Shown: positions 1 to 37,777 of the stretch, piece after piece | Position numbering within the stretch: the first letter of the stretch is position 1 | Layout: each line of letters opens with the position of its first letter | Virus record (IMG/VR): IMGVR_UViG_3300037042_002855 | Location: 1-37,777 of that record | Reading direction: 5' to 3' (one strand) | DNA: 37,777 bases | Source of the DNA: a virus | The notes under the pieces: generated by a model | Told to the model about the DNA's origin: nothing | What the model saw: only the letters and a program-made list of their open reading frames with translations | Databases searched by the model: none | Position numbers and translations under genes: made by a program

Positions 1-119
1 AAACACCCGTGGACCATTTTAAGGAACAATTTAAACTGTGTCCCGTCCACGAATGTTTCGTCAACCAATTTGCCAAATTTTTCGTTCTCAATTCTGATGT
101 TGTATGTTGAAGTTGTCAT
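1..119 (-). CDS. Unknown phage protein, N-terminal part only
   Basis: The first 39 codons of a minus-strand gene run off the left edge of the window. Translation begins MTTSTYNIRIENEKF and continues in frame to base 1 without a stop. I see no family signature in this fragment. It follows the 256-residue gene at 153-923 by a 33-base gap in the same direction, so the two are probably co-transcribed. The ATG at 117-119 is the only start near the gap. Confidence 0.6.
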   Translation of the reverse strand, partial: MTTSTYNIRIENEKFGKLVDETFVDGTQFKLFLKMVHGC

Positions 120-152
120 ATCTATTTGATTTATTCTACAAATTTACAAAAA

Positions 153-923
153 CTATTTCATATTTCCTAACGCCTCAATAACAGAATCTGCACTATTTCC
201 CCCCATAGACACTTGAGCGATAGTGAATACGATTTTACCATCAACCTCTGAGTAGTTAAGGATAACCGCACTTCCGTTAGGGTTTTTTACCACCATTTGA
301 TTTCTGTTAGTACTAACGTTATTAATTTTGTTACCACCAAAATCAATATCAGAATTTCTGTAACGTTTGTAAGCTTCACCGAAAGCATTATTACGAACTT
401 CGTTATCTTTAATTTTTCGGTTATGAACTTCCCACAATCTTTTAACGTAGTCCTCAACAATTGTTACAACAGGTTTGCCTGTTTTGTAATAAGACTTAAT
501 CTCCTCATTACCAACTCTAACTTTTAACTTATAACCATAACTCTTATTTCTCCAACCACCTTTCGGAGTTGTCGTGTGCTCTTCAACATAAACAATAATA
601 CGATTGTTAGTCTCGCCTTCAGGTAGTTCACCCTTATAAACAATTTGAGAATTGTTATAGTTCTCAGAAATTTCACCAATTTTAACTTGGTCATAACCAA
701 TACTGTTACCTTGAGGGTCTAATTTATAAACTTTTACAGGCCAAGTTTGAATGTCCTGAGTTTTAACCAACTCAAATTTATCGGAATGTTTTTGAATTTC
801 TTTGAAATATTTATCCCACTCAGACTCAACTTTTGTCTGTTTAGATTTAAAATTACCCGCAGTTTTTTGAGCTAAGGCGATATTGTCTTTGATGTGTTTT
901 TGTTGGTGTTCTTTTAGGGTCAT
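153..923 (-). CDS. Unknown 256-residue phage protein
   Basis: A soluble, lysine-rich protein that I do not recognise. The first 60 residues look helical and charged. The middle (about 60-140) reads like beta strands with GWRNKSYGYKLKVRVG, and the last 40 residues contain an N-rich stretch and a hydrophobic strand (GKIVFTIAQVSMGG). There is no signal peptide and no membrane segment. It is the first gene after a host-type promoter at 949-980, which puts the likely transcript start about 20 bases before this ATG, so early expression is plausible. The CRISPR-like array lies directly upstream. Confidence 0.7.
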   Translation of the reverse strand: MTLKEHQQKHIKDNIALAQKTAGNFKSKQTKVESEWDKYFKEIQKHSDKFELVKTQDIQTWPVKVYKLDPQGNSIGYDQVKIGEISENYNNSQIVYKGELPEGETNNRIIVYVEEHTTTPKGGWRNKSYGYKLKVRVGNEEIKSYYKTGKPVVTIVEDYVKRLWEVHNRKIKDNEVRNNAFGEAYKRYRNSDIDFGGNKINNVSTNRNQMVVKNPNGSAVILNYSEVDGKIVFTIAQVSMGGNSADSVIEALGNMK

Positions 924-948
924 GGTGGAAGTTTTTGTGTTTGTTTTA

Positions 949-980
949 CAAATATAAGCACATTATTTTAATTGGCCAAA
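949..980 (-). promoter_or_regulatory. Bacteroidota-type promoter
   Basis: Reading the minus strand, TTTG (980-977) and TATATTTG (956-949) are separated by 20 bases. This fits the Bacteroidota primary-sigma consensus TTTG-N19-TAnnTTTG. The expected start lies near 943, about 20 bases before the ATG of the 153-923 gene. Two other promoters in the window have the same architecture. Confidence 0.65.
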
Positions 981-1002
981 TTTATTTAAAGACTAAATAT
1001 CC

Positions 1003-1170
1003 GGTGTTAGACCCTTCAAATTATAGGTCTCTTCCAACATTTCAACTTGTAAGGAATACTTACAAGTTGGTGTTAGACCCTTCAAATTATAGGTCTCTTC
1101 CAACCAAGGAAATTACGACAAGGCAACCGATTTGGGTGTTAGACCCTTCAAATTATAGGTCTCTTCCAAC
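1003..1170 (-). CRISPR. Mini CRISPR-like array: 3 repeats, 2 spacers
   Basis: Three identical 36-base repeats lie at 1003-1038, 1069-1104 and 1135-1170, separated by two unrelated 30-base spacers (1039-1068 and 1105-1134), a strict 66-base period. On the minus strand each repeat starts GTTGGAAGAGACC, has TTTGAAGGGTCT near its 3' side and ends AACACC. An inner AGACC/GGTCT pair can form a stem. From memory, 36-base repeats starting GTTG, with TTTG-AGGGT near the 3' side and 30-base spacers, are typical of type VI-B (Cas13b) arrays, but those end ACAAC and this one ends ACACC. No cas gene is in the window. The 1135-1170 repeat also encodes the C-terminal part of the 1113-1412 gene, so the array is probably transcribed with smpB and that gene. 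A gene-tail duplication is the main alternative. Confidence 0.6.
1043..1069. repeat. Perfect 11-bp inverted repeat inside spacer 1
   Basis: CAACTTGTAAG (1043-1053) and CTTACAAGTTG (1059-1069) are exact reverse complements around a 5-base loop, GAATA. The hairpin fills almost all of spacer 1 and takes in the first base of the next repeat. As RNA it would fold strongly on either strand. It could be a captured terminator or promoter dyad, or a structural element of the array transcript. Confidence 0.75.
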
Positions 1171-1412
1171 CAGTCTCTTATAACTCCCCGTACTTGTTGG
1201 TAATTCATACCAAAAATGGATTCTAAAAATGACCAAATTTCATAGTAATTTATGTAACCGTATCCATTTTTTTTATCCTGATAATAATAAAATAATGGTA
1301 ATCTATCTTCATTAACATAACATGTTTTATTATCCATAACGATTGGTTTTAAATTCCCAAAGTTATTATTGAGCCATGTTAAAGCGACCTTATCTAATTT
1401 ATTTTCAATCAT
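1113..1412 (-). CDS. Unknown 99-residue protein whose tail is encoded by a CRISPR-like repeat
   Basis: A compact protein with a beta-type middle (YFNEDRLPLFYYYQD-like hydrophobics, GYGYINYYEIW) followed by helices (FLESIFGMNYQQVRGVIRDW). Residues 81-92, LEETYNLKGLTP, are read directly from the 1135-1170 repeat, and the last residues KSVALS plus the TAA stop come from spacer 2. The C-terminal stretch reads as a natural continuation of the preceding helix, which suggests the repeat sequence may have begun as coding sequence. It follows smpB by 45 bases with no promoter seen, so the two are likely co-transcribed. I do not recognise the family with certainty. Confidence 0.65.
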   Translation of the reverse strand: MIENKLDKVALTWLNNNFGNLKPIVMDNKTCYVNEDRLPLFYYYQDKKNGYGYINYYEIWSFLESIFGMNYQQVRGVIRDWLEETYNLKGLTPKSVALS

Positions 1413-1457
1413 TTTATCTTTAATTCTTTAGTATATTGTTCAACATAAAACAAAATA

Positions 1458-1883
1458 TTATATAGATTGTTTGGATTCCCTATAAATATCCCTCTCTTTA
1501 ATAGTATTTCTTTTATCCCAAAGTTTTTTACCTTTAGCTAACACAATATTAACCTTAAGTAACCCTCTATCATTCTCATATAATACATGAGGAATGATTG
1601 TATAACCCTTAACCAACTCTGATTCAAGTTTTCTTAATTGTTTTTTCTTCAATAACAGTTTTTTATCGGTACCAATATTATCATTCCCAATTCCTTGGAT
1701 GAGGATTCCTTTCATAAACAACTCCCCATTATTAAAATAACAGAATGAGTCAGTCATAGAAATTTTTCCTTCTCGGATTCTCTTCACCTCAACACCCGTT
1801 AATTTAATACCCGCCGATAATGTTTCCTCAATAAAGTACTCAAACTTAACTTTTCTATTCTCAATACGAACTTTTATCTTCAT
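1458..1883 (-). CDS. smpB: SsrA-binding protein SmpB
   Basis: SmpB binds tmRNA and carries it to stalled ribosomes for trans-translation. The 141-residue product has the family hallmarks in order: an N-terminal NRK..FEYFIEETLSAGI strand, the LTGVEVKRIREGKISM core, GTDKKLLLKKKQLRKLE, the KGYTIIPHVLY strand, and the C-terminal KVNIVLAKGKKLWDKR with the helical tail TIKERDIYRE that enters the ribosome. Length and order match bacterial SmpB. I chose the ATG at 1881-1883 because the family starts just before the NRK strand and a TACCTTTG element lies directly upstream. No tmRNA gene is visible in the window, so it would act on host tmRNA or on one elsewhere in the phage. Confidence 0.9.
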   Translation of the reverse strand: MKIKVRIENRKVKFEYFIEETLSAGIKLTGVEVKRIREGKISMTDSFCYFNNGELFMKGILIQGIGNDNIGTDKKLLLKKKQLRKLESELVKGYTIIPHVLYENDRGLLKVNIVLAKGKKLWDKRNTIKERDIYRESKQSI

Positions 1884-1888
1884 AATCA

Positions 1889-1896
1889 CAAAGGTA
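1889..1896 (-). promoter_or_regulatory. Possible host-type -7 element before smpB
   Basis: TACCTTTG on the minus strand matches the Bacteroidota -7 box TAnnTTTG. No TTTG sits at the ideal upstream spacing; the nearest ones give spacers of 11 or 24 bases. Transcription from here would start at or very near the smpB ATG, giving a leaderless or nearly leaderless message. A weak inverted repeat (1912-1918 with 1939-1945) lies just upstream; otherwise I see nothing in 1911-2050. Confidence 0.35.
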
Positions 1897-2053
1897 TATA
1901 TAAAAAACAAAAAACCCTAACAAATTCTTACATTTATCAGGGTTTAATATTAACCAACTAAGAAAGGGATTGTTGGGGCTATTTAGGTTATAAATATAAC
2001 AAACTTTTCAAAAAGAAATATAGTATTTAAAGTTTTATTATAAAAACATAATA

Positions 2054-2061
2054 TATTTATA
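2054..2061 (+). promoter_or_regulatory. TATTTATA octamer before the DUF192 gene
   Basis: TATTTATA ends 3 bases before the ATG at 2065. It is one of nine copies of TATTTAT[A/T] found 3-18 bases upstream of genes in this window. It may be a phage promoter core or an initiation signal. Confidence 0.4.
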
Positions 2062-2064
2062 AAT

Positions 2065-2406
2065 ATGATATTAAAAATCAACGATAACAAATTTAAAGTA
2101 AAGGTTATGATGAGTCAGAAAGATACTCAAAAGGGTATGATGGGTCGTGATTTTAATTCCAACTTTAACGGTATGTTGTTCCTAATGGATAAAGGTTCTC
2201 ATGGTTTTTGGATGAAGGATTGTATCATCCCATTGGATATTATCTTCATTGACGGTAATACAATAACTAAAATACATCATAGTTGTCCTCCATGTAAATC
2301 GGAAGACTGTCCTAGTTATGTCGGAACAGGAGATACTATTTTAGAACTTAGAGGCGGTACCTGCAGTGAATTGGGTATTGAATCGGGGGATATTATCCGT
2401 TATTAA
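2065..2406 (+). CDS. DUF192 family protein
   Basis: The 113-residue product matches the small DUF192 family along its whole length: QKGMMGRDF near residues 22-30, the GMLFLMDKGSHGFWMKDC core, IPLDIIFIDGNTI, a cysteine-rich SCPPCKSEDCP segment and the C-terminal LELRGGTCSELGIESGDII. Family members are often secreted or periplasmic, but this one has no signal peptide. The molecular function of DUF192 is unsettled. It is an isolated plus-strand gene whose last 14 bases overlap, tail to tail, the end of the DHH phosphoesterase gene. Confidence 0.85.
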   Translation: MILKINDNKFKVKVMMSQKDTQKGMMGRDFNSNFNGMLFLMDKGSHGFWMKDCIIPLDIIFIDGNTITKIHHSCPPCKSEDCPSYVGTGDTILELRGGTCSELGIESGDIIRY

Positions 2407-3799
2407 TCTTACTTTGTAAAACTCTTACAAATTCATTCTGAATCATTTTTGTGAATTTAACATATGGCGAGTCCTCACTTTCAGAATCGTATTTATAAGC
2501 TCCTGATGGTGGTCTTTTTGACCTTCCAAGATAACTTAAACCCGAAATGTTAGTGATACATTTATGACCCCCACTGTTAGCCTGAATCAAATCCCAAGCA
2601 TTAATTGTTATCTTATCTAACATTAATCTATGTTCTTCAGGTAATTCTGTGAATGGTATTTCCATCATTTCCCCAATATGTGTTAATGTTTCTCTACCGT
2701 TGTCAATTGTTTTGTACTTGTTACCATATAACGCAACAAAGTCTTTAAAAGTAAAACCAACAGAATCTGGTCCAAAACCTTTTGACCTTTCCGATATCCA
2801 CTTAATTGTTGATAATGGGATTTCTTTCTCTTTTAAACTACCTTCCCATTTAGAAAGTACTTCTTGAGCAATCTCCCCTAAGTTAACCCCTTTTAATTCT
2901 CTTTCTTTCTTATAAGGATTACAAGACGCTTGTACCAAACCTAACGGCCAAGCAATAACAATAAAGTCCGCCTCAGGATTATTTTTGAATGGTGTATATC
3001 TGTCATAAGAACCCGGCTTCATCATATTACCACCACCGTATTGAACAATGATATTTCCCTCAACTTTAACATTGGGATTGGTTTTCATTTGATTGATATA
3101 GGTTTCTTTATTCTTTTGTAATTCAGGAGCTTTAGCATATCCCTTCTCAACCATAATTCTTTTAATGTTTTGTAATATATTCATTAAAGATGGTGAACAT
3201 TTTAATACAAGTTCTTCTAAGAACCCTGTTTTGTTTTTAAAGGCCAATAACAATTTATTTGCAACCAAACCTAAAGCCATTTTGTTTTTGGCCAAAGACG
3301 AATCTTTATCTAACTTAAATAAGTAATTAATAACTTGGTCAACAGAAATATCATTCATCGCAAAGTTTGCAGAGTCTACTGTTGAAATTAGTAAGATATC
3401 ACTACTTGGGAATATTTCTCTTGGTGATACCACTTGAGAGATTGTCTCTACATTGGACCTTGAGTGCCTAAATGACACTGATTTTGTGTCCTCAGCTCCC
3501 GCTTGTCTATCATGGTGGTCAGTATGAATAACAAACATTGGTTTACCGTGAGCAAAATCAACAAGGACCGGCATTGTATCTCCTTGAGCGTCATTCTTTT
3601 TAACGGAAAATTCTTTATCCCCATATTGGATGACATGGGCATCAACGACTTTAATCCCGTTGTCCTCAAGATATTTTTTCATCGCAATTGCGGTAGTAAC
3701 ACCATCTAAATCTTGGTGGAAATAAATTTCCGCTTTAAGATATCTTTTAGCTAGTTGATTAATATCTCTTAACCCACTTTCGTTGAGTAATTTTCTCAT
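2393..3799 (-). CDS. DHH-family phosphoesterase (RecJ/NrnA-like)
   Basis: A 468-residue protein with the metal-binding motifs of DHH phosphoesterases: HQDLDG (28-33, the usual HxDxDG), VDFAHG (80-85), TDHHD (93-97, the name-giving DHH) and a C-terminal GGHK (410-413) where DHHA-type substrate-binding domains carry GGH. Such enzymes hydrolyse single-stranded DNA, short RNA or cyclic dinucleotides. The sequence does not decide between a RecJ-like exonuclease, an oligoribonuclease and a signalling-nucleotide phosphodiesterase. A role against host cyclic-nucleotide signalling is possible but unproven. The gene starts one base after the 3801-4931 gene ends, so the two are one transcription unit. 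Confidence 0.8.
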   Translation of the reverse strand: MRKLLNESGLRDINQLAKRYLKAEIYFHQDLDGVTTAIAMKKYLEDNGIKVVDAHVIQYGDKEFSVKKNDAQGDTMPVLVDFAHGKPMFVIHTDHHDRQAGAEDTKSVSFRHSRSNVETISQVVSPREIFPSSDILLISTVDSANFAMNDISVDQVINYLFKLDKDSSLAKNKMALGLVANKLLLAFKNKTGFLEELVLKCSPSLMNILQNIKRIMVEKGYAKAPELQKNKETYINQMKTNPNVKVEGNIIVQYGGGNMMKPGSYDRYTPFKNNPEADFIVIAWPLGLVQASCNPYKKERELKGVNLGEIAQEVLSKWEGSLKEKEIPLSTIKWISERSKGFGPDSVGFTFKDFVALYGNKYKTIDNGRETLTHIGEMMEIPFTELPEEHRLMLDKITINAWDLIQANSGGHKCITNISGLSYLGRSKRPPSGAYKYDSESEDSPYVKFTKMIQNEFVRVLQSKINNG

Positions 3800-3800
3800 A

Positions 3801-4931
3801 TTATATTAAAGAGCCAATAACTTTACTTCCGGTTCCTCCTCCTCCACCTCCAAATAATGACATTAATGCCGATACTGGGTCCATTCCTCCTCCTCCTGAA
3901 GTTTGAGCGGTAGAACTTGTTGGTGGTGGTGGCGGTGTTGCTCCTCCACTTTGTGTTAAATCTTGTTCGGCATATTGTTTTGCTTGGTCAGTTTTTTCAT
4001 ATTCATCAACTCTACCTTGTAAATCACCATATGTTTCTTCTAATTCTTCAGGACCAACAAAGTTAGCTAACCCTAAATAATCTAATAATCCTAAATACCA
4101 TTTTGTTCTTCTCATAAGTGCCCTTGTTGCTCTATTACCAAAAAGTCTACCCATACCACCTGCGACATATTTACTAGTAAAAGATTGTCCTTCACCTTTA
4201 TAATCTCTGAAACCTCGGAATGAACCTTGTTTTTTTAATTCTGACGCTAATAATTCTTTCTCTGATTTACTTAATACCGACTCACCTTTAGCGACAAGTT
4301 TACTTGTTATTTCACTTGACGCTTTCATCTCTTTACTAGCCTTACCAAAAATATTAACAAACTCTTCAACAACTTTAACTAACCCTGTTCCTAATAAAGG
4401 AACTTTTCCAACTGAGGCCCTTAACATTTCAACTAATTTAGTTCCCCAAGAAGGTACCTTCTCAACTAACTTAGCAATCGGGCCTCCCGCAACTTTTGCG
4501 GTTTTTGCTATCTTAGTCGCATCCCCAGCGATAGTTGCGGCCTTAAAAGCTTTAACGGTACTACCACCAAATTTCATAACACCTATAACAGGTTTCGCAA
4601 TTAAATCCCCTAAATAAGGTACTGCTGATACCCATGATAAAATTGCAAATAATTTATCACCTTGTCTCCAATAACTAATTCCGTTAACAATATCCACAAC
4701 ACCTGTAGGGTCAAAAATACCTACAATATCTCCAACGGTGTTATACCAACGAGATTCGGTTACTAACATAGCTTTTTTAGGGTAAATTACTTTTAAAAAT
4801 TCAAGGACAAATTGTCTATCAATTCCTGATAATTTATTCCATTTTTCATCAAGAAGTTTTATTTGTTCTTCTTTATATATTTTAACCATCGTTTCTTTTA
4901 GTTCCGATTCGGTAAGAGATAATTTATTCAT
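3801..4931 (-). CDS. Putative internal virion protein with pretoxin-like hydrophobic region
   Basis: The 376-residue protein begins MNKLSLTESELKETM, an LTESEL-type N-terminus shared with several other genes here and resembling T4 capsid-targeting sequences. Residues 65-125 are hydrophobic and glycine-rich (IVGIFDPTGVVDIVNGISYW, then LSWVSAVPYLGDLIAKP). This resembles pretoxin/transmembrane modules that precede effector domains in polymorphic toxins. A helical alanine/lysine-rich middle follows, then a low-complexity tail with six prolines, runs of glycine and a hydrophobic end (VSALMSLFGGGG). An injected or membrane-inserting virion protein would fit. The late-type octamer lies 16 bases upstream and a terminator precedes it. 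Function is inferred. Confidence 0.55.
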   Translation of the reverse strand: MNKLSLTESELKETMVKIYKEEQIKLLDEKWNKLSGIDRQFVLEFLKVIYPKKAMLVTESRWYNTVGDIVGIFDPTGVVDIVNGISYWRQGDKLFAILSWVSAVPYLGDLIAKPVIGVMKFGGSTVKAFKAATIAGDATKIAKTAKVAGGPIAKLVEKVPSWGTKLVEMLRASVGKVPLLGTGLVKVVEEFVNIFGKASKEMKASSEITSKLVAKGESVLSKSEKELLASELKKQGSFRGFRDYKGEGQSFTSKYVAGGMGRLFGNRATRALMRRTKWYLGLLDYLGLANFVGPEELEETYGDLQGRVDEYEKTDQAKQYAEQDLTQSGGATPPPPPTSSTAQTSGGGGMDPVSALMSLFGGGGGGTGSKVIGSLI

Positions 4932-4947
4932 ATGAAATGTTTTTATT

Positions 4948-4955
4948 TATAAATA
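4948..4955 (-). promoter_or_regulatory. TATTTATA octamer before the 3801-4931 gene
   Basis: Minus-strand TATTTATA lies 16 bases before the ATG at 4931 and just after a terminator hairpin. That is where a promoter is needed, which makes this the best-placed copy of the octamer. Confidence 0.5.
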
Positions 4956-4966
4956 TCATAGAAACA

Positions 4967-4994
4967 AAAAAAGAAGAGAGATGTCTTCTTTTTT
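4967..4994 (-). terminator. Intrinsic terminator after the 4999-6108 gene
   Basis: An 11-bp perfect stem (4967-4977 with 4984-4994; arm TCTTCTTTTTT on the plus strand) closes a 6-base loop and ends in a run of T on the minus strand. The stem is A/T-rich, but its position just past the stop at 4999 fits termination. Confidence 0.6.
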
Positions 4995-4998
4995 AACT

Positions 4999-6108
4999 TC
5001 ACACTATCTTTGTTAGTGGCGGATTTTTAAATATTGCAAAATGATTATCCTCAACTTTATAATTTTTGTTATCGAAGATTAGTATATCCTTTGTATTGGT
5101 GAATATGATATAGTCTAACGGCTTACTTTTATAGTTCTTCATTTGATATGTATTCACAACATACTCATTTGTCTCCTCATTAAATTTACTCCATGTTAGG
5201 GGTTTTATTTGACCGTATTTAATTCCTGTCGGTGTTGTTATTTCAACATCTTTCCCATCATATCTATCTTGGTTTGACCCAGAACAAAATTGTTTGATTT
5301 TTGATGGGTCTATATTAAATGGGGCGTCAATTAATTTCTGAATCGTTAAATTTTCTGTCTTGGTTCCTGACGTATACGATTTGATGTTAAGACCAACCAG
5401 TTCTTTTAATCTATCCCCTCCTTTAAATAATTTCTCCTTATTAGTAGTAACCCATTCTTCAAACTTACTAATCGTGACTTCATCAGGTATATGACTATTA
5501 TCAAATACTCCGTGCATATACCACTCAATTAATTTTTTAATAACCATCGGATTGGTGTCAAAGTAATTTAAAATTGACCATGTTTGGTTTGGTACATTCG
5601 TCCCTTCGATATTAATTAACCCAACCTCACTATTACATATCCCAACACCATCAATAAAACTATTATTACCTAAATTATTAGGATAAAGATTGGTTAGTGT
5701 ATCGGTAATGAATTTAGGAAATCCTGATACTTTTTTCTTTAAAAAGTTTTCATCTAACTTAATTTCATGTGTCTCAAGTTCTCCCTTTATCTTATCGTAT
5801 TCATCAATAGTAATATATGGAACGTTACTAGATTTAGTTAATTTAACTTTCTCTAACGGGAATTCAAAAGTTTCATTCGTTAGAATATTAATAAGTTTAA
5901 CTTTAATATCAAAATTACTGTCCTTTAATTCTTTAAGTTTATTGGCATCATCTTTAGTAACACCATTAATATAAACAAACGTCCTTTGGTTTTTCGTATC
6001 AGGATTAAAGTTAGTGTACCTCACCTCAATATCCTCAGGGAATTCTATATCAACTTGTTGTTCAATTAATAATTTAAAATACTGTTCCTCTGTTACTAAA
6101 ATTTTCAT
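4999..6108 (-). CDS. Putative virion protein with possible PD-(D/E)XK nuclease core
   Basis: A 369-residue protein beginning MKILVTEEQYFKLLIEQ. This is a TEE/LLIEQ N-terminus like the other candidate capsid-targeted proteins, with an LIE site of the type cut by T4 prohead protease. Near the C-terminus, KDVEI (286-290) is followed by YGQIK (298-302), then YQMKNY and a hydrophobic DYIIFTN strand. That resembles the D..(E/Q)xK arrangement of restriction-endonuclease-fold proteins that use QxK. If correct, this is a nuclease packaged in the head and delivered with the DNA. Both assignments rest on short motifs. The gene has the TATTTATA octamer 3 bases before its ATG and its own terminator, so it is probably expressed alone. 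Confidence 0.45.
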   Translation of the reverse strand: MKILVTEEQYFKLLIEQQVDIEFPEDIEVRYTNFNPDTKNQRTFVYINGVTKDDANKLKELKDSNFDIKVKLINILTNETFEFPLEKVKLTKSSNVPYITIDEYDKIKGELETHEIKLDENFLKKKVSGFPKFITDTLTNLYPNNLGNNSFIDGVGICNSEVGLINIEGTNVPNQTWSILNYFDTNPMVIKKLIEWYMHGVFDNSHIPDEVTISKFEEWVTTNKEKLFKGGDRLKELVGLNIKSYTSGTKTENLTIQKLIDAPFNIDPSKIKQFCSGSNQDRYDGKDVEITTPTGIKYGQIKPLTWSKFNEETNEYVVNTYQMKNYKSKPLDYIIFTNTKDILIFDNKNYKVEDNHFAIFKNPPLTKIV

Positions 6109-6111
6109 AAC

Positions 6112-6119
6112 TATAAATA
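6112..6119 (-). promoter_or_regulatory. TATTTATA octamer before the 4999-6108 gene
   Basis: Minus-strand TATTTATA ends 3 bases before the ATG at 6108 and follows the terminator at 6127-6154. If it is a promoter core, the message would be leaderless. Confidence 0.45.
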
Positions 6120-6126
6120 TACCGAA

Positions 6127-6154
6127 ATAAAAAAAGGGGTTAATTAAACCCCTT
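6127..6154 (-). terminator. Strong intrinsic terminator after the methyltransferase gene
   Basis: On the minus strand AAGGGGTT (6154-6147) pairs perfectly with AACCCCTT (6141-6134) around a 5-base loop, followed by a run of T. The stem takes in the stop region of the methyltransferase gene (stop at 6144-6146). This is a textbook hairpin with a T-tract. Confidence 0.85.
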
Positions 6155-7016
6155 CTTCAAAAACTAATTTATTTTGTCTCTTTTCATCAACAAATGCTTG
6201 TATTCGTTTACGAGATATTTCACAATAATCAGGACTTAATTCAATCCCAATCCACCGTCTATCCAATATCTCAGCAGCCACACATGAAGTTCCACTTCCG
6301 TTGAATGGGTCAAGAACTATATCATTCTTATAAGACAATATCTTAATCGCCCTTGTGGGAATATCCATTGAGAACGTAGCCTTTGTTAAAGATTTGGTGT
6401 CGGCAAAATATTTCCATTGTCCAAACACTAATTCCATGAACTCTTTCTTATCCATATCGTCATAAACAACTTTTTTCTTAGTCGTACCATCTTCTTGAGG
6501 AATTTCAGTTACAACACCTGTCCATTGTGGCTCACCTTTAACAGTCTTAATGTGTTTATGTTTATATGCCAGTATCACACATTCCTTTGGGTTATAAATA
6601 TAAGGTCCAGATGGACTCATCCACGAACCCCAGGCAGTTGTTTTACTCCTATGTGGACTGTCTTCCTCAAGGTCAACGATACCGAAGAACTTATAACCAA
6701 TTCTTTTCATAACTTGATAGACTTCAGAACAAAAGAAAATTCTACCACCTTTATCTTGTCTATTTATTTCGTAGGGGAGATTTAACGCAATTCTACCATC
6801 GTCTTTCAATAACAGATACGCTTCGGTTAACCATTGTTTAGTAAATTTTAGATATTCATCAAAATATACATCATCATTATGAACATCATAATTAATCCCA
6901 ACACCGTAAGGACAACTCGTCACAATTAAATCAATTGAATTGATTGGCATATCAGCCATAACATCAATACAATCACCATTAATTATCGTACCTATAATAT
7001 CTTCTAAATTCCTCAT
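6144..7016 (-). CDS. DNA methyltransferase, beta class (N4-cytosine/N6-adenine)
   Basis: This 290-residue S-adenosylmethionine-dependent enzyme has the beta-class order, catalytic motif first. Motif IV reads TSCPYG at about residues 32-37, where SPPY or DPPY is usual, preceded by the strand SIDLIVTS. Motif I, DPFNGSGT, lies near residue 236, followed by WIGIELSPDYC. It is probably a lone modification enzyme that protects phage DNA or changes host gene control, since no restriction gene is adjacent. The cysteine in place of the first catalytic proline is unusual, and target base and sequence cannot be read from the protein. It begins 3 bases after the DUF3310 gene and ends at a strong terminator, so it closes an operon. 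Confidence 0.85.
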   Translation of the reverse strand: MRNLEDIIGTIINGDCIDVMADMPINSIDLIVTSCPYGVGINYDVHNDDVYFDEYLKFTKQWLTEAYLLLKDDGRIALNLPYEINRQDKGGRIFFCSEVYQVMKRIGYKFFGIVDLEEDSPHRSKTTAWGSWMSPSGPYIYNPKECVILAYKHKHIKTVKGEPQWTGVVTEIPQEDGTTKKKVVYDDMDKKEFMELVFGQWKYFADTKSLTKATFSMDIPTRAIKILSYKNDIVLDPFNGSGTSCVAAEILDRRWIGIELSPDYCEISRKRIQAFVDEKRQNKLVFEEGV

Positions 7017-7019
7017 ATT

Positions 7020-7427
7020 TTACTTTTTTTCTAATGTTTTAATGTGATGTTCTAAATAAAATAACGCTTTTTTTAAATCTTCAATTTCTTTTGTAGGGTC
7101 TTTCTTACCCGCTCTTGAAATATACTTCACGGTGTTGCCAAGTGAAAACCCTAAGTCCCAAGCATCAATTACCTTGATGGTTTCATATGGATTCGAATCT
7201 CCACCATAATGACTCGGGTGGTCTACTGGACAGTGTCTGCTAAGGTACGTTAAAATTTTTGGGTCAGTATCGGTCTTCCCTACCCCTGCAAAAACAATTT
7301 TATCTGGCGCAAAACCAGTTTCCAAAGCCCTTTTAACCTCATTGCCACTGACACAATCGGCACCTAAATCGGGGTTTAAAATTTGACTAAGAATTTCGTG
7401 ATTTTTTTTATTCTTTTGGTTGTCCAT
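7020..7427 (-). CDS. DUF3310 protein fused to a fragment of a LysA-type decarboxylase
   Basis: A two-part protein of 135 residues. The C-terminal half (about 68-130) is a typical DUF3310 phage domain: DHPSHYGG, a GNTVKYISRAGKK core, then a helix ending in FYLEHHIKTL. Residues about 6-62 instead resemble a slice of the alanine-racemase-like barrel of diaminopimelate or carboxynorspermidine decarboxylase: KKNHEIL, LGADCVSGNEVKRAL, then GFAPDKIVFAGVGKTD. The catalytic parts of that enzyme are otherwise absent, so decarboxylase activity is not expected. The fragment is in frame and not obviously decayed. The gene overlaps the 7408-7800 gene by 20 bases. The fusion is unusual; DUF3310 alone is common in phages and of uncertain function. 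Confidence 0.75.
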   Translation of the reverse strand: MDNQKNKKNHEILSQILNPDLGADCVSGNEVKRALETGFAPDKIVFAGVGKTDTDPKILTYLSRHCPVDHPSHYGGDSNPYETIKVIDAWDLGFSLGNTVKYISRAGKKDPTKEIEDLKKALFYLEHHIKTLEKK

Positions 7428-7800
7428 AACTAATTGGTTTTAATAATAAATCTGTCTCACCAATAATAACTCTAAGTTTTGTTATCATCAAGTCATCACC
7501 AGAATAAGAATGTTTTCTTTCAAAGTTAATACCCTTAACAATCATTTTTAATCCACCAACAACAACTCCTGTTGGGTCCAAATACTCTAAAGTTATATCA
7601 GTAATCTCTAATAATTCTTTTGGGTTATATGTATCCATAACCGTTTCAAAAAACTCGGTTTTGAAGATAACTGATTCTCCTTCATTATACATTTTGTACT
7701 TTCTAAACAAGTATGGATTAATTTTTGTTGGATGGGTTTTAATAATCCATCGATTTTCCAATAAAGGTTCAACAGGTATAAACTGTTTTAAATTTTCCAT
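7408..7800 (-). CDS. Unknown 130-residue protein
   Basis: A mostly beta protein that I do not recognise. It starts MENLKQFIPVEPLLENRW and includes INPYLFRKYKMYNEGES and a hydrophobic ITLEYLDPTGVVVGGLKMIV stretch. The strand-rich pattern with a DPTG turn resembles small phage structural or tail-tube-like proteins, but this is impression only. It lies one base downstream of glutamine synthetase and overlaps the DUF3310 gene by 20 bases, so it belongs to the operon running from about 10067 to 6144. Confidence 0.65.
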   Translation of the reverse strand: MENLKQFIPVEPLLENRWIIKTHPTKINPYLFRKYKMYNEGESVIFKTEFFETVMDTYNPKELLEITDITLEYLDPTGVVVGGLKMIVKGINFERKHSYSGDDLMITKLRVIIGETDLLLKPISYGQPKE

Positions 7801-7801
7801 A

Positions 7802-8923
7802 TTAATCTTCTTTATATTCGTTTAATAGTTGTTCACTAGTCAGAATTCCGTTGTATTTTTTTGCTATCTCATCAAAGTTTTTCATACTAACATTGGTATA
7901 CATGTTGTGGACAGTCTCGGCTAGTTCATCCGCCATGTTAATTGTTTCAGAAATAACTTTGACTATTTCATAAGGGTTCGCATTTGATGCTGGTCGTCTA
8001 TCCTCAATATGCCCTTTCCACTCTTTAGCCGTTGACACAGGAACTCGAATAGACGCTCCTCGGTCACTAACACCCCAACTGAACTTATCAATTGATTGTG
8101 TCTCGTGTCTCCCTGTAAGTCTTAGTTCATTATCCGAACCATATACCTCAATATGCTGGCGTCTTCTTGACTCTAACGAATTGAATAGTGCGGTGAAGTA
8201 TTTTACCCCTCCTTTATTTCTCATTTTATCTGTTGAGAAATTTGTGTGTAACCCAGAACCATTCCATTCACCATAGACAAGTGGTTTAGGGTGATATTCA
8301 ATATAATATCCATATTTTTCAGATAACTTTTCCATGAAATATCTTGACATCCAAAGGTCATCTCCCGCCTTTAATTTACCTTTAGAGAATACTTGATACT
8401 CCCATTGGCCTAAAGCCACCTCAGCGTTAACTCCTGTTATGTCAATACCCATTGTTAAACAGAAATCCATATGTTCCTCAACAATATCTCTGCCAACAAC
8501 ATTAGACCCCACACCACAATAATATTTTCCTTGTCCTTCAATTGACCCTTCACTATGACCTAATATTGGTTTGTTTTTACCTTCACGGATAAAAAACTCT
8601 TGTTCAAATCCGAACCACATATCTTCATCTTCTTCGCCTAACTTGGCTCTTTGATTTGTTTCATGAGGAGTCTTCCCATCGGGATTCATAACCTCACATA
8701 AAACGTAAATTTTAGAAGTGTCAATCAGTGAACAATAAACTCTTACAGGTTTTAAAATACAATCAGAATTATCCCCTTCCGCCTGTAATGTTGACGACCC
8801 GTCAAAATTCCATTCAGGAATACCGTCTAATTTATAGATTTGTTCTTTAACAACTTTAATTTTACTTCTTAAATTTGGTTCAGGTGTATACCCGTCAACC
8901 CATATGTACTCGATTCTTGTCAT
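7802..8923 (-). CDS. glnA: Glutamine synthetase (eukaryote-like GSII type)
   Basis: This enzyme would make glutamine from glutamate, ammonia and ATP in the host cytoplasm. The 373-residue sequence carries every landmark in order: the beta-grasp part with EWNFDGSST (37-45), GFEQE metal ligands (105-109), YYCGVG (134-139), NAEVALGQWEYQ (166-177), NGSGLHTNFS (221-230), RLTGRHET (268-275), RGASIR (288-293) and EDRRPASNANPY (307-318). The compact length and motif spelling favour the GSII group over the roughly 470-residue bacterial GSI. No key residue is lost, so activity is expected. It overlaps the upstream gene by ATGA, which suggests translational coupling. It would serve as an auxiliary metabolic gene, feeding glutamine to nucleotide synthesis during infection. 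Confidence 0.95.
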   Translation of the reverse strand: MTRIEYIWVDGYTPEPNLRSKIKVVKEQIYKLDGIPEWNFDGSSTLQAEGDNSDCILKPVRVYCSLIDTSKIYVLCEVMNPDGKTPHETNQRAKLGEEDEDMWFGFEQEFFIREGKNKPILGHSEGSIEGQGKYYCGVGSNVVGRDIVEEHMDFCLTMGIDITGVNAEVALGQWEYQVFSKGKLKAGDDLWMSRYFMEKLSEKYGYYIEYHPKPLVYGEWNGSGLHTNFSTDKMRNKGGVKYFTALFNSLESRRRQHIEVYGSDNELRLTGRHETQSIDKFSWGVSDRGASIRVPVSTAKEWKGHIEDRRPASNANPYEIVKVISETINMADELAETVHNMYTNVSMKNFDEIAKKYNGILTSEQLLNEYKED

Positions 8924-9108
8924 TTTTTTTTATTTTTTATAGTGTAGTAGTTATTTTCTTTAGTTAGGATTCCGTCTTCAACCAACTCATCCAAATATTC
9001 TTTAGCCTCAAATTGATTTGTCTTTAATATATTAGAACTGATAAATTTTAAATCTAATGGTTGTCTTAATTTTGACAAAAGTAATTTAGTATTAAATGAT
9101 TTCCCCAT
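8920..9108 (-). CDS. Small winged-helix-like protein
   Basis: A 62-residue protein with a pattern resembling a winged helix: two helices (KLLLSKLRQPLDLKFISSN, AKEYLDELVEDGIL) and a short hairpin (NNYYTIKNK). It could bind DNA, or it could be a small adaptor. Its TGA stop overlaps the glutamine synthetase ATG, and its start overlaps the 9092-9289 gene by 17 bases, so it is translationally coupled to both. The fold assignment is weak. Confidence 0.55.
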   Translation of the reverse strand: MGKSFNTKLLLSKLRQPLDLKFISSNILKTNQFEAKEYLDELVEDGILTKENNYYTIKNKKK

Positions 9109-9289
9109 TCTTAATCATTTTTAAAATTTCTTTATCTTCAACACCTTTTTGATATAGTTTGAATACTTTTGTGGAGGCCTCATCTGTAAAAATAAGTGCA
9201 TCAACGGAAAACACTTTTGATAACGGATAATTGTTCTTTAAAAACTCTTTCACATTATCTAGTTTAACAAATCTTTTATTGAACCCCAT
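9092..9289 (-). CDS. Unknown 65-residue protein
   Basis: A small charged protein with helices and one hydrophobic segment (VFSVDALIF). There is no membrane span or cysteine pair and I do not recognise it. It is held between two overlapping genes (17 bases with 8920-9108 and 14 bases with 9276-10067), which supports it being translated. Confidence 0.6.
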   Translation of the reverse strand: MGFNKRFVKLDNVKEFLKNNYPLSKVFSVDALIFTDEASTKVFKLYQKGVEDKEILKMIKNGEII

Positions 9290-10067
9290 TTGGTAATAAT
9301 TTTTTAGTTTGGTTATTCTTTTTTTTAACTGTTTGAATAATATAGGACATAATCTTTCTTTTGAATATAGGGATTAGTGTTTCCTCTAATGGGAATATCT
9401 CGTCACATAAAACTTCAAATAATGGAAATTTATTAATCTTAACTTTTTCTTTAGTTGACAAAAAATTAAGTATAATATCGTTAATTGTCAAATTATCTTC
9501 ATTACCTTGATGTATTAATTTCAAAAATGTTTTGCTTTGAACATCTGTTTTGGACACTTTTCTTGTATTATATCTCCAAACATATAAGGTCTCTTTAGTT
9601 TTATAATAAAAAAATCCAGTCTTTGATTCTAAATTGTTCTTGTTCTTTTTAACATTAATATGTATTGAGTCGTACACAATAGACCATATTGACTTAGCTA
9701 TTCCGAAGTAATCTTGTAATTTTGGGTGACTGTATTTTAGAATCTTTCTATATTCCAAAAACTCATCTTCGGCCATGATAGGGATATTCTTAACCTTAAG
9801 GTCAGATATGATTAATTCATCGTCAAAGGACGATAAAACTTTTTCAGTATATAGAATTTGGTTTTGATTGAGTAACGTTTGGATATTCCCTAAATGTAGA
9901 GATAGTTCGGTGAACATAGGGTACACCTTCATCTCCTCAAGATTTTTATTTAGTTTTTGGAAATACCCGAGTAAGATGTATTGTTTTTGTTCGGAATCAA
10001 TAATTCCTTCAAACAACCAATCGGTATCCATCACAAACTTTAATTTATTTTTTCTAACTGTACTCAT
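9276..10067 (-). CDS. Unknown 263-residue phage protein
   Basis: A soluble, lysine-rich, mainly helical protein. It has a tryptophan-containing region YFGIAKSIWSIVYDSIHINV near the middle and a beta pair (KTGFFYYKTKETLYVWRYN) after it. I do not recognise the family. The ATG at 10065-10067 is preferred over an in-frame TTG nine bases upstream. The TATTTATA octamer lies 13 bases before it. This is the first gene of a tightly packed operon that includes glutamine synthetase and ends at the terminator near 6130. Confidence 0.65.
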   Translation of the reverse strand: MSTVRKNKLKFVMDTDWLFEGIIDSEQKQYILLGYFQKLNKNLEEMKVYPMFTELSLHLGNIQTLLNQNQILYTEKVLSSFDDELIISDLKVKNIPIMAEDEFLEYRKILKYSHPKLQDYFGIAKSIWSIVYDSIHINVKKNKNNLESKTGFFYYKTKETLYVWRYNTRKVSKTDVQSKTFLKLIHQGNEDNLTINDIILNFLSTKEKVKINKFPLFEVLCDEIFPLEETLIPIFKRKIMSYIIQTVKKKNNQTKKLLPNGVQ

Positions 10068-10080
10068 TTTACTCAAAAAA

Positions 10081-10088
10081 TATAAATA
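10081..10088 (-). promoter_or_regulatory. TATTTATA octamer heading the glutamine-synthetase operon
   Basis: Minus-strand TATTTATA lies 13 bases before the ATG at 10067, in a 45-base gap between genes. Confidence 0.4.
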
Positions 10089-10112
10089 AAGTTTTATAAA
10101 AAATGAATAGAC

Positions 10113-11525
10113 TTACTCAACTCTCATAACATAATATGTTTCATTGGCAATACTTACTGAATCATAATTTCCGTCATAACTATTCATAACTCCCCATCCA
10201 TCAGATTCAACTAATGCCTTGGCTAAATCTTTTTCATCAACAAAGTCCTTAATATTTAACCCCCATTCTCTAATAAATGATATTGGATTATCCAATGCCT
10301 CGTCAACTTTATCCTCAACAACTTTGTCAACCATTTCTTGAGTTGGTTCTTTATCTGGTTCAATATTATCTAATTCGTCTTGAGCCTTGTCACGATTTTC
10401 TGTCGCTTCATCAATCATCTTTTGAATTTCATCGTGTCTTTGAGAATATTCATCGGCATCTTCAATTTCGTCCTCCAAATCATTTTGTTCTCCTTCCATT
10501 CTTTCAATATATTCATCTAATTCTTCAATATAAGATTCTAAATGTTCTTGTCGTTCTTCTTGTTCTTTTGTCAACTCAAAGTCATCGTCATTAAAGAATA
10601 CGTCAGGATTTTGCCAAACATCATCCGTATACCAATCTTCAACATAACTTTTAAGATAATCAGTATCAATATGATTTTCAATAAAACTTTCATTAAATCC
10701 CTCAATACCTGAATCCCTAATAACTCCCTTGGCATAATCTAAGGCTCCTTCATCCATTTCCGAGTCTGTACCAACAGAATACGCTCTACCAACTAAACCA
10801 TCAACACCAATAACTTCAAATTGTTCCATATCATAGAACTTATAAGTGGTTGGAAATATATTATATATGTCCGCAACGTTTTCTTCCAATTCACTTATTT
10901 CCCCCTCAATTTCATTAATTCTATCATACAATTGATTATATCTATCAGAATCCTCTTCTTTGTCGTACTCCTCAGTTACTCGTTCTAACTCAATCTTTAA
11001 ATTTTTAAGGATTTCTTTTTGTTCGTCATCTAACTCTACAAGGTCACCATTATCCACTAACCATTTAAATAACGCATTGGCTTTAAGACCTTCATCATCC
11101 GTATCATCAATTGACCATTCATTATTCTGTCTTCTTTCCTCACCATTAGCCATTTTTATTGCTAGTTCACGCGCTTTTCTTTTTCTTTCAACAGGTGTGT
11201 TACCATCCCACACATAACCTTTTACCTTTATACCTGAAATATCTGACACATTTGTGTTAGAAATATCTAATCTACCATCAACATAACCAACATTACCTAA
11301 GGAATCCGTTGGTGTGTCACTAATTTTTAAATGACCAGTTATCCATAATGGTTTACCTTGAAACTTTGGTAACTTACTAATTCCTTTACCATGATATCCA
11401 GATAACTTCATTAACTCCAAATACTCTTCAGGACTTATTTTATAAAACTCGTCTTCAACTTGTTCAATTATATTCCTAACTAAGTTACGTAGTTTACTTT
11501 CAGTTAGTATGATTTTTTTTCTCAT
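10113..11525 (-). CDS. Acidic coiled-coil protein with candidate capsid-targeting N-terminus
   Basis: The 470-residue product begins with IILTESKLRNLVRNIIEQ, the clearest example of the LTES...IIE-type N-terminus in the window and a possible T4-type prohead-protease site. Residues about 45-110 contain short repeated strands (LWITGHLKISDT, VDGRLDISNTNVSDI) like the solenoid repeats of some phage LRR-type proteins. The rest is very acidic with long charged helices, including a coiled coil around 320-400 (EEQERQEHLESYIEELDEY). The likely role is an internal or structural virion component. The octamer lies 3 bases upstream and the gene is divergent from the GIY-YIG gene. Confidence 0.55.
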   Translation of the reverse strand: MRKKIILTESKLRNLVRNIIEQVEDEFYKISPEEYLELMKLSGYHGKGISKLPKFQGKPLWITGHLKISDTPTDSLGNVGYVDGRLDISNTNVSDISGIKVKGYVWDGNTPVERKRKARELAIKMANGEERRQNNEWSIDDTDDEGLKANALFKWLVDNGDLVELDDEQKEILKNLKIELERVTEEYDKEEDSDRYNQLYDRINEIEGEISELEENVADIYNIFPTTYKFYDMEQFEVIGVDGLVGRAYSVGTDSEMDEGALDYAKGVIRDSGIEGFNESFIENHIDTDYLKSYVEDWYTDDVWQNPDVFFNDDDFELTKEQEERQEHLESYIEELDEYIERMEGEQNDLEDEIEDADEYSQRHDEIQKMIDEATENRDKAQDELDNIEPDKEPTQEMVDKVVEDKVDEALDNPISFIREWGLNIKDFVDEKDLAKALVESDGWGVMNSYDGNYDSVSIANETYYVMRVE

Positions 11526-11528
11526 ATT

Positions 11529-11536
11529 AATAAATA
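11529..11536 (-). promoter_or_regulatory. TATTTATT octamer before the 10113-11525 gene
   Basis: Minus-strand TATTTATT ends 3 bases before the ATG at 11525. With the plus-strand copy at 11559-11566 it forms a divergent pair in the 46-base gap. Confidence 0.4.
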
Positions 11537-11558
11537 CCTCAAAATTAAAATAAGTTAA

Positions 11559-11566
11559 TATTTATA
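11559..11566 (+). promoter_or_regulatory. TATTTATA octamer before the GIY-YIG gene
   Basis: Plus-strand TATTTATA lies 5 bases before the ATG at 11572. It is the rightward half of the divergent pair with 11529-11536. Confidence 0.4.
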
Positions 11567-11571
11567 AAGGT

Positions 11572-12159
11572 ATGTCATCAGGAATTTATATTATTAAAAA
11601 TACTCAAAATAATAAAGTATATGTTGGGAGCTCCGTTAATGTTAAAAACAGAGAATATAAACATTTTTGGATGTTAGGTCGGGGTGTTCATGATAATCCA
11701 CATTTACAAAAATCATACAACAAATACGGTAAATCTTCATTTATTTTTGAGGTAGTGGAAATTTGTGACGAGTCTAAGTTAATTGATAAAGAAAATTATT
11801 ATATATCTAATTATAAATCCAACGTTATATCTTTTGGGTATAACTTAGCAACTGTAAATGAGTTTAGACGAAATACCTTCAATGATGAGGTTAAAGTTAA
11901 ACTATCAAAATATAATTTAATTAAGAATAAAAATTTTTTTAAGTTTTCATTGACAAATATTGATACTATGGAGATATTTATATTTGAGAGTTTAGTTGAT
12001 GGTGCCAATTACCTTATTAAAAACGGATTTACAAAGGGTAGTCCTCGAAATATTAGGATGAAAATATCAAGTTGTTTACGTGGAGTTAAATTAAACAACG
12101 GGTATCAAGGGTCAATCAGAAAAACTTGTTATAAACATATTTTTAAAATAATAAACTAA
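11572..12159 (+). CDS. GIY-YIG endonuclease, free-standing homing type
   Basis: A 195-residue enzyme of the GIY-YIG nuclease family. The catalytic domain occupies about residues 1-90, with GIYIIKN (4-10), KVYVGSS (15-21), the helix VKNREYKHFW and a late glutamate in DKENYYI. The C-terminal half, with FESLVDGANYLIKNG and ISSCLRGVKLNNGY, resembles the NUMOD-type DNA-binding helices of phage homing endonucleases. It is not inside an intron or inside another gene here. It begins a plus-strand block in a mostly minus-strand region, a usual place for mobile endonucleases. It probably cuts a related phage genome lacking the gene. Confidence 0.85.
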   Translation: MSSGIYIIKNTQNNKVYVGSSVNVKNREYKHFWMLGRGVHDNPHLQKSYNKYGKSSFIFEVVEICDESKLIDKENYYISNYKSNVISFGYNLATVNEFRRNTFNDEVKVKLSKYNLIKNKNFFKFSLTNIDTMEIFIFESLVDGANYLIKNGFTKGSPRNIRMKISSCLRGVKLNNGYQGSIRKTCYKHIFKIIN

Positions 12160-12179
12160 ACTAAAAAAAAACAATTAAG

Positions 12180-12326
12180 ATGAGTTGTGGATGCAAAAAC
12201 AAAAATAATGGAACTCAGGCTCAGCCAGCACAAAATGCTCAACCTAGCCAAACTCAACAAGTTAAATCTCCTACTATTCAAGAGTCAATCAAGAAAGTAG
12301 TTGAGAAGTATTACAATAAGAAGTAA
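12180..12326 (+). CDS. Small cysteine-containing protein (48 residues)
   Basis: An ATG at 12180 opens a 48-codon frame starting MSCGCKNKNN, followed by a glutamine/alanine-rich linker (QAQPAQNAQPSQTQQ) and a basic C-terminal helix (SIKKVVEKYYNKK). The CGC motif could bind metal or be modified. It starts 20 bases after the endonuclease gene and is followed by a terminator, so the pair form a unit. I do not know its function. Confidence 0.6.
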   Translation: MSCGCKNKNNGTQAQPAQNAQPSQTQQVKSPTIQESIKKVVEKYYNKK

Positions 12327-12349
12327 TCGTGTTACATTATCAGAATTGA

Positions 12350-12373
12350 AGAGGGTTATCCCTCTTTTTTTTT
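12350..12373 (+). terminator. Intrinsic terminator after the GIY-YIG unit
   Basis: AGAGGG (12350-12355) pairs with CCCTCT (12360-12365) around TTAT and is followed by a run of eight T. This is a classic rho-independent terminator, about 25 bases after the 48-residue gene. Confidence 0.85.
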
Positions 12374-12423
12374 ATCTTCTATTTAACATTCTTGTTTTTT
12401 TAACTATCAATTTCACATAACAA

Positions 12424-13260
12424 ATGTGTATGAGATATATTAATCCAAATTCAAGAAGAGGTATTGTTAACAAATTAGCCGATTACATTCTAAATCAAAT
12501 AGATAAATCACAAACAACCCGATTACAGGTCACCGACTTTAAAACATTTTACGTTGTTAATGGTAATACCGACTCAGATAAAGTATTAGACTTATCGGTA
12601 ATCAAAGAATCTTTTTACAAAGAAAACAAAGAGGTCTTAACTTCTTTAGGAGTTAAACAGATTAACCTTATCGACATCATTGAATACAAACAACCTATTG
12701 GTCAATTAGATTACTATTTCGACCTTTATAATAGTGAGAGACCATTATACCATCAACACACGATTAATGAACTAAGAAGTGATTTAAGAGGTCGTTACCA
12801 ACAAAGTCACCTTAACTCAATTAACTATACTAACCGACTTGAGTTAGAGTTCGATTATCCTTGTAACTATACAAACCTAAACACATATAACACCACAGAA
12901 TTCATGTCTGTATCGTCAGAATTTCCATACGGGTACAGTTTGAATATGGGTAGGTTAGATTTATATTATTCTGAATATGTTTCTAATCACCTGTTCACCC
13001 CATTAGTTACAGACAGATTAGAGTTTATGATTACAAAACAAAAAGATGATAAGGAAGATTTAACCATTTCAGTTAATTCAAACTCAATCTATAGTAAAGA
13101 AAAAGTTAAATCATTAATCTTAGACGTATTTGATTTTAATCTTGGTAAATTCCAAAGTAAATTTTTAGAAAACTATAATCTAAGTACCGAGATTAACAAT
13201 CAGTTATCCTCTAAACCATGGTTGGTTAAAGATAGGAGTTCAGATATAATATTATTTTAA
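12424..13260 (+). CDS. Unknown 278-residue plus-strand protein
   Basis: A soluble, tyrosine-rich protein beginning MCMRYINPNSRRGIVNKLAD. The first 90 residues alternate helix and strand (ADYILNQIDK, FKTFYVVNGNTDSD, VLDLSVIKES). This faintly recalls the N-terminal domain of S-adenosylmethionine synthetase but lacks its signature residues, so I leave it unassigned. The middle has short, repeated aromatic-rich segments. A second ATG at 12430 is equally possible. It ends tail to tail with the 13257-13787 gene, overlapping it by 4 bases. I saw no clear promoter, only AT-rich sequence after the preceding terminator. Confidence 0.65.
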   Translation: MCMRYINPNSRRGIVNKLADYILNQIDKSQTTRLQVTDFKTFYVVNGNTDSDKVLDLSVIKESFYKENKEVLTSLGVKQINLIDIIEYKQPIGQLDYYFDLYNSERPLYHQHTINELRSDLRGRYQQSHLNSINYTNRLELEFDYPCNYTNLNTYNTTEFMSVSSEFPYGYSLNMGRLDLYYSEYVSNHLFTPLVTDRLEFMITKQKDDKEDLTISVNSNSIYSKEKVKSLILDVFDFNLGKFQSKFLENYNLSTEINNQLSSKPWLVKDRSSDIILF

Positions 13261-13787
13261 ACTCGTTTAGAATAAGAAATAACCTGATAGAAGTCCTTAG
13301 TCCCATCACAATATTCCTTCATCAAGTTTAATAGATTTTTAAACATAAAAGCATTTTTAGTTTGCTTCTCACACTTGATGAACAACTCCATTAATCCTGA
13401 TAAGAATTCTATACTAAACGCACCTGTATTATCTAATAAGTCATACTTCTCGGTAAAGTATTCGTTATAAAGAAGTTTATAATTATTACGTTCTTCTTTA
13501 GTTGAGAATGGTTCAATCTTATCATAAATCTCAATCCATTCTTTAATGTAATTGGAGATGTCACTAGGAGAATATTCTGACTTAATGATTAGGTCAACAA
13601 TCCAATGTGTATGAGATGGCGCACGTAAACGTGATTTTATCTTAGTTGATTTATATTTGATAATAAAATCTAACTCAGGGTTGTCACCTCGACTACCTTG
13701 ATAAATAACCAAAAAACTCCCATCGGATAATTCCCATTTATTTAATGGTGTGTGGGCAACACCATTTTTATTAAAATTAAGGTTCAT
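13257..13787 (-). CDS. Unknown 176-residue protein
   Basis: A mixed alpha/beta protein. The N-terminal half has strands (FLVIYQGSRGDNPELDFIIKY) and an APSHTHWIVDLIIK segment whose histidines and aspartate could be functional. The C-terminal half is helical (FSIEFLSGLMELFIKCEKQ). I do not recognise the family. It is the last gene of a minus-strand series after glutaredoxin, 17 bases downstream. Confidence 0.6.
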   Translation of the reverse strand: MNLNFNKNGVAHTPLNKWELSDGSFLVIYQGSRGDNPELDFIIKYKSTKIKSRLRAPSHTHWIVDLIIKSEYSPSDISNYIKEWIEIYDKIEPFSTKEERNNYKLLYNEYFTEKYDLLDNTGAFSIEFLSGLMELFIKCEKQTKNAFMFKNLLNLMKEYCDGTKDFYQVISYSKRV

Positions 13788-13804
13788 CTTAATTATTTAA
13801 AAGG

Positions 13805-14089
13805 TTACAACATATATTTCTTAATAATCTCAACTCCTTCAGTGATTTCATTAAAGTGTTTATCGGGAACGAAGACGTGTGATGTTGGGTTTTCACTCTC
13901 GTGGTCCTCAACAATCATAAAAGCAGGAACATAATCACTACCCGTTATTTCAACAAATAAATTATGTTCTTTTTTATGCTTATCAATATCACGTTCATAA
14001 TATTCAATGTTCTCATCAACTAATTGTTTTTTCATCATATCACAAAAGTGACACCCTTTCATGGTATATAATATTACTAAATTATCCAT
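13805..14089 (-). CDS. Glutaredoxin-like protein
   Basis: This 94-residue thioredoxin-fold protein has the redox pair CHFC (residues 13-16) after the first strand (LVILYTMKG), a YYERDID second strand and the VPAF cis-proline loop. Phage glutaredoxins usually supply electrons to ribonucleotide reductase. No reductase gene is in this window, so its partner would be elsewhere in the phage or in the host. It overlaps the upstream thioredoxin gene by 8 bases, so the two are made together. Confidence 0.85.
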   Translation of the reverse strand: MDNLVILYTMKGCHFCDMMKKQLVDENIEYYERDIDKHKKEHNLFVEITGSDYVPAFMIVEDHESENPTSHVFVPDKHFNEITEGVEIIKKYML

Positions 14090-14405
14090 TTATTAAATTA
14101 TTTACTAATTGTTTAATTTGATACTCCATTTGAATACCTGATTGAGAATGAACTTCTTTACCCCCTGAAAATGATTTTATAGTGGGGATTGACCGAATAC
14201 CTAATTGTGATACTAATTCTCTATTTCTATCAATATCCATCGTATATAATTGAACCTCAGAGTTTTCTTTTTTAACCTCCTCAGAAACTTTATCAAAAAC
14301 TGGTTTCATTGCGTTGCAGGGGCGGCACCACGTACCCCAAAAATCAACAATTAATTTTTCTCCATTGTTAATTTTTTCCTGTAATAATTCTTGTGTAATT
14401 TCCAT
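14082..14405 (-). CDS. Thioredoxin
   Basis: A 107-residue thioredoxin with the active site in WGTWCRPCNAMKP (catalytic C-R-P-C), where CGPC is the commonest form, and the cis-proline SIPTIKSF. The length is standard. It reduces disulfides in enzymes such as ribonucleotide reductase, and in some phages it serves as a DNA-polymerase clamp partner. It overlaps glutaredoxin by 8 bases and sits 4 bases after the 14410-14721 gene. The arginine in the CRPC loop may shift its redox potential. Confidence 0.9.
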   Translation of the reverse strand: MEITQELLQEKINNGEKLIVDFWGTWCRPCNAMKPVFDKVSEEVKKENSEVQLYTMDIDRNRELVSQLGIRSIPTIKSFSGGKEVHSQSGIQMEYQIKQLVNNLING

Positions 14406-14409
14406 AACT

Positions 14410-14721
14410 TTATTTTAATCTTTTTAATGTTTGTATTGAGAATTCTGCCACTTCATATCTATCGATTGTGGTTAAGATAAATAGAGTTAACTCTTCATTT
14501 ATATATATCATGATTCCTGTTGAATCGTAGATTACAAATTTTTCTATAGTATTTTTTTTACCGTCATCTGTAATAAATTCGTTAATCCAAACTAACTCAG
14601 ACTTACCTAAGAATTTATTGATAGACTCTTTAGTTTTATTTGGGTTAAATTCAATAACCGAGGGATAAGATTTAAACTTATCTATAAAAATATTAATACA
14701 ATGTTTTGGTATATTTTCCAT
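14410..14721 (-). CDS. Unknown 103-residue protein
   Basis: A small alpha/beta protein (helix CINIFIDKF, strands ELVWINEFI and FVIYDSTGIMIYINEELTLF). I do not recognise it. It sits 4 bases from its neighbours on both sides, in the operon that runs from the PcfJ-like gene into thioredoxin and glutaredoxin. Confidence 0.6.
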   Translation of the reverse strand: MENIPKHCINIFIDKFKSYPSVIEFNPNKTKESINKFLGKSELVWINEFITDDGKKNTIEKFVIYDSTGIMIYINEELTLFILTTIDRYEVAEFSIQTLKRLK

Positions 14722-14725
14722 ATTA

Positions 14726-16510
14726 TTAATTTAAATCGTTTTCTAATAAAGGTAAAGGTTCCTCCAAAATTTCTGGAAATGGTAGGTTACCATAATTACT
14801 AGTCGGTCTGTTGTTTATTCTTGGGTCCTCCCAAGTCAACACTTTTAATGACTGAGTCGTATTTATTGGTCCATGAACATAATATGGTTTATCAACAAAA
14901 TGTGACCCCGACTTAAATTCCTTATAACCAATTTTTAAAATCACACTAGGCAATTCAAATAATTTAGCCGACATTAATTTACTTATTTTTAAATCCAACA
15001 TCATTAAAGGTTTTTTCCATTCATCATCCAATCTTTTATTAAACCTACCCAAAGTTTGTGCTCGTTTTAATTTAAATAATTTATTCTCCTCAGAAATAGT
15101 AAATTCAATAGTCGCCCTTACTTTAGAATCTTGACTACCCTCTCTAAAAGAAATAATTAGTGACGGAGCCGTGTCAACATATGTTTTTACACAATTAGAT
15201 TGTATGAAGGATTCCATATTATACTCGTCAGACGTTTTTAATAATATTGGGTAGTAAGTCGTTCCATCAATATTAAGAGGTTCTTGTACTCTATTTGTAA
15301 ACTCCTTACCATATATTCTTTCGAATGTTCCTTTAGTATAAAAAGAAACCTTATCACTCAAAACCATATGTTCATTAGTAAAACTATCGTAGTCCTTGGA
15401 GTCCCATTTAACAGGTTCAAATTGACGTAATTGGTTTATCATTCTGAAATGGTCATAGTATGTGTTTATATCCACATCACCACGTAGAACTTGTTTAAAC
15501 ACCTCAAAAGAATTATTTTTCTCTTTCTTAGATAAATCTTTTATGTACCCCGTCATTCCTCCATTAATATATAAATTACATTCAAAAACATCTTGAATTA
15601 ATTTATCGTCTTGGGATGACATGAATTCCTTACCAAAAAAATCATTGGTGAATTTAAAGAAATCCAATCCTCGAATGTTGGTGACCTTATGTAATACTCG
15701 TTTAATCTTATCACCCTGTAATCCGTGGATAAACATAAACGCATCCATAAATTTCAATTTATGTTTAACATAATCTTTCTTTTTAGGTTGGGGGTAAATG
15801 TTAATAAATGTACTCCAATTATTTGGGGACTTTATTTTATGCCCGTCCAAATATAGTTTAAATAAAACCTCAGTAGGAGTGTTCAGTACATATTTTTCAG
15901 TATTAGGGATGTTGTCAATAAAATGTGCTATAACATCATTTACAACAGTATTGTTGATTAATAGTTCAGGAGTCTTTTCTAAGACAATTCTAACCGTCGC
16001 AAATAATATACTTGACATCCTATTAAGAGAATCGTCATAGAAACAATTACGTTTAACTCTTTTAGTAAATTTCCTTTTCTTATGGTAATTAGTAATATAT
16101 CCAGAGTATAAGGAATGGGTTATGTAATTGAACGTTATGTACTGTACTTTGGTCGTCACCCTGAAATAAGATTTACCTTGTACCCGACTTCTTTGATATT
16201 CAAAAAACTTAATCGCAACTTTCTTGTCGTCCTTAGTCACAACAACTGTTGGTCGATAAATCATAACAGACGCCATCGGATTACCATAGTTTTCAACAAA
16301 ATCTTCCTCAGTGTATAATGATTTATCAATAGTCCATTTAGGATGTTTTGAACTATACATCTCACTGTCTTTCATTTTAAACGGACTATAAAGGTTATCC
16401 TCATTCTCAACACTAAACTCTTCAGTCTCAAGGTTTCCGTTGAACTCATTATGGGATTTAAAAATATTTGTGGTATATTTAGATTTAGTAAACTTATATA
16501 TCTCCGCCAT
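14726..16510 (-). CDS. PcfJ-like protein (594 residues)
   Basis: A large soluble protein. Its C-terminal third shows the pattern of PcfJ-like proteins: a strand with LLKTSDEYNMESF, then SNCVKTYVD, an ISFREG strand, ATIEFTI and a later strand leading to FNKRLDDEW. That is the Cys-Val, Arg, Thr-Ile-Glu and Asn sequence of conserved positions seen in the family. PcfJ was named from an enterococcal conjugative plasmid; phage copies are common and their biochemical role is unsettled. The N-terminal 300 residues are helical and basic and I do not recognise them. It starts downstream of the DUF932 terminator and heads an operon with the redox genes. Confidence 0.6.
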   Translation of the reverse strand: MAEIYKFTKSKYTTNIFKSHNEFNGNLETEEFSVENEDNLYSPFKMKDSEMYSSKHPKWTIDKSLYTEEDFVENYGNPMASVMIYRPTVVVTKDDKKVAIKFFEYQRSRVQGKSYFRVTTKVQYITFNYITHSLYSGYITNYHKKRKFTKRVKRNCFYDDSLNRMSSILFATVRIVLEKTPELLINNTVVNDVIAHFIDNIPNTEKYVLNTPTEVLFKLYLDGHKIKSPNNWSTFINIYPQPKKKDYVKHKLKFMDAFMFIHGLQGDKIKRVLHKVTNIRGLDFFKFTNDFFGKEFMSSQDDKLIQDVFECNLYINGGMTGYIKDLSKKEKNNSFEVFKQVLRGDVDINTYYDHFRMINQLRQFEPVKWDSKDYDSFTNEHMVLSDKVSFYTKGTFERIYGKEFTNRVQEPLNIDGTTYYPILLKTSDEYNMESFIQSNCVKTYVDTAPSLIISFREGSQDSKVRATIEFTISEENKLFKLKRAQTLGRFNKRLDDEWKKPLMMLDLKISKLMSAKLFELPSVILKIGYKEFKSGSHFVDKPYYVHGPINTTQSLKVLTWEDPRINNRPTSNYGNLPFPEILEEPLPLLENDLN

Positions 16511-16525
16511 AGTTAATTGTAAAAT

Positions 16526-16544
16526 GGAGGGGAAACTCCCCTCC
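16526..16544 (-). terminator. Intrinsic terminator after the DUF932 gene
   Basis: GGAGGGG and CCCCTCC form a perfect 7-bp G/C-rich stem around a 5-base loop. On the minus strand it is followed by ATTTT. It lies just past the stop at 16550 and before the PcfJ-like gene. Confidence 0.75.
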
Positions 16545-16549
16545 TTGTG

Positions 16550-17305
16550 TTAGTATGAAAACTGTTCTGCTAAATCCCAAAGTTTAGTATTCACTTGGTT
16601 AACCGCCATGATACTCTTTAATCCTTTCGAGGAAGTCTTACGACCACGAGATGAGGTATACTCAAGTCCTCCACGAATAAAGTTCTCCTGAACCACATTG
16701 AACACTGTCCATAGGTCGTTCTTGTTATCCTCTTCTCGTTTAGGATACATGATTGCCATGACATCTAAAGTTGCCGGAACTGTACCTGTTTTCCAACGAG
16801 TGTTAATAGCTTGTTTAACAAATTGGATTTTTTCAGGTGTAGTTAACACCTTAGTCATCATTCGGTCAACAGATGATTGGATAATAGGTAAACGTTCCGC
16901 AAAACTCTCTGTAAGTTGTTTTACCTCATCCAAATCAAATCTTTGGTGCCTAAGGTTAAATGATTCTGAAAGTGACGTAGGAACAGTTAAACCGTTACTA
17001 CAAACCAATCTATGAAGACCAGCACTCACCGAGAAAGTTGCAATACCATTATGTGAATTACGGATGATTGCCTCAACCAAACAGTCTCCGACTTTTGGAA
17101 GTCCCCCATTACGAAGTCTTAGTTCGTGAACACCGTAAACCCCAAGGCCAGTTTGTTTTACAGATGAAAGTTCCCACCCTTGTTTTTGGAAATTATCCAA
17201 GATATCCATAGTAGGTACGAACACGTACTTGTCGGACATTTTAGGCGATGGTTTAGTTGCAAAGATTGCAGGTGCGGTAGATTTAATTTCTTCAATAGTC
17301 ATCAT
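16550..17305 (-). CDS. DUF932 family protein
   Basis: A 251-residue match to the DUF932 phage/plasmid family. The conserved centre AGLHRLVCSNGLTVP lies near residues 90-104, followed by helical SFAERLPIIQSSVDRM and the C-terminal NDLWTVFNVVQENFIRGG. The biochemical role is not established; plasmid relatives sit beside anti-restriction and mobilisation genes. I chose the MMTIEE start, because the longer frame begins inside the promoter at 17331-17361 and would place the start before the transcript. The gene has its own strong host-type promoter and a terminator, so it is a single-gene, probably early, unit. Confidence 0.8.
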   Translation of the reverse strand: MMTIEEIKSTAPAIFATKPSPKMSDKYVFVPTMDILDNFQKQGWELSSVKQTGLGVYGVHELRLRNGGLPKVGDCLVEAIIRNSHNGIATFSVSAGLHRLVCSNGLTVPTSLSESFNLRHQRFDLDEVKQLTESFAERLPIIQSSVDRMMTKVLTTPEKIQFVKQAINTRWKTGTVPATLDVMAIMYPKREEDNKNDLWTVFNVVQENFIRGGLEYTSSRGRKTSSKGLKSIMAVNQVNTKLWDLAEQFSY

Positions 17306-17330
17306 ATGTTTCTGTTTTAATATTAGAATA

Positions 17331-17361
17331 CAAAGATACACTAATTTTTGAATAAAACAAA
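17331..17361 (-). promoter_or_regulatory. Bacteroidota-type promoter for DUF932
   Basis: Minus-strand TTTG (17361-17358) and TATCTTTG (17338-17331) are separated by exactly 19 bases, a perfect match to the Bacteroidota consensus. The expected start is near 17325, about 20 bases before the ATG at 17305. Confidence 0.8.
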
Positions 17362-17362
17362 A

Positions 17363-17653
17363 CTAATTTAAAAAAATTGAACCGAATTTGGTTTCTTGTA
17401 CGATACTATATAATTTGGATTTATCATACTCAATTGACTTAACTTTTTTAAGTTCAACAACAATATCAATAATCTGTTTTTGAGTTAATGAAACTTCATC
17501 ACCAACTTCACTATTTTTGATACATTGTTCCCTAACTTTTTTGTAAAAAGACTCTTTCAGTAAATCACCAATAAGGTCAATTAAATCGTTAGGATTCTTA
17601 TTGAAAAAACTTATTAATTGGTTTATATATATGTCAACATCAACATCACCCAT
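17363..17653 (-). CDS. Unknown 96-residue helical protein
   Basis: An acidic, mainly helical protein (IYINQLISFFNKNPNDLIDLIG, then QKQIIDIVVELKKVK). It has a single cysteine and no membrane segment. I do not recognise the family. A TACCTTTG element lies 16 bases upstream. The gene ends where the -33 box of the DUF932 promoter begins, so it may share readthrough with DUF932. Confidence 0.6.
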   Translation of the reverse strand: MGDVDVDIYINQLISFFNKNPNDLIDLIGDLLKESFYKKVREQCIKNSEVGDEVSLTQKQIIDIVVELKKVKSIEYDKSKLYSIVQETKFGSIFLN

Positions 17654-17668
17654 AGCACTATTTTTTTA

Positions 17669-17676
17669 CAAAGGTA
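17669..17676 (-). promoter_or_regulatory. Possible host-type -7 element
   Basis: Minus-strand TACCTTTG matches TAnnTTTG and lies 16 bases before the ATG at 17653. No TTTG is found at the expected upstream distance, so this is weaker than the complete promoters. Confidence 0.35.
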
Positions 17677-17682
17677 CTAAAA

Positions 17683-19068
17683 TTAATTTACATAATAAAA
17701 CCCATTACCTTCATTACTTAATTTTTCTTGTAATGCTGGCGGTATTTTAACCTTAGGATTACTGTCTTTCAAGTTAATGAAAGCTAATCCAGAAATATTA
17801 CCAATTCCGACAGGTAATGAAACTAAGTGCTTGTTATTAGGTAACGCTAAGAAATTTAAGTTAGTCAACTTACCAATACTTTCAGGTAATGACTTAACGA
17901 TATTTTGTAATAACAATGCTTGTAATGATGTGAATCGACCTAATGATTCAGGCACAACTAACGCAATATCTTCTTTAGATTTATTATTAATTAATAAATG
18001 TTCAATATCTTGAGGTAAACTGTCAAATAAATCATCAAATCCGTATAACGCAACGAATTTACCTGCCGAACTGTCAGGATAGTTAATTTCAACTTTATTA
18101 CCGCCCTTGTTAACCAAACCTTTTGCGAACTCAGGTTTAAAGAAGTCCTTTAAATCCGACATAGGCCCATTTAAGTACTCAACAAGATTCACTTGTCTAT
18201 CATGTCTATCCATATATTGATTTGACGGAAAGTGGAACTGGTATCGTTCTTCAGGTAACCCTGTTTTCTTACCTACTTTACCTTTATCATCATTAGGGAA
18301 TATAACATATAACGGACCATCTTTAATGTATCCATTAAAATAAGTTAATCCAGGCGATGACGTACACCATCTTGATTCTCCTTGGTCGTACTCATGGAAT
18401 CCACCATAGTAAATTGCCGCGTCTTTACCAACACTACCTTGGTCTTTAATACGAATCATTGTCCACTTAGGTCCTTCATAAATAATTTCACCACCTGCGT
18501 GATTGAAACCTTCTCTCGATTTCTTAGCCTCTTTTTTCTCCATCTCCGCCTTTTTCTTTTCAGGGATTTGGAAGTTAGATAACGTATCAAATAAAGTTCT
18601 TGGCGTAAACCTATTAATATCCCTTTGTTCTTGTGGAAGATATGTTTTAGCCCTTTCGAATTTTTTCAAATCATCAGTAGTCTTATATAAATCCTCAAGG
18701 AACAATCTTTTGAATTCCATCGTAGCTTTTTTATACGATTTACTTGTACGGTCAATTTCTTGGTCCGCAGGTAATTCTAATTCAGACATACTAGGATTAA
18801 CAAAGTTTTTCAATAACCATTGAGCGTATTTTCCAACTTTAACAGTCTCCATATCATTTTCTGTCGCACCATCAACGTTAAATCCTTCAGGACCCTTAGT
18901 TGTTGGGTCAGCAAATATAATTTTTTTTAATGTTTCGAAATCCATTAAACCTTTCTCTTTAGTCTTTTTCTTATCAAGACTAACAGGCGGTTTAACCATT
19001 TTGTCAAATAATACTTGGAATCTTGATTGTTCCAAGATTAATTTAGATAATAGTGTTGTAATTTTCAT
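17683..19068 (-). CDS. Leucine-rich-repeat protein with candidate capsid-targeting N-terminus
   Basis: A 461-residue protein beginning MKITTLLSKLILEQ, with an ILE site of the T4 prohead-protease type. The middle (about 205-300) contains GGFHEYDQGESRWCTSSPGL, then GPLYVIFPNDD and ERYQFHFPS. I recall this conserved block from other large phages without a known function. The C-terminus (about 345-450) holds leucine-rich repeats (SLGRFTSLQALLL, SIGKLTNLNFLALPNN, GIGNISGLAFINL). LRRs usually bind proteins, so it may be a virion-delivered effector or a structural adaptor. The octamer lies 18 bases upstream. Confidence 0.65.
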   Translation of the reverse strand: MKITTLLSKLILEQSRFQVLFDKMVKPPVSLDKKKTKEKGLMDFETLKKIIFADPTTKGPEGFNVDGATENDMETVKVGKYAQWLLKNFVNPSMSELELPADQEIDRTSKSYKKATMEFKRLFLEDLYKTTDDLKKFERAKTYLPQEQRDINRFTPRTLFDTLSNFQIPEKKKAEMEKKEAKKSREGFNHAGGEIIYEGPKWTMIRIKDQGSVGKDAAIYYGGFHEYDQGESRWCTSSPGLTYFNGYIKDGPLYVIFPNDDKGKVGKKTGLPEERYQFHFPSNQYMDRHDRQVNLVEYLNGPMSDLKDFFKPEFAKGLVNKGGNKVEINYPDSSAGKFVALYGFDDLFDSLPQDIEHLLINNKSKEDIALVVPESLGRFTSLQALLLQNIVKSLPESIGKLTNLNFLALPNNKHLVSLPVGIGNISGLAFINLKDSNPKVKIPPALQEKLSNEGNGFYYVN

Positions 19069-19086
19069 TTTACAGTTTTTTTATTA

Positions 19087-19094
19087 TATAAATA
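19087..19094 (-). promoter_or_regulatory. TATTTATA octamer before the LRR gene
   Basis: Minus-strand TATTTATA lies 18 bases before the ATG at 19068, in a 53-base gap between genes. Confidence 0.45.
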
Positions 19095-19121
19095 TTCAGT
19101 GAAAAGGAATAATTCAATTTT

Positions 19122-19961
19122 TTAATAGTTCATTATTAAAAGTTCTTCTCCCATGGTTTGGGGTTTACCTTTTTTTGCTGCCGCGGCCTTAGCAAATTCC
19201 TTTTTTTCCCACTTATATTGGTTTTTAGGGAACCATTCAGATAAGAGTGGAAAATCATAATAAGACATACCAAATTTACCTTTAACTCTTTTTAAAGTAT
19301 TCGCCAATCTTTCGTGGTCATTCCTATCAAAATCATGATTTGAATAGTAGTTTTCGGTTTTCCAATATGGAGCGTCCACATAGTGGAATGTTTTATCAGA
19401 ATCATACTTTAATATTAAATCTTCAAAATCCATATTTTCAATATGAGTAATTTTAAGAAAATACTCTACCCAATCAGGTTTAGAAAGTTTATCTCGGAAT
19501 GTTAAATATTTTGACTTATATTTTCCTTTAAGGTCAATAAATGAACTTGTTTCTGGTTTAGAACCACTAAAAACTTGAGTAACAACATAAACGTATTTAG
19601 CCGCGATTTCATAATCGTAAGCCTCTACCCTGAAATTCTTATCAAATATTTCAGCCTGAAACCTGATAAATTGTTCTTTACATATTTCAGGAGTTGGAAA
19701 GACATCTTTTTCTTGACACGGAATTTTATTTATCTCCTCCAATAATCTTGAAGGATTTTTAATACATTGAAATAAATTATAATTTAACGGATTTAAATCA
19801 TTATACACAATTTTTTTAAGATTTGGGTACTTACTTAAATCCATATTAAAGTAACACCACATCATTCCTCCAAAACTTTCAGTATATATCTCCATATCAT
19901 TTGGGTAATACTCTACTAACCATTTTCCTATTTTACTTTTACCACCAATCCAACTTAACAT
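19122..19961 (-). CDS. Dam-like (D12 class) adenine-N6 DNA methyltransferase
   Basis: A 279-residue enzyme with the D12-class order: WIGGKSKIGKWL (residues 4-15) and YTESFGGMMWCYF for S-adenosylmethionine binding, then YNDLNPL, and the catalytic motif as YVDAPYW (about 204-210), where DPPY is normal. The helix after it (RNDHERLANTLKRVKGKFGMSY) and the C-terminal GEELLIMNY also match the class. It would methylate adenine in a short site, protecting phage DNA. The alanine for the first catalytic proline is unusual. No matching nuclease gene is adjacent. It stands alone, with 53 bases to the LRR gene downstream. Confidence 0.85.
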   Translation of the reverse strand: MLSWIGGKSKIGKWLVEYYPNDMEIYTESFGGMMWCYFNMDLSKYPNLKKIVYNDLNPLNYNLFQCIKNPSRLLEEINKIPCQEKDVFPTPEICKEQFIRFQAEIFDKNFRVEAYDYEIAAKYVYVVTQVFSGSKPETSSFIDLKGKYKSKYLTFRDKLSKPDWVEYFLKITHIENMDFEDLILKYDSDKTFHYVDAPYWKTENYYSNHDFDRNDHERLANTLKRVKGKFGMSYYDFPLLSEWFPKNQYKWEKKEFAKAAAAKKGKPQTMGEELLIMNY

Positions 19962-20032
19962 ATTATTTTTTTCTATATTTTTGTTTATTTTTTATTGTTT
20001 CAATAACCTCATCAAATATAATCTTTTTTCTA

Positions 20033-20089
20033 TTAAGAAACATCTAATTCTTTCTCAATATGACATTTACTACATATTTTTCCCATCAT
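20033..20089 (-). pseudogene. Possible remnant of an HNH-type endonuclease N-terminus
   Basis: A short frame, MMGKICSKCHIEKELDVS, ends in two stops. ICSKCHIEKEL has the CxxC-KEL spelling typical of the zinc knuckle at the start of many phage HNH endonucleases, but no nuclease domain follows. It overlaps the end of the 20070-20234 gene. It could be a decayed endonuclease or a chance frame; nothing else is recognisable in 19962-20069. Confidence 0.25.
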
Positions 20090-20234
20090 AATGTTCTTTT
20101 ACTAACTTCTGAATAAATTTAGAGACGCTAACCTCTTCGTTCTTCATTTTATCAAAAAGATAACGGTCAATACTAATACCGTATTTTACTTTTTTATCTT
20201 TCTCGTCTTTATAAGGTCTTCCTTTTGTTGTCAT
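20070..20234 (-). CDS. Small ribbon-helix-helix-like protein (54 residues)
   Basis: A 54-codon frame starting MTTKGRPYKDEKDKKVKYG, then the strand ISIDRYLFDK and helices NEEVSVSKFIQKLVKEHY. A short basic strand followed by two helices, the second starting S-x-S-K-F-I, is the pattern of CopG/Arc-type DNA-binding proteins. It may repress nearby phage or host genes. A TATTTATA octamer lies 6 bases upstream. Confidence 0.6.
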   Translation of the reverse strand: MTTKGRPYKDEKDKKVKYGISIDRYLFDKMKNEEVSVSKFIQKLVKEHYDGKNM

Positions 20235-20240
20235 ATATAA

Positions 20241-20248
20241 TATAAATA
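20241..20248 (-). promoter_or_regulatory. TATTTATA octamer before the small DNA-binding-type gene
   Basis: Minus-strand TATTTATA lies 6 bases before the ATG at 20234. The rest of 20249-20346 is AT-rich and holds nothing else I can identify. Confidence 0.4.
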
Positions 20249-20346
20249 TACTGAAAGATAAGAAAAGTGCGTTAGAAAGTAAATAATTCTGATAAATTTA
20301 TTGATAAAATTCCATATATCCCATATCATTATAAAAAAAGACACAA

Positions 20347-20490
20347 ATGGAAAATAAAGAAGATTGTAAGACATGTAAAAAAGGATTATCAGGTACACAT
20401 TGGTCAATGATTATAGTATCATTCTATATTCTATTCGCAGCAATTTATGGTACAGTTAAATTAATCGGTGAGATTATGTCTAATTTTTAG
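20347..20490 (+). CDS. Small single-span membrane protein (47 residues)
   Basis: A 47-codon frame starting MENKEDCKTCKKGLSG with a CxxC pair, then one hydrophobic segment (SMIIVSFYILFAAIYGTVKL) long enough to cross the membrane. The N-terminal CKTC could bind a metal or form a disulfide. It ends tail to tail with DnaJ, overlapping by 11 bases. The function is unknown; small phage membrane proteins of this shape include holin-like and superinfection-exclusion proteins. Confidence 0.6.
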   Translation: MENKEDCKTCKKGLSGTHWSMIIVSFYILFAAIYGTVKLIGEIMSNF

Positions 20491-21406
20491 ACCGTTTAAA
20501 CTTTACGAATAACTTAACAAACAAATCCCCAACACCATTACTTTTAAACCCTTTTGATTTAACTCTTAAGGGTTTTGACGTATCAAAATCTTCGGGTATC
20601 TTAATCGATATGTTTCCCGATGGATGAGGTATTTCTAAATTGTCCTTGGTTAAATCCTCCAAAGTTAAAAACGCGTTATACACCAAATCATTTTCACTCT
20701 TCTCAAAGTTACTTTCGGGGACCATTTTAACTCGGATAACTAAATTACCATAAACACCATTATTGTAGTCTCCCTTACCTTGCATTTTGAAAAATTGCCC
20801 GTCATCAACTCCGTGAGGTAATTTTATTTTAATAATTTCTATGTCGGGCATTGTCGCGCTACCGTTACAAACTCCACATCTTGTTTTAAACACCTGTCCT
20901 TCACCTCTACAGTCATTACATGGTTGTCTGAACACTTGGGTAAACAAACCTGTTCCCACCGTCACAGTAGTATATCCACCCCCATTACACTTAACACATG
21001 TTTTCTTATCGCCACCTGTACCATTACAAGTAGTGCAACCGTGTTTTCGACTATATGTAATGGTCTTATCGGACCCATTAAATGATTCTAATGTACCGAT
21101 AGTTATATCGATAACACTATCAGGTGAGGTTCTTCTTCTTGGTTGGTATCCAGAATTAAAGAAATCTTCAAAAGGGTTTCCACCGCCAAAACCTTCGAAT
21201 GGGTTACTTTTTTGGTTATCGTATTGTCTTCTCTTATTCTCATCGCCTAACGTGTTATACGCTTCGGATATTTTTTTAAAATTTTCTTCAGAACCTCCTT
21301 TATCAGGATGGTGTATTTTAGACAATTCTTTATAGACTTTTTTAATTTCGTCTTGTGTTGCATTTTCATCGACACCCAACACTTGATAAAAATTTTCTGT
21401 ACTCAT
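20480..21406 (-). CDS. dnaJ: DnaJ (Hsp40) co-chaperone
   Basis: A complete type I DnaJ of 308 residues, shorter than the roughly 375 usual in bacteria. The J domain spans about 1-65 with the HPD motif (33-35). A glycine/phenylalanine-rich linker follows (GFGGGNPFEDFFNSG). The zinc domain has four CxxC motifs at 124-127, 137-140, 163-166 and 177-180. The C-terminal substrate-binding strands include KLPHGVDDGQFFKMQGKGD. It would stimulate host DnaK, since no DnaK or GrpE gene is in the window, and may help phage protein folding or replication complexes. Shortening is mostly in the C-terminal part, which may lack part of the dimerisation domain. Confidence 0.95.
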   Translation of the reverse strand: MSTENFYQVLGVDENATQDEIKKVYKELSKIHHPDKGGSEENFKKISEAYNTLGDENKRRQYDNQKSNPFEGFGGGNPFEDFFNSGYQPRRRTSPDSVIDITIGTLESFNGSDKTITYSRKHGCTTCNGTGGDKKTCVKCNGGGYTTVTVGTGLFTQVFRQPCNDCRGEGQVFKTRCGVCNGSATMPDIEIIKIKLPHGVDDGQFFKMQGKGDYNNGVYGNLVIRVKMVPESNFEKSENDLVYNAFLTLEDLTKDNLEIPHPSGNISIKIPEDFDTSKPLRVKSKGFKSNGVGDLFVKLFVKFKRSKN

Positions 21407-21453
21407 TTACTTATCTATATATTATTTTTATTATTTTATAATTATTAATTATA

Positions 21454-22101
21454 ATGAACGATACCTACCAAATTATTCTATTTAAGAATAAAGTAAAAAA
21501 GAAAATAGTCAATAAATTCAAGACCCATAAAAAGTCCCTTGAGTATTATAAATTACTCGTTAAAAAAAGCGATGAAGTGATTTATGATAAAGTCATGGAA
21601 AATGGTGTTGTATCGGAATATGAACTATCTTTGGTTGAGAAGTCTTCATCGTCACCAATATCTTTATATATGAAGGATGATTATGGAAGACAAGTTAAAG
21701 TTTCTTTAGATGACTCTGAACTTACCATGATTAACATTACAAGATATCGAATTGAGGAATTGTTTTTAGATTATACAACAAACAAAAAGATTGACACCCG
21801 TCAATTTATTAAACAATACTTAGACCCTACAGGATTTAAGTTAATATCAAAACTAAACAATAAAATCATCGTACAAAACGATGATAAATTTAACTTGTTC
21901 ACATTAAAAACATCCAAGGACTCTGAAAGATTTATCAATATCTTAACAAAAAAATTTAATGATGATGGTAGAAAGGATTGTTTATTGGTGAAGGATTGTT
22001 CAACCCCTCAAAGAAAATATCTTTACGAATTATTGGTTAAAATGGGGTTTGAGAAATCTTATCTTCAGAGGAGTTCAACAACTCATCCTTCAAGAAAATA
22101 A
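21454..22101 (+). CDS. Unknown 215-residue plus-strand protein
   Basis: A lysine-rich soluble protein starting MNDTYQIILFKNKVKKKIVNKF. The first half looks like strands (VSEYELSLVEKSS, SLYMKDDYGRQVKVSLDD) and the second is helical. It is read divergently from DnaJ across a 47-base gap. Its last 65 bases overlap the 22037-22303 gene tail to tail, which is long for such an overlap, so one of the two may end earlier or be spurious. I do not recognise the family. Confidence 0.6.
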   Translation: MNDTYQIILFKNKVKKKIVNKFKTHKKSLEYYKLLVKKSDEVIYDKVMENGVVSEYELSLVEKSSSSPISLYMKDDYGRQVKVSLDDSELTMINITRYRIEELFLDYTTNKKIDTRQFIKQYLDPTGFKLISKLNNKIIVQNDDKFNLFTLKTSKDSERFINILTKKFNDDGRKDCLLVKDCSTPQRKYLYELLVKMGFEKSYLQRSSTTHPSRK

Positions 22102-22303
22102 ATTCTGTACCTGATATATCGATTTTGAATTGTGTTGTATTATTATCAAAATTATTTACTTGAGCTTTAGTTTTGTTAAAATCTTCGTTATTTAAACAAA
22201 ACACCACAACTGACTTTGCTTTTGGGAACATGTCGACCAATGCGTCCGATAACACCGCAAATTTTTGTATTACCCCATTAACACCTTCTTTATTCTTTTC
22301 CAT
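22037..22303 (-). CDS. Unknown 88-residue protein
   Basis: A small alpha/beta protein (VIQKFAVLSDALVDMFPKAKS, then VVVFCLNN). I do not recognise it. Its start overlaps the 22270-22458 gene by 34 bases or less, and its 3' end overlaps the plus-strand 21454-22101 gene by 65 bases. The alternation of helix and strand looks like real coding sequence, but the double overlap lowers certainty. Confidence 0.5.
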   Translation of the reverse strand: MEKNKEGVNGVIQKFAVLSDALVDMFPKAKSVVVFCLNNEDFNKTKAQVNNFDNNTTQFKIDISGTEFIFLKDELLNSSEDKISQTPF

Positions 22304-22458
22304 AGACTTAATTTTATAATTTCTTTTTTAGGAATTAAATCCTCTTTTTTATTTTTTTTAATTTCCTTAATTAAATCTAATTTATTTTTTTCAAGTGATA
22401 GTTGGTCTTTTTTATTTTCTTTTTCCAACCACGCCAGTTGTGTCGATTTCTTCTTCAT
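22270..22458 (-). CDS. Small basic coiled-coil protein
   Basis: A 62-residue lysine-rich helical protein (STQLAWLEKENKKDQLSLEK). I use the ATG at 22458 rather than an in-frame TTG six bases upstream. It overlaps both neighbours (47 bases with 22412-22846 and 34 bases with 22037-22303). Low-complexity A-rich composition makes a chance frame possible. Confidence 0.4.
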   Translation of the reverse strand: MKKKSTQLAWLEKENKKDQLSLEKNKLDLIKEIKKNKKEDLIPKKEIIKLSLWKRIKKVLMG

Positions 22459-22846
22459 TGTCAACTAATTCTATTTTGGATTTTTTAATATCAAACTGTA
22501 AACTTTTTAAATTACTTAAATTTTGTTTTTCAAATATCATTTTTAACTCATTTACCTTTGAGTCAAATAGTTTTTCTTTTTCTTCTCTTTCAAGATTGTA
22601 TTTTATAATGTTTTGAATATTACCTGAAGCTTTTTCTACATCTTCTTCAGTTATTTCTGACACAAACGAAAATAATCTTTCGTTAGGTATTGTTGTGGTT
22701 TGTTCCATAACTTTTTCCTCATTCACAAATTTTTTAGGTAATTTCCACGTATTCGGAAAACTAACATCAAAAGTTAGATAAGTTTTAATTTTCCTAACAG
22801 ACTGTAGATAAGGAAATAATATCGAGAATTCTTTATATAAGCTCAT
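22412..22846 (-). CDS. Unknown 144-residue protein
   Basis: An alpha-helical, charged protein. Its N-terminal part has hydrophobics (YKEFSILFPYLQSVRKIKTY) and a TWKLPKKF segment, and its long C-terminal helix (EREEKEKLFDSKVNELKMIF) could form a coiled coil. I do not recognise it. It starts 2 bases after the small membrane-protein gene at 22849-23037, so it belongs to the same unit. Confidence 0.6.
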   Translation of the reverse strand: MSLYKEFSILFPYLQSVRKIKTYLTFDVSFPNTWKLPKKFVNEEKVMEQTTTIPNERLFSFVSEITEEDVEKASGNIQNIIKYNLEREEKEKLFDSKVNELKMIFEKQNLSNLKSLQFDIKKSKIELVDNEEEIDTTGVVGKRK

Positions 22847-22848
22847 AA

Positions 22849-23037
22849 TTAATTTTGTATAAAATAAGTTAAACAGTAGGTAACTGTTAATCCTAAGAAG
22901 ATAAGTTCCCTACCACTTAACACCAATTTAGTTGGTGGTGTTTGTGATAGGGCGCTTATAAACCTAAAAACCGTTTTTACCACGGTTAATACCGAAAAGA
23001 TAAATATAAATAAAAATATACTATCTAAATTATTCAT
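22849..23037 (-). CDS. Small membrane protein (two predicted spans)
   Basis: A 62-residue hydrophobic protein starting MNNLDSIFLFIFIFSVLTVV, with a second hydrophobic stretch (ELIFLGLTVTYCLTYF) after a short loop. I chose the ATG at 23035-23037 over an upstream GTG. The start overlaps the end of the Hc1-like gene by 8 bases, so the two are translationally coupled. The role is unknown. Confidence 0.6.
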   Translation of the reverse strand: MNNLDSIFLFIFIFSVLTVVKTVFRFISALSQTPPTKLVLSGRELIFLGLTVTYCLTYFIQN

Positions 23038-23212
23038 TCTCAGCACTTTTTTTTTCTTCCAAAATTTCTTTTCTCAAAGTTTGTAACAAGTCTTTCAACC
23101 CTTGTGCGGTTTTTCTAGCACGAGTTCCAGCACTTTTATTTCCTTTGAAGAATTTTGCAACATTCATTGACAATTCTTCTGTCATTGTTTTAATTTGTTC
23201 TAAAGTTTCCAT
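23030..23212 (-). CDS. Histone H1-like (Hc1-type) DNA-binding protein
   Basis: A 60-residue protein with the signature of Bacteroidota/chlamydial H1-like (Hc1) proteins: a leading helix (LEQIKTMTEELSMNVAKFF), the central GNKSAGTRARKTAQGLKDLL and a following RKEI helix. Such proteins bind and compact DNA. In the phage it could organise packaged or replicating DNA or silence host genes. It lacks the long lysine/alanine tail of larger Hc1 proteins. A 16-base inverted repeat lies upstream at 23255-23270. Confidence 0.75.
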   Translation of the reverse strand: METLEQIKTMTEELSMNVAKFFKGNKSAGTRARKTAQGLKDLLQTLRKEILEEKKSAENE

Positions 23213-23254
23213 TTGATTTTATTTATTAATTTTATTACTGAAAAGTTAATTTTA

Positions 23255-23270
23255 TTTACTCTATAGTAAA
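23255..23270. promoter_or_regulatory. 16-base inverted repeat upstream of the Hc1-like gene
   Basis: TTTACT-CTAT-AGTAAA is an exact inverted repeat about 43 bases before the Hc1-like ATG, in the 74-base gap between genes. It could be an operator. No full host-type promoter was seen in the same gap. Confidence 0.35.
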
Positions 23271-23286
23271 CAATACACATGTTTTT

Positions 23287-23754
23287 TTATTTCTCCATAT
23301 GTTTGTCCAACATCTTATAAATTGAAGATATCATATCAATATCGGACTTAGTAAAGGGTTTTTTTGTGTCAAATAAATCACTAAAAAAATTACCAATAGA
23401 CTTTCGAATCTTTTCGTCCTTTTGATTGTAAAAGATTTCATCAAAGAATGACTTGAAATAGTCAAAGTGTTCTCCTTTATAATCAAAGATTAATTCTTCT
23501 TTCTTAAAATTGTCAACGATTTTATTCCAACACCATTCAAAGTGTCGTTGGTTATCCTCTTCACTTAAAGTGATTTTAGTTTCATTAGATTTTGGTGGTT
23601 CCCCTAAGTAAGTGTCAACTATCAAAATATTCAATGAGTGACTAAAATCGGAAAATAACTCCAATTTTTCGGGAATAATATTATTACCCCTGAACCAAAG
23701 GTCCACATCTTCGGGGGTTAACGGCTTTGTTATATAGTTAAAAAAATTCTCCAT
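23287..23754 (-). CDS. Unknown 155-residue protein
   Basis: An acidic, mainly helical protein rich in phenylalanine and tryptophan (MENFFNYITKPLTPEDVDLW, RHFEWCWNKIVDNFKKEELI). I do not recognise the family. Its first codons lie in the 3' arm and T-run of the hairpin at 23747-23774, so its ribosome-binding region can fold into the terminator of the upstream gene. Confidence 0.65.
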   Translation of the reverse strand: MENFFNYITKPLTPEDVDLWFRGNNIIPEKLELFSDFSHSLNILIVDTYLGEPPKSNETKITLSEEDNQRHFEWCWNKIVDNFKKEELIFDYKGEHFDYFKSFFDEIFYNQKDEKIRKSIGNFFSDLFDTKKPFTKSDIDMISSIYKMLDKHMEK

Positions 23755-23774
23755 AAGAAATGTCTTATGGAGAA
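23747..23774 (-). terminator. Terminator hairpin containing the next gene's start codon
   Basis: On the minus strand TTCTCCATAAGA (23774-23763) pairs perfectly over 12 bp with TCTTATGGAGAA (23758-23747) around a 4-base loop, followed by seven T. It lies 29 bases past the 23803-25449 gene. The ATG of the 23287-23754 gene (23754-23752) is inside the 3' arm, and the T-run encodes its phenylalanine codons. Confidence 0.7.
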
Positions 23775-23802
23775 AATATAATAACTATTATTTAAATGTA
23801 TA

Positions 23803-25449
23803 TTACTGAGTTTTTCTATCGTACGAAATTAATGATTTCATTTTCTCAAACTCTTCATTTAATTTCTTATCTGTTTTTGGTTCAGTTGATTCGGTTTTAA
23901 TATTTAACCCTTTCCCTGACTCTTGACCTGGTTTATCGCTAACAATAGGTTGAGGTGATTTATTATACGCCGCTCTCTTAGCTTTAGCAAATTTATTTTC
24001 TTTTCGTTTTTTATTAAGTTTTGCTCCTAATTCAGTTTTTTCAGCATTTATCCATTCAGGATTGTTTCCTGTTCTTGATGAACCTTCAATATTGTCTTTC
24101 ATCCAATCTTCATTAGGTTGTATTTCATCGTAATCAAGATTTTCCATACCGGGTTTCATGTAATCATCCAAAAATTCTTCCCCGTCTTTAGAAACTTCGT
24201 AAGCCATTTTTTTCATTTTTGCTAATCCACCATTATTTTTTGGAAAATGTTTAGGGTTTGTTTCGTAATCACCTTTAGAACCATCCTTTAAGTAATCTTT
24301 CATTTTCTTAGCAACAGATTTGATATAATCATCATTTTCTTTACCAGAGGTTTTAACCGCTCTTTTATATGTTGATAGTCCTTTAGGTTCAGTTAAATTT
24401 TTAATGTTAGATTTTACTTTTTCTTTATCCTCTAACACAATTTTTTCAATTAAATCAATCATTTCTGATTCAGATAACTTAAGTATTGATTTAGATTTTT
24501 TCTTACTTTCATTACTTTCACCAAACGCTTTATCTAAAGCCCAAGTAGCAACCGATGGTGCCGCCGCAACTGCCATATCCGCGACTAAACCTTGCCATTG
24601 TTCATCCGTTTCTCCACCTTTTCTTAACATTTTAAAATCTTCCGCATCAATCTTATTGTTTTTGTTCTTATCGATTCTTTTTTGATTACCGACTAATTTT
24701 TCATTCATATTCATCTCCGTTTCAGTTGATTTAGATTTTTTTCTTAACATTCTAAAATCTTCCGCATCAATCTTGTTGTTTTTATTCTTATCAATTCTTT
24801 TTTGATTACCGACTAATTTTTCATTCATTGAGAATTTAAACTTGTCTAACCCTCCTTTATCGCTTCCAAAATTTTGTTTATACCAAATACAAGTTTCTTG
24901 ACTATAGTTTTCACTATCTTTGTTACAAGCCTCTTTAGTCTTACCTAATGGGTCACTATTATCTTCTTGGTCGTTCATATATTCTTCTTCTTCCTCTTCC
25001 CCTTCAAAATCTACATCGTCTTCTTCCTGAACATAATCATACTCATTTGAATTATCTAAGTTGTCAACATCGTTGATGCTTTCACCCATATATGATTTAC
25101 CACACTCCATACACTCTCCTTCATACATACCTCCACCACATTCACAAACTTCAGATTCTTCATCAATTTCGTCCCACTTATTTTTATCTTCAGAACCCAA
25201 TCCACTGAATTTGAAACGATGACGAGTTGTGCGGCCTCTAACAGGTTTATTTAATAAGTCTTCAATTTCTTCATCAGACATTTTTGATAAGTTAAGTTTA
25301 CCAAACGTAGGATGGTCATCATCCATACCACCTAACTCATTTACGTTAGATTTAATTTTAGAAACTAAACTATCGGCTCTTTCTTCTAAAGTTTCGTTGA
25401 TAATTTTACTTACTAAGTTGTTGATATATGTACTGTTAATTTTTTTCAT
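23803..25449 (-). CDS. Virion-type protein with zinc knuckle and duplicated EF-hand
   Basis: A 548-residue charged protein with a candidate capsid-targeting start (NNLVSKIINETLEE). C102, C104, C113 and C116 form a zinc-knuckle-like cluster (CECGGGMYEGECMECG). An acidic stretch follows (about 138-167). Two identical EF-hand-like loops, DKNKNNKIDAEDF, start at residues 220 and 260, each preceded by NEKLVGNQKRI. A second LTES-like segment, LKLSESEMIDLIEKIVLED (323-341), lies internally, as if two such proteins had been joined. The C-terminal 200 residues are lysine-rich. The octamer lies 14 bases upstream. The likely place is inside the virion, with possible calcium binding; function is unproven. 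Confidence 0.6.
   Translation of the reverse strand: MKKINSTYINNLVSKIINETLEERADSLVSKIKSNVNELGGMDDDHPTFGKLNLSKMSDEEIEDLLNKPVRGRTTRHRFKFSGLGSEDKNKWDEIDEESEVCECGGGMYEGECMECGKSYMGESINDVDNLDNSNEYDYVQEEDDVDFEGEEEEEEYMNDQEDNSDPLGKTKEACNKDSENYSQETCIWYKQNFGSDKGGLDKFKFSMNEKLVGNQKRIDKNKNNKIDAEDFRMLRKKSKSTETEMNMNEKLVGNQKRIDKNKNNKIDAEDFKMLRKGGETDEQWQGLVADMAVAAAPSVATWALDKAFGESNESKKKSKSILKLSESEMIDLIEKIVLEDKEKVKSNIKNLTEPKGLSTYKRAVKTSGKENDDYIKSVAKKMKDYLKDGSKGDYETNPKHFPKNNGGLAKMKKMAYEVSKDGEEFLDDYMKPGMENLDYDEIQPNEDWMKDNIEGSSRTGNNPEWINAEKTELGAKLNKKRKENKFAKAKRAAYNKSPQPIVSDKPGQESGKGLNIKTESTEPKTDKKLNEEFEKMKSLISYDRKTQ
24621..24828 (-). repeat. Direct repeat within the EF-hand gene (120-bp period)
   Basis: Bases 24621-24708 and 24741-24828 are near-identical 88-base copies (I count four mismatches) with a 120-base period. 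They encode the two EF-hand units 40 residues apart. The mismatches appear to be mostly synonymous, so the protein copies are conserved. Confidence 0.85.
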
Positions 25450-25463
25450 TTTACTTTTTATTT

Positions 25464-25471
25464 AATAAATA
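25464..25471 (-). promoter_or_regulatory. TATTTATT octamer before the EF-hand gene
   Basis: Minus-strand TATTTATT lies 14 bases before the ATG at 25449, in the 33-base gap after the DUF5872-like gene. Confidence 0.45.
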
Positions 25472-25482
25472 TCTTAAAATTT

Positions 25483-26769
25483 TTATTTGTTGTTATAATA
25501 TTCGTAAGACAAGATAGATTTAATAACATTTTCACTTATCCCGTGTTTCTTACTTATGTTTTTAATTACTTTTTTAAAGGTTTCATTCTCAAATATGTTC
25601 AAGGATTTAATGTCCCCCTGATTACAATATGGAAATTTTTTACATTTCTCTTTTACTTGGACAAACTTACCTCCAGGGATTTGAGTTTTAGATTTACCTC
25701 TCCAATCTTTTTTCTTAGTTGATTTCGCCCAAGCGGCGGTAGTTAGATAAGAACCCGCTGACGATGCTCCTGTGGCTTCTTTAGTTTCAACTTTCTTATT
25801 GTCAAACTTGGTCATAGTTGGTTTGTTATCCTTACCGACCTTTGGATTATTTTTTTCCGCTCTTCTCTTTTGTTGGGTCATCGCTTTCTTCTCATCCTTA
25901 TCATATGATGAAGCAACCTTTGGAGTTTCAGATGAAACTTTTTTTGATGGACGACATTTTGGATATGCCTTACCATCAGCATCCTTTCTTCCACAAGGAG
26001 GATGTTTTCCGTCAACTTTTTTACTTACATCAACCCACTTCTCTTTAAACCAATTTCTTAAATCTTCATTAACATTTTTGTTTTTTGGTTTAATCCCTTT
26101 TTTTTTCATATTGATAGCGATTGCCGCTTGTTGTGCGGGACTTGACGCCTCGTTGAATTCCTTGGATTCATTGGATGATTTTTTTTTCCAACCACCACCG
26201 TGTTTCTTATACCACTTAGCGGCAAAACCATTAGCATAAGCACTTGGGTAAACTTTATATTTAGATTTGGCGGCAGCTTTAGCTCTTGACCAAAGAGATG
26301 GGTTTGTTGGGGTGTTTTCCCCTTCCATTAAATCTTCAATAGATTCGTTATTCTTTATTGGTTTTGGGGCCTCGTCTGAGAACATTGTTAACTTTGGGGC
26401 TTTGAAGGATGTTTGTTTCATTTCATCCATTTCTTTTTTTGTAACCGAAAATAATGGAGCTTCAAAACCTCCTGCTGAACCCACACCTGTCGATTCATTA
26501 GATTCTCCACCGATAGAACTGTACATCTTTCCAATAGGAGTTTTTAATTTAGGTGTTCCAACTATTTTGTCAGACACTCCTTTTTTTATTTTTCGTTTAA
26601 TCACTTGTTCTTTTTTATTTTTATCTTTATTTTCCTCAAGACTTCCAAGAGCGTTGTTAAAATCGTTTTGATTTAGCACTCTTTCGACAGGGTCAACACC
26701 GCCAGTTTCAGCAAATTTTTTATTCATCTCAATTTTTAAATTTGTAGTTAAATTTTCGTTGATTTTCAT
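25483..26769 (-). CDS. Basic protein with DUF5872-like and GGGWK domains
   Basis: A 428-residue, strongly basic protein. Residues about 155-190 (RAKAAAKSKYKVYPSAYANG, then AAKWYKKHGGGWKK) and 230-290 (LRNWFKEKWVDVSKK, then HPPCGRKDADGKAYPKCRPS) match blocks I recall from viral and cyanophage proteins, the second like DUF5872. The cysteines in PPCGRK and YPKCRPS may bind zinc. The N-terminus (MKINENLTTNLKIEMNKKF) resembles the other candidate capsid-targeting starts less clearly. The C-terminal helix ends NVIKSILSYEYYNNK. It is likely a DNA- or RNA-binding virion component. It starts one base after the 81-residue gene upstream, so it is in the operon running from about 30069. Confidence 0.6.
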   Translation of the reverse strand: MKINENLTTNLKIEMNKKFAETGGVDPVERVLNQNDFNNALGSLEENKDKNKKEQVIKRKIKKGVSDKIVGTPKLKTPIGKMYSSIGGESNESTGVGSAGGFEAPLFSVTKKEMDEMKQTSFKAPKLTMFSDEAPKPIKNNESIEDLMEGENTPTNPSLWSRAKAAAKSKYKVYPSAYANGFAAKWYKKHGGGWKKKSSNESKEFNEASSPAQQAAIAINMKKKGIKPKNKNVNEDLRNWFKEKWVDVSKKVDGKHPPCGRKDADGKAYPKCRPSKKVSSETPKVASSYDKDEKKAMTQQKRRAEKNNPKVGKDNKPTMTKFDNKKVETKEATGASSAGSYLTTAAWAKSTKKKDWRGKSKTQIPGGKFVQVKEKCKKFPYCNQGDIKSLNIFENETFKKVIKNISKKHGISENVIKSILSYEYYNNK

Positions 26770-26770
26770 A

Positions 26771-27016
26771 TTAAGCGCTTTTTAATCTAGGAGCCCAATA
26801 CCCTCTCTGAGTATACATAAATTGATAGAATTCACTGAAAACTCGAATAACAATGTCTTTAACATCCCCTTCAAGTTTTCCTCGTCTAATCTCTTTTGAT
26901 AAGGTGTCCATTAGTTTATCTTCGTATTGTTTCATAGTATTGTTACCCATAAAATCTTTAATTTCTTTACGAATTATTACTTCAATTTGTTTTTTATCGG
27001 TATCAGTTAAAGCCAT
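26771..27016 (-). CDS. Small conserved-looking phage protein (81 residues)
   Basis: An 81-residue helical protein starting MALTDTDKKQIEVIIRKEIK and ending in FSEFYQFMYTQRGYWAPRL. The aromatic tail with F-Y and R-x-Y/F-W recalls small proteins from other T4-like phages, without known function. I chose the ATG at 27014-27016 because longer frames would run into the 27018-27650 gene. It lies one base from both neighbours. Confidence 0.65.
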   Translation of the reverse strand: MALTDTDKKQIEVIIRKEIKDFMGNNTMKQYEDKLMDTLSKEIRRGKLEGDVKDIVIRVFSEFYQFMYTQRGYWAPRLKSA

Positions 27017-27017
27017 G

Positions 27018-27650
27018 TTATTTTTTAAATTTAATCTTCCAATAAATACCTCCTTGGAGTGAAACAGTTTTTGCGTTACTGTACCCAATACCAATTAAAT
27101 ATAACTTATCTTTTTTATCTTTAATTAGAAGAGATGGTCCAACAAAATTTACTAAATTAACTTTATCAAACCCCGCAACACCCCCAATAAATACCATGAC
27201 TTTAGGTGGTTGTTCTAAATACAATGTTTCTTTAATTGTTATTTTGTTTACATGGGAATCAAATGTTCTGTTTAATATTCTATTTTTAAAAATTGTGTCA
27301 TTAACGGCAATAAACCCTAACCCCTCAGTAAGTTTAAGTGTATCTTTATAAGGGTATTTAGTATAATAATCTTGTAAAATCGTCGCAGTATCAACATTGG
27401 TTGGTACCTGAACATAAACAGGTTTGTCAACAAAAATAACATTACCTTGTTTATAAACAACTTGTGTTACAGGTTTATATATTGTATCAATATCATGTTT
27501 AATCACGATATATTTTTTTCCATCAACTTTAATTATTTCTCCTTTATTAGGGTCACCTGTTGAGGTACATGCCCTCATCAATAAAATAACAATAATTAAT
27601 ACCAAGATTAATATTGTTTTTAAGTCTATTTTTTTTAAAAAATCTATCAT
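27018..27650 (-). CDS. Membrane-anchored protein, spanin-like or lipoprotein-like
   Basis: A 210-residue protein with one N-terminal hydrophobic segment (KTILILVLIIVILLM) ending in RACTSTGD. A positive N-terminus and a cysteine right after the segment could be a degenerate lipoprotein site. The rest is beta-rich and would face the periplasm. The R-A-C-T-S-T-G-D exit motif is mirrored by R-S-C-S-K-S-G-D in the 29740-30069 product. Sitting beside the amidase gene, a role in the last step of lysis (spanin-type) is possible but unproven. Confidence 0.55.
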   Translation of the reverse strand: MIDFLKKIDLKTILILVLIIVILLMRACTSTGDPNKGEIIKVDGKKYIVIKHDIDTIYKPVTQVVYKQGNVIFVDKPVYVQVPTNVDTATILQDYYTKYPYKDTLKLTEGLGFIAVNDTIFKNRILNRTFDSHVNKITIKETLYLEQPPKVMVFIGGVAGFDKVNLVNFVGPSLLIKDKKDKLYLIGIGYSNAKTVSLQGGIYWKIKFKK

Positions 27651-28261
27651 TAGTCCGAGCTTTTAGTTTTCTTTCTTGTGGCCAATATTGTTGCCCACTT
27701 TGATTTAAATTTTTCATAATAAGTCTTTAATTTTGTAACAAATTCAATAAACTTATCATCCATCTTCATCATTTCCCCATCAATATAAATACCGTTCTCT
27801 TCTCCAATTGAATATGTAAACTCAACATCAAGGTCGATAATTTTTCCTGACCATTCAACATTATTTGGGTACACATTTAACTTATTAAAATCCACTAAAT
27901 CAGAGACTTCAGTAACAAACTCATCCATCGTTTCCTGAAAGGCGATTTTCTCGTCAGTCGTTAATTCTAATTCAGTTTGGGTTTTCCCGTGCATTACCAA
28001 AATACCGCCCGAAATTCTATAGGCTTGTGTTTTATCTTTCTCGGGAGTTGTTTCCTCCTCATCATAATTAAGTGCGGTTTCAATTTCATCACCAACATTT
28101 AATTTTTTAGTAATGTCGCCAGATGTCATATTCACATCTTGTTCAGTTAACATACCGTATTGTTTTTTAATCCTTATCGATTCTTCTAATGTATTAGAAT
28201 TCGAAAGCATTGTTCTTGACGCTTTCAATAAGTTTTTTATTTCATCATGTGAGTTGCTCAT
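27650..28261 (-). CDS. Unknown 203-residue acidic protein
   Basis: A soluble acidic protein. It has an N-terminal helix (HDEIKNLLKASRTML, then KKQYGMLTEQD), a strand-rich middle (AYRISGGILVMHGKTQTELE) and a helical C-terminus (KLKTYYEKFKSKW). The order recalls a conserved but unnamed protein of T4-like phages. It lies between amidase and the anchored protein, overlapping the amidase gene by 17 bases. Confidence 0.6.
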   Translation of the reverse strand: MSNSHDEIKNLLKASRTMLSNSNTLEESIRIKKQYGMLTEQDVNMTSGDITKKLNVGDEIETALNYDEEETTPEKDKTQAYRISGGILVMHGKTQTELELTTDEKIAFQETMDEFVTEVSDLVDFNKLNVYPNNVEWSGKIIDLDVEFTYSIGEENGIYIDGEMMKMDDKFIEFVTKLKTYYEKFKSKWATILATRKKTKSSD

Positions 28262-28850
28262 CTTCTATTTTTTTTAAAAATTTTTCAAAATTAAAGGCCG
28301 GACTAACATCGGTAAAATTAGAATCAAAATTACTTTTGGTTACCACTCCTTCAAACTTGTCAATACCATTTATTCTCGTATTATGTCCAATAACATTATT
28401 CTTTATTCCCAACTCATTAAACAACATTTTACATAAAATAACTGTAGAATCTATTTGTTTTTCTGTGTATGGTTCCCAAAAGAAATAATCTCTCCATTTT
28501 TTTTCGAACACATTACCTTTATAAATATCACCAATCCAGTTAACGTAATAATCTTTTAGCGGTTCTTTTTGTAACCACCCTAAATTTTCCAATACAATAA
28601 CTACCGAATTTCGATTTACGTTAGTTTCGGACAAGAATTTTGAGTGTTCGGTGTTTGAAAGCAAGTTTAATATCTTACCTTCTTTGGTAATAATATAATT
28701 TGGAACCTTAGGGTTTTTTCCGTTATACCGAAATTTTAAGGATTGTAAATAATTTTCAATGTTTCTTGAGGTATGAGAAAGAATAATTTGATGTTTCTTT
28801 TTCTGTTTACCTACCGGTTTGAAATCTCCATATTTTATTATATCTACCAT
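28245..28850 (-). CDS. N-acetylmuramoyl-L-alanine amidase (endolysin)
   Basis: A 201-residue enzyme of the Amidase_2 (peptidoglycan-recognition-like) family. Landmarks are IILSHTSR near residues 22-29 with the first zinc ligand histidine, VPNYIITKEGKI, SVVIVLENLGW where the family has its central strand and acidic residue, YTEKQIDSTVILCKMLF as the family's Q-helix, and GHNTR with the second histidine. It would cut the bond between muramic acid and the stem peptide to release progeny. There is no signal peptide, so a holin or other export is expected; the 28877-29743 membrane protein next door is a candidate. Confidence 0.8.
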   Translation of the reverse strand: MVDIIKYGDFKPVGKQKKKHQIILSHTSRNIENYLQSLKFRYNGKNPKVPNYIITKEGKILNLLSNTEHSKFLSETNVNRNSVVIVLENLGWLQKEPLKDYYVNWIGDIYKGNVFEKKWRDYFFWEPYTEKQIDSTVILCKMLFNELGIKNNVIGHNTRINGIDKFEGVVTKSNFDSNFTDVSPAFNFEKFLKKIEDEQLT

Positions 28851-28876
28851 TTAATATAACTTAAAGGTTTATTAGA

Positions 28877-29743
28877 TTAACTTGATTTACTATAGGTCAA
28901 TCTTCTAACCCCATCATTAGTTGTTGTTGTTGTAACAATCTGTATTAAGTTCTCTTGGATATCAAAGTATTTAGTTGTTGTTGTTGTAACAATCTGTATT
29001 AAGTTCTCTTGGATGTCAAAGTATCGTGATGATTCATATTCTACCATCTCTTCTATCTCAGGACCTTCATAATTGTTCACCAAATCAGTTATTTGAGTCT
29101 CTAATTTAATCCCCGGAATGTCTAAAGTTTCGTCTAACACGTCTAAAGTTTCTTCAGGTTTAGACATTACTTCAACTTGGTCGGTCACTTGGTGGGTGCT
29201 TGGTGGTTGCTTGGTCGGTGCTTGGTCGGTAGTTAACTCTGTGACAATATCTTCTAATAGTTCTTTAGTAGAGTGAGGTTTGTTATCCTCATACTTAATA
29301 AAAAAGTGTAACGATGTTAATGATATGATAGGTAATAATCCTCCTTCCAAAAATGCTAACCATCTTTTAAGTGAAATTACATCAGTAATGTCTGTACCAA
29401 ACGCCTCCCAAACAGGTGAGGTTAGTTCCACCCAAGATTTAAATAAATCTCCATTAGCATCAATCTCTTTATAAGAGAAGAATATGTTTCCAATCATTTG
29501 GATAAATGTGACTAACCCAAACATAAACCATACTCCTCCTTTAATTTTGTTAGTTGCAGCAATCAATGCGGTCATTGCACCAATCTCAATTGCGATAGAT
29601 AGGTAAATCGCCCAACTTATCGGATTAGCAAGATTATACCAAGAAACAACGTGTGAGATTGAGATAACCGCAACTAAAAGTATCGGGACTAAAAACATGG
29701 TTCTATTTGGATTTAATTTAACCCATTCCCAAATTTTCTTCAT
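28877..29743 (-). CDS. Multi-span membrane protein with a recently duplicated tail
   Basis: A 288-residue protein with four likely transmembrane segments in the first 160 residues (TMFLVPILLVAVISISHVV, SWAIYLSIAIEIGAMTALIA, WFMFGLVTFIQMIGNIFF and GGLLPIISLTSLHFFI). An acidic cytoplasmic-type tail follows. The tail holds two copies of an 18-residue unit containing YFDIQENLIQIVTTTTT, encoded by the tandem DNA repeat at 28917-29024. It lies between the amidase gene and the anchored coiled-coil gene, so a holin-like or lysis-regulating role is possible, though it is large for a holin. It overlaps the upstream 29740-30069 gene by ATGA. Confidence 0.6.
   Translation of the reverse strand: MKKIWEWVKLNPNRTMFLVPILLVAVISISHVVSWYNLANPISWAIYLSIAIEIGAMTALIAATNKIKGGVWFMFGLVTFIQMIGNIFFSYKEIDANGDLFKSWVELTSPVWEAFGTDITDVISLKRWLAFLEGGLLPIISLTSLHFFIKYEDNKPHSTKELLEDIVTELTTDQAPTKQPPSTHQVTDQVEVMSKPEETLDVLDETLDIPGIKLETQITDLVNNYEGPEIEEMVEYESSRYFDIQENLIQIVTTTTTKYFDIQENLIQIVTTTTTNDGVRRLTYSKSS
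28917..29024 (-). repeat. Tandem 54-bp repeat, two copies
   Basis: Bases 28917-28970 and 28971-29024 are the same 54-base unit with a single difference that I can see. Each unit contains a TTG trinucleotide run. The repeat is in frame and encodes the duplicated 18-residue tail of the membrane protein. Confidence 0.9.
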
Positions 29744-30069
29744 TTTTCTAAGTCTTTAAGATTTTGTTTAATAATTTTATGTAACTCCATCAATTGTTCT
29801 CCTCTATCTTTAGAAGAAATGTAGTTATCATATTCGGCATGAACTTTAATTTTTTCAATTCTAATAACCTCAGAAATATTATTAATAGTGTCTTTTTGAC
29901 CTTTTACAACAATGGTCAAACTATCAACAATTTTAGTTGTTCTAATATTAACTTTTTCTAATTTTCTAACATCTCCTGACTTGGAACATGAACGGAAAAA
30001 GAAAATAACCAATAAAGAGGTTAAGATATGTATCTTATACTTTTTAACAAATTCAATAACTTTTTTCAT
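29740..30069 (-). CDS. Membrane-anchored coiled-coil protein, spanin-like
   Basis: A 109-residue protein with a basic start, one N-terminal hydrophobic segment (IHILTSLLVIFFF) ending in RSCSKSGD, then a long charged helix (RIEKIKVHAEYDNYISSKDR) that would lie in the periplasm. This shape is that of an inner-membrane spanin subunit. Its anchor exit closely resembles that of the 27018-27650 product. It overlaps the multi-span membrane gene by ATGA and is preceded by the sigma-gene terminator. Confidence 0.55.
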   Translation of the reverse strand: MKKVIEFVKKYKIHILTSLLVIFFFRSCSKSGDVRKLEKVNIRTTKIVDSLTIVVKGQKDTINNISEVIRIEKIKVHAEYDNYISSKDRGEQLMELHKIIKQNLKDLEK

Positions 30070-30089
30070 AATATTTTTCTATAAAAGTA

Positions 30090-30123
30090 AAAAACCTTCT
30101 ATCATAATAAATAGAAGGTTTTT
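30090..30123 (-). terminator. Intrinsic terminator after the sigma factor gene
   Basis: A 13-bp perfect stem (30090-30102 with 30111-30123; arms contain ACCTTCTAT and ATAGAAGGT) surrounds an 8-base loop and has T-runs on both ends. It sits between the sigma gene and the lysis-type cluster and could work in either direction. Confidence 0.75.
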
Positions 30124-30129
30124 GCTTTT

Positions 30130-30930
30130 TTACATATAGTCGAATAATACCGAACTGTCGTTCCTCAATTTTCGTAAGGCTTTTTCTTTTATTTGTCTCA
30201 CTCTTTCTTTCGTAAGACTGAAATCTCCACCAATATCCTCCAAAGTTCTTGGTAACCCAGAGATACCAAAGTAATCCTCAATAATTACTTTTTCTCGGTC
30301 ATCTAAAGAATTTAATAACACCATTAACTTAGACTTTAATAAATCCTTACTGTTGAATACTTCGTCAGGCATATCCGCGTCTTCATTTTTAATAATATCA
30401 AATAACGTGTCCCCTTCTTCATTAATACTCATATCAAGGTCAATCATTGACGGTAGTCTTTGGAATTTAGGGTCTAACGTCCCATCATTAGATTCTATCG
30501 CCTTTTTAGCTCTGTGTAAGTCTTGGACAACATTGACAGGAAGTCGAATGGTTCTCGCGTTATCATTCAATGATTGTAAGATTGATTGTTTAACCCACCA
30601 AACTGCATATGATATAAAACGTAAATCTTTATGCCAATCAAAATTCTTAATCGCCTTCATTAACCCAAAATTTCCTTCAGCAATTAAATCAGGGAAATCT
30701 AATCCTTGGTTTTGGTACTGTTTAGCGACCGTAATAACAAATCGCAAATTACCCTCAAGTAATTCTTTATGAACTTTGTCTCTTTGAGCGTCCGTCAATG
30801 TTCCAGACTTCATCATCTCCGCCAACTCTTTTTCTCGTTGTGGGGTCATAACTTTTATCCTACGAATGTCCTTAAGATACTGTTGAATTTTTTCTTGATT
30901 AATTGGAATTCCTGTGTTTTTGTTTTTCAT
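30130..30930 (-). CDS. RNA polymerase sigma factor, RpoD-like
   Basis: A 266-residue sigma-70 family protein close in length to the short Bacteroidota RpoD. Region 1.2 (IQQYLKDIRRIKVMTPQREK) and region 2 (GNLRFVITVAKQYQNQGLDF, ISYAVWWVKQSILQSLNDNA) include the core-binding and -10 recognition helices, and TIRLP begins region 3. Region 4 has a helix-turn-helix (TLEDIGGDFSLTKERVRQIK). Unlike T4 gp55 it keeps a full set of regions and could recognise both promoter boxes. It likely redirects host RNA polymerase to phage promoters, possibly those with the TATTTAT octamer. It lies 2 bases after the 30933-31481 gene and ends at a terminator. Confidence 0.95.
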   Translation of the reverse strand: MKNKNTGIPINQEKIQQYLKDIRRIKVMTPQREKELAEMMKSGTLTDAQRDKVHKELLEGNLRFVITVAKQYQNQGLDFPDLIAEGNFGLMKAIKNFDWHKDLRFISYAVWWVKQSILQSLNDNARTIRLPVNVVQDLHRAKKAIESNDGTLDPKFQRLPSMIDLDMSINEEGDTLFDIIKNEDADMPDEVFNSKDLLKSKLMVLLNSLDDREKVIIEDYFGISGLPRTLEDIGGDFSLTKERVRQIKEKALRKLRNDSSVLFDYM

Positions 30931-30932
30931 AT

Positions 30933-31481
30933 TTATTTTTTAGAGTATTCGTTAAGTAATTTTAAATCAGAGTCTGACAACGAAGAGTATCCCTCATCAA
31001 TTATTTTGTCCAAAAGTTGGTCCATTGTTTTTACTTTAGGCATGGCCTTAGATTTGAGTTGTTCAATATCATCATCATCGTTGGTTATTTCTTCAAATAA
31101 AGAATCTAATCCTTTTTCAAGTTCCCCAAACAACAATTTTTGTACCTCAATCTGTTCTTCCTTGGTGTTTTCAACAATTACCTCTGTTTCGTCAGGGTTA
31201 AAGAGGTGTTTATCAATACTACTATCCAACCAATATGACATTTTGTCAGGCTCATATGGAGATAAGAAGTAAACAATTCCAGACGCTCCTAAAATAACTT
31301 GGAAAAAATCTTGTATGTTTGACATACTTTCAATCGAGTCAAAAGTAAAGATTACGGCCTCATGTCCAAAATAATACTTTATATCTGTTGAGTCAGTTGC
31401 TCCAACTATTTCTTCCGCTAAAATTTTTACAAACTTCTCTTGGTCGTTGTGTTTTGCGAAAATGAATAATATATATTTCAT
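30933..31481 (-). CDS. Unknown 182-residue protein beside the sigma gene
   Basis: A soluble acidic protein starting MKYILFIFAKHNDQEKFVKI, with strands and helices in the first 90 residues and a very acidic linker. It ends with KIIDEGYSSLSDSDLKLLNE, which resembles a C-terminal motif found on several Bacteroidota proteins. I chose the third in-frame start because the promoter at 31501-31531 places the transcript start near 31495. It is the first gene of the unit that ends with the sigma factor, so it may act with it. Confidence 0.65.
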   Translation of the reverse strand: MKYILFIFAKHNDQEKFVKILAEEIVGATDSTDIKYYFGHEAVIFTFDSIESMSNIQDFFQVILGASGIVYFLSPYEPDKMSYWLDSSIDKHLFNPDETEVIVENTKEEQIEVQKLLFGELEKGLDSLFEEITNDDDDIEQLKSKAMPKVKTMDQLLDKIIDEGYSSLSDSDLKLLNEYSKK

Positions 31482-31500
31482 ATGTTTATCTTTCATTCTA

Positions 31501-31531
31501 CAAATATACAATTCTTTTATTAATTTACAAA
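31501..31531 (-). promoter_or_regulatory. Bacteroidota-type promoter for the sigma-factor unit
   Basis: Minus-strand TTTG (31531-31528) and TATATTTG (31508-31501) are separated by exactly 19 bases. The expected start near 31495 is about 14 bases before the chosen ATG at 31481. This would place the sigma gene under host polymerase control, consistent with early expression. Confidence 0.75.
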
Positions 31532-31532
31532 C

Positions 31533-33905
31533 TTATTGTGAAACATAACTAACATTATCCTCTTTTTTGATTTTAACCACATTATCCGCCCAATTAGTTA
31601 CCAATGGATTATGTGTAATAACAAAAATCTTTTCAAAATATTCTTTAATCTTAGTAAAAAATTCCGCAACCATATCTAAATTATCATTAGATATTTTACC
31701 GAATACTTCATCGAACACAATTATATTGGCTCTTGGCAATGAACAAATTTTACTTAATACCGCTCTTAACGCTAAAGACGCAATGGTTCTTTCATATCCT
31801 GAACCTGACGCCATTAGTTTTTCCACTTGAGTATTGTTATCTATCATTAAAAATTCAACCTCATTCTTATCATTAATATTAACTTCCAATCTAAAATGAG
31901 AACTATCCTCCAATAATCTTTGTAATTCAGAATTTATTAATGGTATCATAGTTTTCATAATCATTTTTGAAACACCATTTTTACCATATATTTCCAAGTA
32001 AATTTTGTATATTTTTTCTCGTTCAGCTTCTTCACCAATCTTAACAATAGTTTTCAGATTTTGTTCAATCTTATCTTTATACGTTTGAATTTGGTAATCG
32101 TTACCGTTCATTTTTTTTGTTGTATTATTTTTTTCAACATCAAGGTCGTCTAAACGTAATCCCGCTTTAATTAATTGTGTTTCGATTTTCTCATTGGACA
32201 TTATCTTATCTTGTAATTCATAATACTTTGTTAACTTGTCTTGAAGTCCTTTGATTTTCAAATCAAACCCTTCAATACTAAGTTCGTATTTTTCTTTTAT
32301 TAATTTGTTTTTTTCATATTCATCAAATTCTTTTTTGAGTTGCACAAATGCCTGTTCTTTGATGGTTAAATCCTTCATTAACTCCTCTTTTTGACCTTTA
32401 TGCGTAATATAACCTGCGAGCTCACCAATTTTTGCGTTTGTAATTGCCGCATTCATTAATTCAATCCCGCAATGCTCACATTTAATGCCGCCCTCAACAG
32501 AAGACTTTAACTTATTAATAGAATCAATTTCCGTATCAACACGCACAACATCTTTATAAACCTCTTTGTATTGTTCCTTTACTTCATCGTGCTCGTCTTC
32601 ATGATAAAAAGACGATGGCTCAACCACCTTAATTTCTAACAATTGTTTATCAACACCTTGTCTCTGATTCTTAAACGTTGTTATATCCGTACTCACATTA
32701 TCAGGAGAAAGTAAACTAATCTCCTTATCAATATCGGTATGTTTACTCTTTAAAAGATTATCTCGGTATTCTTGGCCCTTAATGATTCGGTCCTGAACAT
32801 CAATTAAGTCCTTTTGAAGTTGCCCGTTTTCGACATTGAATTCCGATATTTTAATTGTATAATCTTCATTATCCGTTTTTAACTTCTCACTACTATAAAT
32901 GTTAGACATCATTGATTTGGAGAAATCGTTATAGATTTCTTTTCCTGTGTCTTCTTTCTTTTTAAGAAAATCTAACCCCATAAATCTAGATAACACTTGT
33001 CCTCGAGCGGTTGGTTTAGAATCAATTAAATCTTCTAAGTTAGTCGCAGTAGTAAGGATTGTCATTAAAAAATCTTCTTTAGACCCAATAGACGTTTTAA
33101 TGAACGTTTCCGTTTCTCGTCTCTGTTCTCCTGTAAAGTTTTGTAAACTACCGTCAGACAATTTTTTAAAGAAATCTAATTCAGTCTTAACATTCCATTC
33201 ACCTGCCTTAGATTTTTTTCGTTCAATGTTTCTAATAATGATGTACTCATCACCATCGATAATGATTTCCCCCTTAACGGATACTTTATTCTTATCGGTG
33301 AATCGATTGAAGACCTCTTCGGCTTTGGACGTTTTAGTTGTCTCATTAAAGAATAAGAATAATAGTAAGTCTACAGTAAGAACTGTTTTACCCCCAAAAT
33401 TTGGTGGGTTAGACTCAACCACGGTAATACCATCACATTTTTCAAAATCCAATTTTTGATTCTCACCATATGAAAGGAAATTTGAGAACTCAATGTTCTT
33501 AATGAACCATCGTTTAAATGGACTGGCTTCACTGTTATTAACCAATAATTTATTATCAACAATCCCATCAAGATGAATTACCTCATCAAAATATTTCTCT
33601 AAAGATTTTGAAGTTAGATATGATTTAACTAATTCGGATTGGTAATTCTTATCCAAGATATTAAAAGATATGTCGACTGTATGAGTAACGTCATCACTAA
33701 CCTTGGTCTTAGTAATAACATTTACATTAGTCGTGTTGTATTTTTTTTGGAAATAATGTCTAACACTTTTAATCTTCTCTTGAGTAAAATTTTCTGCGTA
33801 GTCATCCCATACGACTTGCACATATGGATTATCTAAAGTTTCAAACTCTAATTCTTTGTTCATTATTTTATAATTAAATTCTATCGCAGGATTAAACAAA
33901 TCCAT
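31533..33905 (-). CDS. Rad50/SbcC-like recombination ATPase (T4 gp46 type)
   Basis: A 790-residue SMC-type ATPase that, with its nuclease partner at 35192-35971, would process DNA ends for recombination-dependent replication. After an N-terminal extension of about 130 residues, the ATPase head begins at WFIKNIEFSNFLSYGENQ. The P-loop is altered to NPPNFGGKT (166-174). Coiled coils surround a zinc hook, KCEHCGI, near residue 477. The C-terminal lobe has the signature ASGSGYERTIASLALRAVL and Walker B IIVFDEVFG, then a THNP switch-like motif. The family's usual first P-loop glycine is missing. The extension is unlike T4 gp46 and I do not recognise it. Three small genes separate it from gp47. Confidence 0.9.
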   Translation of the reverse strand: MDLFNPAIEFNYKIMNKELEFETLDNPYVQVVWDDYAENFTQEKIKSVRHYFQKKYNTTNVNVITKTKVSDDVTHTVDISFNILDKNYQSELVKSYLTSKSLEKYFDEVIHLDGIVDNKLLVNNSEASPFKRWFIKNIEFSNFLSYGENQKLDFEKCDGITVVESNPPNFGGKTVLTVDLLLFLFFNETTKTSKAEEVFNRFTDKNKVSVKGEIIIDGDEYIIIRNIERKKSKAGEWNVKTELDFFKKLSDGSLQNFTGEQRRETETFIKTSIGSKEDFLMTILTTATNLEDLIDSKPTARGQVLSRFMGLDFLKKKEDTGKEIYNDFSKSMMSNIYSSEKLKTDNEDYTIKISEFNVENGQLQKDLIDVQDRIIKGQEYRDNLLKSKHTDIDKEISLLSPDNVSTDITTFKNQRQGVDKQLLEIKVVEPSSFYHEDEHDEVKEQYKEVYKDVVRVDTEIDSINKLKSSVEGGIKCEHCGIELMNAAITNAKIGELAGYITHKGQKEELMKDLTIKEQAFVQLKKEFDEYEKNKLIKEKYELSIEGFDLKIKGLQDKLTKYYELQDKIMSNEKIETQLIKAGLRLDDLDVEKNNTTKKMNGNDYQIQTYKDKIEQNLKTIVKIGEEAEREKIYKIYLEIYGKNGVSKMIMKTMIPLINSELQRLLEDSSHFRLEVNINDKNEVEFLMIDNNTQVEKLMASGSGYERTIASLALRAVLSKICSLPRANIIVFDEVFGKISNDNLDMVAEFFTKIKEYFEKIFVITHNPLVTNWADNVVKIKKEDNVSYVSQ

Positions 33906-33906
33906 T

Positions 33907-34200
33907 TTATTTTTCTAATTCAGAAATTTGGTCTTGTATTGGTGTAGTAACGTCACCGTCTCTATCTTCAATTGAAAATCCCGAACTATCGTATTTAGGT
34001 TCCTCGCTAGTAAGAACATCAATAATATTCTCAGCATTCAATTCATCAGATTCGGTTAATCCTGAGAATTTGTTTTGAAACGCTTGTAGTTGTTGTTCCA
34101 TCATTTGAACATACTTTTTCTCCATTTGTTTTTTTTCGAGTTTAATTCTCTCGTTTCTTTTTGCGATTTTTGCTCTGTGAGCCTTTGCAGCTTTACCCAT
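33907..34200 (-). CDS. Unknown 97-residue protein with basic helical start
   Basis: A lysine/arginine-rich N-terminal helix (GKAAKAHRAKIAKRNERIKL) continues into a glutamine-rich coiled coil, then an acidic C-terminus (DVLTSEEPKYDSSGFSIEDR). It may bind nucleic acid through the basic part. It sits one base before the gp46 gene in the same operon. I do not recognise the family. Confidence 0.6.
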   Translation of the reverse strand: MGKAAKAHRAKIAKRNERIKLEKKQMEKKYVQMMEQQLQAFQNKFSGLTESDELNAENIIDVLTSEEPKYDSSGFSIEDRDGDVTTPIQDQISELEK

Positions 34201-34224
34201 GTTATATTGTATTAATTGTTTTGA

Positions 34225-34575
34225 TTATTTTACTGGTCTATTTTCTTCAAACCATTCTACGATTGCATTTATCGCCCATACTGCTCCTGATGATAATATA
34301 CCATCAAAAAACCATCCACACCATAATGGCATTCCGAATAATGTCATTGTCGGAGAGAATACCACTAATGATAAAAACCAACCGCCATGAAACCCAAAAC
34401 ACATTGGACAGGTCAATATTCCTGATATGAAATGAGCCACCCCATTCAATGGTGCTAATTTATTGTCTCCCCATTTTTGGAAGAAGTTTCTTACTCCCGA
34501 AAATATCGATGAGAAGACCATAATGTTCATAAGTCCGTAACTTAAAATGAACCAAGTTAAAATGTTAATTGTCAT
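34225..34575 (-). CDS. Membrane protein with CPMCFGFH motif (DUF1360-like)
   Basis: A 116-residue protein with three or four hydrophobic segments (NILTWFILSYGLMNIMVF, VAHFISGILTCPMCFGFHGG, WFLSLVVFSPTMTLFGMPLW). The C-P-M-C-F-G-F-H motif at a membrane edge recalls DUF1360-type proteins, where the cysteines may bind metal. A role in phage biology is unknown. It lies between the coiled-coil gene and the 33907-34200 gene, inside the recombination operon. Confidence 0.55.
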   Translation of the reverse strand: MTINILTWFILSYGLMNIMVFSSIFSGVRNFFQKWGDNKLAPLNGVAHFISGILTCPMCFGFHGGWFLSLVVFSPTMTLFGMPLWCGWFFDGILSSGAVWAINAIVEWFEENRPVK

Positions 34576-34578
34576 AAT

Positions 34579-35220
34579 TTATATATTTTTTGTTAGGTTC
34601 GACCCCTTCATATACGCCGCCCCTTGATTTATGTTTGTTTGTTCTAATTTTTTGATAGTCCCCTCAAGTTCTGTTATTTTTGTATTTTTATCTGTAAGTT
34701 CTTTACGTAGTTTGTTTAAAGTTTCTTGAAGAAGTAATGTCTTATCATTTGATTTTTCTACCTCAATTATAACTTCTTTAATAATTGGTTCTTGACTTTC
34801 CAACTGTTGTATTTTTAACAACAGTTCATTTATTTCATTTATTTCATTTTTGTCCCTAATTTTGTCTATATTTGGGACAGAATTTTCTTCCTTTTTGTCG
34901 TAAATATATACTATTTTTTCGACAGGAACTTCCACTTTTATCTCTTTAATTACCTCTCTATCAACATATTTGATAACTTCAACAGGTACTTCCACCCGTA
35001 TTTCTCGGATTACCTCGATTTCCGTCTGTTTTTCACCAATCCCGTCTGTTTTTTCTGAATCTTCACCAATAAGACCATATTTTTCAATATTAAATCCCTT
35101 CTTAAAGCACTTATTAATAAATCCGTCAATATCCATAATTTTGTTTAACAAACAAAAATCATAGATTTCTTTGGTGTTTTTAATATCAATGTTATACATT
35201 TGTGAGTTTTTCTTTTCCAT
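34579..35220 (-). CDS. Coiled-coil protein with valine-rich repeats
   Basis: A 213-residue protein. After a helical N-terminal domain come two similar units, EVIREIRVEVPVEVIKYVD and REVIKEIKVEVPVEKIVY, then a long coiled coil (QLESQEPIIKEVIIEVEK, LLLQETLNKLRKELTDKNTK). It looks structural or like a scaffold/adaptor. I use the ATG at 35220; an ATG at 35199 is also possible and would reduce the overlap with gp47 from 29 to 8 bases. Confidence 0.6.
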   Translation of the reverse strand: MEKKNSQMYNIDIKNTKEIYDFCLLNKIMDIDGFINKCFKKGFNIEKYGLIGEDSEKTDGIGEKQTEIEVIREIRVEVPVEVIKYVDREVIKEIKVEVPVEKIVYIYDKKEENSVPNIDKIRDKNEINEINELLLKIQQLESQEPIIKEVIIEVEKSNDKTLLLQETLNKLRKELTDKNTKITELEGTIKKLEQTNINQGAAYMKGSNLTKNI

Positions 35221-35971
35221 CAATAATATCCTCAAATGATTTTAATCTAAAAGATAGGAATGGTTTTGAATTTTTCAAATCAACAAAATCATATTTATCG
35301 TTCTCTACATCATAAATACCGAATCCATGTTTATTAATAGTTTCTCCAAAGTTCTGTTGGATTGTTGACCCAATCATATATGCCTTCTTACCTCTTGGGA
35401 TATTGAAGACTTGTCTTTTGTGAATATCTCCACATAAAACTAAATCACATCCGTCAAACTTATCCGATTCAAACCCTGTCTCAAATTTATATCCAATATC
35501 CGTAGTTAACCCCTGAACAGGTCCATGGAACAATCCAATCTTTAACCTATTTGATTTTTCAATATCGGGAGGAATGTTATGGTCCATTAATGAATATACA
35601 ACCCAATCAATGTTTTGGTCTTCATATACTCCTCTGTTTTTTAGATAAACAATGTTCTTATCTTGTAAAGAATCAATGATTGGTGTCAAAGCATCTAATC
35701 TTGACATATTATTTTCCAAGAAATCATGGTTACCAATTATCAAAACAGTTTTTGAAATCTTGGAACATTCGGTTAATGTCCAAGCAACAAACTCAATTAA
35801 CTCTGGAGTCATTTGATTTTTAGAATGAACAAGGTCGCCCGTAAACACAATTCTATCAGGAGCAATCTCTTTAAACTGATTAAACATATCAATAAGAACA
35901 CCACGATAAAGTTCATGGTCTTTAAAAAGTCTGACATGTAAGTCAGAAAAGTGTACTAATTTTTTTATCAT
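35192..35971 (-). CDS. Mre11/SbcD-like nuclease (T4 gp47 type)
   Basis: A 259-residue calcineurin-fold metallophosphoesterase, the expected nuclease partner of the Rad50-like ATPase at 31533-33905. The metal-binding motifs appear in order: HFSDLHVR (7-14), TGDLVHS (43-49), IGNHDFLE (78-85), GLFHGP and CGDIHKRQ. It lacks the long C-terminal capping region of bacterial SbcD, like phage gp47. It would nick and resect DNA ends and may help degrade host DNA. It overlaps the coiled-coil gene downstream and meets the 35971-36216 gene at a single base, so all are co-translated. Confidence 0.9.
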   Translation of the reverse strand: MIKKLVHFSDLHVRLFKDHELYRGVLIDMFNQFKEIAPDRIVFTGDLVHSKNQMTPELIEFVAWTLTECSKISKTVLIIGNHDFLENNMSRLDALTPIIDSLQDKNIVYLKNRGVYEDQNIDWVVYSLMDHNIPPDIEKSNRLKIGLFHGPVQGLTTDIGYKFETGFESDKFDGCDLVLCGDIHKRQVFNIPRGKKAYMIGSTIQQNFGETINKHGFGIYDVENDKYDFVDLKNSKPFLSFRLKSFEDIIDGKEKLTNV

Positions 35972-36216
35972 TACTTTTTGTTTTTCTCTTCTTCATACTT
36001 TCTACCCCAATAACTAATCTCACTCTCTTTGAATTGTAATTCATCTAAAAGCGTCTCGTTTTGTTCTTTAAGGACTTTAACTTGATTAACTAAAGTTGTA
36101 TCGGTTTTAGTGATTGTTGTCACATTAACAGGTTTTGTTCTTTTTACTAAAGACCCCATAGAGAGTCCTAAAAAAAAGATACCGAAATACATTAATACTC
36201 TACCAATATTATTCAT
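35971..36216 (-). CDS. Small anchored coiled-coil protein
   Basis: An 81-residue protein with one N-terminal membrane segment (VLMYFGIFFLGLSMGSLV), a basic KRTKP stop and a helical tail (VKVLKEQNETLLDELQFKES). The shape matches small inner-membrane proteins such as spanin subunits, but it sits in the recombination operon, away from the lysis-type cluster. I use the ATG at 36216 although a GTG lies 3 bases upstream. Confidence 0.6.
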   Translation of the reverse strand: MNNIGRVLMYFGIFFLGLSMGSLVKRTKPVNVTTITKTDTTLVNQVKVLKEQNETLLDELQFKESEISYWGRKYEEEKNKK

Positions 36217-36458
36217 CACATTACTATTCTTGGTGGTTTACCTAAATCATCATCATCTTTAATTGTTAAAGGTACGGAGATAGGGTTAAAATATTGTTGT
36301 CGATTTTTTGATAAATTAGAGAATTTCTCAAGGTCAAAGTCATCGGTAACTTCTTTCATTTTTTCCTGTATGGATTCAATGTCAACTTGTTTGATTGTAG
36401 TCCAATCTCTATTGGTCATAAATCCGTCTAACCAAACATAAAATTCTTTGTATATCAA
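36216..36458 (-). CDS. Phage protein with YVWLDGF motif, TTG start
   Basis: An 80-residue protein whose beginning, EFYVWLDGFMTNRDW, is the W-L-x-G-F motif seen in many small phage proteins that I know by pattern but not by function. A helix follows (IKQVDIESIQEKMKEV). No ATG precedes the motif in frame; the start must be the TTG at 36456-36458, which overlaps the TGA stop of the 36455-36601 gene (TTGA). Translation is therefore probably coupled to that gene. Confidence 0.6.
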   Translation of the reverse strand: MIYKEFYVWLDGFMTNRDWTTIKQVDIESIQEKMKEVTDDFDLEKFSNLSKNRQQYFNPISVPLTIKDDDDLGKPPRIVM

Positions 36459-36601
36459 GATAATTCTCTATTATATAAGTTTACTAAAATCATTCGGGCA
36501 AATTTAAACTCCTTGGCTCTATTTAATCGTAAACCATGTTCCTTAGCAATTACATTTAAGTAAGGTAATACTTCAGTTATTTTCATTTTACCAATTTCCA
36601 T
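36455..36601 (-). CDS. Small basic helical protein (48 residues)
   Basis: A 48-codon frame, MEIGKMKITEVLPYLNVIAK and on to RMILVNLYNRELS, from the ATG at 36601 to the TGA at 36455. It is basic and helical, with no cysteine and no membrane segment. Overlap with the TTG start of the next gene and a short gap (8 bases) from the zinc-ribbon gene upstream support it being a real gene. I do not recognise the function. Confidence 0.55.
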   Translation of the reverse strand: MEIGKMKITEVLPYLNVIAKEHGLRLNRAKEFKFARMILVNLYNRELS

Positions 36602-36609
36602 ATTCAAAT

Positions 36610-36819
36610 TTAGAATAAATCAAAATCAACGTTAACATGACCACATTCGATACACATATATGTCGGGAATGGTACAATCGTGTCTTCAGACGCACCTGTC
36701 ATTAGTTTAGGCACTTTTTTTATCAGTACCACCTCTTTAAAGTATTTTGAGGTACACTTCTCACATTCGACCGTTGGTTGTTGTTTTAGGTCTATTTTTG
36801 GTTTAAATAAATCGTCCAT
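36610..36819 (-). CDS. Small zinc-ribbon protein
   Basis: A 69-residue protein with two CxxC pairs, CEKC (19-22) and CIEC (56-59), spaced as in a zinc ribbon, the second followed by GHVNVDFDLF. Between them lie beta strands (YFKEVVLIKKVPKL). Similar small zinc ribbons are common in T4-like phages and may bind nucleic acid or polymerase. It lies one base after the 36821-36913 gene. Confidence 0.7.
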   Translation of the reverse strand: MDDLFKPKIDLKQQPTVECEKCTSKYFKEVVLIKKVPKLMTGASEDTIVPFPTYMCIECGHVNVDFDLF

Positions 36820-36820
36820 T

Positions 36821-36913
36821 TTATTTGATTATATAGTTTATTGTTAATCCTTTTGGGAAATTATTGTCCCAAGTTGTAGTGTATACCCACGTTAATGTTA
36901 TATTACTTTCCAT
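36821..36913 (-). CDS. Very small protein (30 residues)
   Basis: A 30-codon frame starts MESNITLTWVYTTTWDNNFP and ends in TINYIIK, from the ATG at 36913 to the TAA at 36821. It ends one base before the zinc-ribbon ATG, the spacing typical of real genes here. The two tryptophans suggest a small beta fold. It may also be a leader peptide for the next gene. Confidence 0.4.
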   Translation of the reverse strand: MESNITLTWVYTTTWDNNFPKGLTINYIIK

Positions 36914-36935
36914 GTTAAAGTATAGTCATTTGGTT

Positions 36936-37777
36936 TTACTTAGTCAAATACTTTTTCATATCCATATTCAATATGGTTTGTTGGACTTCTTTTGGAACTC
37001 GGAATTCCTCATAGTCACCAGTGTCTTTAACAAGAACAACAATACATCCATAAAGTTTGATGTTTTCATATTTAGAACCTTGTAACATTTTAAGTAATAA
37101 TTTCCCATAAAACGGTAATTGTGTGAAATAGTGACCTAAGGCGTTGTTTGGGTGTTTTTGGAAGGGGTACTTCATTCTTGTTGTAAAATGACTTTCTTCA
37201 AAATTCTTTTTTTTGTTACTCTTCCAATCAGTACAGATTAAACCAATTTCCGTTTTATCTTTATTCTCAATTAACCACATTTTATCAGGTTGACCTACGT
37301 AAGATAATTCCGGGTCACCTAATACAATCTCCGTATCAATTAATACCGCCCCTCTTTCTACCATTAAGTTTAAATAATCGGTTCCGGCAGAAACCATAGA
37401 GTCGCTTTTAAGTATTTGGGTAAAATCACATTCAAAAATGGGTTGTCTTACTTCTTTATAAGAACCAAACATTTCAATAGTTTTCTTTTCCAACAGGTAA
37501 TGAACTCTACTACCCATATTTGTTGAGTAGTCTCCCGCAGCTTTCCACTCATCAAGTAATTGTTGTTGAACTTCGGGGTCTCCTTTAGCCTTTCTTAAAG
37601 AGATACCTTCACTGTCAAACTCCTCGTAAAAATATTTCATTACCTTACTTACTGAAGGGTAGTTATCTCTAACTTTACCATCCAAGTCTTTCATGTAGTA
37701 AGTATGAGTATCTTCAACAAAGGTTAAATCTAACTCTAATCTTCTTTTCTCTAAAATCTCTCTGATTTCTTTTGCAA
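36936..37777 (-). CDS. RecB/Cas4-like PD-(D/E)XK nuclease, 5' end missing
   Basis: The frame continues without a stop through the right edge, so only the C-terminal 280 residues are seen. After LDLTFVEDTHTYYMKD and YPSVSKVMKYF, which match the start of RecB-type phage nucleases, comes a helical region with NMGSRVHYLLEKK. The catalytic pair is YVGQPDKMWL, then ICTDWKSNK (the D and D-x-K of PD-(D/E)XK). The later QLPFYGKLLLKML helix matches the family's QxxxY motif loosely. It probably acts as an exonuclease in recombination or DNA processing with gp46/gp47. An internal ATG at 37694 is not the likely start. Confidence 0.75.
   Translation of the reverse strand, partial: AKEIREILEKRRLELDLTFVEDTHTYYMKDLDGKVRDNYPSVSKVMKYFYEEFDSEGISLRKAKGDPEVQQQLLDEWKAAGDYSTNMGSRVHYLLEKKTIEMFGSYKEVRQPIFECDFTQILKSDSMVSAGTDYLNLMVERGAVLIDTEIVLGDPELSYVGQPDKMWLIENKDKTEIGLICTDWKSNKKKNFEESHFTTRMKYPFQKHPNNALGHYFTQLPFYGKLLLKMLQGSKYENIKLYGCIVVLVKDTGDYEEFRVPKEVQQTILNMDMKKYLTK

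Follow-up and report, generated by a model that had tools for sequence, protein, structure and literature searches.

A phage-encoded SmpB and its probable phage tmRNA partner

Results and Discussion

A complete SmpB is encoded by a virus of Bacteroidota-type hosts, the DNA of which was analysed here as a stretch of 37.8 kb (the window), and this protein probably partners a phage tmRNA that lies elsewhere in the same genome of ~320 kb, adding a phage-specific tag. Relatives of the virus carry a matching tmRNA with a long tag; thus, the smpB gene of the window is probably half of a virus-run system and not a lone borrowed gene. The positions of the features discussed are given in Table 1.

Table 1. 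Position and strand of the features described in the window.
Feature	Position	Strand	Remarks
smpB coding sequence	1458..1883	-	ATG at 1883 to stop at 1458, 141 aa; based on family scores, structure matches and purifying selection
TACCTTTG, Bacteroidota-type -7 promoter element (TAnnTTTG)	1889..1896	-	5 nt upstream of the smpB ATG
Hairpin AACCCT...AGGGTT followed by a T-run	1901..1944	-	intrinsic-terminator-like, by inspection
DUF192 gene	2065..2406	+	conserved divergent neighbour upstream of smpB
468-aa DHH-like phosphoesterase-type gene	2393..3799	-	weak Pfam match; conserved syntenic neighbour
N6/N4 DNA methyltransferase	6144..7016	-	within the conserved block upstream of smpB
CRISPR-like mini-array	1003..1172	-	three 36-nt repeats (GTTGGAAGAGACCTATAATTTGAAGGGTCTAACACC) with 30-nt unique spacers; overlaps the 3' end of ORF 1113-1412
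Glutamine synthetase	7802..8923	-	N- and C-terminal domains both present
Probable GIY-YIG homing-type nuclease	11572..12159	+	by eye from the translation; opposite strand to most genes
DnaJ-like co-chaperone	20480..21406	-	CxxCxG zinc region, read from the translation by eye
In-frame tandem or near-tandem duplication	24619..24828		90 nt, 96% identical
In-frame tandem or near-tandem duplication	28917..29024		54 nt, 98% identical
Sigma-70 family factor	30130..30930	-	regions 1.2, 2 and 4

The window encodes an SmpB of the accepted family

The first-pass annotation of this DNA had called a phage-encoded SmpB, and family models, solved structures and the predicted fold agree with it. The protein scored 138.2 bits against Pfam PF01668 (E 2.4e-40, cut-off 27) and exceeded the NCBIfam equivalogs NF003843 (138.1, cut-off 130) and TIGR00086 (136.1, cut-off 119.1), the curated SmpB cut-offs being passed across its full length; within the phage families it belongs to PHROG 6791. 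Its sequence matched solved SmpB structures (best E 2.2e-29). The AlphaFold2 model (pLDDT 76, pTM 0.63) has a predicted SmpB fold, and all 18 Foldseek matches below E 0.001, with E values from 3.6e-10 to 5.6e-5, were SmpB or SmpB-tmRNA/ribosome entries. As part of the explanation that includes a phage tmRNA partner, we regard it as likely that the product is a functional SmpB of phage lineage.

The tmRNA locus of a collinear relative lies outside the window

No tmRNA or tRNA was found in the window by ARAGORN, by a search with RF00023 or by a search with all Rfam families at E<=1. The genes of the window map in order onto G020, a phage contig of 322 kb, with window positions 1-37 kb corresponding to G020 from 7 kb through the contig ends to 296 kb. 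The window is therefore ~12% of a G020-type genome, and the source virus would have ~320 kb. In G020 smpB is found at 6.8 kb and the tmRNA at 100.6-100.9 kb, ~94 kb apart, and in another lineage contigs of 318 and 322 kb hold both genes within ~1 kb. The contigs of the window's own clade (up to 92 kb) jointly cover the part of G020 that runs from approximately 181 kb across its ends to ~57 kb; the tmRNA locus is outside this span, and no tmRNA was seen on these contigs, which stop short of the expected position. Since they miss the locus, the lack of a tmRNA in view is uninformative about the genome, and a true absence of tmRNA from the phage is not supported.

The first-pass annotation had described an SmpB without a tmRNA gene. 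This description holds for the window, but it is an artefact of seeing ~12% of a genome whose collinear relative has a tmRNA. The search for ssrA that it had proposed for the rest of the genome found the gene in that relative and, at the same syntenic locus, in other lineages, although on the contigs of the window's own clade the locus is not reached. We infer that this clade also has a phage tmRNA.

An attempt was made to link the window clade to a tmRNA-bearing contig by overlap. The contigs G086, G053 and G078 represent one phage, the nearest to the window clade among those with a tmRNA, whose tmRNA has the tag GNVINKLSAVGLVRTEEVAVA. They share with a window-clade contig one gene of 415 aa at 91% identity, but two other genes at only 84% and 55%, and no contig end is common to both; thus, the link is suggestive only, and this phage may belong to a sister clade.

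Some relatives of near-genome length, such as G080 (294 kb) and G136/G137 (291 kb), have a tmRNA without a detectable smpB. The presence of smpB thus varies with the lineage, and a tmRNA does not require it as an obligate partner in the same genome; such phages presumably use the SmpB of the host. The fact that only two of 50 tmRNA contigs contain smpB was dropped as a sign of smpB absence, being mostly explained by fragments.

It must also be considered that the phage SmpB may work with the tmRNA of the host, in a phage that has none of its own, either by raising the SmpB dosage or by delivering host tmRNA to ribosomes stalled while host mRNA is degraded. The window-clade contigs with no tmRNA in view and the conservation of the ribosome-contacting residues of the protein are consistent with this. 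So is the tmRNA match obtained in all 18 Bacteroidota genomes tested, in 17 of them above the cut-off. However, the collinear relative and sister lineages encode a tmRNA at a conserved locus which the window-clade contigs do not cover, and we consider use of the host tmRNA unlikely, though it is the most credible of the alternatives. The first-pass annotation had also suggested competition with host SmpB, for which we obtained no specific support.

Phage tmRNAs of the relatives encode a conserved long tag

By a scan for shared tag DNA, tmRNAs with a conserved tag of 21-22 aa were identified at 67 viral loci, and 26 distinct tags are represented among them. The pattern GNV[ILF]NK[LM]...GL[ILV][RK]...[VA]A fits 65 of the 67, and homologous long tags are present in the tmRNAs of two related lineages (GNVINKLSAVGLIRTEENISVA and GNVLNKMALVGLVRQDELVNVA). 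The Bacteroidota tmRNAs examined have tags of ~9 aa of the type G[EN]xxYA[LM]AA, and the phage pattern was found in none of 395 Bacteroidota genomes.

The phage tmRNA is a one-piece molecule. Of 61 complete phage tmRNAs, 35 were resolved by a simple parser, and all 35 have an acceptor stem with seven of seven pairs and the G3.U alanine signal; many others likewise begin with GGGGGT but were left unscored. The tmRNAs of the relatives, in which this was assessed rather than in the window, thus appear to fit alanine charging with an open tag frame. The C-terminal -VA of the tag appears to resemble degradable tags, and for this reason we make no claim that the phage tag blocks proteolysis. In many of these tmRNAs (for example L263, L185 and L271) the mature 5' end is immediately preceded by a motif similar to GTTCTTTRAMAT, which resembles the boxA of rRNA leaders.

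SmpB tail and central loop

The first-pass annotation had regarded the copy as complete including the tail that enters the ribosome. Indeed, the segment GKKLWDKR contains the GKK and DKR motifs with an aromatic residue at the position of E. coli His136, and 16 residues follow DKR. All 18 members of the window clade have Trp at this position, where Tyr is found in 76 of 80 bacterial SmpBs. The tail has 16 residues in the clade (17 in three members), while bacterial tails mostly have 17-21. Tagging in E. coli is unaffected by the removal of the last five SmpB residues, which likewise leaves 16 (PMC8363625); therefore, judged by length, the tail of the window protein would be just at the minimum and no shorter.

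Contact with the tRNA-like domain of tmRNA is attributed to the central loop of SmpB (PMC4131195). In the window clade this loop is shortened but not absent: its segment has 19 residues in all 18 clade members and 24-25 in the 80 bacterial SmpBs, being five residues shorter than in every one of them, which is a point against pairing with a phage tmRNA. A full loop is typical and not defining, as accepted SmpBs of hemoplasmas and Carsonella do not have it (PMC4131195). The Bacteroidota proteins share with the window protein the family scores, the OB-type fold, the GKK...DKR motif with an aromatic residue before DKR and the helical tail, and differ from it in the loop, in having Tyr in place of Trp and in overall identity, which is ~45-52% at best.

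The short loop could suggest a role independent of tmRNA or inhibitory, in which the protein would titrate host tmRNA or ribosomes, or would act alone at the decoding centre, and there is a precedent in reduced bacteria, where SmpB can persist after tmRNA loss (PMC4131195). However, the shortest-loop clade (17 residues) nevertheless carries a tmRNA, so the shortened loop does not track tmRNA loss and its reading as a hemoplasma-like mark of such loss is ruled out. The retention of GKK, DKR, the aromatic residue and a tail of a length that still supports tagging in E. coli also speaks against a role of this kind, which we consider improbable.

smpB as a resident gene of the phage lineage

We fetched 58 viral loci encoding SmpB relatives 40-97% identical to the window protein. 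Most of them share a block with the DNA methyltransferase, a 376-aa protein, the DHH-like protein, DUF192 on the opposite strand, smpB and a conserved downstream set, and the same neighbours accompany smpB across many viral contigs in which it is 46-97% identical. Within the window clade, dN/dS values against the window smpB were 0.04-0.24, denoting purifying selection. The closest bacterial SmpBs found were mostly from Bacteroidota and did not exceed ~52% identity.

Nearly all the relatives compared, even lineages with ~50% identity, have a TAnnTTTG element 4-6 nt before the smpB ATG; one relative shows the variant TATCTTTA. The position of the element in the window implies that the smpB transcript would be nearly leaderless. 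The hairpin upstream of this promoter is kept in most window-clade relatives and in some others, and by inspection it would separate smpB from upstream transcription. The sigma-70 family factor encoded in the window is relevant to the Bacteroidota-type promoters seen.

The conserved synteny, the purifying selection, the Bacteroidota-type promoter of its own and the lack of a bacterial homologue above ~52% together indicate that smpB is a long-resident phage gene. Host contamination, which the first-pass annotation had named as a possible refutation, or a recently acquired non-functional passenger, is extremely improbable given these same observations, with the gene order repeated across many viral contigs and the window collinear with a 322-kb phage contig. 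The phylogeny against host SmpB which had also been suggested placed the viral sequences on one side of the tree, separate from the bacterial ones, but with weak support (64/79), and a single origin is not established. The related viral sequences are contigs from metagenomes and have no cultivated relatives; the nearest named phages, according to the DHH-like neighbour, are uncultured phages of 635-642 kb with 40-44% identity.

Proposed role in infection and the Clp neighbourhood

According to the reading that we favour, the phage SmpB would pair with a phage tmRNA encoded outside the window contig, and during infection the two together would enter ribosomes that have stalled at truncated mRNA. 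The ribosomes would be freed for phage translation, and the stalled product would receive the phage-specific tag of ~21-22 aa in place of the host tag of 9 aa. We infer both that the phage SmpB and tmRNA work together and what effect the new tag has. The phage-specific tags fit the suggestion of the first-pass annotation that tmRNA tagging may be redirected.

Where its neighbours are visible, the phage tmRNA is mostly found at one syntenic place beside a gene for a ClpC/ClpA-like AAA+ unfoldase, in a shared gene order that includes proteins of 353 aa and 274 aa, the unfoldase and further genes. In the AAA+ protein the two AAA domains are both present, and there is a GIGF motif at what we take to be the site where ClpC-type proteins bind ClpP. 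A ClpP is encoded in six of 14 large relatives and is not found in G020. These matches scored 218-237 bits with the ClpP model, below its cut-off of 361, versus 58-68 bits with head-protease models, which rules out their being capsid proteases.

The Clp link to phage trans-translation is suggestive only. As a further and weaker step, tagged products might be sent to the phage's own ClpC-like and ClpP proteins. It is a tentative and rather doubtful proposal that Bacteroidota phages of ~300 kb, as a large and uncultivated family, operate a trans-translation system of their own, in which phage SmpB and a phage tmRNA add a phage-specific tag of 21-22 aa that is read by phage ClpC-like/ClpP and not by the host route; if so, stalled products and ribosomes would both be under phage control.

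Comparison with known phage systems

That huge phages encode SmpB and tmRNA was reported in 2020 (Al-Shayeb et al., PMC7162821), and the complete Lak phages Lak-A2 and Lak-B5 carry both. The SmpBs of huge and Lak phages are only 41-43% identical to that of the window, and the tmRNA tag of Lak-A2 is short (DDEIDFRMAA) in contrast to the tag of 21-22 aa in the window-related phages. The remark in the first-pass annotation that SmpB is rarely noted in phages is right only in part: 66 of 50,697 phage records gave matches, some apparently in bacterial or prophage DNA, and the huge-phage genes had been reported.

In the portions consulted of PMC4131195 and PMC9004378, phage tmRNAs are described for Bxz1-like mycobacteriophages, phage G and the methylophage Melnitz, which share a phage-encoded trans-translation RNA with the window-related phages, and these portions describe no phage SmpB for them. 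According to the same portions the Melnitz tmRNA is two-piece, unlike that of the window-related phages, which is one-piece with a long tag and a ClpC-like neighbour. Our limited literature search found no report of a long conserved tag, or of an SmpB-tmRNA-Clp set in one phage family, and the phage-specific long tag with its Clp neighbourhood appears to be new.

These data bear on the reasons why phages have tmRNA and SmpB, for which ribosome recycling, sensing of the host state and recycling of host proteins have been proposed. In a family that has its own SmpB and its own tmRNA at a conserved locus, together with nearby Clp proteins and a long tag that differs from the host's, the fate of tagged stalled proteins and a preference of SmpB for the phage tmRNA can be tested directly.

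Other features of the window

The CRISPR-like mini-array had no cas genes seen beside it, and no protospacer was found for one of its spacers. Its first repeat encodes the C-terminal end (LEETYNLKGLTP) of a small gene. In relatives the repeat occurs in two to four copies and the spacers differ, and diverged repeats of their own are found in paralogues of the small gene. The window also encodes a glutamine synthetase, a probable homing-type nuclease and a DnaJ-like co-chaperone, and two of the phage genes contain internal in-frame duplications (Table 1).
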